From the IMG/VR virus record IMGVR_UViG_3300024273_001578, positions 1-33,880 of that record: a DNA stretch of 33,880 nucleotides. One strand, written 5' to 3'. Positions 1 to 33,880 of this stretch are shown here, one piece after another; position 1 is the first letter of the stretch, and every line of letters begins with the position of its first letter. The DNA comes from a virus. The notes below the pieces were generated by a model, which did not search any database, had not been told where the DNA came from, and was given only the letters and a program-made list of their open reading frames with translations. The position numbers were made by a program, and so were the translations under genes.

Positions 1-1303
1 TCTTTAAATTTATATTTGCACTACCAAATCTAGCCATATAATCGTCTTTTCCTTCGGTAACAGTGGATTCTACTACATACTTTGATTCAATATTTACTAC
101 TTCTCCTGATTTTAATTTAACTGTTGCAATATCTCCGTCATCATCGACTAGCTCTACCTTTTCTCCTTTTTTAACATTGTAGAATTTATTACCTATTTTT
201 GAATCTTCACCTTCGGTATCGATCGATATTTTATACATTTCTTTGCCTTCATTAACTACAGATTCAGTAACTACAGATTCGTATTTATCAGCTTGATTAT
301 TTTTAATATCATCTGCTGACATTTGGTCAACCAATCTTTTAAACAATGTAACTGTTGCCGGGCCATAGAAACCATCTTCTTCAGGTCCTCTATTAACTCT
401 GCCCATTTGATAGTTTCCAATATGCGAAGCAAGCTCCAATGCACTATCTAATAGATTTTGACCATTACCTCCAGCTTTGAAAGTTTTTTCAGATGCAGTT
501 TCAACATATTTTATTAAATCAGTAGCAGCCTCATTAACTACTGATTCTTCAATGTATTCCGCTAAATCAGCATCGTCCCATCCTAATTCTTCATCAGCTA
601 ATACTGCCTCAAGATCTTTTCTCTTACCTTGCATTGTTATAATCGGAGTACCTCTACCTGGACCATCCATTCTCTTATCGATAATTTCAACTTTATGTTT
701 CTTTAAAAACTTTAAGAAGTCTTTATCATCTGGATCCATTGCATCCATTTCCACAGTTGCCTCAAATAAACCAAGTGATTCTTTTGACATTTTAACGCCT
801 TCTGCCTTTGAACTTTCACCATCAACTATTGATTTTAATATTTTAGTTGCCATTCCATGTGCACCTTCATTAACCTCTGACTCTTCAACTTTATATGTTT
901 TACCATCAAATTCGAATTCAGTAGCACCTTCTTCTTTTGCTTTTCTAACAGCATCTCCAAATGCATTACCTTCCTTAACTCCAGTATCTTTAATGGTTAC
1001 TTTGTATTTTTTACCATTAAATTCAAACTCGTCTTTTCCTTCTGACTTTGCTTTGGAAGCTGCATAAACAAATGCATTACCCTCATTCATTTCTCTACCT
1101 AATAATTTAGAGATAAATGTCTTTTGAGAATCTTCATCAATTTCAGATAAATTAGTTAATCCCATTTCATCTAAAATTTCTTCAATTTTAGATAGGGTTT
1201 CTTGTTTCTTAAGATTGTTTTCTTCTCTCAATTTCATATCATTCTCCTGAGCTTTAATCTCTGAAAAACTTTTAAATGAAGAGATTTTGTTAACTTCTGC
1301 CAT
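1..1303 (-). CDS. Repeat-bearing protein, C-terminus off the left edge (possible internal head or scaffold-type protein)
   Basis: The frame is open from the ATG at 1303 to the window edge, about 434 codons with no stop, so the protein is incomplete. It starts MAEVNKISSF and the first 60 residues look like a charged helix. Two 30-residue repeats follow (see the repeat entry). A third region near residues 170-215 contains a DGPGRGTP turn. Sites of the form V-N-E-G or V-N-E-A recur along the chain (MNEG, VKEG, VNEG, VNEA, VNEG, VTEG), several preceded by Glu-Ser. No transmembrane segment or enzyme motif is visible. The sites resemble the hydrophobic-X-Glu cleavage sites of T4-type prohead proteases, so an internal head or core protein is possible; that is inference only. 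A promoter-like box lies 32 bases upstream of the ATG. Confidence 0.75.
   Translation of the reverse strand, partial: MAEVNKISSFKSFSEIKAQENDMKLREENNLKKQETLSKIEEILDEMGLTNLSEIDEDSQKTFISKLLGREMNEGNAFVYAASKAKSEGKDEFEFNGKKYKVTIKDTGVKEGNAFGDAVRKAKEEGATEFEFDGKTYKVEESEVNEGAHGMATKILKSIVDGESSKAEGVKMSKESLGLFEATVEMDAMDPDDKDFLKFLKKHKVEIIDKRMDGPGRGTPIITMQGKRKDLEAVLADEELGWDDADLAEYIEESVVNEAATDLIKYVETASEKTFKAGGNGQNLLDSALELASHIGNYQMGRVNRGPEEDGFYGPATVTLFKRLVDQMSADDIKNNQADKYESVVTESVVNEGKEMYKISIDTEGEDSKIGNKFYNVKKGEKVELVDDDGDIATVKLKSGEVVNIESKYVVESTVTEGKDDYMARFGSANINLK
887..1087 (-). repeat. Two 30-residue protein repeats in the left-edge gene
   Basis: Copy 1 is encoded at 1087-998 and copy 2 at 976-887, with a period of 37 codons. 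They share 20 of 30 residues, including EGNAF, KAK, EFEF and YKV at matching places. The unit looks like a helix followed by a small beta hairpin (EFEF-x-GK-x-YKV). The duplication is visible at protein level; the DNA has diverged. Confidence 0.85.
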
Positions 1304-1334
1304 TTTAATTTTGTTTTTTTATTACGTTATTATG

Positions 1335-1347
1335 TTTATATATCTCC
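1335..1347 (-). promoter_or_regulatory. Phage promoter-like box before the left-edge gene
   Basis: The minus strand reads GGAGATATATAAA, overlapping the stop codon of the last uvsW fragment, with its end 32 bases upstream of the ATG at 1303. It matches the GATATATAA box found before several other genes here. A 7-base inverted repeat (1350-1356 with 1307-1313) flanks it and ends 3 bases before the ATG, but it is short for such AT-rich DNA. Confidence 0.5.
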
Positions 1348-1650
1348 TTCAAAATTGACTTTCTTAATAGTGTAGTCAAATTTCTCTTGTTTGTATATTG
1401 CCTGTCTGGCTTTTCCATGCCTGAATAGATAATTATCCCACTCAACTGTTCTAATATCATCAACAAAATCTACAATTAATACCTTGTCCTTTGATTCATG
1501 TTGTCTTAGTCCACGACCAATTGATTGCCTAATTATTACTTCAGATTTAAATGATTCTGTCAAGAATATGTTGTGAATTTTCTTGATCGAAATACCTGTT
1601 GAAAATGTTCCGTCAATAAGAGGCAACGATAACAACCGCTGCCTCTTCAT
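1336..1650 (-). CDS. uvsW: UvsW-type helicase, C-terminal fragment (motifs V and VI)
   Basis: From GTFSTGISIKKIHN onward this is the end of a T4 UvsW-type superfamily 2 helicase. Motif V (TFSTGIS) and motif VI (IIRQSIGRGLRQHESK, with the arginine finger) are present, and the end (EKFDYTIKKVN) resembles the T4 UvsW end (EKFNYVMKTVN). UvsW unwinds branched DNA and helps move the phage from origin- to recombination-primed replication. The first 15 or so residues of this frame (MKRQRLLSLPLID) are not helicase-like. The proper upstream sequence is in another frame at 1681-1613, so the fragment is frameshifted. Motifs I to IV lie in the fragments at 4505-5488 and 2708-3490. No intein C-half precedes this piece, so how it would join the rest is unclear. 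Confidence 0.8.
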   Translation of the reverse strand: MKRQRLLSLPLIDGTFSTGISIKKIHNIFLTESFKSEVIIRQSIGRGLRQHESKDKVLIVDFVDDIRTVEWDNYLFRHGKARQAIYKQEKFDYTIKKVNFEGDI

Positions 1651-1681
1651 TTGATATATTTTTATGTGATGTTGGTTTCAT
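1612..1681 (-). pseudogene. uvsW: Frameshifted 5' part of the last uvsW fragment
   Basis: From an ATG at 1681 the frame reads MKPTSHKNISNEEAAVVIVASY and then TGA (1615-1613). VIVASY is exactly what should precede G-TFSTGIS in UvsW (T4 has IIVASYGVFSTGIS). Four bases, TGAC at 1615-1612, separate TAT from GGA. Removing them restores VASYGTFSTGIS, and skipping one T gives VASYDGTFSTGIS. Possible causes are an assembly or sequencing error, a true disabling mutation, or a +1 recoding site at UGA-C. I cannot decide from the sequence. Confidence 0.7.
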
Positions 1682-1686
1682 ATTTA

Positions 1687-2643
1687 TTAATTTATTTTAT
1701 TGAAAATCCATCCAATTGTATTTGCTGTTTTTTCATTTATTATTTTTTTATTTGGAGGTAACGATACTGGTTGATTACTGTTTGTATATTTTCTTATAAG
1801 TGAAATATTAAAATTAAATTCATTAACAATTTTATGTAATCCTTCTCTATTTAATCTTTCTCCTGCTGGACTTATAAGTTCATATACATCTCCAGGTTTT
1901 TTCTTTCTATTTTTCATCTTCTCAATAAACTCAGGATCGGACCATTGTTTTTTCATAGACAAACTTGCCTTCTCTCGTTTTATTGGATCTTTATTGACAT
2001 CATTCATTTTAGACTTAAACTCGTTAAATTTTTCAGGTGGCATGTTTTTATATTTTAAAAATGCTCTCCTAGAAGATTCTTCCGGATTTTCTTCTAAATA
2101 TTGTTTCATTTGATTACTCTTCCACTCTTTTAATTCATCTGTCCATATTTCTTTATTTATATTGCATCTTTCTTGATATTGTTCATCTGTGAGTTTATCC
2201 CATCCCTTCTTTGCTCTTCTGCCTTGTTCTTCTGGCGATAATCCTTTCATATATTCTGAATGTGCTTTTTTCCATTGTTCATACACTTCTTTATTATTTT
2301 TAAGACTTTCCCATCCTTTTTTAGATGCAATACTTAATAACTCACCATTCTTTGCCACATCAGATTTCATAAAATTCAAAGTTCTACCATATTTTCTAAA
2401 GTTATATGCTTCAAATAATAATTCATGTGCCTTGATATGATCCTCATATTTTAATTTGACTATATTCCAATCTTCATTTATATGTTCATTATATGTTACT
2501 CTTGGTAAAATATGATGTTTTTCAGTATATGCATCACCATTATATTCATATCCGGTGATAAAATCTAAATACTCTATTAATTTATCAATAGAATCAGGTA
2601 TGCCATCTTTTTGTATAAATAGATTATAAATGAATGCTTTCAT
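1687..2643 (-). CDS. HNH homing endonuclease inserted in the uvsW region
   Basis: An HNH nuclease core is visible at residues 40-75: TEKHHILPR (His43/His44), Asn60 in DWNIVKL, and DHIKAHELL (His69, His73). Residues 90-245 are a string of charged, Trp-containing helical units (KKGWDKL, KEIWTDEL, KKQWSDPEF) of the kind that bind DNA in phage HNH enzymes. Residues 250-310 (VYELISPAGERLNREGLHKI) resemble the NUMOD1/helix-turn-helix tail of these enzymes. It sits between two pieces of the helicase gene and has its own promoter-like box and start-codon hairpin, the usual marks of a mobile gene. It is 318 residues long and looks intact. It ends 5 bases before the ATG of the next helicase piece. Confidence 0.85.
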   Translation of the reverse strand: MKAFIYNLFIQKDGIPDSIDKLIEYLDFITGYEYNGDAYTEKHHILPRVTYNEHINEDWNIVKLKYEDHIKAHELLFEAYNFRKYGRTLNFMKSDVAKNGELLSIASKKGWESLKNNKEVYEQWKKAHSEYMKGLSPEEQGRRAKKGWDKLTDEQYQERCNINKEIWTDELKEWKSNQMKQYLEENPEESSRRAFLKYKNMPPEKFNEFKSKMNDVNKDPIKREKASLSMKKQWSDPEFIEKMKNRKKKPGDVYELISPAGERLNREGLHKIVNEFNFNISLIRKYTNSNQPVSLPPNKKIINEKTANTIGWIFNKIN

Positions 2644-2644
2644 A

Positions 2645-2716
2645 TTACATAAATGTTTTTATTATATATCTATAAAATTTTACGAATATATCAGTAAAGA
2701 AAGAAATTTAATGTAA
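2645..2716 (-). promoter_or_regulatory. Promoter box inside an inverted repeat before the HNH gene
   Basis: The minus-strand box ATAGATATATAAT is at 2673-2661. The flanking arms are TTACATTAAAT (2716-2706) and ATTTATGTAA (2654-2645), pairing over 10 bases with one bulged base. The 3' arm ends one base before the ATG at 2643. The 5' arm overlaps the stop codon of the preceding helicase fragment. Read-through RNA could fold over the start; RNA begun at the box would lack the 5' arm. Confidence 0.55.
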
Positions 2717-2860
2717 ATTTATCCATTCATCACATACATCATCATCACATGTAATGTCCCTTGCCTTCTTTTGAGTTCCATCTGATAAATTTACAAGAGT
2801 ACTCTGAGTAACTTTAATTTCTTTATCACCAAATGTAATTATAGTATATGGATCTGCTGA
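2708..2860 (-). other. Second intein-like N-terminal segment, short, without a visible partner
   Basis: After the helicase residues EEYKKKMEA comes SADPYTIITFGDKEIK and then STLVNLSDGTQKKARDIT and CDDDV. The pattern V-x-L-x-D-G-x4-A-x-D-I-x3-D-D-V is the block A shape of Hint/intein domains, close to the DGTKKKICEVKEGDWV of the first intein. The piece is about 50 residues, stops at CDEWINLH, and has no block B (TxxH). The first residue could be Ser211 or Ala212. The downstream helicase piece has no intein C-half, so this is likely a decayed or atypically split intein. Confidence 0.5.
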
Positions 2861-3490
2861 AGCTTCCATTTTCTTTTTATACTCTTCCCTAATATCAGAT
2901 GCAGTTCCACCATCAACATAGAATACTCTCTTATTGGTTTCCTGTCTGAGTTTCTCATAAAGTCTTTGGCCATGTTCAATTCTATGAAAAAGTACCAGTG
3001 AATTTCTTGGAACTCTACCTATTACACTTGAAATAAAATCAAGTCTTGCAGCATTATTTATTACAAAGTTTTGCTCCAATGCAAAAACATCCTTGTTTTC
3101 ATATCGGTTTTGTGCCAATTCCATTAGGGCTGTTTTTTGTTTGTCAGTCGCATAGTCCATTTCAATTACTTTAACAGCACACTTTGCAATGTGACCCTCA
3201 TCTTGTAAGAAACTTGCCTTAACCTCCGCAATTACAGGCCCAGTTTGACTCATTAATGTTAATTTGTCAAGTGTACCATCTTTTGGAATTGTACCTGAAA
3301 GTCCAAATCTATATTTGGCATTAGTACATTTTTGTAAGATTGTTTTAATACTTGCTGATTTTGCTTTGTGGCAGTTAGACACGTTTAGATCATTTGCAAA
3401 GTAGTTATGATTTAAACCATCTTCTGATTTTATTCTAAGATTATAAACATCACCACTATAATCTATTTTATTAATCTTTTTAATTTTCAT
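2708..3490 (-). CDS. uvsW: Split-intein C-half fused to the middle part of UvsW helicase
   Basis: Residues 1-39 are an intein C-half ending NYFANDLNVSN, followed by Cys40 as the +1 nucleophile. From CHKAKSASIKTIL the helicase resumes directly after the DE of its DExH box: motif III (FGLSGTIPKDG, residues 62-72), motif IV (NSLVLFHRIEHG, 163-174) and VFYVDGGT (189-196). T4 UvsW aligns through the same points (DECH, FGLSGSLRDG, FVMFKHVSHG, YYVSGE). The start overlaps the end of the endonuclease gene upstream by 11 bases. Splicing with the partner at 4505-5488 would restore a continuous helicase through motif IV. From about residue 211 the helicase is lost and a second intein-like start appears (separate entry), then a stop. 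Confidence 0.88.
   Translation of the reverse strand: MKIKKINKIDYSGDVYNLRIKSEDGLNHNYFANDLNVSNCHKAKSASIKTILQKCTNAKYRFGLSGTIPKDGTLDKLTLMSQTGPVIAEVKASFLQDEGHIAKCAVKVIEMDYATDKQKTALMELAQNRYENKDVFALEQNFVINNAARLDFISSVIGRVPRNSLVLFHRIEHGQRLYEKLRQETNKRVFYVDGGTASDIREEYKKKMEASADPYTIITFGDKEIKVTQSTLVNLSDGTQKKARDITCDDDVCDEWINLH
3374..3490 (-). other. Split intein C-half (IntC) in uvsW
   Basis: 39 codons. Blocks F and G are visible: VYNLRIKSEDGLNHNYFAND and LNVSN, with terminal Asn39 and Cys40 as the first C-extein residue. The penultimate residue is Ser rather than the common His. Its length and the early in-frame ATG (MKIKKINK) are typical of naturally split phage inteins. The partner is the N-half at 4798-4505. 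Confidence 0.9.
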
Positions 3491-4445
3491 TGAATTGTGA
3501 TAATAATCTTTTTAATCTGTTTTCTTCAGGTTGTCCATTTAGTAAACTTTCATTATAGTTACATTTAAACCAATCGTCATTTATTTCAATATACTCATAA
3601 TTATTTGAAGAAGCCCATTTGATTGCAGCTTCTCTTTTAATTGTGTTTATTTCATTATTAGATTCTGAATTTGGCTTTATTTCGTATATAACTTTATTTT
3701 CCATATCTATAAAATCAATAATATAATTTCGCCATTCATTTTTATAATTATATGGAACTCTTAATTTTTCATATTTGCAACCTTTATTATATAATTGAAA
3801 ATATGCTTCCCATGATGACCTTAGTTTTATATCTTTTCCTTCTATTGATATAATACATCTACTCCTAGCCCATGAATTTGTTATATTTGGCGTAAAAGTT
3901 CCTTCAGCTATCATCTTTTTTATTCTTTTGCCATTTTCAACACCTATTCTTTTCCTAACATCATCAGATACTTTATGAAAGTTATTTTTATCACCTTCCA
4001 TATTAAATGACCGCCAATTGTGTAAGCAACTATTAGAACAAAATTTATAATATCCATGTGTAAATGAATCAAATTTGGATTCATTTGAACATTCTACATT
4101 TGAGCAAGAGATAGGACCTTTGAGATAATCATATAAATCCTTCCAAGATAATATATTACTGATTTCTATGTTAAAATGATAGTCATTAATCATTTTAGCG
4201 ATTCTTGTAGATTCACTCAAATTAACAATAGTGTTAAATTTAAAAATATTATCCGAAATGAATTTATAAATTTCATCTTTACCTTTTAAAGATTCAGTAT
4301 GCTTAATGATATTATTTCTTTTATCTCTTTTAATTTTATTCTTACTTGGTTCATTTTTTTTCCAATCATAGTGACATGATTGGCTACAAAATCTTTTTTG
4401 CTTAGGTTTTAACGCATTGTTACAATTATTGTTTTTACATTTCAT
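3480..4445 (-). CDS. Free-standing zinc-finger PD-(D/E)XK (Vsr-like) homing endonuclease between the intein halves
   Basis: Two CX4C...CX3C zinc-ribbon-like motifs (Cys3/8/20/24 and Cys114/119/136/140) come first. A C-terminal nuclease-like domain follows: RSSWEAYF (Glu213), YEKLRVPYNY (Glu226), then YIIDFID (Asp244) and YEIKP (Glu255, Lys257), the D...ExK core. This matches the free-standing Vsr/EDxHD-type endonucleases reported between split-intein gene halves in environmental phage sequences (the fractured genes described by Dassa and colleagues, 2009). It presumably spreads the gene break by cutting uninterrupted uvsW; that is inference. It has its own promoter-like box and start-codon hairpin, starts 59 bases after the stop of the upstream half and overlaps the downstream half by 11 bases. 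Assignment to the exact family is from motif shape only. Confidence 0.78.
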   Translation of the reverse strand: MKCKNNNCNNALKPKQKRFCSQSCHYDWKKNEPSKNKIKRDKRNNIIKHTESLKGKDEIYKFISDNIFKFNTIVNLSESTRIAKMINDYHFNIEISNILSWKDLYDYLKGPISCSNVECSNESKFDSFTHGYYKFCSNSCLHNWRSFNMEGDKNNFHKVSDDVRKRIGVENGKRIKKMIAEGTFTPNITNSWARSRCIISIEGKDIKLRSSWEAYFQLYNKGCKYEKLRVPYNYKNEWRNYIIDFIDMENKVIYEIKPNSESNNEINTIKREAAIKWASSNNYEYIEINDDWFKCNYNESLLNGQPEENRLKRLLSQFNEN

Positions 4446-4446
4446 A

Positions 4447-4484
4447 TTTAATAGATGTGGTCTTTATATTATATATCTATTAAA
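4447..4484 (-). promoter_or_regulatory. Promoter box overlapping a perfect 10-base inverted repeat before the Vsr-like endonuclease
   Basis: The arms TTTAATAGAT (minus strand, 4484-4475) and ATCTATTAAA (4456-4447) pair perfectly around an 18-base loop. The 3' arm ends one base before the ATG at 4445. The box ATAGATATATAAT (4480-4468) overlaps the 5' arm and loop, so RNA started a few bases downstream of the box would carry only the 3' arm and leave the start open. Confidence 0.7.
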
Positions 4485-4504
4485 CACACAGAAATTAGTC
4501 AATT

Positions 4505-4798
4505 TTAATTAAAATTTAATATATCATCATTCTCTGTTAATTCGTCAACCCTCTTGTAAATACCATTTGAAAGTTTAACTTTATGATTGCCTGTTATTTT
4601 GATAGTTGAACCGTCTTCCATTTCAATTTCAAACATTTGATTACCTTGTGATAGGTTTTTATAAACGAAATCAACCTGTCTATCTTCAACTTTAAGATTA
4701 TTATCATTAGTTGTTTTGACCCAATCACCTTCTTTAACTTCACATATTTTCTTTTTGGTGCCATCTGTCATTATAATTAGACTATCAGGATGTAGACA
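4505..4798 (-). other. Split intein N-half (IntN) in uvsW
   Basis: 97 codons. Block A begins with Cys1 (CLHPDSLIIMTDGTKKKI) and has GDWV. Block B is ITGNHKVKL with the T-x-N-H arrangement, preceded by FEIEMEDG. The half ends after VDELTENDDILNFN, where a natural split intein would be cut. Its length matches known phage IntN pieces. Insertion in the DExH box fits the habit of inteins to sit in active sites. Confidence 0.92.
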
Positions 4799-5488
4799 CT
4801 CATCAACAACTACTGCGTCAAACTCTTCAAAGTATTCTTTGTCCTTTTTGATTAGCGATTGGTAAGTACCTATCACTATATTTTTATTGGACTTAATTTT
4901 TTGTCCAGCAAAAATCTGTTGAATTCTTAAGTCAATTCTATTTCTAAAGTTATAGTCATGAAAATCCTCGTGTGCTTGTACTACTAATGAAACGTTAGGC
5001 ACTATAAATAATATCTTCTCTGCAGTTCCCTTCTCTAACATGTAAGATATTGTAAGAAAACTGATTAGGGTCTTACCAGCGGATGTTGCAAGCTCTGCAA
5101 GACACTTTCTAAATTTTAATATATTATATGCAGCTTCTACTTGGTAGTCCCTAGGAGTTATCTTAGAACCCTCAAACAATTCATAAGCCCATGCCTCAAA
5201 TGTTTCTGCATTTATATCTGGGTCTATTAATCTTTTAATTCCGTTGATCTTTAATTCAAAACGATAGTCCTTACATATTCCCATCACATATCGCCATAAA
5301 CCTGCTGGAATCCATTTATCATCTTTAATATAAGATACGTAGCCATCCCACACACCTCTTTTGACTAAAGGATTAAATCTCCAAGAGTCAATTCGTTTTG
5401 TTAAAGAAATTCTAATCTGCTCTAACTCAAGCTCAGTTGATTCATCAATTCTTAAAAATTGATTGTCTTCTGTTAATGTTAAAATCAA
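4505..5488 (-). CDS. uvsW: UvsW-type helicase N-terminal fragment fused to split-intein N-half
   Basis: Residues 1-230 match the start of T4 UvsW. The N-terminal domain has WRFNPLVKRGVWDGYV (T4: YRFNPRFRYGNWDGRI). Motif I is ATSAGKT (residues 134-140), motif Ia FIVPNVSLVVQ (161-171) and the DExH box VVVDE (226-230). At residue 231, between Glu and Cys-His of DECH, an intein N-half begins (CLHPDSLIIMTDG) and runs to the stop at residue 327. The start codon is TTG; an in-frame TGA two codons upstream rules out a longer protein, and the alignment with T4 supports this start. It follows uvsY by 17 bases, as part of the primase-uvsY-uvsW block. Activity needs trans-splicing with the fragment at 2708-3490. 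Confidence 0.9.
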   Translation of the reverse strand: MILTLTEDNQFLRIDESTELELEQIRISLTKRIDSWRFNPLVKRGVWDGYVSYIKDDKWIPAGLWRYVMGICKDYRFELKINGIKRLIDPDINAETFEAWAYELFEGSKITPRDYQVEAAYNILKFRKCLAELATSAGKTLISFLTISYMLEKGTAEKILFIVPNVSLVVQAHEDFHDYNFRNRIDLRIQQIFAGQKIKSNKNIVIGTYQSLIKKDKEYFEEFDAVVVDECLHPDSLIIMTDGTKKKICEVKEGDWVKTTNDNNLKVEDRQVDFVYKNLSQGNQMFEIEMEDGSTIKITGNHKVKLSNGIYKRVDELTENDDILNFN

Positions 5489-5505
5489 ATCTCATATGAT
5501 CTTTT

Positions 5506-5934
5506 TTATAACTTGCTAATATCAAGGCGATTCTTTATTGCAAAGCCCATATTATCAAGTGTTTTTATAGATCCCTCTATAAAACCTTTTTGAGTCTGTA
5601 ATAACTCAAGGATTTGTGTGTCATCTGCAATATCTGCTTCGACAAACTTTTCGCGCATCTTATCGGTAAGTTTATAGTCAAAGCTATAATACTCAATCCA
5701 CTTATTTTTGTATTTAATATCTACTGTTGCTTTTTGGGATTTGATGCGGTTTCCCATGGTAGCTAAGTTCTCTACTAATATTTGACGATAACTTAAAGTA
5801 TAAGCACTAACCTCTTCCAGGTTATTACCTAACTTTAATTGTTCAGTCAATCCCTTTATTTTAGAAGTCCAATCCTCTCTCTGCTTGCTTAAGTAATCGT
5901 CAAGCTGTTTAATTTTGTCTTTTGAATCTGACAT
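5506..5934 (-). CDS. uvsY: UvsY-like recombination mediator
   Basis: This 142-residue protein is close to T4 UvsY (137). The C-terminal half follows the UvsY pattern: an aromatic KWIEYYSFDYKLTDKMREKF stretch, a run ending TQILELLQTQKGFIE, and the close MGFAIKNRLDI (T4: RGFAIKHIQDM). UvsY loads UvsX recombinase onto DNA coated with gp32. Both gp32 and UvsW are encoded nearby, and in T4 uvsY also lies next to uvsW, which supports the call. It is mostly charged helix with no signal or membrane segment. The start ATG is 10 bases after the small gene upstream. Identity rests on length, pattern and context, as overall similarity is low. Confidence 0.75.
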   Translation of the reverse strand: MSDSKDKIKQLDDYLSKQREDWTSKIKGLTEQLKLGNNLEEVSAYTLSYRQILVENLATMGNRIKSQKATVDIKYKNKWIEYYSFDYKLTDKMREKFVEADIADDTQILELLQTQKGFIEGSIKTLDNMGFAIKNRLDISKL

Positions 5935-5944
5935 ATAAATTGTT

Positions 5945-6163
5945 TTAAAACAATGAGTTTCCTTTTTTGTTGTCTTTAATGTACACTGAACTTTTAAACT
6001 TCGCCTTTAATTTAGGCTTAGTAACTATAAATTCCTTGCCCTCGTGGGAAATATTAGCAGATGAAAAATCAATAATCATCTTTAAATTCTTTCTCTTGCT
6101 TCTTTCGTTTTCAAAGTCCTCGAACTGCTCGTCGATCATTTGTAAAAAATCTTTTTTTATCAT
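5945..6163 (-). CDS. Small basic protein of unknown function
   Basis: 72 residues, rich in Lys. It begins MIKKDFLQMIDEQFEDFENE, helical and acidic, followed by a beta-like basic half (GKEFIVTKPKLKAKFKSSVY). The ATG overlaps the primase stop by four bases (ATGA), so the two are probably translated together. I do not recognise a family. Its place between primase and uvsY suggests a replication or recombination accessory role, which is only an inference. Confidence 0.7.
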   Translation of the reverse strand: MIKKDFLQMIDEQFEDFENERSKRKNLKMIIDFSSANISHEGKEFIVTKPKLKAKFKSSVYIKDNKKGNSLF

Positions 6164-7290
6164 AAGTGATATGCATCAAGTTTTGAGTTAGTAAAATAAT
6201 CTGTCAACTTTGATAAGCATTTATTCTTTGTTAGCCATGCAGCTATAACCAAATCATTTAAATCACCTATTTGTTTAGGATATTTATCTCTATTATTTTG
6301 ATCTGTATTTTTTAGATACAATTCCCATTCCCTTTCGATCTTTGTTTCATTAAGAAACTTTTCCCATATAAATATCTTTCTACCTCTTCTAAGTTTCTCC
6401 ATCATCTTCTTTTTACCGGTATCATCATTATCAAACATGTACCTAATGGTGGGAATTTCATCGAACTCTTCTGTAGATCGACCTGCTGTTGCAAGTCCAA
6501 TTGAGTTTGGAATAAACATGGAATCGATAGGACCCTCGAACATAGTAACATCTCTTTCGAAATCTACCATCATTACACCAAATATTGTTGAAACTTTCTT
6601 AACACTTACTAATTCTTCGTCAGATAATATAAGTTCCTTTTCAGCCTCTTCATATATTTTTGCAAGGTCATACGTAAGGTATCTTGAATTTGCCTTTTTA
6701 ACCAATGATCTGGTTTGAAATCCAATAACTTTATCCTTTGGTGCTAGATTAAGAACAACAATTCTTTTGTCTTTTGGAGAATACATAAACATATCTAATT
6801 TTCCTGACAATAATCTATTGCGTAAATAAAAGAATGCTGGATCTCCTGCTTCGATCTCTTTAAAACCAAACCATTCTTTAAGTTCAGTTCGTGTTGGTGC
6901 CAAATCATATGCTAATTTAAATACATCATGTTCCAAAACTTCAACATTGGTAGTTTCCATCTTATGCTCTTGAATATAATCAATGATTTGAATGGAATCA
7001 TCTGTACTTTGAAATTTTACATGATGTTCTTTAAGAAGTTGATATGCATTTGAATGTTCTCCACAATTAAAACAGTGGTATTGCAGAGTGTCCCAATATA
7101 GATTACCACGTTTCTTTTTATGGTCAGTACTTGAGTCACCACAAAATGGACACGCAAAAACTATTCTACCCGGCATTTCTTTAACCATTTGTTTTGTAGA
7201 TTCATTATGTGCTTTAACAATAACTTCCTTTACTAAACTTCTGATTTTATTCTTTAATTCCTCATCTATTTTTATTTTTTCCATTTGCAT
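6160..7290 (-). CDS. 61: gp61-like DNA primase
   Basis: A zinc-binding primase start is clear: ACPFCGDS with Cys47/Cys50, then YHCFNCGEHSN with Cys73/Cys76, as in T4 gp61 (RCPVCGDS...HCYNCNYH). A TOPRIM-like core follows: VTMFEGPIDSMFIP (T4: VYVLEGPIDSLFIE) and RYMFDNDDTGKKKM with the acidic cluster. Length 376 compared with 342 in T4. The enzyme makes RNA primers for the lagging strand with the gp41-type helicase, which is not in this window. The start overlaps the end of the GIY-YIG gene by 19 bases. A second ATG lies two codons downstream, so the start could be 7290 or 7284. It is likely cotranscribed with the 72-residue gene, uvsY and uvsW. Confidence 0.9.
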   Translation of the reverse strand: MQMEKIKIDEELKNKIRSLVKEVIVKAHNESTKQMVKEMPGRIVFACPFCGDSSTDHKKKRGNLYWDTLQYHCFNCGEHSNAYQLLKEHHVKFQSTDDSIQIIDYIQEHKMETTNVEVLEHDVFKLAYDLAPTRTELKEWFGFKEIEAGDPAFFYLRNRLLSGKLDMFMYSPKDKRIVVLNLAPKDKVIGFQTRSLVKKANSRYLTYDLAKIYEEAEKELILSDEELVSVKKVSTIFGVMMVDFERDVTMFEGPIDSMFIPNSIGLATAGRSTEEFDEIPTIRYMFDNDDTGKKKMMEKLRRGRKIFIWEKFLNETKIEREWELYLKNTDQNNRDKYPKQIGDLNDLVIAAWLTKNKCLSKLTDYFTNSKLDAYHL

Positions 7291-7997
7291 TTTTCAAAAT
7301 GATAGCGATTCATATTATGTTTACCTATTTTATTGCAATATGGGCAGATTGTTTCATTATAGATTCTATTTGATGCTGATATTGACATTTTAATTTTAGT
7401 TTCTTCGCTTCTTTTTATTCCTAGTAATGAATCTGATAATTTATTTTTAGTTGAATCTTTTAAATTTTTTCCATAGTTTGGATTGTTTGTTCCTAACTTA
7501 GATTCTTTACATTTTTGTATAGTTTCTTGAGTATGTTTTCTGCCAGTCCATGTTTTTTTAGCAGTATTAGACATTTTTTCAAAAAATATTGGATCTTTCC
7601 ATTTTTGTTTTATCCGTTCCATTATATGATTGCGGTATTCTGGATCTTTCCAATTATTCTTGGCTGAGTTAGACATTTTTATTTTAATTTCCAGAATATT
7701 AGGATTATTTGTTAAACTATCACCCCATTCTCCTCCACTTGTTATATTGTAGCCTATTGTTCTATCAATTGAATTATAATATAAAATCCAGTATTTTTCT
7801 AATTCACATAATATTTCTTTGGTAGGTATATCATCTACAATTATCTCTTTAGTAAATTTTTCTTTACCATATTTGGAAATAGCGTTTCTAATTAGTGTGC
7901 CAGATCCATAATAATCGATAGATTTATCTACTTCCTTTGTAGATAATCCAATATAAATTTTACCATTAATTGAGTTGGTTGTTTTATAAATGTACAT
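7272..7997 (-). CDS. GIY-YIG homing endonuclease between genes 32 and 61
   Basis: The GIY-YIG nuclease domain occupies residues 1-90: YIYKTTN and KIYIGLST (the YIG at 15-17), the catalytic-type Glu in CELEKYWILYYN, and GYNITSGG. The middle has repeated Asn/Lys-rich NUMOD3-type units (NPNYGKNLKDSTKNKLSDSL). The end is a zinc finger, Cys218/Cys221/His233/Cys237. T4 has the GIY-YIG enzyme SegG next to gene 32, where it causes marker exclusion, so the position is comparable. The gene has its own promoter-like box inside a long inverted repeat. It overlaps the primase start by 19 bases, a sign of precise insertion or of later trimming. Confidence 0.88.
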   Translation of the reverse strand: MYIYKTTNSINGKIYIGLSTKEVDKSIDYYGSGTLIRNAISKYGKEKFTKEIIVDDIPTKEILCELEKYWILYYNSIDRTIGYNITSGGEWGDSLTNNPNILEIKIKMSNSAKNNWKDPEYRNHIMERIKQKWKDPIFFEKMSNTAKKTWTGRKHTQETIQKCKESKLGTNNPNYGKNLKDSTKNKLSDSLLGIKRSEETKIKMSISASNRIYNETICPYCNKIGKHNMNRYHFEKCKWKK

Positions 7998-7998
7998 T

Positions 7999-8116
7999 TT
8001 GAATATATTTTATTTAGTTTGGTCATATTATATATCCATGTAATTATTTAAAGGTCCACTATGAAGATTATTTTAGTGACCAAACTAAATAAATATTCAA
8101 TGTAAGTGGACCTTTA
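7999..8116 (-). promoter_or_regulatory. Promoter and interleaved inverted repeats controlling the GIY-YIG start
   Basis: The box GGATATATAAT (minus strand, 8037-8027) lies just upstream of arm A (8025-7999), which ends one base before the ATG. Its partner A' is at 8100-8077. They pair over 16 perfect bases, a 3-base bulge and 8 more. A second repeat, AGTGGACCTTTA (8105-8116) with TAAAGGTCCACT (8049-8060), 12 perfect bases, is interleaved in the order B'-A'-B-A. Read-through RNA could hide the start through A'-A, or free it if B'-B traps A' in its loop. RNA begun at the box has neither A' nor B'. Confidence 0.75.
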
Positions 8117-8120
8117 TATA

Positions 8121-8151
8121 AAGAAAATGGGCCAAGTTTACACCTGACCCA
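8121..8151 (-). terminator. Intrinsic terminator after gene 32
   Basis: On the minus strand the stem TGGGTCA (8151-8145) pairs with TGGCCCA (8134-8128) over 7 bases with one G-U pair and a 10-base loop, followed by TTTTCTT (8127-8121). It starts 24 bases after the gp32 stop codon and is one of the few GC-rich spots in the window. Confidence 0.8.
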
Positions 8152-8174
8152 CTCTATTTAACTATGTGTTAAGA

Positions 8175-9101
8175 TTAAACTCCTAAGTCATTTAAGAAAT
8201 CATCCAAATCATCTGCATCGCTAGAAGCATCCGGGTTTGTGGTCATTTCTGTTGGAAATTCAAAATCTCCTGAACCTGCTGGTACAGCTGCTTGTTCAGT
8301 TTTAGCGGCTGGTTTTTTAGCGGCTGGTCTTGAGACAACTGAGTCCATTGAATCTCCTGGATTTAAGTAGTTTCTTAGGATACTATTTACGAAATCTCTT
8401 GTTTCGGCATCCCATGCTTTGTATTCATATGGTTCCAATGAAGGTGCTGCATCTAATTCAGATTTGATAGTTGCCATTACTTCTTTAGTTCTTTCTGCTG
8501 GAGAACCTGCCATATCAATTGCACTTGTTGAAGATGAGAATTTCGATTTATCGTAGTTGTTGAAGTCACCTTGTCTTGAGATAATCAATTCAAAGTTTTT
8601 ACCTGCAAATAGGTCAAATACTTGAGTTGGTTCACCAAATGCTGGCTTCAATTCTTCGTCAATTTTTTCTTTGATTTTATAACCAAATTTGAAGATTTTG
8701 TATTGTCCTTCTAAATCTGGGTTTTGAGGATCTTTAATAACTTTAACTAGAGCGAAGTACTGCTCACGTCTTTTAAGTTTATCACTCATTTTTCTATCCA
8801 CTGCTGAATCACTTTTACGTAATTTGAAAAATACATCTGCAATTGGACATTTCTCGCCTACTGTTGAAGGAGAATCTACCATTTTACCATCACCACTTGC
8901 ATTTGTAAGCCAGTGTACGTATTTTTTTACTAAAGAGTTTCTTGGATTTGCTGGGTTTGGAACAAAACGAATAATTGCTTTGTATGTTCCGTCTTTACCA
9001 TCATCTGCTGTTGGTTTGTAAAGATCGCTTCCTGATGAAGCTGTTGTTTCATGTGTGTCTACGTCTGCCACACCTAAGTTAAAAATGTCAAAATCTGCCA
9101 T
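8175..9101 (-). CDS. 32: gp32-like single-stranded DNA-binding protein
   Basis: 308 residues compared with 301 in T4. The core shows FVPNPANPRNSLVKKYVHWL (45-64), then a Lys/Arg/aromatic-rich DNA-binding region (RREQYFALVKVIKDPQNPDL, 111-130) and KNFELIISRQGDFNNYDKSKF. The C-terminus is the expected acidic tail (DADDLDDFLNDLG), which in T4 gp32 contacts partner proteins; an Ala/Lys/Pro linker precedes it. The protein coats single strands in replication and recombination and works with primase and UvsY encoded downstream. T4 gp32 binds zinc through one His and three Cys; here only His63 and Cys85 remain in that region, so the zinc site seems lost. The gene has its own promoter-like box and leader, and a terminator follows it. 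Confidence 0.9.
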   Translation of the reverse strand: MADFDIFNLGVADVDTHETTASSGSDLYKPTADDGKDGTYKAIIRFVPNPANPRNSLVKKYVHWLTNASGDGKMVDSPSTVGEKCPIADVFFKLRKSDSAVDRKMSDKLKRREQYFALVKVIKDPQNPDLEGQYKIFKFGYKIKEKIDEELKPAFGEPTQVFDLFAGKNFELIISRQGDFNNYDKSKFSSSTSAIDMAGSPAERTKEVMATIKSELDAAPSLEPYEYKAWDAETRDFVNSILRNYLNPGDSMDSVVSRPAAKKPAAKTEQAAVPAGSGDFEFPTEMTTNPDASSDADDLDDFLNDLGV

Positions 9102-9159
9102 GTCTTAAATACTTTAATTTTGTTAATACTTTAAATTGTTTATCTGTTAATTATATACT
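9102..9159 (-). promoter_or_regulatory. Promoter-like box and A/U-rich repeat leader of gene 32
   Basis: The box AGTATATAAT is at 9159-9150 on the minus strand. The leader to the ATG at 9101 has almost no G or C and contains a perfect direct repeat TTAAAGTATT (9134-9125 and 9117-9108). T4 gp32 represses its own mRNA by binding an unstructured leader with UUAAA-type repeats, so this leader may be the operator. That is inferred by analogy. Confidence 0.5.
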
Positions 9160-9175
9160 GATATCTGGAAATGTT

Positions 9176-9355
9176 TCAACGATTCATAGTTAAAATAGCA
9201 CCTGATTCATCTTTATATTGTTTGTCATCTATCTTTGATAGACCTGATTTAGCGAGTAGGATTTCTTTTTCTTGTTCAGAAATTTCACCTAACTTGACTA
9301 ATTTACTTAGAGCTTTATAAAAACTAAAGTGATCAGTTGTGTTAAAAGAATTCAT
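9176..9355 (-). CDS. 59-residue protein upstream of gene 32
   Basis: ATG at 9355, TGA at 9178-9176. The protein starts MNSFNTTDHFSFYKALSKLV, continues KLGEISEQEKEILLAKSGLS and ends ILTMNR. It is helical and charged with no membrane segment and is not recognised. Support for a real gene comes from a strong promoter-like box 31 bases upstream, placement in the 74-base-leader gap before gene 32, and good coding character. In T4 the small late coactivator gene 33 and gene 59 lie upstream of 32, but I see no convincing likeness to either. Confidence 0.6.
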   Translation of the reverse strand: MNSFNTTDHFSFYKALSKLVKLGEISEQEKEILLAKSGLSKIDDKQYKDESGAILTMNR

Positions 9356-9385
9356 CTATGATACATTTTAAATATTAGTACATGT

Positions 9386-9398
9386 ATTATATATCTCT
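9386..9398 (-). promoter_or_regulatory. Promoter-like box before the 59-residue gene and gene 32
   Basis: The minus strand reads AGAGATATATAAT, one of the best matches to the shared box, with its end 31 bases upstream of the ATG at 9355. An 8-base inverted repeat (9405-9398 and 9374-9367) brackets it, but that repeat has a TTTAAA core and could be chance. Confidence 0.55.
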
Positions 9399-9562
9399 AT
9401 TTAAATTTGTTTCAAGACTATTTTAAATTCTTTTTAGTGTGTACTTGAAAACTATTTTAAATTATTTTCAGTAATGCTGAAACAATCCAGTACCCTGACA
9501 ATATAACTTATGTCTTTAAGCCTGAGGGTAAAATAAGGTTCTTGCTAGATGATTTAAGAAAT
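9399..9562 (-). other. Intergenic stretch with a direct repeat and possible RNA folds
   Basis: No supported gene. A direct repeat of 19 bases with 17 matches lies at 9411-9429 and 9445-9463 (shared core CTATTTTAAATT on the plus strand). Next to it is a perfect 6-base hairpin with a 5-base loop, TTTCAG/CTGAAA at 9466-9471 and 9477-9482. Further on, TACCCT and AGGGTA pair across a 29-base loop at about 9492-9532. It may be the 3' untranslated region of the endonuclease gene, a small RNA, or remains of a gene displaced by insertion. Confidence 0.45.
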
Positions 9563-10279
9563 TCAAGGTCTCTTTTTACAATTATTAAAATGGCATCTGG
9601 TCATGTTACCTCCACTTCCTTTAAGATTACAATGTGGACATGTTCTTTGGATATACTTAAAACCTGTAAGTGCTTTTGAAATATTATTACAGTGTTCTTT
9701 TGTTTTTTCTTTATTAGTAAGAGACTTTGATAATTTATTTCTAGATTCAATTGACATGATTTGTCCTTTACTGGATTCTGACATTTTTTTCTTAGTACTT
9801 TCAGAATGAGTACTACCCTTTTTAGAGTTAGATAATTTATTTCTAGATGAATCTGGCATAATATATCCTTTCCTTGCCTTAGATATATTATTCTTATGCT
9901 CTTTAGTTAAAGTTTTACATTTACCGATATTGGATAATAGTTTTTTTGTAGATTCGCTACATGGTACTCCTGCTCTATCAAATCCAGTTGAAGTTTGGTT
10001 ATATTTATTATAAAATGATGGATTAATTTTTACATTAAATTTTTTATGTAATTTTATTTCTAATAAAATAGCATCATTTCTATTTTCAAATGTTGAAATT
10101 ATTTTCAATTTATAATTATATGGATTTTGCTTAAAATCATTTTTAAATTCTAAATCAGTTGAACTAGTAAAATATTTAATTCCTAAATCTAATTCAGGTT
10201 TTATAGATGAGCTTCTCATCCCATAATAATGTTTATTCTCTATAAGAGATGTAATCCGGTACACATAATGATATAACAT
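9563..10279 (-). CDS. GIY-YIG homing endonuclease downstream of the resolvase gene
   Basis: The GIY-YIG domain is at residues 1-95: YVYRIT (5-10) and HYYGMRSSS (17-25), a Glu in ILLEIKLHKKF, and an Asn-rich end. Residues 105-205 are four tandem NUMOD3-type units built on SRNKLS or STKK motifs (ESTKKLLSNIGK, SSRNKLSNSKKG, STKKKMSESSKG, SRNKLSKS). The tail is a zinc finger, Cys214/Cys217/His230/Cys234, of the same form as in the GIY-YIG enzyme at 7272-7997, so the two are related. It sits between the resolvase and the gene 32 group without breaking a recognisable gene, so it looks free-standing rather than intron-encoded. Its start lies behind an inverted repeat. Confidence 0.88.
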   Translation of the reverse strand: MLYHYVYRITSLIENKHYYGMRSSSIKPELDLGIKYFTSSTDLEFKNDFKQNPYNYKLKIISTFENRNDAILLEIKLHKKFNVKINPSFYNKYNQTSTGFDRAGVPCSESTKKLLSNIGKCKTLTKEHKNNISKARKGYIMPDSSRNKLSNSKKGSTHSESTKKKMSESSKGQIMSIESRNKLSKSLTNKEKTKEHCNNISKALTGFKYIQRTCPHCNLKGSGGNMTRCHFNNCKKRP

Positions 10280-10282
10280 AAT

Positions 10283-10334
10283 AATTAGTCTATTTTTAAA
10301 AATAATATAAGTAATCTAACAGACTAATTGTTAG
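10283..10334 (-). promoter_or_regulatory. Inverted repeats over the start of the second GIY-YIG gene
   Basis: AATTAGTCT (minus strand, 10329-10321) and AGACTAATT (10291-10283) pair perfectly; the 3' arm ends 3 bases before the ATG at 10279. The loop contains CTTATATTAT, one base away from the TATATAAT core. A second hairpin, CTAACA/TGTTAG at 10334-10316, holds ATTAGTC as its loop, so the two structures compete or form a pseudoknot. Confidence 0.55.
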
Positions 10335-10363
10335 AGTGGTTTCGAACCCATTGTCCTTATATT

Positions 10364-10376
10364 ATTTATATATCTT
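10364..10376 (-). promoter_or_regulatory. Promoter-like box at the 3' end of the resolvase gene
   Basis: The minus strand reads AAGATATATAAAT, overlapping the stop codon of the resolvase gene and 85 bases upstream of the GIY-YIG ATG. It fits the shared box, although part of it codes for the terminal Lys-Asp-Ile. Confidence 0.4.
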
Positions 10377-11031
10377 TACTATTTGATGTAAATATTTCCT
10401 GTGCAAGTGAGTTTAGGAAATATGCATCTACTAAGTCATCCATTGGTTTAGGTACATTCTTTACCTCTCCGATGTTAGCTTTACAGAATGCAAGAAGAGA
10501 TGAGGTCTCTAACGAAGAATCATTAAGAATGTTTTCAAGAAATCTGGTCCAAAGCTCATCCTTCTTCATGTTACCCTTGCCTGCGTGCTTCTTAATTGTT
10601 GATGGTGCAATGGTCATCATTTCCAAGACTTCAAGTCTCGACATCATTTCCATTTTAAGGATTGCTGCGCCGGCAGCCATGTCAATAATATTATTAGTTC
10701 CTGCAGAAGAACCATAAGAGGATCCTTCAAACGCAATAACAAAAGGAGAATCATTACCTGTGATTTCAATAATCATATCAATAATGTCCCTAGCAGTCTG
10801 GGTATGTCTTTGGATTTTAATCATCTCACCCTTTGAATAAGCCTCATTGTTTGTCCAATCAGGTTGATGCGAGATTTGAGTATCTTCAAGCATATTAAGT
10901 TCCTCTTGAAGTTGTTGTTCCTTTTTAGTTCCAGTCTTAGGCTTTAAATAACCAATAAAATTGTACTTGTCATTTTTAAATACACAAATACCAGGGGAAT
11001 TAAGGGAAAAGTCAATTGTTACGAAATTCAT
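10366..11031 (-). CDS. RuvC-like Holliday junction resolvase
   Basis: RNase H-fold nuclease with the RuvC layout: TIDFSLNSPG with Asp7, FVIAFEGSSYGSS with Glu102, the IAPSTIKKHAGKGNMKKDEL segment (RuvC enzymes have a P-x2-VK then G-x-G-x-A-K stretch), and DDLVDAYF with Asp198/Asp199/Asp202. It would cut branched DNA during recombination or before packaging, where T4 uses the unrelated gp49. An upstream in-frame start at 11058 would overlap the previous gene. I prefer the ATG at 11031, one base after the previous stop, because the beta strand of the fold begins there (MNFVTIDF). That gives 221 residues, slightly longer than bacterial RuvC (about 170-180). Confidence 0.8.
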   Translation of the reverse strand: MNFVTIDFSLNSPGICVFKNDKYNFIGYLKPKTGTKKEQQLQEELNMLEDTQISHQPDWTNNEAYSKGEMIKIQRHTQTARDIIDMIIEITGNDSPFVIAFEGSSYGSSAGTNNIIDMAAGAAILKMEMMSRLEVLEMMTIAPSTIKKHAGKGNMKKDELWTRFLENILNDSSLETSSLLAFCKANIGEVKNVPKPMDDLVDAYFLNSLAQEIFTSNSKDI

Positions 11032-11032
11032 T

Positions 11033-11401
11033 TTATAATTTTTTACCAAGAGAAGCACCTAATGCGGCGCCAACTAATCTTGAAGTTAACATATCATACA
11101 TTACGCCTGAAGTAATTCCAAGAATATTTGCAATTGTTTTACCTACAGTTTTTCCAAGTGCAAAACCTGCAAGTCCACCAAAAATACTTCCTAAAACACC
11201 TTCATTAGTAAGTTCATTATTAAAAGATTCAACATTGTAAGTTCCATCTTCATTTTTATAAGTTGATGTAAACTCTGCGATTGCAGCATCCACCTTTGCC
11301 TCTAATTCATCGGTCCACTCAGTTTGAAGTGACTCAGTTAAAATAGCAAACTCATTATCTGTAACGTCCTGCTCTTTAATATAATCTATAAATGTTTTCA
11401 T
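11033..11401 (-). CDS. Small protein with a glycine-zipper-like hydrophobic half
   Basis: 122 residues. The first 65 are charged and helical (MKTFIDYIKEQDVTDNEF). The rest is hydrophobic with regularly spaced small residues: GSIFGGLAGFALGKTVGKTI and RLVGAALGASLGKKL. Such glycine zippers occur in membrane-active or membrane-inserted proteins, so a membrane-associated role (head or injection protein, or lysis accessory) is possible. No family is recognised. It lies between the tail-tube-like gene (12 bases upstream) and the resolvase gene (one base). Confidence 0.7.
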   Translation of the reverse strand: MKTFIDYIKEQDVTDNEFAILTESLQTEWTDELEAKVDAAIAEFTSTYKNEDGTYNVESFNNELTNEGVLGSIFGGLAGFALGKTVGKTIANILGITSGVMYDMLTSRLVGAALGASLGKKL

Positions 11402-11404
11402 AAT

Positions 11405-11416
11405 CTATATATCTTA
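11405..11416 (-). promoter_or_regulatory. Weak promoter-like box before the glycine-zipper gene
   Basis: The minus strand reads TTAAGATATATAG just before the ATG at 11401. It shares GATATATA with the other boxes but is too close to the start for a normal leader, so it may be chance in AT-rich DNA. Confidence 0.2.
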
Positions 11417-11965
11417 ATCTATTTCTAATACTATATTGAATTTATTATAGTAGAAGTTTAAGTCAAATGTAGTAAACTCTGCAATATTGGAACTCATATT
11501 TAAATCAAGTTCTGAAATAGAATTCAATATTGGTTTTTCAAATACAGCACTCATAATATGAATACCTTCAGCATCCATTATTTGTAGTTTAACATCGTTT
11601 AACCATGGTTCTTTAACTGCCTTTGAATAATAATATAGTAAAGTGTCCTGCATTATCCAATAATTAATATAACCATCTAATAATTGTAGTGTAACTTTAA
11701 ATTGTCTATCAATTGTATTTTGTAATGGAATAGAACCTCTATGATATGTAACTGTTCCGTCATTTGGTGAAATTTCAATCGGGTCAAATGTTATTCCAGG
11801 TAGATTAACACCCTGAATTGAATAGTTGATAAAGTCAATTGGTTCAGTTATTAAATTACCTGGCATTCTATTCAAATACTTGCGATACTTGTCGGCAACC
11901 TCCTTAGGAATAAAGGTCCTAGGGAATTTGAAATTGAATAAATTATTTCTACTGTTTAAAATCAT
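11414..11965 (-). CDS. Tail-tube-like protein (gp19/gp54-type fold)
   Basis: 183 residues. The pattern INYSIQGVNLPGITFDPIEI, then NTIDRQFKVTLQLLDGYINY and WIMQDTLLYYYS, then DVKLQIMDAEGIHIMSAVFE, and a C-terminal beta strand (TTFDLNFYYNKFNIVLEI) is that of tail tube and tube-initiator proteins of contractile phages, which stack as hexameric beta rings. Its size is near T4 gp19 (163). Being downstream of fibre genes and away from a sheath gene, it may be a baseplate-tube or tube-cap protein rather than the main tube protein. Its ATG overlaps the stop of the upstream gene by one base. Confidence 0.55.
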   Translation of the reverse strand: MILNSRNNLFNFKFPRTFIPKEVADKYRKYLNRMPGNLITEPIDFINYSIQGVNLPGITFDPIEISPNDGTVTYHRGSIPLQNTIDRQFKVTLQLLDGYINYWIMQDTLLYYYSKAVKEPWLNDVKLQIMDAEGIHIMSAVFEKPILNSISELDLNMSSNIAEFTTFDLNFYYNKFNIVLEID

Positions 11966-14028
11966 TATACAATGTTAACGTTTCCATAGTACAATAAAGA
12001 TTCTGTACCACCATTTTTTATGTTAATATAAAACTTGTCAGCGTATTGATTTGTATCTGATTGGTCAAATCTGTTTGCTGTACTTTTTGCAACTTTAAAG
12101 AAAACTTCTCCATTACCCATATCCACTCCTGGAAATGAAGGGTCATGTGAAATTCTTTCTTCGATAGTTCCGCTCTTAATAATTAAAACCATGTCTTCTG
12201 CATTTACAAGACTGATAGCATTAAGAACTCCATCTCCAGGTTTTGCAACTTTAAATTTAATAAAGTTATCTGAAACCTTAGATAATGTAATTGTTCCCTG
12301 TCCCTCTTCATCATATCTAATATCAGCTGCTGCGGTAATATCAGCACCATCTATTGTCATTTTTGTATTTGCCGCTAAGATTCCATAAGTATCGAGTGCA
12401 ACTGGAACGTATTTAGTTTCTCCAATGCTTGGTCTTATTGAGTTAACAAATCCATTTATCTCTCTATTAGCTGATGTATTTGGTAATGTATTGTAAACTA
12501 TCGTTGGTGTAAAACTTGAATTTAAATTTAACTTCAATAAATTCTTGCCATACTTTTTAGGTTGTCCATAAATCAATGAAGCTACCTTTAATATTTGAGT
12601 ATTGTCAGTCTCATTATAAATTCTCATGTTAACCGTAATTGTAAAGTTACTTGAAATAGATGAGTTCATAATAACTGGTCTAAATACTATCACCTCATCA
12701 AATTGTGATGTTTGTGTAAATGTATTTGAGAAAGTGTTAATATAATTAAGACCAAGTTGTTCACTTACTTGTACTTCATAAAAAACCGTTAGGTCATCTC
12801 CTGAAGTTTGCATTCTACTTGTAACATAACTTTCAAATCCTGACTGTGAACCATCTTTAGTTCCAAATATTTCAAAGTAATCTCCATTGTTTGAATGTTG
12901 TACGTTCACTGCAATATCTACATATTCGTCTTCCTGTGAAAGTGTAACTGATTTTCCCTCAGCTAAATTAATATAATCATACCCGTTAAGTGTAATTACT
13001 TCACTGATTAATTTAAAATCAATCTCATAATTAACAGTAGGGTTAATTGCATCATTAGATCCTGTGGTTCCAAAGAAACTTTCTTCAAACTCTAAGTTTT
13101 TAGTTGGGTCATACATGTTAACCAAAGTTGGAACTTTAATCTCAACATATTTTGAGTATGATGTGTCTCCTAATATGAATGGGTTTGGATTTTGAATCTC
13201 AAAGTTAGAAGAGTTTAAGTAAACGGTAGAATTAAAGTAATTATAAACTCCTGATTCTCTTTTAATCTTTGTTTGAAATAAGAATCCATCATAGCCTCTA
13301 CCATAAAATGAATAGCCAGTTCTTAAATGAAGTCTTATCGTATCATACCAAACAGCATTAACTGTTATGTTAGGAACCACTGTTAAATTACTTGAATTTG
13401 TTCCTAACCACTCAGTAGAATCTAAATAATCTAATGAGTTATTTAATAATGCATATGTAGAAGGGTTATCAGTTGGAACTGCATAATATCTTCCAGACTC
13501 TCCTGGCGCAGTTTTAATGTCATTTCCGGTTTGTGCTTCTGGAACTGAGAATAGAGAACTTGCTCTATTTGAAACTTCTATTTGACCACCAATAAATGTA
13601 GTACCGGCTAAATCTTCATATTCATACTGGAAATTTCCATTAGTAGTTGGTGTATAAACATAAATAGATCCAACTAAATATCCAGCTCCTCCGGGAATAT
13701 TAAATCCCGTAATATTATCAATACTTAAATCTGTTAAATCGAATTTATATGTTTTACCATTTCTAAGTAAAAGTTGTCTACTCGCAAACTGATTAATAAC
13801 AACGTATCCGCTCGTAGTAGTTACAGTAAACTCAACAACATCAGCACCAAGTTCGCTAATTAAGAATCGCGAAGCACTATCGTCTCCATTAACCGTGTTT
13901 AGGTATTTAATTTGAGTTCCATTGTTATCATTTTCAATCTTAACCACATCAGGGTTTGATTGGTCATGATAGATGAATTCTAATAATACATCTTCGTCTA
14001 TTCTTAAGAATCTTGATGATTTTGCCAT
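11965..14028 (-). CDS. Structural protein of unknown function, 687 residues
   Basis: A long beta-rich, Asn/Thr/Ser-rich protein without Cys-rich motifs, signal peptide or membrane segments. It starts MAKSSRFLRIDEDVLLEFIY, and sequences similar to this short N-terminal block (RFLRI-D-E) may mark attachment to the particle. Several stretches have the look of jelly-roll or immunoglobulin-like modules (for example residues 350-420). It lies between a membrane-anchored protein and a tail-tube-like protein in the tail cluster. I infer a tail, fibre or decoration protein but recognise no family. Confidence 0.75.
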   Translation of the reverse strand: MAKSSRFLRIDEDVLLEFIYHDQSNPDVVKIENDNNGTQIKYLNTVNGDDSASRFLISELGADVVEFTVTTTSGYVVINQFASRQLLLRNGKTYKFDLTDLSIDNITGFNIPGGAGYLVGSIYVYTPTTNGNFQYEYEDLAGTTFIGGQIEVSNRASSLFSVPEAQTGNDIKTAPGESGRYYAVPTDNPSTYALLNNSLDYLDSTEWLGTNSSNLTVVPNITVNAVWYDTIRLHLRTGYSFYGRGYDGFLFQTKIKRESGVYNYFNSTVYLNSSNFEIQNPNPFILGDTSYSKYVEIKVPTLVNMYDPTKNLEFEESFFGTTGSNDAINPTVNYEIDFKLISEVITLNGYDYINLAEGKSVTLSQEDEYVDIAVNVQHSNNGDYFEIFGTKDGSQSGFESYVTSRMQTSGDDLTVFYEVQVSEQLGLNYINTFSNTFTQTSQFDEVIVFRPVIMNSSISSNFTITVNMRIYNETDNTQILKVASLIYGQPKKYGKNLLKLNLNSSFTPTIVYNTLPNTSANREINGFVNSIRPSIGETKYVPVALDTYGILAANTKMTIDGADITAAADIRYDEEGQGTITLSKVSDNFIKFKVAKPGDGVLNAISLVNAEDMVLIIKSGTIEERISHDPSFPGVDMGNGEVFFKVAKSTANRFDQSDTNQYADKFYINIKNGGTESLLYYGNVNIV

Positions 14029-14042
14029 TTCTTTATTGTTTT

Positions 14043-14873
14043 TTAAAATCTAAGCCATTTTGGTGACCACATTAGTCCTATATTTAATGATGGTCCCGGT
14101 ACAACCAATCCTCCACTGAGGTTTAAACCATATCCTATTCCTATGCCCATTGACCAGCCTGCTTGTTTCTCGTATTTTTCATTTAGTTTATCATTAACTA
14201 AATTAATGTTTTCTATATTTGTAAATGTAACTCCAGGATAAGGTGTACTTATTCGCAAAGAGTTAACTCCGTTTTCATTTAGGATTGCAGCCTTTAATTC
14301 CATTCCCTGAACAAAATCAAATCTACTTGATCCCACTGTTAATATATTTGTTTTACTGTTTCGTAAAACTCCTATGTCTCCATTAAACCTTCTCCAGTTA
14401 TATTTATCCCAATTTTTTTCATCTGAAATTTTAATGATACTAAGTGTGTCATTAACTGTAATAACATTGGTCTTTGCATTAATGATAGAATCTTTAATTT
14501 TAATCTCAGCCTTTAATAATGCGTTAACATTTTTAAGATCTTTATCAAGATTAAGAGAACCTTGATATATTGCAATTAATTTTTTGTTTGCCTCGGTTAA
14601 TGAGTTTATGTCAAATTCATATGTTCTTTTTGATGCTACTAATTCTCCATTCTTGTTTCTTTCAATTTTGATAGTATCTTGACTGGCCTTATAGTTATTA
14701 AGTTCTCTATCCGATACTATTTTAATCTGTTTAATTTCTCTCTTTAATTTAGAGTTTGAATTACATTGATGTAAAAAAAGCAGGATAAAAATTATAAGAC
14801 CAATATATAAAATATCAGTCTTTGTTAGTTTTAGATTTTTTATCCAATTTATTATTTTATAAATGTATATCAT
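14043..14873 (-). CDS. Membrane-anchored coiled-coil protein with a beta-barrel-like end
   Basis: 276 residues. A single transmembrane helix lies at about 21-37 (ILYIGLIIFILLFLHQC), after a short basic cytoplasmic tail. Residues 40-150 are charged and likely coiled coil. The end, GWSMGIGIGYGLNLSGG then PSLNIGLMWSPKWLRF, has the alternating pattern of outer-membrane beta strands and a final Phe. A protein anchored in the inner membrane and reaching the outer membrane could act like a spanin in lysis; a role in superinfection or tail contact is also possible. It follows the two collar-fibre genes. No named family recognised. Confidence 0.7.
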   Translation of the reverse strand: MIYIYKIINWIKNLKLTKTDILYIGLIIFILLFLHQCNSNSKLKREIKQIKIVSDRELNNYKASQDTIKIERNKNGELVASKRTYEFDINSLTEANKKLIAIYQGSLNLDKDLKNVNALLKAEIKIKDSIINAKTNVITVNDTLSIIKISDEKNWDKYNWRRFNGDIGVLRNSKTNILTVGSSRFDFVQGMELKAAILNENGVNSLRISTPYPGVTFTNIENINLVNDKLNEKYEKQAGWSMGIGIGYGLNLSGGLVVPGPSLNIGLMWSPKWLRF

Positions 14874-14891
14874 TCTCGATTGTTTTTAATA

Positions 14892-16526
14892 TTAAACAGG
14901 TGACTGTGTTGATAGTAGATTTTGAGAATTATATGTAATATATCGAGTAACATTAGGTACACCATGTGAAGAAACCGTCAATGTCAATGTTATAATAGTA
15001 GCTGCTCCATTTAATACAGCAGATACAGAATATCCTTGTGAAACTAAAGTAAATGTTGGAATTCCCAGCCAATAATATGTATTAGGCGCCTGAATTTCTA
15101 TGTTTACTATACTGTAAGAACTTCCTTGCATTGCAGTGTAATTAACACTAACATTTGGAACGTTTGGAACTCCAGTGTATATATCATCAAACACATAATA
15201 GTTAATACCTGTAGGTGCTTGCCCTGTTCCTTTATCTGTCCAATACATATCAGGTGTCCCCAAGTAAATTATTTGCGGAAGTTTCTTAATAGTATATGAA
15301 GTCCCTATCGCTAGGCCAATACTTTGACTTGTTGTTGTAACAGTACCCTGAACTAAATAAGTAGATCCAGTGATTATAGAAGCACCCATTGAAGTATCCG
15401 CTCCGCCTATGATAGCTACCTCCGAATTTGATAATCCCGCAGATCCTTGACTATTTATATCTATAGAACCTGGATTATCGGCAATTGTGTATGAGAATGA
15501 ATTTAAGTCTGGAACAATATGTATAGATTCTCCATCTGTCCATGTTTTTCCATTACATAGGTACCATCCCGCATAATCATTGATTCCTCCCCCTACTCGG
15601 ATGGGAATTGGTAAATTAAGTTGAGGTAAAATACTTGCGTCAATCGTTTCTTGATTAATAAATTTTGCATTGTTTGCAAATATAGAAGGTAACATTGAAA
15701 TTATAGTGCCGTATGGAACTGTTCCTCCAATTTCATTTTTAGTCTTAAACACAACCTTCCCGGTAGCATTGTCTGATACTACTATTTTACCAACACCTGC
15801 GCTTGGATCTGCAATCGTAAGTTGCTGATTAATCACAACAGGATTATTATAAACTACATTAGTATTATACGTTATTTCAGTGTCATTTACTATAAATAAA
15901 TTTACACCCGTGATATTACTCTTAAATATATGTTCACCCGCATACCAAATAATCTTAGAATTAGTGGCGTTTGCAAATGCCATTGTAAACGTATTAATAG
16001 GATTTAATGGATTTGAATTATCATTATCCATTATAAAATCAAAGTAATTATTACCAATCGCATCATTTGTAAATCTTAGATTGGCAGCAAAGTGATTTTT
16101 TCTATTAATAATCCATTGATATGGAGATTGACCTGCATTTATAGGTTGTGTCTGGTTATACTGTGGATCTGTTGACAAAAATCCGATACTGACAACAGGT
16201 GGATACAACATTGGAATTTGTGCAGTTAAATCATGAATAGGCAATAAAGTATCTGCATTTAAATTTCCTGGAGTAGAAATACCTTGAATACTTTTCCAGT
16301 ATGTTGTTGTAATAGGTCCATCGATTCCTTGAGGACCAGTAGCTCCTTGAAATCCTTGAGGACCATTAGCTCCAGTAACTCCCTGTGCTCCAGTATCCCC
16401 ACCAGGTCCAATGGGTCCTTGAGGTCCACCTCCATTAGCAACCAACTGATCAAAGTTATAATTAACCTTATCCAGTTTAATATTATCGCTATCAGAACTG
16501 CCGATTTGTTTAAGATTTATTGCCAT
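14892..16526 (-). CDS. Collagen-like tail fibre protein with tail-collar domain (long paralogue)
   Basis: 544 residues. The N-terminus carries KLDKVNYNFDQLVANGGG, a motif shared with the next gene upstream. Residues 33-71 are Gly-X-Y triplets (PQGPIGPGGDTGAQG and onward), which form a collagen-type triple helix. Residues 268-350 are a phage tail-collar domain: PYGTIISMLPS, then AGWYLCNGKTW and IVPDLNSFSYTI. The last 100 residues look like an extra immunoglobulin-like beta domain absent from the paralogue. Such proteins are trimeric short fibres or whiskers at the baseplate that touch the host surface. A promoter-like box precedes it. Confident on domains; receptor unknown. Confidence 0.85.
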   Translation of the reverse strand: MAINLKQIGSSDSDNIKLDKVNYNFDQLVANGGGPQGPIGPGGDTGAQGVTGANGPQGFQGATGPQGIDGPITTTYWKSIQGISTPGNLNADTLLPIHDLTAQIPMLYPPVVSIGFLSTDPQYNQTQPINAGQSPYQWIINRKNHFAANLRFTNDAIGNNYFDFIMDNDNSNPLNPINTFTMAFANATNSKIIWYAGEHIFKSNITGVNLFIVNDTEITYNTNVVYNNPVVINQQLTIADPSAGVGKIVVSDNATGKVVFKTKNEIGGTVPYGTIISMLPSIFANNAKFINQETIDASILPQLNLPIPIRVGGGINDYAGWYLCNGKTWTDGESIHIVPDLNSFSYTIADNPGSIDINSQGSAGLSNSEVAIIGGADTSMGASIITGSTYLVQGTVTTTSQSIGLAIGTSYTIKKLPQIIYLGTPDMYWTDKGTGQAPTGINYYVFDDIYTGVPNVPNVSVNYTAMQGSSYSIVNIEIQAPNTYYWLGIPTFTLVSQGYSVSAVLNGAATIITLTLTVSSHGVPNVTRYITYNSQNLLSTQSPV

Positions 16527-16543
16527 CTGTATTCTATATTTAT

Positions 16544-16560
16544 ATTATATATTCTTTTAA
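16544..16560 (-). promoter_or_regulatory. Promoter-like box before the long collar fibre gene
   Basis: The minus strand reads TTAAAAGAATATATAAT (16560-16544), 17 bases upstream of the ATG at 16526. The 16-base string TTAAAAGAATATATAA also occurs before the gp25 gene at 33862-33847, which argues against chance. Confidence 0.55.
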
Positions 16561-16583
16561 TTTATTATAGAGAAGTATTATGT

Positions 16584-17891
16584 TTATAATGATGTAGGAG
16601 ACTGTGTTGGTGCCCCATTATCTCTCCATATAAGTGTTGGTTTCTCTAGATATATGATATGCACCATTCTAGTTACATATGATGGAATTGTTCCAATATT
16701 TCCCATTGTGTTTGGAATTATTGAAGTATCATTTCCGCTCCATGTATTTGTGAAACTAACATCGTATGTTCCAACATTATATGAACCCGTCAAAGATATG
16801 TCATAGCCACCTATCATTATTGGATCATTATTACCGGCCCCTGTAACAATATATTGACCTGCTCCATTCGGCGCAATACTATAATTAAATGAATTTAAAT
16901 TTGGCACAAGATAACTTAAACCTCCCCCAACTAAAAACCAAGTATTACCGTTGCATATATACCAACCTGCATAATCAGTTCCTACCCTTCCTCTACCCCA
17001 TCTAATATCTAATGCACTAAGATTTGAATTAATTGATTCGGTTAGATGAAAATTATTTGAGTTAAAATCTGATTCTCTAATAGATATTATCGATCCAATT
17101 GGAAAACTTGGAAGTACATCTGTTTTCTTTTTCCAACTTACATTTCCAGCATTATTATCTGCAGTTAATATGTAATTCGTTTGTGCATTAACGTTGTATG
17201 AAAATGAATCATTTGAGATTGTTTGATTTGATGGGTCTTCTAGAAATGCGTTCACGCTTGTTACCGCCCCGTTATCATCTACTATATGAGATACCCCTGA
17301 TATGGTATTAATGGAACTTATCCTGGCGTTATGGATAATTTTAAATCCAGGGTCACCTGAGACTATTTTACCAACTTTAAGTTCATAATCTTCAGTTAAC
17401 ATGAAATCTGAAACCCTAGAATCATGTTGGAGTCTTAAATTAATTTTAATACTTTCAGGGGTTGCAGTGTTATTTATGTTTGATCTAACAACATATTCAC
17501 TATATAGTGAAGGTGTATCATATTCAGTGACATCATACGCACTTGTACCTATTTTCATTACACTTGGTGTGTATTGTATTCCAGACACATTATATGGTTT
17601 TGGAAACAAATATCCTGGTGTTGTAATACCGTGTGGAAAATAAACCCAATCGCTTTCAGCTCCAGCTCCAATAGGACCCTGTGCTCCATTATATCCTTGA
17701 GAACCTTGGGATCCTATCGTTCCGACAGGTCCAAAATCACCATCAGGGCCTATTTGTCCTTGCGGCCCATACATACCTCCACTGGAGAGCTGATAAAAAT
17801 TATAATTAATTTTATCTACTTTGTCGTTAGACCACCATGTCTGGCTGTTTGGATCTAAGTCACTCTTAAACAATTCTTTAATATCAATCAT
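16584..17891 (-). CDS. Collagen-like tail fibre protein with tail-collar domain (short paralogue)
   Basis: 435 residues from the ATG at 17891. A TTG just before it also keeps the frame, but the ATG is preferred. KVDKINYNFYQLSSGG near residue 25 matches the paralogue downstream. Gly-X-Y triplets follow (YGPQGQIGPDGDFGPVG and onward, to about 77). The collar domain is at about 261-345: FPIGSIISIRESDF, then AGWYICNGNTWF and LVPNLNSFNYSI. The two genes are an obvious duplication with diverged middle parts, which fits fibres adapting to different host sugars or surface proteins. Its start lies 3 bases after the 1488-residue gene. Confidence 0.85.
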   Translation of the reverse strand: MIDIKELFKSDLDPNSQTWWSNDKVDKINYNFYQLSSGGMYGPQGQIGPDGDFGPVGTIGSQGSQGYNGAQGPIGAGAESDWVYFPHGITTPGYLFPKPYNVSGIQYTPSVMKIGTSAYDVTEYDTPSLYSEYVVRSNINNTATPESIKINLRLQHDSRVSDFMLTEDYELKVGKIVSGDPGFKIIHNARISSINTISGVSHIVDDNGAVTSVNAFLEDPSNQTISNDSFSYNVNAQTNYILTADNNAGNVSWKKKTDVLPSFPIGSIISIRESDFNSNNFHLTESINSNLSALDIRWGRGRVGTDYAGWYICNGNTWFLVGGGLSYLVPNLNSFNYSIAPNGAGQYIVTGAGNNDPIMIGGYDISLTGSYNVGTYDVSFTNTWSGNDTSIIPNTMGNIGTIPSYVTRMVHIIYLEKPTLIWRDNGAPTQSPTSL

Positions 17892-17894
17892 CAA

Positions 17895-20800
17895 TTATGC
17901 CTGTATTTTAACATGTATCTTAAAATTATAAGAGTACCCGTGCCTTTTATTATATATTAATCTAAAACTCAATCCATCGTTTTGATAATTTTGAATATTG
18001 TAATTACTCAACAATTTAAATCCACCATCGGTTAATTCTGAAATGTATTTAGTAGAATAGAAATATGTTGTTATATTCTTCTCTTCTATTCCATATATTG
18101 ATATATTGTCAATAATGAATCTGGGTACAATGTTGTATTCTGAGTATATTGCCAAATCGTCGTTTAATGTTGTTTTATCTCCAAATGAATTTTCAGGTTT
18201 TACATATTTCTTAAATTTAGCAGAAATTCCATCCTCTATTAATTCAGTAAGAATTGCATCTACCAAATAAACATCAATAACAACCTGATCTTCATTTTCA
18301 TACCAATGGATAGACTCTGTATTTAATTTGTTAAGTCTAACTTTATCTAAAGATTCAATAGAAGCCTCTTCCGTGCTAGTGTATCTCGTAATGTCATACG
18401 TATTTTTAACCTTCATGATCGTAGAGGCTAAGAATGTTTTCTTTTCAACTGGACTTAATGTTCCATTTACCAATTCAGTTAAAGAACCTGCAAGTGATTT
18501 TGTAAAATAGTCACTAGCGTACTTGGATTTAAATACATTGATTTGTTTTTTATCAATAGCAACTTCTCCAATTTTAGGATATAAAGGTGGTTTGTCTGAA
18601 GTTTGAGATAACTTAAGAATGTTCTTAGAATCCTCGGCGTTTACCTTATGAAAAAAGTAGTTGTTAATATATCCATATCCATTGTCTATTAATTTGTGAG
18701 AATCAAACGCAATTGAAGACCCTTCAAATGTGTTATACATCAAAGCGTATCTTACATCATACGATTGTAATGGAACTACTTTATTTCTATTCCATGTATT
18801 CGAGAACGTAATTACAGAGTTGAATAATGGATTATATGATCCGTTCATTCTTCGTAAAATCGTAATGTAACCCCCATCAGTTCTTTCCGATATAACACTA
18901 CCAATCTCTCCTGAAGACAATTTATATGCCTTGGGTCTATCTGGATCAGTCTCTGACCTTATTAATGATGGTTTGATAATATCAGCACCAGATTCTATAG
19001 TTAGCACATAATCATTAAGAGTGATGTCACCGTTTAACGTAACTGTAATATAATTAACATCACCCGACTGGTTGAATCTCTTTGCAAAATTATAAGCATT
19101 GATTTCATTTAATATAGAACCAAATCCATTACTACCTCCTCTAATATATGTGAAAACGCTATTAATAGGAATTAATGAAAATTGACTAGGATTTAATCTA
19201 GTCTCACTGACATCAATAGTATTCGTCAAATTGTCCCATAACCATGGCCATCCATCTATTAAAACACTTTCATCATTTACAACGGAGATCACCTTAACAC
19301 CATATGTGGATCCACCAGCATCAAACGTTATCCATGAATATTCTCCAACGTTATCAACCATGACATACTCACTAAATTTAGCAGTACCATCTAATACTGA
19401 AAACTGCGAAGCGTTTAATACCCATTCGCCGCTATCAGACGGGCTGGCTACTGAATTACTAAAATCGATAAAGAATGGAATATTAGTGTCAAGTATTTCT
19501 CCACCTACCTCTATATCATTTAACGTATACAACAAATATCTGTCAAGAAACTCGGCATCGTTTTCCACCATATTAAGTTCAATAAAAACACATATAAATT
19601 TAAACTTGTCATTTTTCACTGAGTATACTTTAATCTCATTGCTAGTTATAGCGTTTCCTTCGCTATCAATTACTTTATTGTAGTTAAAAACAACACCAAA
19701 CTTATAATCACTAACACTTGAATCCGATATAAACTCAGTCGGTGAGTCCTTTGTATTTTCCTTTCTCCTTAAATAAGAATATCTAAGACCTCTAAAAACC
19801 GCAGATGCATTTCTTTCTATATTACCTGTATCAAATTTACTCCAAAGTCTTTTGAATGTATTGTCTACCCATAAATCATCAACACCTACATAGTAACCAT
19901 TCCAATTAAAATGTCTTTCAAAATAATCAAAAGAAGTGTCCTGTAACTTATCTACTGTTATTCCTCCATCGTCTGCAAAATCAAGATAGTTATTTAAATT
20001 TATTTGATCATTATAGAATGCCGCTGGAATTTTATTAATATGGAAATGTTCCATGTTCATATATTCTACCTTACGTTGTGAAGATATTTCAATATTTGGG
20101 GAAAGGTTATCTTCGCCAAATGCTTCGTTTACATTTAGGATATATGGAAGGTTTCTTGCATTTGAAGAATTTTTCAACTCAAATTTACATATTGTAGGAA
20201 CAACTCTACTTAATACCGCAGTCTCCTTTAATTGATTTTCATTGAGTCTATCATACTCATTATCTATTGGGGCTTGATTTATATTTTCATCAATCTTCTC
20301 TGCCTCTAACACACTATTTAAACCATCGTAAAATGTTGAAAGATCTACCAGTTCTTGTGACGGTGTGCCTCCTTCGACTAATGGGGGTATGGTGACATAA
20401 TGTTCGCCATATACTAAATCACCTAAGTCAGAATTTCTTGTTGAATAAAAATCAAAGTCAAAGTCTTTAAAGTCATATGCAGAAAATCTACCATGTGAAG
20501 TAACATATCTTTCGTAAACCTCAAAGGTATTATCATTTGATAATTTAACAGGTGTGTCTAAGATTATTCTATATAAACTTAAATTGAATGGATCTTTTTC
20601 TATTTCTATAATTTGTATAAAATTATCAGTGTCCTTTCTTTTAACCCATTCACCAACGCTAACATTTCCTATTTCCTTTTTATCAACCAAGACACATTGC
20701 CCCTCTATAGATCCACCTGTCATTGTATATATTAACCAATCACTGAAAACCGTATTTGTAGTTAATGGAACAATTGCATCGACTAAACCAATATCATTTA

Positions 20801-22361
20801 ACTCTGCGTTATCAACATGAATAAAGTCCACTAAATTAAGATTGTAAATCCCAATAGCATTCTGTCTTCTTCTATTACCTGCAGAATAATCTTCAATCAC
20901 AACAGAAGTTCCATCCACACTTGTTTTATATGTCACTATCTCTCCATTTCTAATAGAAGCAGAAATTGCCATAGCAATTTGCTGTAAGCTTCCTTGGTTA
21001 GAAAACTTATTACCATTTGCTCTTCCTGGTAAAATTGATCCATCAGCTATTATAGCATAATCCCCTAAATTATATTGAGAAATCTCTAATTCGGTTTTAT
21101 CACAGATAAAAATTCTATCATTATTTGATGGAACCTGTGTTACTGTTATTTTAACAAAACCTCTAGGGTTTGGAGTATCTTTTAAAGCAACAATGCTTTT
21201 TCCATTCTTTGCAAATCCAATAAATTTATCAGCTCCAACTGTGTTGGCTGCAATTATCAATTTATTGTATGGTAAATTACTAACACCCTTTAAATTATAA
21301 AAAGAACCCTCTTTGTCCTTTACCCATTTTAATTGGGGAATAGCAAAATCAGACTCCAATGGAAACATATTAAGATGAGTAGTTCCTGCTGAATCTACAT
21401 CATATATTGTCGTATAACTATCCTCATTAACATTAATAATTCCTGACGATGTCATACCTTCGCTTGAAAAATAACCTTCATCGATTGCATCTGCATAAAT
21501 ACCAAAGTATCTATATATTTTATAATCATCTGCTCTGTCATCGTCAAATAAGAATTCCAAGTTAATAATATTCGCAATTGCAATTTGATTTCTCTCAAAT
21601 CCCTGTGTGATAATTTCGTTACTAAAAATCTCAGGGTAATCTACCTGTGTGTAGTATTTATCAAGCTGTTCTGCCTTGCTTGCAAATCCACCGTTTGCAA
21701 GATCTATTCCATTAAACGTGGATTGGGATCCTTCGTTAAAATTTATGGAAAGCGCAGAAATAGGAAACATTTTATCGTTAACATAATTGTTTAAGTATTT
21801 TCCAATGTTTGAATTTTTACTTAAATCAAATGTCTTAACAATAGTTGCGTTTTTAAGAAGCTCATTGATTCTATTATTCTGTCCTTTTACATTTTCTTCG
21901 TACTGTGCAGAATAATCGGTATCTTCGATTCTATATATAATAAAATTAGTTGGTATTTTCTTTTCTAACCAAATTGGAGCAAATATCCTGTATTGTTCAT
22001 CATACAATTTTGTAGTATTATGTATAGCGCCATATTGATACTGGTCCTCATATTGAAATTTATAGTCTGAGAAAACAGTAATATCGGAAGTTTCTCGTAG
22101 GGTTTGATACTTTTCAGTAGAAGGAAGACCTCTATAGAATGCAGCAACGTCATCAGCATAACTTTCATTAGCTGATAACTGGTATTTTTGATATTCAATT
22201 CGTGAAAGTTCTTTGTTTGCTCTAAATGAACTTAAAAAGATTTCCCCAGTTGAATCAACCAATAACTTTACATTACTGGTTAACTTCGGGTTTGTTCTTA
22301 AAAGAGCAAATGATTTATCATCTATTGAACCGTTTGCAATATTAGTATTAATTGTAGCCAT
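17895..22361 (-). CDS. Very large tail/baseplate structural protein, 1488 residues
   Basis: The largest gene in the window. It begins MATINTNIANGSIDDKSFAL. The sequence is an even mixture of beta-rich and helical parts with many Asp, Asn, Tyr and Ile residues and few Cys. I see no signal peptide, membrane helix, peptidase or glycosidase motif. Its position after the wedge genes and directly before the collar fibres is where T4 has genes 10, 11 and 12, so a baseplate periphery or fibre-carrier role is likely by position only. A promoter-like box inside a hairpin lies just upstream, so it and the collar fibres may be transcribed separately from the wedge genes. Confidence 0.8.
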   Translation of the reverse strand: MATINTNIANGSIDDKSFALLRTNPKLTSNVKLLVDSTGEIFLSSFRANKELSRIEYQKYQLSANESYADDVAAFYRGLPSTEKYQTLRETSDITVFSDYKFQYEDQYQYGAIHNTTKLYDEQYRIFAPIWLEKKIPTNFIIYRIEDTDYSAQYEENVKGQNNRINELLKNATIVKTFDLSKNSNIGKYLNNYVNDKMFPISALSINFNEGSQSTFNGIDLANGGFASKAEQLDKYYTQVDYPEIFSNEIITQGFERNQIAIANIINLEFLFDDDRADDYKIYRYFGIYADAIDEGYFSSEGMTSSGIINVNEDSYTTIYDVDSAGTTHLNMFPLESDFAIPQLKWVKDKEGSFYNLKGVSNLPYNKLIIAANTVGADKFIGFAKNGKSIVALKDTPNPRGFVKITVTQVPSNNDRIFICDKTELEISQYNLGDYAIIADGSILPGRANGNKFSNQGSLQQIAMAISASIRNGEIVTYKTSVDGTSVVIEDYSAGNRRRQNAIGIYNLNLVDFIHVDNAELNDIGLVDAIVPLTTNTVFSDWLIYTMTGGSIEGQCVLVDKKEIGNVSVGEWVKRKDTDNFIQIIEIEKDPFNLSLYRIILDTPVKLSNDNTFEVYERYVTSHGRFSAYDFKDFDFDFYSTRNSDLGDLVYGEHYVTIPPLVEGGTPSQELVDLSTFYDGLNSVLEAEKIDENINQAPIDNEYDRLNENQLKETAVLSRVVPTICKFELKNSSNARNLPYILNVNEAFGEDNLSPNIEISSQRKVEYMNMEHFHINKIPAAFYNDQINLNNYLDFADDGGITVDKLQDTSFDYFERHFNWNGYYVGVDDLWVDNTFKRLWSKFDTGNIERNASAVFRGLRYSYLRRKENTKDSPTEFISDSSVSDYKFGVVFNYNKVIDSEGNAITSNEIKVYSVKNDKFKFICVFIELNMVENDAEFLDRYLLYTLNDIEVGGEILDTNIPFFIDFSNSVASPSDSGEWVLNASQFSVLDGTAKFSEYVMVDNVGEYSWITFDAGGSTYGVKVISVVNDESVLIDGWPWLWDNLTNTIDVSETRLNPSQFSLIPINSVFTYIRGGSNGFGSILNEINAYNFAKRFNQSGDVNYITVTLNGDITLNDYVLTIESGADIIKPSLIRSETDPDRPKAYKLSSGEIGSVISERTDGGYITILRRMNGSYNPLFNSVITFSNTWNRNKVVPLQSYDVRYALMYNTFEGSSIAFDSHKLIDNGYGYINNYFFHKVNAEDSKNILKLSQTSDKPPLYPKIGEVAIDKKQINVFKSKYASDYFTKSLAGSLTELVNGTLSPVEKKTFLASTIMKVKNTYDITRYTSTEEASIESLDKVRLNKLNTESIHWYENEDQVVIDVYLVDAILTELIEDGISAKFKKYVKPENSFGDKTTLNDDLAIYSEYNIVPRFIIDNISIYGIEEKNITTYFYSTKYISELTDGGFKLLSNYNIQNYQNDGLSFRLIYNKRHGYSYNFKIHVKIQA

Positions 22362-22377
22362 GTATAGGACTCTTTTT

Positions 22378-22419
22378 GTTTAGATTATATATCCCATGTA
22401 TATTTGGGCTAATCTAAAC
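22378..22419 (-). promoter_or_regulatory. Promoter box within a strong hairpin before the 1488-residue gene
   Basis: The arms GTTTAGATTA (22419-22410 on the minus strand) and TAATCTAAAC (22387-22378) pair perfectly, with an inner CCCA/TGGG stem (22408-22405 with 22396-22393). The box TGGGATATATAAT (22396-22384) overlaps the 3' side of the hairpin. No U-run follows on the minus strand, so it is not a simple terminator. The 3' arm ends 16 bases before the ATG at 22361. Confidence 0.6.
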
Positions 22420-22427
22420 CACCTATA

Positions 22428-25400
22428 TTACCATGGAGTTATCTCAGGGTATGAGTAATTAATAGTGTTATCACTTAAGTATTTTCTTCTACCCCCTGCC
22501 CCTGTGAAATTATTGTTATAATTAGTTAACATAGAACTGGTGATATTATTTATATTTTTACCTTGAGTTGCATACTTTGCGTAAACTTCAACATCGAATT
22601 GGAAATCAACGTTTGCAATATCAATAATATCAATACCTACCTTTTTAGCGTATGTTAGGTTCGTAAATGTATTTGTAAGTACACCACCAATTCTACCAGT
22701 TCCTCCACTACCATAGTAATCTGTCATTCTATATTGGAAAATCAGATCAAGCGTAATTGTGTTTGCGCTTCCTCCTGGAATTTTCTTATTACCGTTTTTG
22801 TTAGCAGAACTAACTGAAAGTGAATCTAAATTAAGAGGTGAAACATATAGGAAAGAACCACAAGACCTTCCTCCTAATAGATATTTATCCTCGGGTGTAA
22901 ACCCGTTTTTGATAGTAGATCTAGGTGCAAGCGTGCCTGCGCTATTAATGGTTTGTAGTAATCTAAACGGCGTTTGTTTTTTACCATGTTCATCTACTGC
23001 TCTTCTAGGTGCGGTTTTTGGCATTCCAACTAAACCATTACTCACAATGTCAATAGCGTCTATTACTCCATTACTTAATAGGGGATGATCCTTATGCATA
23101 AAAATACCATTACTATAACTTCCGTTACCTATGGTGTTTATTGATGTAACTTGCGGAGTTGAACCTACAAATGAACCTGCCCATATAAAATCTCCAGGTA
23201 ATGTAGATATAGAATATGGAGTTATTGAAGCCCCTGTGAAGTCGGTAACACCGCCTGATATTACAGGGTTAGAGAAATAATTAAATGAAAGCCCGTACTC
23301 ATATGTGTCATATCCAATACCAGGGTATGTTGTACTAGGATCTACATCCCCATCCAAGTTAATACCCTCATTTATCACATACAAATTATCATCGTTAGCA
23401 ATGTTTCTAAATCTTGAATAAATGAATTGTCCCTTTAGTTGTGTAGACTGATCTGGACCATTATTGAAATAATCCTCAACCGAACCCTGTATATTTTGAT
23501 AAACAACTGGAACTAAATCGTACCTAGCCTCTGTTGTGTAATATGAATTGTTGCCATATATTGGATCTATTGATGATACCCCAGTTCCAAGACCAAATGT
23601 CGTATTATCTGAAGATACTGGTACTGGTTTCGTGATGTCTCCTATGATTCTTGAAATTAATTCAAGGTCAGTTGCCTTGGTATTAGATAATTCAATCTTA
23701 AAGTTCTTAGTAACAATGGCTCCTTTACCGTCAGGTGTTGGAATCTCATTAACATAATATCCAGCGAACAATTGCACTGTGGTATTATTAGTGACAGGGG
23801 TAACGTTACCATCCTCGTCAATAATTCTTACAAGTAACTCACCGGTTGTCTTCTCGATCACGGCACGTAGACTCAGCACTTCATTTTGTAATGCTAGTAG
23901 CTTTTCATAAACGGTGATTGGTGTTTGTTGATCTGTTAAAAATCCAGAAGCAATTGTGTTCGCATTATGTGAATATGTTGTTTCGCCTGCAGTGAATGAA
24001 TCCTCAACATGTTTGTAAATTCCAGCAGATTCAATGTCCTGTTTGATAGAAACCTTCAATGCATCCATCTCATTGGCTTTAATAACATTACCTAAAGAAT
24101 CTGTGCTTATTTCACCATCAGGAAATTCTATTTTATTAATGTCAGACCACTCAGATTCAACTGGATTTGCTGGAAATCCTGCCTCTGAAATAGACTTAAC
24201 CATAAATTCAACAATTTCACCAGGAACAATTGGAATGTCAAATGAATTGAAGTTAACTACATCTGCATCTTCTTCTCCTTCAATGATCCATTCATATTTT
24301 CCAGCATCATTCATTTTTCTTTTTCTGATAGGTCCTAAAACCTCAGTCCAATTTGAGAATGCAGCAGTTTTTTCTGTTTGATTTGTCGAATCAGTAAATG
24401 GTATTTGGTCTACAACTGCTGTTTTACCAGAAGTTGAAACATATCTATATCTAATTTTAAATTGTACAACTTCCTGTGAAATTTCATTACCAATTTTCTT
24501 TGGTTCAGGAATTGACCAGAATCCTCTAACTCTAAACTTAGGAGAAACTGTTTGCAAATCTGCAGATTCCGCAGATGATTTAATCTCTGCTACAATTGAC
24601 GAGAATAATTTTGATTCAGATTCTCTCTGCCCAATTATTGAATTAAGCTCATTCGTATGTGTATCTTTTTGTGCACTTGAAGAAAACTTCTTAGTGTTTA
24701 TTAAAGATTTTTTTTGCTTAATAGACTCGTCTAATTTTTTTAAAGATTGTTCTGTTGCAATCTTGTCAGATTTTAACTGTTTAATCTTTATGGTATTAGC
24801 ATTATCAGTAAGGTGTTTGTTGACTTGAACAACCTTGAAATTATTAGTATTGATAACAGGTGAATCTGGCGTAATACCAACTGAACTTGGTGGAATATAA
24901 TCCACTTTCAATGATTTAATGAATTGGCCAAAATCAGAAACTTGTTCTTTATAGTATTGTGCCAATGTCATTGTAGTTCCAGTAGTATCTGTAAGCTCTA
25001 ATTCGTTTGAATAGAAGGCAACCCCTGGTGAGAAGTTTTCTGCCGGAATTTTAGAATTAGGATCAATTGGTTTAACAAACACAACCTGTCTCTCATTATA
25101 ACCAACTTTAATCTCTATGTCAAGATTTGTATCTACATCTTTGTAAATTCCAAGTTGATTAACACCGATCTTAACAGATTCAGAACCTTCCAATAATAAA
25201 AGTTCTAATTGTGAAGTTGAATTGTCAATAGAAACGACCTGGTATCTTGTTCTATAATTACCTGAATTGATAATTAATGAATCACCTACCTTTAATGTTT
25301 CAGTATCTTTAAGCGATTTAGCGGAATCTGTATATGTTAATTTATTAACTGTATATAATTTTACTGTTTTGGTTTGAGAAACTCCATCAATAACATATGT

Positions 25401-26072
25401 CTTTTCAGCATTATCAACTTTAATAACATCTAAAGCACCTGTATATTGAATCATTCTCATCGGCATATCTAAAACATCTGCATCGACATAATACTTATAT
25501 GGATTATCGGAAAGTTCAGTTTTAAATGTAGAGTAATCTATTCCATTTCCGCCTTTATATATTTCATCAAACGCAGTAAGAGATACAATGTCAGTTGAAT
25601 CAAAAACAAATCTCTCAACATAAACCTTTTCCGTTTCAACGGGAATTTGACCAGTAACATCTAGGTTAATGGTTAATAGGGGGTTAAGAAAGTCCTCAAA
25701 GAATTCGTTTAGTTTTGTAGTAAATGTTGTTGGAGCAGCAAGAGATGTAATGTCCTTTGAAGGACCTTTTAATCTTGCTGTATGGATAGTTCTATAAGAA
25801 CCATCCTTTAATCTAACATTTGCATCTGATCCTTCTAGACCGCTAATTGAACTAATATTATTATTAAGCCTTTCAATTTCTCTCTTCAAATATCCAAACG
25901 CTGGAATTTGAATAGTCTCCATTGTCCCTGTCTTACTATTATAAAGGTCAATAACCACGTTTTCCTTGTTCGTGGTTATTGCTTCATTAATTCTATTAAA
26001 TGTTTCAAGTGAGTTAGTGTTTAACTCAAGAAACTGCTCAAGTAATTGTGATATTGAATTGCTAGCGCTCAT
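22428..26072 (-). CDS. Large baseplate-associated structural protein with coiled coil and FN3-like domain, 1214 residues
   Basis: The N-terminus (ISQLLEQFLELNTNSLETFN) is helical. Residues about 140-400 are beta-rich. A coiled coil is likely at 425-505 (KSDKIATEQSLKKLDESIKQ), followed by a fibronectin-III-like segment at about 510-660 (FRVRGFWSIPEP, VVQFKIRYRYVS, FMVKSISEAGFP). A further helix (EKLLALQNEVLSLRAVIEKT) is near 750. The C-terminal 400 residues are Gly/Asn/Ser-rich and fibre-like. Its place between gp6/gp7-like and fibre genes suggests a baseplate or fibre-attachment protein similar in role to T4 gp10; no sequence match is claimed. It starts one base after the 642-residue gene. 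Confidence 0.78.
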   Translation of the reverse strand: MSASNSISQLLEQFLELNTNSLETFNRINEAITTNKENVVIDLYNSKTGTMETIQIPAFGYLKREIERLNNNISSISGLEGSDANVRLKDGSYRTIHTARLKGPSKDITSLAAPTTFTTKLNEFFEDFLNPLLTINLDVTGQIPVETEKVYVERFVFDSTDIVSLTAFDEIYKGGNGIDYSTFKTELSDNPYKYYVDADVLDMPMRMIQYTGALDVIKVDNAEKTYVIDGVSQTKTVKLYTVNKLTYTDSAKSLKDTETLKVGDSLIINSGNYRTRYQVVSIDNSTSQLELLLLEGSESVKIGVNQLGIYKDVDTNLDIEIKVGYNERQVVFVKPIDPNSKIPAENFSPGVAFYSNELELTDTTGTTMTLAQYYKEQVSDFGQFIKSLKVDYIPPSSVGITPDSPVINTNNFKVVQVNKHLTDNANTIKIKQLKSDKIATEQSLKKLDESIKQKKSLINTKKFSSSAQKDTHTNELNSIIGQRESESKLFSSIVAEIKSSAESADLQTVSPKFRVRGFWSIPEPKKIGNEISQEVVQFKIRYRYVSTSGKTAVVDQIPFTDSTNQTEKTAAFSNWTEVLGPIRKRKMNDAGKYEWIIEGEEDADVVNFNSFDIPIVPGEIVEFMVKSISEAGFPANPVESEWSDINKIEFPDGEISTDSLGNVIKANEMDALKVSIKQDIESAGIYKHVEDSFTAGETTYSHNANTIASGFLTDQQTPITVYEKLLALQNEVLSLRAVIEKTTGELLVRIIDEDGNVTPVTNNTTVQLFAGYYVNEIPTPDGKGAIVTKNFKIELSNTKATDLELISRIIGDITKPVPVSSDNTTFGLGTGVSSIDPIYGNNSYYTTEARYDLVPVVYQNIQGSVEDYFNNGPDQSTQLKGQFIYSRFRNIANDDNLYVINEGINLDGDVDPSTTYPGIGYDTYEYGLSFNYFSNPVISGGVTDFTGASITPYSISTLPGDFIWAGSFVGSTPQVTSINTIGNGSYSNGIFMHKDHPLLSNGVIDAIDIVSNGLVGMPKTAPRRAVDEHGKKQTPFRLLQTINSAGTLAPRSTIKNGFTPEDKYLLGGRSCGSFLYVSPLNLDSLSVSSANKNGNKKIPGGSANTITLDLIFQYRMTDYYGSGGTGRIGGVLTNTFTNLTYAKKVGIDIIDIANVDFQFDVEVYAKYATQGKNINNITSSMLTNYNNNFTGAGGRRKYLSDNTINYSYPEITPW

Positions 26073-26073
26073 A

Positions 26074-28002
26074 TTATCTTATAATTTCAAGTTCGAATGT
26101 CTTGTTTATTTGGTCTACACATATTAATTCAACGTATGGTTTTTGGCTCATTAGATTTGATGTATCTAAGGTTGCTTTTAAAACCCATCCATTTTGTTTT
26201 TCTGTGTAAATATTAATTTTGTATACTCCTAATGTTGGTAGTTGATTCTTGAAAGAGAACTTAATCGTTTGTCCTTTTTTCCATGAATTAATACTATCGT
26301 CTAGATATATATTCAGATCTCCTGATAGTATTCCTGCATCAGTATTCACTCTTATTAAATTATCATAAGGTCTTACTCTTGTAATCATTCCCTGTGATGC
26401 AGTTAACGTCATATTAAAGAGATTGGAAGCGTTAACTAAATTACCAGTAGTTGAAGAGATAAAATCATATTCAAATACATCATTCAGTGTATATCCATAA
26501 TTGGTATTTACTAATTTAATTGCATTTTGAACCGATTTGTCAATTATCATTCCATCTCCACCTGTTAAAACATCAGTATTATATTGTATTTCAGTTGGTA
26601 TAACTCCACTAATGATCTGGTTAACTCTAGTATTGACAGATGTAATCATATCTAAAATTGATGTAGAATCTGCATAATTAAGAGCGGCATCCTCTAGGGC
26701 TGTCTCAAGTGATAAAACTCTAGCAGATAAATCAGCAGCTTCTCCTGAAGTCATTAATAAATCTTCAACGCTTGCAAGTCTATCAACAATACTTGCATAT
26801 GCATTGTTAGCCTCAACCAATAATTTTGCTGCATTCTCAAGGGCAGTTGTAGTGTCCAAGAAGATGTCCATTGAGAACGTTGTAAAGTCATTAATGTTTG
26901 ATTCAACACCAACGTTGTCCAATGAAGAGTTAAACTTAACATTAAGCTTAAGCGCAAACGCATTTCCATTTAATCCGGTAACCTCATTCGGTTTGTATTT
27001 TGTTAATTCAGGAATATACCATCCAGTTGAGTTAGGATCATCCTTAAAGTTATCTAAAAGAATAATACCATATAAATTTGTTGATCTGTTTGCAACATTT
27101 GATTTTGAATATATATCGTAGTAAACAAGTATTGCGTTGAATCTAAACTCTCCACCTCTTTTTGAATAATCTTGAAAGTTACTTAAAGCAGGGTCGTTTG
27201 TAATTTTAGTGTATATCGAAGAATTCCATTCAATTCCATAATTATATAAAGTTACAGGATCCATATCGATAGTACCTGTATTGTTATCTGCAAGCGATCC
27301 TAATGTGAGGTTAATATCTGGATGTGTTTGACCAGCTCTTCCATTTATGAATGAATCAGGGGAGTATGCTGCTGCGGTTGTGTTATAATTAGAAGATTTA
27401 AATAAAACTTCAGGTGTATATCCTACAGATGAAGGTACATTTACAAATACTTCGTTATATGTATTTCCAGCATAGTTCTTGTCATTTGAAACATCAATGT
27501 TTCCAAGGTACTTTACTACTCTATTATAATTATTACCAGTGTTTGTTGTATCTTCATTCTCGATTGCTCTTGAATATCCTGAAACAACTTGTTGAGTATT
27601 TGCAGGTTTAACTTCAAATGCACCTAAATGATGTAGCCATTTAAAAAAAATCTTCTCTGCGTCTGATGCATATATTGAAGGATCAAAATCATCATCATTT
27701 AAGATAAAGTTTTCAAAGTTCAATGCGTAGTTTTGTAATGTCTCTGCAAAATCTACGTTTGCATCTCCATTTGGAGTATATGGCGTTAATGTAGTTGCAC
27801 CTTCCCACAGATTGCCGAACTGAATGTAGTTTTCACCACTTCCAGGTGAAGCAACAACGGGAATATCCACAAGCGCAAATTTAGAGTACTCAAAATTAAT
27901 ATCTGGGTTGTAATATGCTCTCGTTAAATCCCTAGCCGCGCCTGAAAATGCATACATAGTTCCTCCTTGTTCTTGAGGTATTCTTATTAATGGTGTTGCC
28001 AT
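26074..28002 (-). CDS. Tail structural protein with central coiled coil, 642 residues
   Basis: It begins MATPLIRIPQEQGGTMYAFS, a pattern often seen in baseplate or tail proteins that bind the particle by a short N-terminal arm. Residues 1-380 are a beta-rich globular part with many Asn and Tyr. Residues 385-465 are a clear coiled coil (ALENAAKLLVEANNAYASIV, LSARVLSLETALEDAALNYA), probably trimeric. The last 170 residues are a beta-rich tip (QGMITRVRPYDNLIRV). The layout suits a trimeric fibre or baseplate spike part. It sits in a tight row with neighbours at 22 and 1 bases. Confidence 0.75.
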   Translation of the reverse strand: MATPLIRIPQEQGGTMYAFSGAARDLTRAYYNPDINFEYSKFALVDIPVVASPGSGENYIQFGNLWEGATTLTPYTPNGDANVDFAETLQNYALNFENFILNDDDFDPSIYASDAEKIFFKWLHHLGAFEVKPANTQQVVSGYSRAIENEDTTNTGNNYNRVVKYLGNIDVSNDKNYAGNTYNEVFVNVPSSVGYTPEVLFKSSNYNTTAAAYSPDSFINGRAGQTHPDINLTLGSLADNNTGTIDMDPVTLYNYGIEWNSSIYTKITNDPALSNFQDYSKRGGEFRFNAILVYYDIYSKSNVANRSTNLYGIILLDNFKDDPNSTGWYIPELTKYKPNEVTGLNGNAFALKLNVKFNSSLDNVGVESNINDFTTFSMDIFLDTTTALENAAKLLVEANNAYASIVDRLASVEDLLMTSGEAADLSARVLSLETALEDAALNYADSTSILDMITSVNTRVNQIISGVIPTEIQYNTDVLTGGDGMIIDKSVQNAIKLVNTNYGYTLNDVFEYDFISSTTGNLVNASNLFNMTLTASQGMITRVRPYDNLIRVNTDAGILSGDLNIYLDDSINSWKKGQTIKFSFKNQLPTLGVYKINIYTEKQNGWVLKATLDTSNLMSQKPYVELICVDQINKTFELEIIR

Positions 28003-28024
28003 TTAATCTGTGTTTTATATTTTA

Positions 28025-28621
28025 TTAGTATGTTACTGTTGCATTCATTGCAGAAACCACGTGGAATGTAGAAGTGGTTCCATTATATACAAATGTGATA
28101 GATCCGTTTTCTCCAACCTCAACAACCGTAGGTCCTTGAATGTTTGTTGCATCGAATGCAACTACTGGTGTAATTATTCCAGTACCTGTTAATACTGGTG
28201 TTCCATCAATAATAAATGTAACGTGTTGTCCATCTTCTGCTGCAGGAAGTGCAATTGCTGAAGCAAATGCAGTTGCATCCAATACATAAACAGAAGAGTC
28301 ATATCCTACTGAAGGAATTACACTAATACTATCCTCTAATTTAGTAACTAATCCACTGTTTAACGTAACCTTATCATTAAAGATAGATGCAACATTTGCT
28401 GTAATATCTGTGGTAGAAACCAAAAATGTATCTATCACACCATTATTTACTCTCAAAGTTCCACCTTTAACTTCTCCTGTTAAGGCTAATGTTTGCGTTG
28501 TTGTGTTTAACACTGCTGCAAAATTACCAAGCTCGGTATTTAATGCATTGAAATTGTTATTAATCACAATTCTTGATGAGGAAACGCTGTCGGTTCCTAA
28601 AATCGTTGTTATACTTGCCAT
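28025..28621 (-). CDS. Small beta-rich structural protein, 198 residues
   Basis: It starts MASITTILGTDSVSSSRIVI and continues NNNFNALNTEL, a short helix like those before fibre shafts. The rest is Thr/Val/Ala-rich beta sequence with a compact end (GSITFVYNGTTSTFHVVSAM). No Cys and no charged catalytic cluster. It resembles small fibre or head-decoration proteins. Position between the 920- and 642-residue tail genes, with a gap of one base to the gene before it, supports a tail component. Family not recognised. Confidence 0.72.
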   Translation of the reverse strand: MASITTILGTDSVSSSRIVINNNFNALNTELGNFAAVLNTTTQTLALTGEVKGGTLRVNNGVIDTFLVSTTDITANVASIFNDKVTLNSGLVTKLEDSISVIPSVGYDSSVYVLDATAFASAIALPAAEDGQHVTFIIDGTPVLTGTGIITPVVAFDATNIQGPTVVEVGENGSITFVYNGTTSTFHVVSAMNATVTY

Positions 28622-28622
28622 T

Positions 28623-31385
28623 TTAAATGATTCTTAATATATTTTTATTTATTTTGTTTTTATTCCCATTAACATCCTTTAATTCAAGTTCAACGGTGTA
28701 ATCTCCTTTGTACTTGAATAGATATGTTAGCCATATATTACTATAATATATATCACCTACATTTTCGCTATTGTTTTTTAGCGTCCATTGTTGCGAAACG
28801 ATACCTGGCATTTTAGTAGTATCATATGAAAATGTAACATGATTTAACATATTTACTTCCATATGAGAATCTATAATACAAATATCATTAAAATCTGGAT
28901 TGTAACTTGTAAAATGAATCTCAGACCCGGTTACAATTGAACCACCCTGTGGATTATTAAATCCAACCTGATAAAAATCATGAGTTCTTGAAGGTTCCTC
29001 TCCAACCGCTAATATATAGAAACACTCATCCTCGATGCCATCTCCATTATTATCAATCAAAATTGGATTGTAATTAAATTTAGTTAATATTGGATGGGTA
29101 ATAGGATCTAAGTTATTAAGTTCATTCGCAACTGATTGCCACCCTGCTAAATCGGTTGAATCCGAAGGATATGCTGTAGTTATTGTATATAAATCTGTTA
29201 TGTCTAAATTAGTTCCCGGATCTACTTGTTTTATTTCAAACGCATATCCATTTAAATATCCTTGATCTTGTCTAATATCAAATTTAAAGGATGAATTTAT
29301 GTCAGCCCCAACTCTCATCATATTCCAGTTAACTTCAGATCCATCATTCCATACATGGGTTCTAAGTTCTTTCCATTGATATGGTCCAGGTGTTTCGCTA
29401 AACCCGGTGATTGAATTACTATCAACATATCTTCTAACTGTTGAAAACTCTTCACCATCTTCGGCGTCATGGACGTAATTTGCCCTGTCAAGGGTTAAAT
29501 AATATGTAGCAATAATACTATCAACATCCGCTGTATTTTCTCTAGACCAATCCCAATCACTTCCTGCTTTACCCCAATCATAATTGTATTGATTCCAGTT
29601 TAATTGTGGAAGCATTCTTTGGAATAGTCCATATACTTCAACATTCTTATTTTTAACTTCAAAGTAATTCTCTTCTCTCCAAGAACTTCTTACATTGTAT
29701 AAATCAAATATAGCAAGTTCTACTGAGTACATTCCAGTAAACGGTAAAACCACAGGGAATTGTTGGTAGCCTGGGTGAAATACATCAAAGGCATCCCAAT
29801 ATCCAATCTTACCTCTAAAGGTTTTCAAATAATTGTTAGGACCTTTAACTACCCATTCCATTTCATAAATACCCTGATTCCACCAATTGTTCCAAGTTAA
29901 TAGATGATTTCCAGTGTTATCTGCGTCCATGTAAGTGAATTCGGCTGAATCCCATGAATCTATAAATGAATCTGCATTTAATACAACAGGGCAACCTACA
30001 GGTATGCCTGTCAATGTGTTAAAGGTAGACATGTCAGTATCATAATATCCATTATAATAATCGATAATTGATTGTGCAATTTCTTCTCTATCAGTTTCAC
30101 CTAAAGCAGCAAAGTCCTGATTAATTCCAGTAAGTCTATAATCTACTTTTCTAAGATCTTCAATAAATAATTGTCTCTTCTCTGGAAATCTACTAAACTC
30201 TACGTTAGAACCAGCTTCCTGTACTTTAATACTATGTTGGTTGGTCCACACATTTTGATTAAATTGAGAAAAGTAATCTCCCTCTCCAGTAATATCTATG
30301 ATTTTAGCCTGTAATGGTAGATATTGTTTTTGTAGTTTATTCTTTAATCCATATAATTTAATTAAAACCTCATCAGGAGAATAGTCAGTAGATTCCTTTA
30401 CGGTTGGGATATCCCATTCGTCAACTCCTCCATCTGCCTCATTTAATCTATAAACTAGTGAGAATCTACTTGTCTTTTTAAGGTTAGAACTTGGTAGTTC
30501 ATTGCCCTTATTTTTGTCTGCTAAAAATCCAACAGTGTCCTGTCCTGGAACTGCAACTGCTTTTAATTTTCCAAAGTTCTCACTCTGTTCATTGATATTT
30601 AGCCAATATTCTTTAATTGTTATTTTATCATAACCAAAGAAATCTATCGCATTTAATATTGCTTTGTAAGTTCCAATAAATGGCTTGATTTGGCTGGCCT
30701 GTAATAATAACTCTTTGCGTTTTTCATTCATTAAAATCCAGTCTGGAGATAACTCCTTAATGTCTGAATCTTTTAATATCATATAATCTTCTGGAGTAAG
30801 AGTCATTCCTATATTTGATAATAGGACCGCAAGCCTTTCATCTTCCTCTTCAGTTTCTCCATAAATTCGGATAGTTGCAACTAAAGTATCAACACCATCA
30901 ACAACCTCTGTAATATCAAGAAGTCTGGTGTGGTAATTGTCAACATTACTCATAAGGGCAATGTTACATTTAATAGGATCCATTGGAAGAGTTCCTCCAA
31001 TTATTTTAAACCCATTAGTATTAGTACCAACTGCAACTCCAGCATCTAATAGGCTAGAGCTTTGTTCTTCGATCTTTTTAATTTCTAATCTACCATCAAC
31101 TTCGCTTGCACCATACATAAAAATGTCTTCACTAAATTCATATCCACTAAAGAACTTAAATTTAAATGAAGTTGGTAAAGCATTCTCTGAAATTGGTGTA
31201 GTATACTTGGTGTTTCCCAGCTGACCTTGAACTTCCTCCAATATATAAATTGTAAGAGTTTCATATAGTCCTGTAGAAACCGCTGGTAGATAACAAACAC
31301 CCTCCCATATATTCGTATCGGAATTATATAGAAGGTTTAGGTCGTTTGATTCACTATCAAAAAATCTTAATTTATTATATGCCAT
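28623..31385 (-). CDS. Baseplate wedge-like protein, positional gp7 counterpart, 920 residues
   Basis: It begins MAYNKLRFFDSESNDLNLLY. Residues about 215-270 contain KPFIGTYKAILNAIDFFGYD and ITIKEYWLNI, a helix-strand pattern seen in tail protein I-type baseplate proteins. Two PKD or immunoglobulin-like modules are visible: IYEMEWVVKGPNN with FTGMYSVELAIFD in the middle, and a terminal one ending YKGDYTVELELKDVNGN. It has many Trp and Tyr. It directly follows gp6 and a small gene, where T4 has gp7 (1032 residues), so a wedge role is likely by position and size. Sequence likeness to T4 gp7 cannot be judged by eye. Confidence 0.78.
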   Translation of the reverse strand: MAYNKLRFFDSESNDLNLLYNSDTNIWEGVCYLPAVSTGLYETLTIYILEEVQGQLGNTKYTTPISENALPTSFKFKFFSGYEFSEDIFMYGASEVDGRLEIKKIEEQSSSLLDAGVAVGTNTNGFKIIGGTLPMDPIKCNIALMSNVDNYHTRLLDITEVVDGVDTLVATIRIYGETEEEDERLAVLLSNIGMTLTPEDYMILKDSDIKELSPDWILMNEKRKELLLQASQIKPFIGTYKAILNAIDFFGYDKITIKEYWLNINEQSENFGKLKAVAVPGQDTVGFLADKNKGNELPSSNLKKTSRFSLVYRLNEADGGVDEWDIPTVKESTDYSPDEVLIKLYGLKNKLQKQYLPLQAKIIDITGEGDYFSQFNQNVWTNQHSIKVQEAGSNVEFSRFPEKRQLFIEDLRKVDYRLTGINQDFAALGETDREEIAQSIIDYYNGYYDTDMSTFNTLTGIPVGCPVVLNADSFIDSWDSAEFTYMDADNTGNHLLTWNNWWNQGIYEMEWVVKGPNNYLKTFRGKIGYWDAFDVFHPGYQQFPVVLPFTGMYSVELAIFDLYNVRSSWREENYFEVKNKNVEVYGLFQRMLPQLNWNQYNYDWGKAGSDWDWSRENTADVDSIIATYYLTLDRANYVHDAEDGEEFSTVRRYVDSNSITGFSETPGPYQWKELRTHVWNDGSEVNWNMMRVGADINSSFKFDIRQDQGYLNGYAFEIKQVDPGTNLDITDLYTITTAYPSDSTDLAGWQSVANELNNLDPITHPILTKFNYNPILIDNNGDGIEDECFYILAVGEEPSRTHDFYQVGFNNPQGGSIVTGSEIHFTSYNPDFNDICIIDSHMEVNMLNHVTFSYDTTKMPGIVSQQWTLKNNSENVGDIYYSNIWLTYLFKYKGDYTVELELKDVNGNKNKINKNILRII

Positions 31386-31387
31386 TT

Positions 31388-31657
31388 TTACTTAACTTTT
31401 TTGTCTCCCTTTTTGTGAGTGTAAGACTTATATGATTTTAGATATGTAACTGAATCAACCCAGTCTGCAATGACATGCTGAATCATAATAACAAAATCGT
31501 TCATTTGATTGTTTCGTTGGATGTATTTAGAAACAGAGTTAATAAGAATATTGGTTCTATAATTATTACCAACATTTTTTCTTGCATCCATTGCTGATAA
31601 TCTACTTTCGTAAGATTTTACTTTACGTACTTTAAATAAATTACTAAATAAATCCAT
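31388..31657 (-). CDS. Small basic protein between gp6 and the gp7-like gene
   Basis: 89 residues, starting MDLFSNLFKVRKVKSYESRL and ending in a Lys-rich tail (THKKGDKKVK). Helical, with hydrophobic core IQHVIADWVDSVTYLKSYK. Its ATG overlaps the gp6 stop by one base (TAATG), so it is probably translated by coupling with gp6. Close coupling within the wedge genes suggests a small baseplate part or assembly helper; T4 gp53 has such a role but I see no clear likeness. Confidence 0.72.
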   Translation of the reverse strand: MDLFSNLFKVRKVKSYESRLSAMDARKNVGNNYRTNILINSVSKYIQRNNQMNDFVIMIQHVIADWVDSVTYLKSYKSYTHKKGDKKVK

Positions 31658-33477
31658 TATATTGCTTTTCTATTTTGTGCTTGTATTCTACTGAATATTG
31701 TGTTAGGAACTGCAGGCTCATCAAAGTAAATTGAAAGTGCTGCCATCTCTCCCATTTTTACGTCATCTAAAACAGTAGAACCATCTCTATCTTTCCATCC
31801 ACCTCTAAATAATGCAACCTCTTCTTTTTCTAAAAGAATATCTCCAAACGAATCCAAGTTAATTACATTCTCAGGTAGAGCTTCTCCTTGTGCAAAATTA
31901 ACATTTGTCCTTGTAACTGTTCTCTTAAAGAAAACATATTTTTGTTTGCCATTTCCTATTTCCTCAAGGACAGGTGTACTTGGAGTCACTGTAACAGTTT
32001 CACTGATATAATATCCATTTCTCCTTGCAGTTTCTTCAGCCTCCGAAACAAATCTTACATTTACTGAATCAATACCTTCAACACCCTCTAAAAGTGCAAT
32101 GATGTCTGATTTTGGCAAACGATCTCTTCGTGTAATATTAATTAAATAGTCTGAAATCTTAGAACGAATCGCAGTGTATAAATTTGTTTTGTCATATCCT
32201 TCAAAATATCTAACCTTAACATCCATTCTAAAGAACTGAACCTTAGGCTCAACTACCTTTACTTCAGTTGTAACCATTTGTTGCCCTGATTTTTCAAGTA
32301 CATTTAAGATTCCATTGATCTCGCCTTCCGAGAAGAAAAACTCTTCTTGATTAAGGTTGAAGTAATCATTATTTTTAGAAAGTTTTCTGGCAGTGTCAGG
32401 GAGCATAAACAAATATATCACATTGTCATCGTCAATATAACCATCATCTGTTGTATTATAAACATCTAAGTATGAAAACATACCATATCTTGAAAGGAAT
32501 GCCTCGTAGTTCTCTGGTGTTGCTAGAACAAAAGAGTGACTTTGCATTGGTGCAATTAACTTTGTAAGTTCAACCGATTCTGGATCAGATCCCATCACAG
32601 GAGCTGTCATAAACGATGATTCAAGCAATTGATTCAAGTTGTATGTATTTCCTAGTGAATCGAATCCTTCTGTTTCGAATTTAAAATTAAGATCTTTAGA
32701 ACCAGATAAATTACCTTTAGTTCCATCTGTGATTAAGTATTCTACCTCAATAGTTGCTCCTTCTACTGGAATTTCTCCAAATGAACCATTACCAAAATAA
32801 ATATCTAAACCACCTGAAATTCCTGTTTTAACCAAATATCCTTTGGTCCCACGCTTCATATCATATAGAGAATCATATTTAGTCCATGGTACACTATTAA
32901 CACTTACTTTAACAGAATCATGGTCTGTATTCTTTTTAATAATTAAATTGAAAGATTGTAAGTTTTGACCAGTACCAGTAACTATTTGCTTCTCAATTTT
33001 ACCCTGAATTACAGGGATATAAATATATGAAGGGTTACTTTTCTCAATTCTAAATTGATCGCTATTGGTTTTTAATAAGTATTGTAGATTATTTTTACTT
33101 GCTTTAATAATTGTATTTGCTGGAATATTGATGGCATCTCCTGCAATTTCGTTAAATGCGCTTGTGTTTAATCTAACTCTAATCTCTCCAACAGCTGAAC
33201 TTCCTCTAAATGCGTCATGACCAGCAAGTCTCGCAAGCCCATATATTGATTCAGGGTTTTGAGCTGTTAATATGTTTTGTTCAACTGTTGCATCCTCAAT
33301 ATAAAAGAATATTAAGTTTGAAAGCTCTGCCAACACTTCGAGTATTTGAGCAAATGGTGAAGCTGTAGTAAATAACTCACCACCTCTACCATACAGTCTA
33401 CTAATATATGTTTTAGTATCTGCCAACATTTCGCTAGCCTTAATTCTAGCGGTTGATAAAAATTTTAATTCTGCCAT
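31657..33477 (-). CDS. 6: Baseplate wedge protein gp6-like (baseplate J family)
   Basis: 606 residues compared with 660 in T4. The N-terminus shows the gp6/J pattern: a helix with SPFAQILEVLAELSNLIFFY and IEDATVEQNILTAQNPESIY, then GLARLAGHDAFRGSSAVGEI. Beta domains follow (LDIYFGNGSFGEIPVEGATI is typical of J proteins), and MDVKVRYFEGYDKTNLYTAI and DRLPKSDIIALLEGVEGIDS near residues 420-480 match the C-terminal J domain. gp6 dimers form the inner ring of the baseplate and bind gp25, which is encoded 12 bases upstream. This is the surest structural call in the window together with gp25. Confidence 0.88.
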   Translation of the reverse strand: MAELKFLSTARIKASEMLADTKTYISRLYGRGGELFTTASPFAQILEVLAELSNLIFFYIEDATVEQNILTAQNPESIYGLARLAGHDAFRGSSAVGEIRVRLNTSAFNEIAGDAINIPANTIIKASKNNLQYLLKTNSDQFRIEKSNPSYIYIPVIQGKIEKQIVTGTGQNLQSFNLIIKKNTDHDSVKVSVNSVPWTKYDSLYDMKRGTKGYLVKTGISGGLDIYFGNGSFGEIPVEGATIEVEYLITDGTKGNLSGSKDLNFKFETEGFDSLGNTYNLNQLLESSFMTAPVMGSDPESVELTKLIAPMQSHSFVLATPENYEAFLSRYGMFSYLDVYNTTDDGYIDDDNVIYLFMLPDTARKLSKNNDYFNLNQEEFFFSEGEINGILNVLEKSGQQMVTTEVKVVEPKVQFFRMDVKVRYFEGYDKTNLYTAIRSKISDYLINITRRDRLPKSDIIALLEGVEGIDSVNVRFVSEAEETARRNGYYISETVTVTPSTPVLEEIGNGKQKYVFFKRTVTRTNVNFAQGEALPENVINLDSFGDILLEKEEVALFRGGWKDRDGSTVLDDVKMGEMAALSIYFDEPAVPNTIFSRIQAQNRKAI

Positions 33478-33489
33478 CTTTTTTATATT

Positions 33490-33843
33490 TTATATGTACA
33501 GCCCTATTCCATATCTATTATCAATAGAAATATCTATATAGACTGCGTTTCTGTCTGATTCTATGGTGTATTCAACATTCACACTTACCGGAAATTTGTT
33601 AGACAATGGTATCCATGTGGATATCGCATTGGAAACTAGTCCTTGTATCATGGTATCATTATACATAAATGAATATACATAATCATCTAAGTTCAAACCA
33701 AAATCAGGACTGCCTATTACTTCTCCCTTATTGGTGAATATTAATGTTTCTATTTGTGTCAACATTAATTGAATCTCCTCACCTGATTCCATTTGATCTT
33801 CATCAAAATTAGGATCCCCTATTGTTTTTATGTATAATTCCAT
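33490..33843 (-). CDS. 25: Baseplate wedge protein gp25-like
   Basis: 117 residues (T4 gp25 has 132). The signature is IETLIFTNKGEVIGSPDFGL followed by NLDDYVYSF, the gp25/W-family pattern in which the chain contacts gp6 and the sheath initiator. The C-terminal strand VYIDISIDNRYGIGLYI is in place. The conserved Glu-Pro-Arg triplet of many family members is not obvious; NKFPVSV stands near the expected place. It is followed by gp6 after 12 bases, the same pairing as in T4. A promoter-like box lies immediately upstream. Confidence 0.87.
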   Translation of the reverse strand: MELYIKTIGDPNFDEDQMESGEEIQLMLTQIETLIFTNKGEVIGSPDFGLNLDDYVYSFMYNDTMIQGLVSNAISTWIPLSNKFPVSVNVEYTIESDRNAVYIDISIDNRYGIGLYI

Positions 33844-33845
33844 AT

Positions 33846-33862
33846 TTTATATATTCTTTTAA
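33846..33862 (-). promoter_or_regulatory. Promoter-like box before gp25
   Basis: The minus strand reads CTTAAAAGAATATATAA, followed within a few bases by the gp25 ATG at 33843. The string TTAAAAGAATATATAA is identical to that before the collar fibre gene. The very short distance to the start would give an almost leaderless mRNA, so confidence is limited. Confidence 0.4.
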
Positions 33863-33880
33863 GAATGCATCATCCAGTCG
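33859..33880 (-). CDS. Probable last codons of the upstream gene (partial)
   Basis: In one minus-strand frame the edge reads DWMMHS and then TAA at 33861-33859, in the right place for the end of a gene before gp25. Only six codons are visible, so this is a guess from gene spacing. Confidence 0.3.

Follow-up and report, generated by a model that had tools for sequence, protein, structure and literature searches.

The four endonuclease genes considered here lie among phage replication genes. The window, the whole stretch of DNA analysed (33,880 nucleotides; G+C 32%), comes from a T4-like phage, and almost all of its genes are on the minus strand. Relatives are found in 63 uncultured loci at 49–100%; among the named phages searched there is no near DNA match to the window, and the best-covering named phage record contains a primase match at 38% identity. 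An earlier note on this DNA had claimed that all four genes carry a start-codon hairpin with a promoter between or within its arms. This claim holds for HEG2 and HEG3 but not for HEG1, where the arms are at chance level, or for HEG4, where they belong to a pseudoknot.

The homing endonuclease genes HEG1, HEG2, HEG3 and HEG4 (starts at 2643, 4445, 7997 and 10279) encode nucleases of the HNH, PD-(D/E)XK-like, GIY-YIG and GIY-YIG types, respectively. HEG1 and HEG2 are inserted in uvsW, HEG3 lies between ssb and primase, and HEG4 is inserted in a ruvC-like gene, within its 3' end (Table 1). Profile searches provide family domain matches for HEG1, HEG3 and HEG4, while HEG2 is matched by phrog_15427 only; a search for HNH_3 (PF13392) across the relatives gave no match. 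The PD-(D/E)XK-like assignment of HEG2 rests on a sequence motif and on a partial AlphaFold model with the PD-(D/E)XK order of elements, for which the best fold hits, TnsA and I-Bth0305I, are non-significant (E 0.05–0.09).

Table 1. Positions of the endonuclease genes, promoter boxes and RNA elements in the window.
Feature	Positions	Strand	Basis
HEG1, HNH homing endonuclease gene	1687..2643	-	phrog_12434 2e-20, phrog_655 8e-14
HEG1 box GATATATAA, not enclosed by a significant hairpin	2662..2670	-	motif position, fold
HEG2, PD-(D/E)XK-like endonuclease gene, between split-intein halves in uvsW	3480..4445	-	phrog_15427 3e-24; fold
HEG2 hairpin 3' arm, into AUG	4444..4456	-	fold
HEG2 box GATATATAA, overlaps 5' arm	4469..4477	-	motif position
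HEG2 hairpin 5' arm	4475..4487	-	13 pairs, z -3.1
HEG3, GIY-YIG/NUMOD3 homing endonuclease gene	7272..7997	-	PF07460 2e-9, phrog_314 8e-40
HEG3 hairpin 3' arm, through AUG	7993..8025	-	fold
HEG3 box GATATATAA, in hairpin loop	8028..8036	-	motif position
HEG3 hairpin 5' arm	8077..8104	-	fold, 28 pairs, z -6.3
CTTTATATAA, what remains of the promoter-like site that immediately precedes primase in HEG3-less relatives	8114..8123	-	comparison
Terminator-like stem after ssb, kept in relatives without HEG3	8124..8155	-	terminator scan and comparison
HEG4, GIY-YIG/NUMOD3 homing endonuclease gene, inserted in ruvC-like 3' end	9563..10279	-	profile searches
HEG4 pseudoknot strand GACTAAT before ATG (3' arm of the earlier note)	10284..10290	-	invariant in three sequences
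HEG4 leader helix P1, 3' strand	10301..10311	-	comparison
HEG4 leader hairpin P3, loop 10328-10322 (5' arm of the earlier note)	10315..10335	-	one double compensatory change
HEG4 leader hairpin P2 (TGG/CCA)	10337..10350	-	one double compensatory change
HEG4 leader helix P1, 5' strand	10356..10366	-	one double compensatory and one G-U change
HEG4 box GATATATAA, upstream of both reported arms	10366..10374	-	motif position
GATATATAA box before large non-HEG gene (22361-17895)	22385..22393	-	arms around box in orthologs

The motif GATATATAA, referred to below as the box, is found in seven copies in the window, all of them on the coding strand. In a related 234-kb contig (G003), 28 copies are sense (25 of them intergenic) and one is antisense, and the other genomes are alike. 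Genes downstream of the box in related contigs include those for tail sheath, tail tube and tail fibres, and most boxed genes are without assigned function. The box behaves as a late-type promoter, and its use would presumably fall late in infection. The spacing between box and AUG is exactly 3 nt in 15 of 106 cases and otherwise mostly 13–40 nt, with spacings of 5–12 nt nearly empty, and this pattern is not reproduced by scrambled motifs. The 3-nt class suggests leaderless late mRNA. Genes with the box exactly 3 nt before the ATG are seen at 11401 in the window and clade-wide.

Folding of the HEG3 start region gives a stem of 28 pairs (-28.6 kcal/mol), which none of 200 shuffles equals and which is longer than the earlier note had described. 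The HEG2 arms are also real, forming a stem of 13 pairs that reaches into the AUG and is matched by 2 of 200 shuffles. The boxes with 5' ends at 2670, 4477 and 8036 (HEG1–3) lie between the arms or overlap the 5' arm, as had been claimed, but at HEG4 the box is upstream of both. In the only ortholog of HEG2 (L101, 74% identical) the stem is retained (z -2.9); an A-U pair has replaced one G-C pair there, and the box has lost its G as a result. At HEG3, a competing fold is predicted in which an 11-bp pairing of AAAGGTCCACT with AGTGGACCTTT crosses the main stem, and RNA started at the promoter is still predicted to pair at 0.59. These two sequences form an inverted repeat at 8117-8107 and 8058-8048 (minus strand), and the two folds would be mutually exclusive or form a pseudoknot.

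The surroundings of HEG3 suggest which RNA its hairpin may act upon. Relatives without HEG3 have the order ssb, terminator, TATATAA and primase start, and HEG3 has entered between the old promoter-like site and primase. Primase RNA would then have to traverse HEG3, and the hairpin at the HEG3 start would prevent synthesis of the nuclease from this RNA. Early read-through into HEG3 is plausible from gene orientation and from the position before primase.

Different results are obtained at HEG1. The arms proposed for this gene are absent from the minimum-energy fold, and 64 of 200 shuffles are as good (z -0.36); the comparison with shuffled controls recommended in the earlier note favours HEG2 and HEG3 but not HEG1. 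The local-control p value is 0.45, and the HEG1 ortholog L029, in which the box lies 3 nt before the AUG, has no significant arms. HEG1 has the promoter only.

The uvsW gene that hosts HEG1 and HEG2 (5488-1336, minus strand) is broken into three parts. A split intein forms the first break, as uvsW1 ends DE/CLHPDSLI (intein N part) and uvsW2 begins NVSN/C (intein C part), with HEG2 between the halves, an arrangement that we take to be like the 'fractured genes' of the literature. At the second break (1690-1630, minus strand; L019, L029), conserved VIVASY codons run into UGA C, after which helicase coding continues in the +1 frame (DGTFSTG); there are few substitutions, those seen keep the VIVASY frame, and a programmed +1 frameshift is possible at this site. 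In L019, a box is located 3 nt before the ATG of that reading frame. The C-terminal tail of uvsW2 (2880-2708, minus strand) resembles the end of an intein N part minus its first block, as if it had been brought along by HEG1.

The HEG4 arms can pair as described earlier, but they are the loop and 3' strand of a pseudoknot in a larger conserved leader, which contains three helices besides this 7-bp pseudoknot. Three distinct sequences, the only ones found when further copies were sought, keep every one of its 28 pairs; they show three double compensatory changes, and two further changes involve G-U pairs. A search of Rfam gave no match. The only GATATATAA near HEG4 (10374-10366) shares bases with the ruvC stop and also with helix P1, of which it includes the first base. 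Through the insertion the ruvC-like gene has acquired a different C-terminus, whose end (KDI stop; 10366) falls in the promoter box, and the original ruvC 3' end directly follows the HEG4 stop (9563). Since the promoter is upstream of the leader, late RNA would keep the structure, and the mechanism proposed for a promoter inside a start-hiding hairpin, as at HEG2 and HEG3, does not apply to HEG4. The leader would be present in both kinds of RNA and is probably another translational control. A group I intron was rejected at this site based on the ruvC 3' end directly after the HEG stop, the shortness of the leader and the lack of an Rfam match, and no tRNA was found at the leader (GGGTTCGAA). 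The leader of T4 gene 32 (mentioned in PMC3014915) likewise places a pseudoknot ahead of the start in a phage mRNA; the HEG4 leader differs in preceding an endonuclease gene, in its extra helices and in having no known ligand.

The start hairpin was also evaluated as a property of the class across the clade. The boxed HEG groups beat their local upstream sequence (p<0.05) in 14 of 20 cases and ordinary boxed genes in 13 of 78 (Fisher 9e-6, this and the following p values being indicative, as the HEG groups are partly related and only partly independent). The equal rate before ordinary genes that the earlier note had named as evidence against its reading is not seen. Six of the 20 groups, HEG1 among them, are without this excess, and L053 (G020:21140) has neat arms directly flanking the box yet p 0.26. 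For the duplex of the promoter-to-start segment with the upstream 60 nt, the median z is -2.6 in 15 HEGs and 0.04 in 81 ordinary boxed genes (p 1e-5), and in the deduplicated test z<-2 is reached by 10/15 and 8/81, respectively. Pairing of the start region to upstream sequence is 0.585 in HEGs versus 0.203 in 1248 ordinary genes (p 1e-7). If the promoter-started RNA is assumed to begin 6 nt after the box, predicted start pairing falls from 0.75 on read-through RNA to 0.24 for HEGs, and from 0.52 to 0.31 for ordinary genes.

The arm sequences are unrelated between HEGs, examples being a perfect 18-pair stem at G006:43344 and an 18-pair stem including the AUG in L320, and the 3' arms adjoin or include the AUG in most cases. 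Pairing survives substitutions in HEG2/L101 and L300/L310, G-U pairs included, which favours an RNA function; the earlier note suggested seeking compensatory changes in relatives, and double ones are found in the HEG4 leader. Its statement that the device is common to three nuclease types likewise stands clade-wide, as GIY-YIG, HNH and PD-(D/E)XK-like HEGs share it with unrelated arms. This fits parallel selection, presumably for late-only expression.

The 13/78 ordinary boxed genes are above the 5% expected, and the hairpin device is not HEG-specific. Among 111 HEG relatives without the box in other phages there is no excess (median 0.20 versus 0.30 for neighbouring ORFs), which rules out a device intrinsic to the HEG families and indicates that it follows the promoter of the clade rather than the type of enzyme. 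The clearest user of the device outside the HEGs is a large gene (window 22361) of unassigned function that is conserved throughout the clade; in its orthologs the box is flanked by arms whose sequences change. Another boxed gene (G008:69892-70275, L180; G003:48024-48416, L120) encodes a small protein with a C-terminal hydrophobic stretch, and its start hairpin rivals that of the best HEG; family searches gave only a weak phrog_2990 hit and no support for a holin. Several GIY-YIG HEGs (G008:6178, G008:9218 and G005:9739) appear, from T-arm-like sequence upstream, to follow tRNA genes directly, with the AUG in a short stem.

For HEG2, HEG3 and most clade HEGs with the box, we consider a translation switch that depends on the site of transcription start to be likely. 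Read-through RNA from upstream host genes would carry both arms, and the hairpin would cover the start region or the AUG, so that the nuclease would not be made despite transcription of the operon. RNA begun at the late-type promoter, which lies in the loop or within the 5' arm, would lack the 5' arm, as the box positions at HEG2 and HEG3 predict, and its start would be open for translation.

Several other explanations of the repeats were weighed. AT-rich intergenic DNA could yield such repeats by chance before any gene, and both HEG1 and the ordinary boxed genes with p<0.05 agree with this, but the excess of HEG groups over local controls, the shuffling results for HEG3 and HEG2 and the pairing kept between relatives disfavour chance for the class and make it very unlikely. 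A role of the repeats in terminating transcription from the genes upstream is highly improbable: a terminator-like stem does exist between ssb and HEG3, but it is a separate element farther upstream that is present in relatives without HEG3, and at the arms themselves an AUG, not a T run, follows the 3' arms and a terminator scan finds none.

The repeats might instead be DNA operators, for example for endonuclease autorepression as reported for I-TevI, which binds an operator overlapping its own late promoter (PMC2988022). We regard this as quite unlikely as a replacement for the RNA switch, given that arms differ within one HEG family, that arm-arm and arm-box distances vary and that G-U pairs are kept, which is unexpected for the DNA site of a protein; an operator role could coexist with the switch. 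An effect of the stems on RNA stability or processing rather than translation initiation also appears unlikely. RNase E is reported to process the transcripts of T4 segB, segG and Aeh1 mobE (PMC2988022), but 3' arms at or over the AUG in most cases are in the natural position for initiation control.

The translation switch has precedents, as the earlier note had recognized. In T4 I-TevI, I-TevII, I-TevIII and segB and in Aeh1 mobE, a late promoter lies within a hairpin that sequesters the ribosome-binding site (PMC2988022), and T4 gene e, a non-HEG late gene, is silent on early RNA because a hairpin forms at its start, late promoters being located at the 5' strand of this hairpin (PMC3014915); the gene at 22361 is a parallel to it in the clade. 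Like their T4 and Aeh1 counterparts, the clade HEGs lie in host operons, with a predicted read-through hairpin that would hide the start and promoter RNA that would lack the 5' arm, and GIY-YIG and HNH families use the device in both settings. The promoter motif is GATATATAA in the clade and TATAAATA in T4. Unlike in T4 and Aeh1, a PD-(D/E)XK-like HEG is included and the device is predicted from sequence at most boxed HEGs. A further difference concerns what is hidden: SD-like (Shine-Dalgarno-like) motifs are depleted before the starts (42/1010 at -18 to -4 versus 136/1010 in a control interval), and what the clade stems would hide is accordingly the A-rich region around the start or the AUG, whereas T4 hairpins sequester a Shine-Dalgarno site.

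Within the literature searched, in which HEG coverage is incomplete, the apparent wide use of the device in a distant clade, where three types of nuclease gene have it, is new, as are the AUG-covering stems without a Shine-Dalgarno site, the apparently leaderless 3-nt class and the HEG4 pseudoknot. A broader reading, in which AUG-pairing stems silence read-through RNA without a Shine-Dalgarno site, 3-nt promoters yield leaderless late mRNA and the HEG4 leader represents a new class of regulatory pseudoknot RNA, is tentative and somewhat doubtful as a whole.

These results suggest that selfish endonuclease genes of a large, distant clade are commonly equipped with a trick first worked out for a handful of T4 genes. 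Each gene would have arms of its own, and the Shine-Dalgarno site on which the device was thought to act is missing. The GATATATAA motif may be used to read the expression programme of this uncultured clade. Some orthologs have the device and others lack it, which makes the question of why HEGs must be silent early testable by comparison.

Follow-up and report, generated by a model that had tools for sequence, protein, structure and literature searches.

The window, by which we mean the whole 33,880-nucleotide stretch of viral DNA analysed (IMG/VR record IMGVR_UViG_3300024273_001578), carries on its minus strand a free-standing homing endonuclease gene, HEG1 (7272-7997), inserted between a gene for a gp32-like single-stranded DNA binding protein (8175-9101; Pfam gp32, 3e-18; phrog_224), its upstream neighbour, and a DNA primase gene (6160-7290; phrog_47), its downstream neighbour. 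The 241-aa product of HEG1 is of the GIY-YIG / NUMOD3 type (phrog_314, E = 8e-40; Pfam NUMOD3, 2e-9), with a match to the GIY-YIG profile (3e-4) that falls just below the cut-off. The primase reading frame overlaps the end of HEG1, and the N-terminus of the primase has been altered by the endonuclease insertion. The gp32-like gene is followed by an intrinsic terminator with a 14-bp stem (8155-8124), which is also present in relatives that lack the insertion. No close relative was found among named phages; the gp32-like protein is nearest to those of an uncultured 462-kb phage and of Prevotella Lak phages, and a Bacteroidota host, based on these nearest relatives, is only a guess.

Between the terminator and HEG1 lie two inverted repeats that cross each other, in the minus-strand order B'-A'-B-promoter-A, immediately 5' of the endonuclease start codon. 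The B' arm (8116-8105), the 5' half of a terminator-like stem, forms 12 perfect pairs with the B arm (8060-8049), and the 44-nt loop between them contains the A' arm (8100-8077). The A arm (8025-7999) lies in the endonuclease leader and pairs with A' through a core of 17 perfect Watson-Crick pairs (8093-8077 with 8025-8009) and, past a 3-nt bulge, an extension of 8 pairs (8100-8093 with 8006-7999). The start codon (7997-7995) begins 1 nt past the extended A arm, A' is complementary to the leader as far as that codon, and a clear Shine-Dalgarno site is absent. A first-pass annotation, made from the letters of the window, had described the same crossing repeats in the same order; both were re-found at the same positions, its figure of 12 contiguous bases for B'-B held, and its figure of 16 for A'-A is corrected to 17. 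Both repeats are real and far exceed chance, as that annotation had judged from their strength: none of 3000 dinucleotide-preserving shuffles of 8123-7985 matched the 17-bp stem, and none produced interleaved stems of 12 bp or more. Fold z-scores are -4.6 for the 139-nt RNA and -6.5 for the 196-nt RNA. Searches of Rfam across the leader region, at gathering and permissive thresholds, returned nothing above threshold.

A putative phage promoter, GATATATAATA (8026-8036, minus strand), was recognized by its motif between B and A, a feature that the first-pass annotation had missed. No -35 box was found where one was looked for, and the motif is in this respect like a T4-type single-box promoter. 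In the window, GATATATAA occurs seven times on the coding strand and never on the other, and a similar coding-strand bias is seen in about 30 phage records, nearly all of those examined. Promoter activity and the start site are read here from the motif: T4-late spacing would place the start of transcription at A8020, the base at the predicted start is A in every relative with the same layout, and RNA begun there would lack B', A' and B. The same motif also stands 5' of replication genes, and late timing is therefore not established.

The leader element arrived together with the endonuclease, as comparison with relatives that lack the insertion shows. Nearly all gp32 relatives with contigs that extend to the primase gene are without the insertion; in these, primase comes straight after the gp32-like gene, across a gap that is short or almost none and that, where short, often contains the terminator and TATATAATA. 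At the gp32 site the insertion is shared only by L001/L002, which derive from the window's own metagenome and represent practically the same phage. When eight members with this layout were compared with insertion-free sites (the genomes compared gave no close match to the site of L126), homology on the left ended 0-10 nt from B' in most, and about 40 nt from it at most. Because left homology stops so near to B', B' is, by this comparison, the edge of the endonuclease cassette, a role of the element that the first-pass annotation had also missed, as it had the identity of the downstream gene as a mobile homing endonuclease. In L191 the target gene is intact downstream of the cassette, its start having been duplicated by the cassette; this, together with the absence of an Rfam match, led us to reject a group I intron, with its P3/P7 interleaving, as the source of the crossed stems. 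In L049 the former primase start resembles B'; this was taken as chance, since AAAGG also begins B' in other members.

Several further observations concern this junction. The terminator after the gp32-like gene (8124-8155; L003-L038 in relatives), which the first-pass annotation had placed just upstream, keeps its structure in most relatives while its stem sequences have changed. In L003-L038, TATATAATA follows the terminator and sits a few nucleotides 5' of the primase ATG, which suggests that the primase mRNA is near-leaderless. In the same metagenome, a sister contig (L002 / L176) stops inside B', at window position 8114, which suggests that the assembly forked between cassette-bearing and cassette-free forms.

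Six other kinds of insertion site show the order B'-A'-B-promoter-A-ATG again, in sequences that differ and yet match one another as arms, before endonucleases of both the GIY-YIG and HNH classes. It precedes GIY-YIG endonucleases close to HEG1 in L132/L082, L126 (= L146), L134 (= L158) and L191, an HNH endonuclease in L164/L172/L173, and a second GIY-YIG type in L167/L170; the three HNH members are copies related to one another, as are L167 and L170, which leaves about seven independent sites. The downstream genes were profile-confirmed as belonging to endonuclease families for those members tested. The promoter motif always lies between B and A, as GATATATAATA or, in one member, GATATATAGTA. 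Among GIY-YIG relatives with other promoters (L083-L113), the interleaved layout is mostly missing. In L082/L132 (about 2982 / 8892) the endonuclease frame is broken about 20 codons in, and the leader is intact.

Compensatory changes are found in both stems among the members, so that the covariance check proposed in the first-pass annotation shows arms conserved as pairs. In L191, the window's B' AAAGGTCCACT and B AGTGGACCTTT are replaced by AAAGGTCCCTT and AAGGGACCTTT, with two pairs changed on both sides and none broken, and column 5 of stem A includes all four Watson-Crick pairs among the members. Arms pair with their own partners in 55 of 55 cells for A, as against 41.8 after re-dealing of the arms, and in 49 of 50 cells for B, as against 38.6; these counts come from few distinct sequences, and the evidence that they give for conserved pairing is strong in kind and modest in number. 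MAFFT misplaced the arms when applied to five elements, so the promoter and the outer end of B served as anchors for the arms when pairs were counted. Members were partly found by a promoter-plus-A pattern, which biases the similarity of A itself and leaves the pairing of A with A' and of B' with B unbiased.

The link to endonucleases emerges from surveys of about 1.6 Mb of related phage DNA. At 181 sites with TATATAA(A/T)A 5' of an open reading frame, interleaved stems (A at least 11, B at least 8) accompanied 8 of about 12 endonucleases and none of about 169 other genes (Fisher 2e-11, for copies that are not all independent); the endonucleases were named from N-terminal sequence, and several were profile-confirmed. 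A motif-free scan of the same DNA returned 25 interleaved pairs, compared with 0-5 in simulated sequence, and all sense-oriented pairs lying just 5' of a start codon precede endonucleases. Because some members had come from the promoter-plus-A pattern, that pattern was also run on cellular genomes, where none of 31 sites was interleaved; in phage, 10 of 23 loci were interleaved, or 11 if a G-U pair is allowed. Simple promoter-spanning hairpins also precede some other phage genes (L160, L206, L235 and window 22361), which makes the nested half of this layout, on the sequences surveyed, more general than the interleaved half.

Other leaders in the window offer a range of related forms, all on the minus strand. 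A less certain interleaved pair (12 + 9 bp; 10283-10367) precedes a second endonuclease gene, HEG2 (9563-10279); a promoter between B and A is absent, the pair was matched by 2 of 3000 shuffles, and its arms and spacing recur in L214 (18290-18190). The HEG2 leader also contains a hairpin resembling a tRNA T-arm; ARAGORN found no tRNA in the window or in L214. A third endonuclease gene (3480-4445) has the ordinary T4-like single-hairpin form of leader, a simple 10-bp hairpin around a GATATATAA promoter (4447-4484) that lies 1 nt before the ATG and shows a compensatory G-C to A-U change in the relative L120. A 10-bp hairpin flanking a GATATATAA promoter (22378-22419) stands before a 1488-aa gene, with similar hairpins upstream of genes, homologous or not, in L235, L206 and L160. 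The endonuclease gene at 3480-4445 is itself part of an unusual arrangement at 1336-5488, where two split inteins seem to interrupt a UvsW-like helicase gene, and the halves of each enclose a free-standing endonuclease gene (3480-4445 and 1687-2643); we take this to resemble the fractured gene organisation known from metagenomes.

How the two stems might act in RNA depends on their geometry. The B'-B stem looks like an intrinsic terminator, because a T-rich tract comes after B in most members; the tract is weaker in the window, where termination at B is doubtful. Across members the B'-B loop is roughly 30 to 46 nt with A' inside it, and the pseudoknot loops are 5-14 nt (L1), 12-18 nt (L2) and 17-34 nt (L3), lengths that leave room for a read-through RNA to hold both stems at once as a pseudoknot. 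An inner hairpin between A' and L2 in the B'-B loop was no better than shuffles in ten members and was dropped. In 10 of 10 members, promoter RNA is predicted to have a more open start region than read-through RNA (0.58 vs 0.31 in the window; 0.86 vs 0.22 in L170), a predicted difference that is missing for the AUG alone in L132, L126 and L134. The conservation and covariation of the arms in related phages support the suggestion of the first-pass annotation that a pseudoknot-capable read-through leader could close the start codon.

Regulation of this general kind is well documented for homing endonucleases. For I-TevI, I-TevII, I-TevIII and segB of T4 and mobE of Aeh1, the start is covered in long transcripts by a hairpin over the Shine-Dalgarno site, and a promoter gives structure-free RNA (PMC2988022, PMC3014915). 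The window element is like these locks in the classes of enzyme concerned and in its T4-like gene neighbourhood: a homing endonuclease lies downstream, the arms flank a putative promoter whose RNA would lack the 5' arm, and the start is covered, since A ends 1 nt before the ATG and openness is predicted to be lower in read-through RNA. It differs in having two conserved interleaved stems rather than a single nested hairpin, in carrying the 5' arm within a terminator-like loop, in its want of a clear Shine-Dalgarno site and in lying at a cassette edge. By this analogy, the best reading is that the element shares the logic of the T4 locks, rebuilt as a pseudoknot. Pseudoknots for translational control in T4 phage have otherwise been described mainly for gene 32 (PMC3014915). 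The gene 32 leader pseudoknot is also a T4-like mRNA structure of the gp32 region; however, it is short, bound by gp32 and located 5' of gene 32, whereas the window element lies 3' of the gp32-like gene, would control another gene and is missing from relatives that have a gp32-like gene. A promoter inside or beside the inhibitory structure is likewise known for T4 late genes whose starts are sequestered, gene e (lysozyme) among them, but their structures are single hairpins and not mobile cassettes. In the literature covered, which was incomplete, no description of an endonuclease together with a pseudoknot was found.

On balance, we think it likely, though well short of assured, that the element is a pseudoknot lock at the 5' regulatory edge of a mobile endonuclease cassette, with an inner promoter that bypasses the block. 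Most transcripts entering from the upstream gene would be stopped by the gp32 terminator and by B'-B, a terminator-like hairpin that would display A' in its large loop. In RNA that reads through, A' would pair with A and form a pseudoknot with B'-B, so that the leader would be covered to the AUG and translation blocked. RNA from the inner promoter would start inside A, lack B', A' and B, and have an open, A-rich leader.

Much the same features could be read as antisense control in trans, whereby upstream-gene RNA ending at B'-B displays A' and represses a separate endonuclease mRNA while the upstream gene is active. The position of A' in a terminator-like loop, its complementarity to nearly the whole predicted 5' leader and the T-rich tract after B in most members are all consistent with such a role, but the gp32 terminator precedes B'-B in the window, and both pairing and covariation include 5 nt 5' of the predicted start (A columns 1-5) that a separate mRNA would lack. 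Because covariation extends into these five bases, pairing in cis within read-through RNA is favoured over pairing between separate RNAs, a preference that hinges on the predicted start; we regard control in trans as unlikely. Should it operate, terminated transcripts of any gene behind which the cassette lands would carry A' and repress the endonuclease mRNA, so that the mobile gene would sense the expression of its new neighbour wherever inserted, a prospect to which we give slightly less credence again.

The first-pass annotation had proposed instead that the B'-B hairpin could free the start codon and A'-A pairing would close it; in a bistable switch of this kind, folding kinetics or a ligand would decide. 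Pseudoknot-free folds are similar in energy, the best nested fold flips from B'-B at 139 nt to A'-A at 186 nt as downstream sequence grows, and B'-B would form first during transcription. The stems are, however, topologically compatible rather than mutually exclusive, the AUG is predicted to be mostly paired even in RNA from B onward without A' (0.29 unpaired), a ligand-like conserved core is absent and the fold of the inner loop is no better than shuffles; a switch is quite improbable, and a role of B'-B in freeing the start finds no support, the stem resembling a terminator rather than an anti-sequestering arm. Equally improbable is control at the level of DNA, through binding of the endonuclease or a phage regulator to A, A' or the promoter surroundings, with RNA pairing secondary. 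I-TevI provides a precedent in its autorepression via an operator over its own promoter (PMC2988022), and the L2 stretch TAAAATA recurs 5' of another promoter, but arm sequences change while pairing persists, and the layout is common to endonucleases of different catalytic families. That the element is only a terminator and a promoter, with A'-A a by-product of inverted duplication as the cassette moved, would fit the simple promoter-spanning inverted repeats before some non-endonuclease genes (L160, L206, L235), but compensatory changes in several lineages and the lack of interleaving at all 31 matched cellular motifs make this very unlikely.

A pseudoknot lock of the kind we favour would be a portable module, in which terminator, antisense loop, promoter and leader are packed into about 120 nt, and which travels among uncultured T4-like phages in company with free-standing homing endonucleases that belong to two catalytic families. 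Such a lock probably lets the endonuclease be made only from its own promoter, and would account for the ability of a selfish gene to insert behind an essential one and yet escape expression by read-through. It would extend the known control of T4 endonucleases to a pseudoknot, and its layout may serve as a searchable signature for mobile endonuclease insertions.
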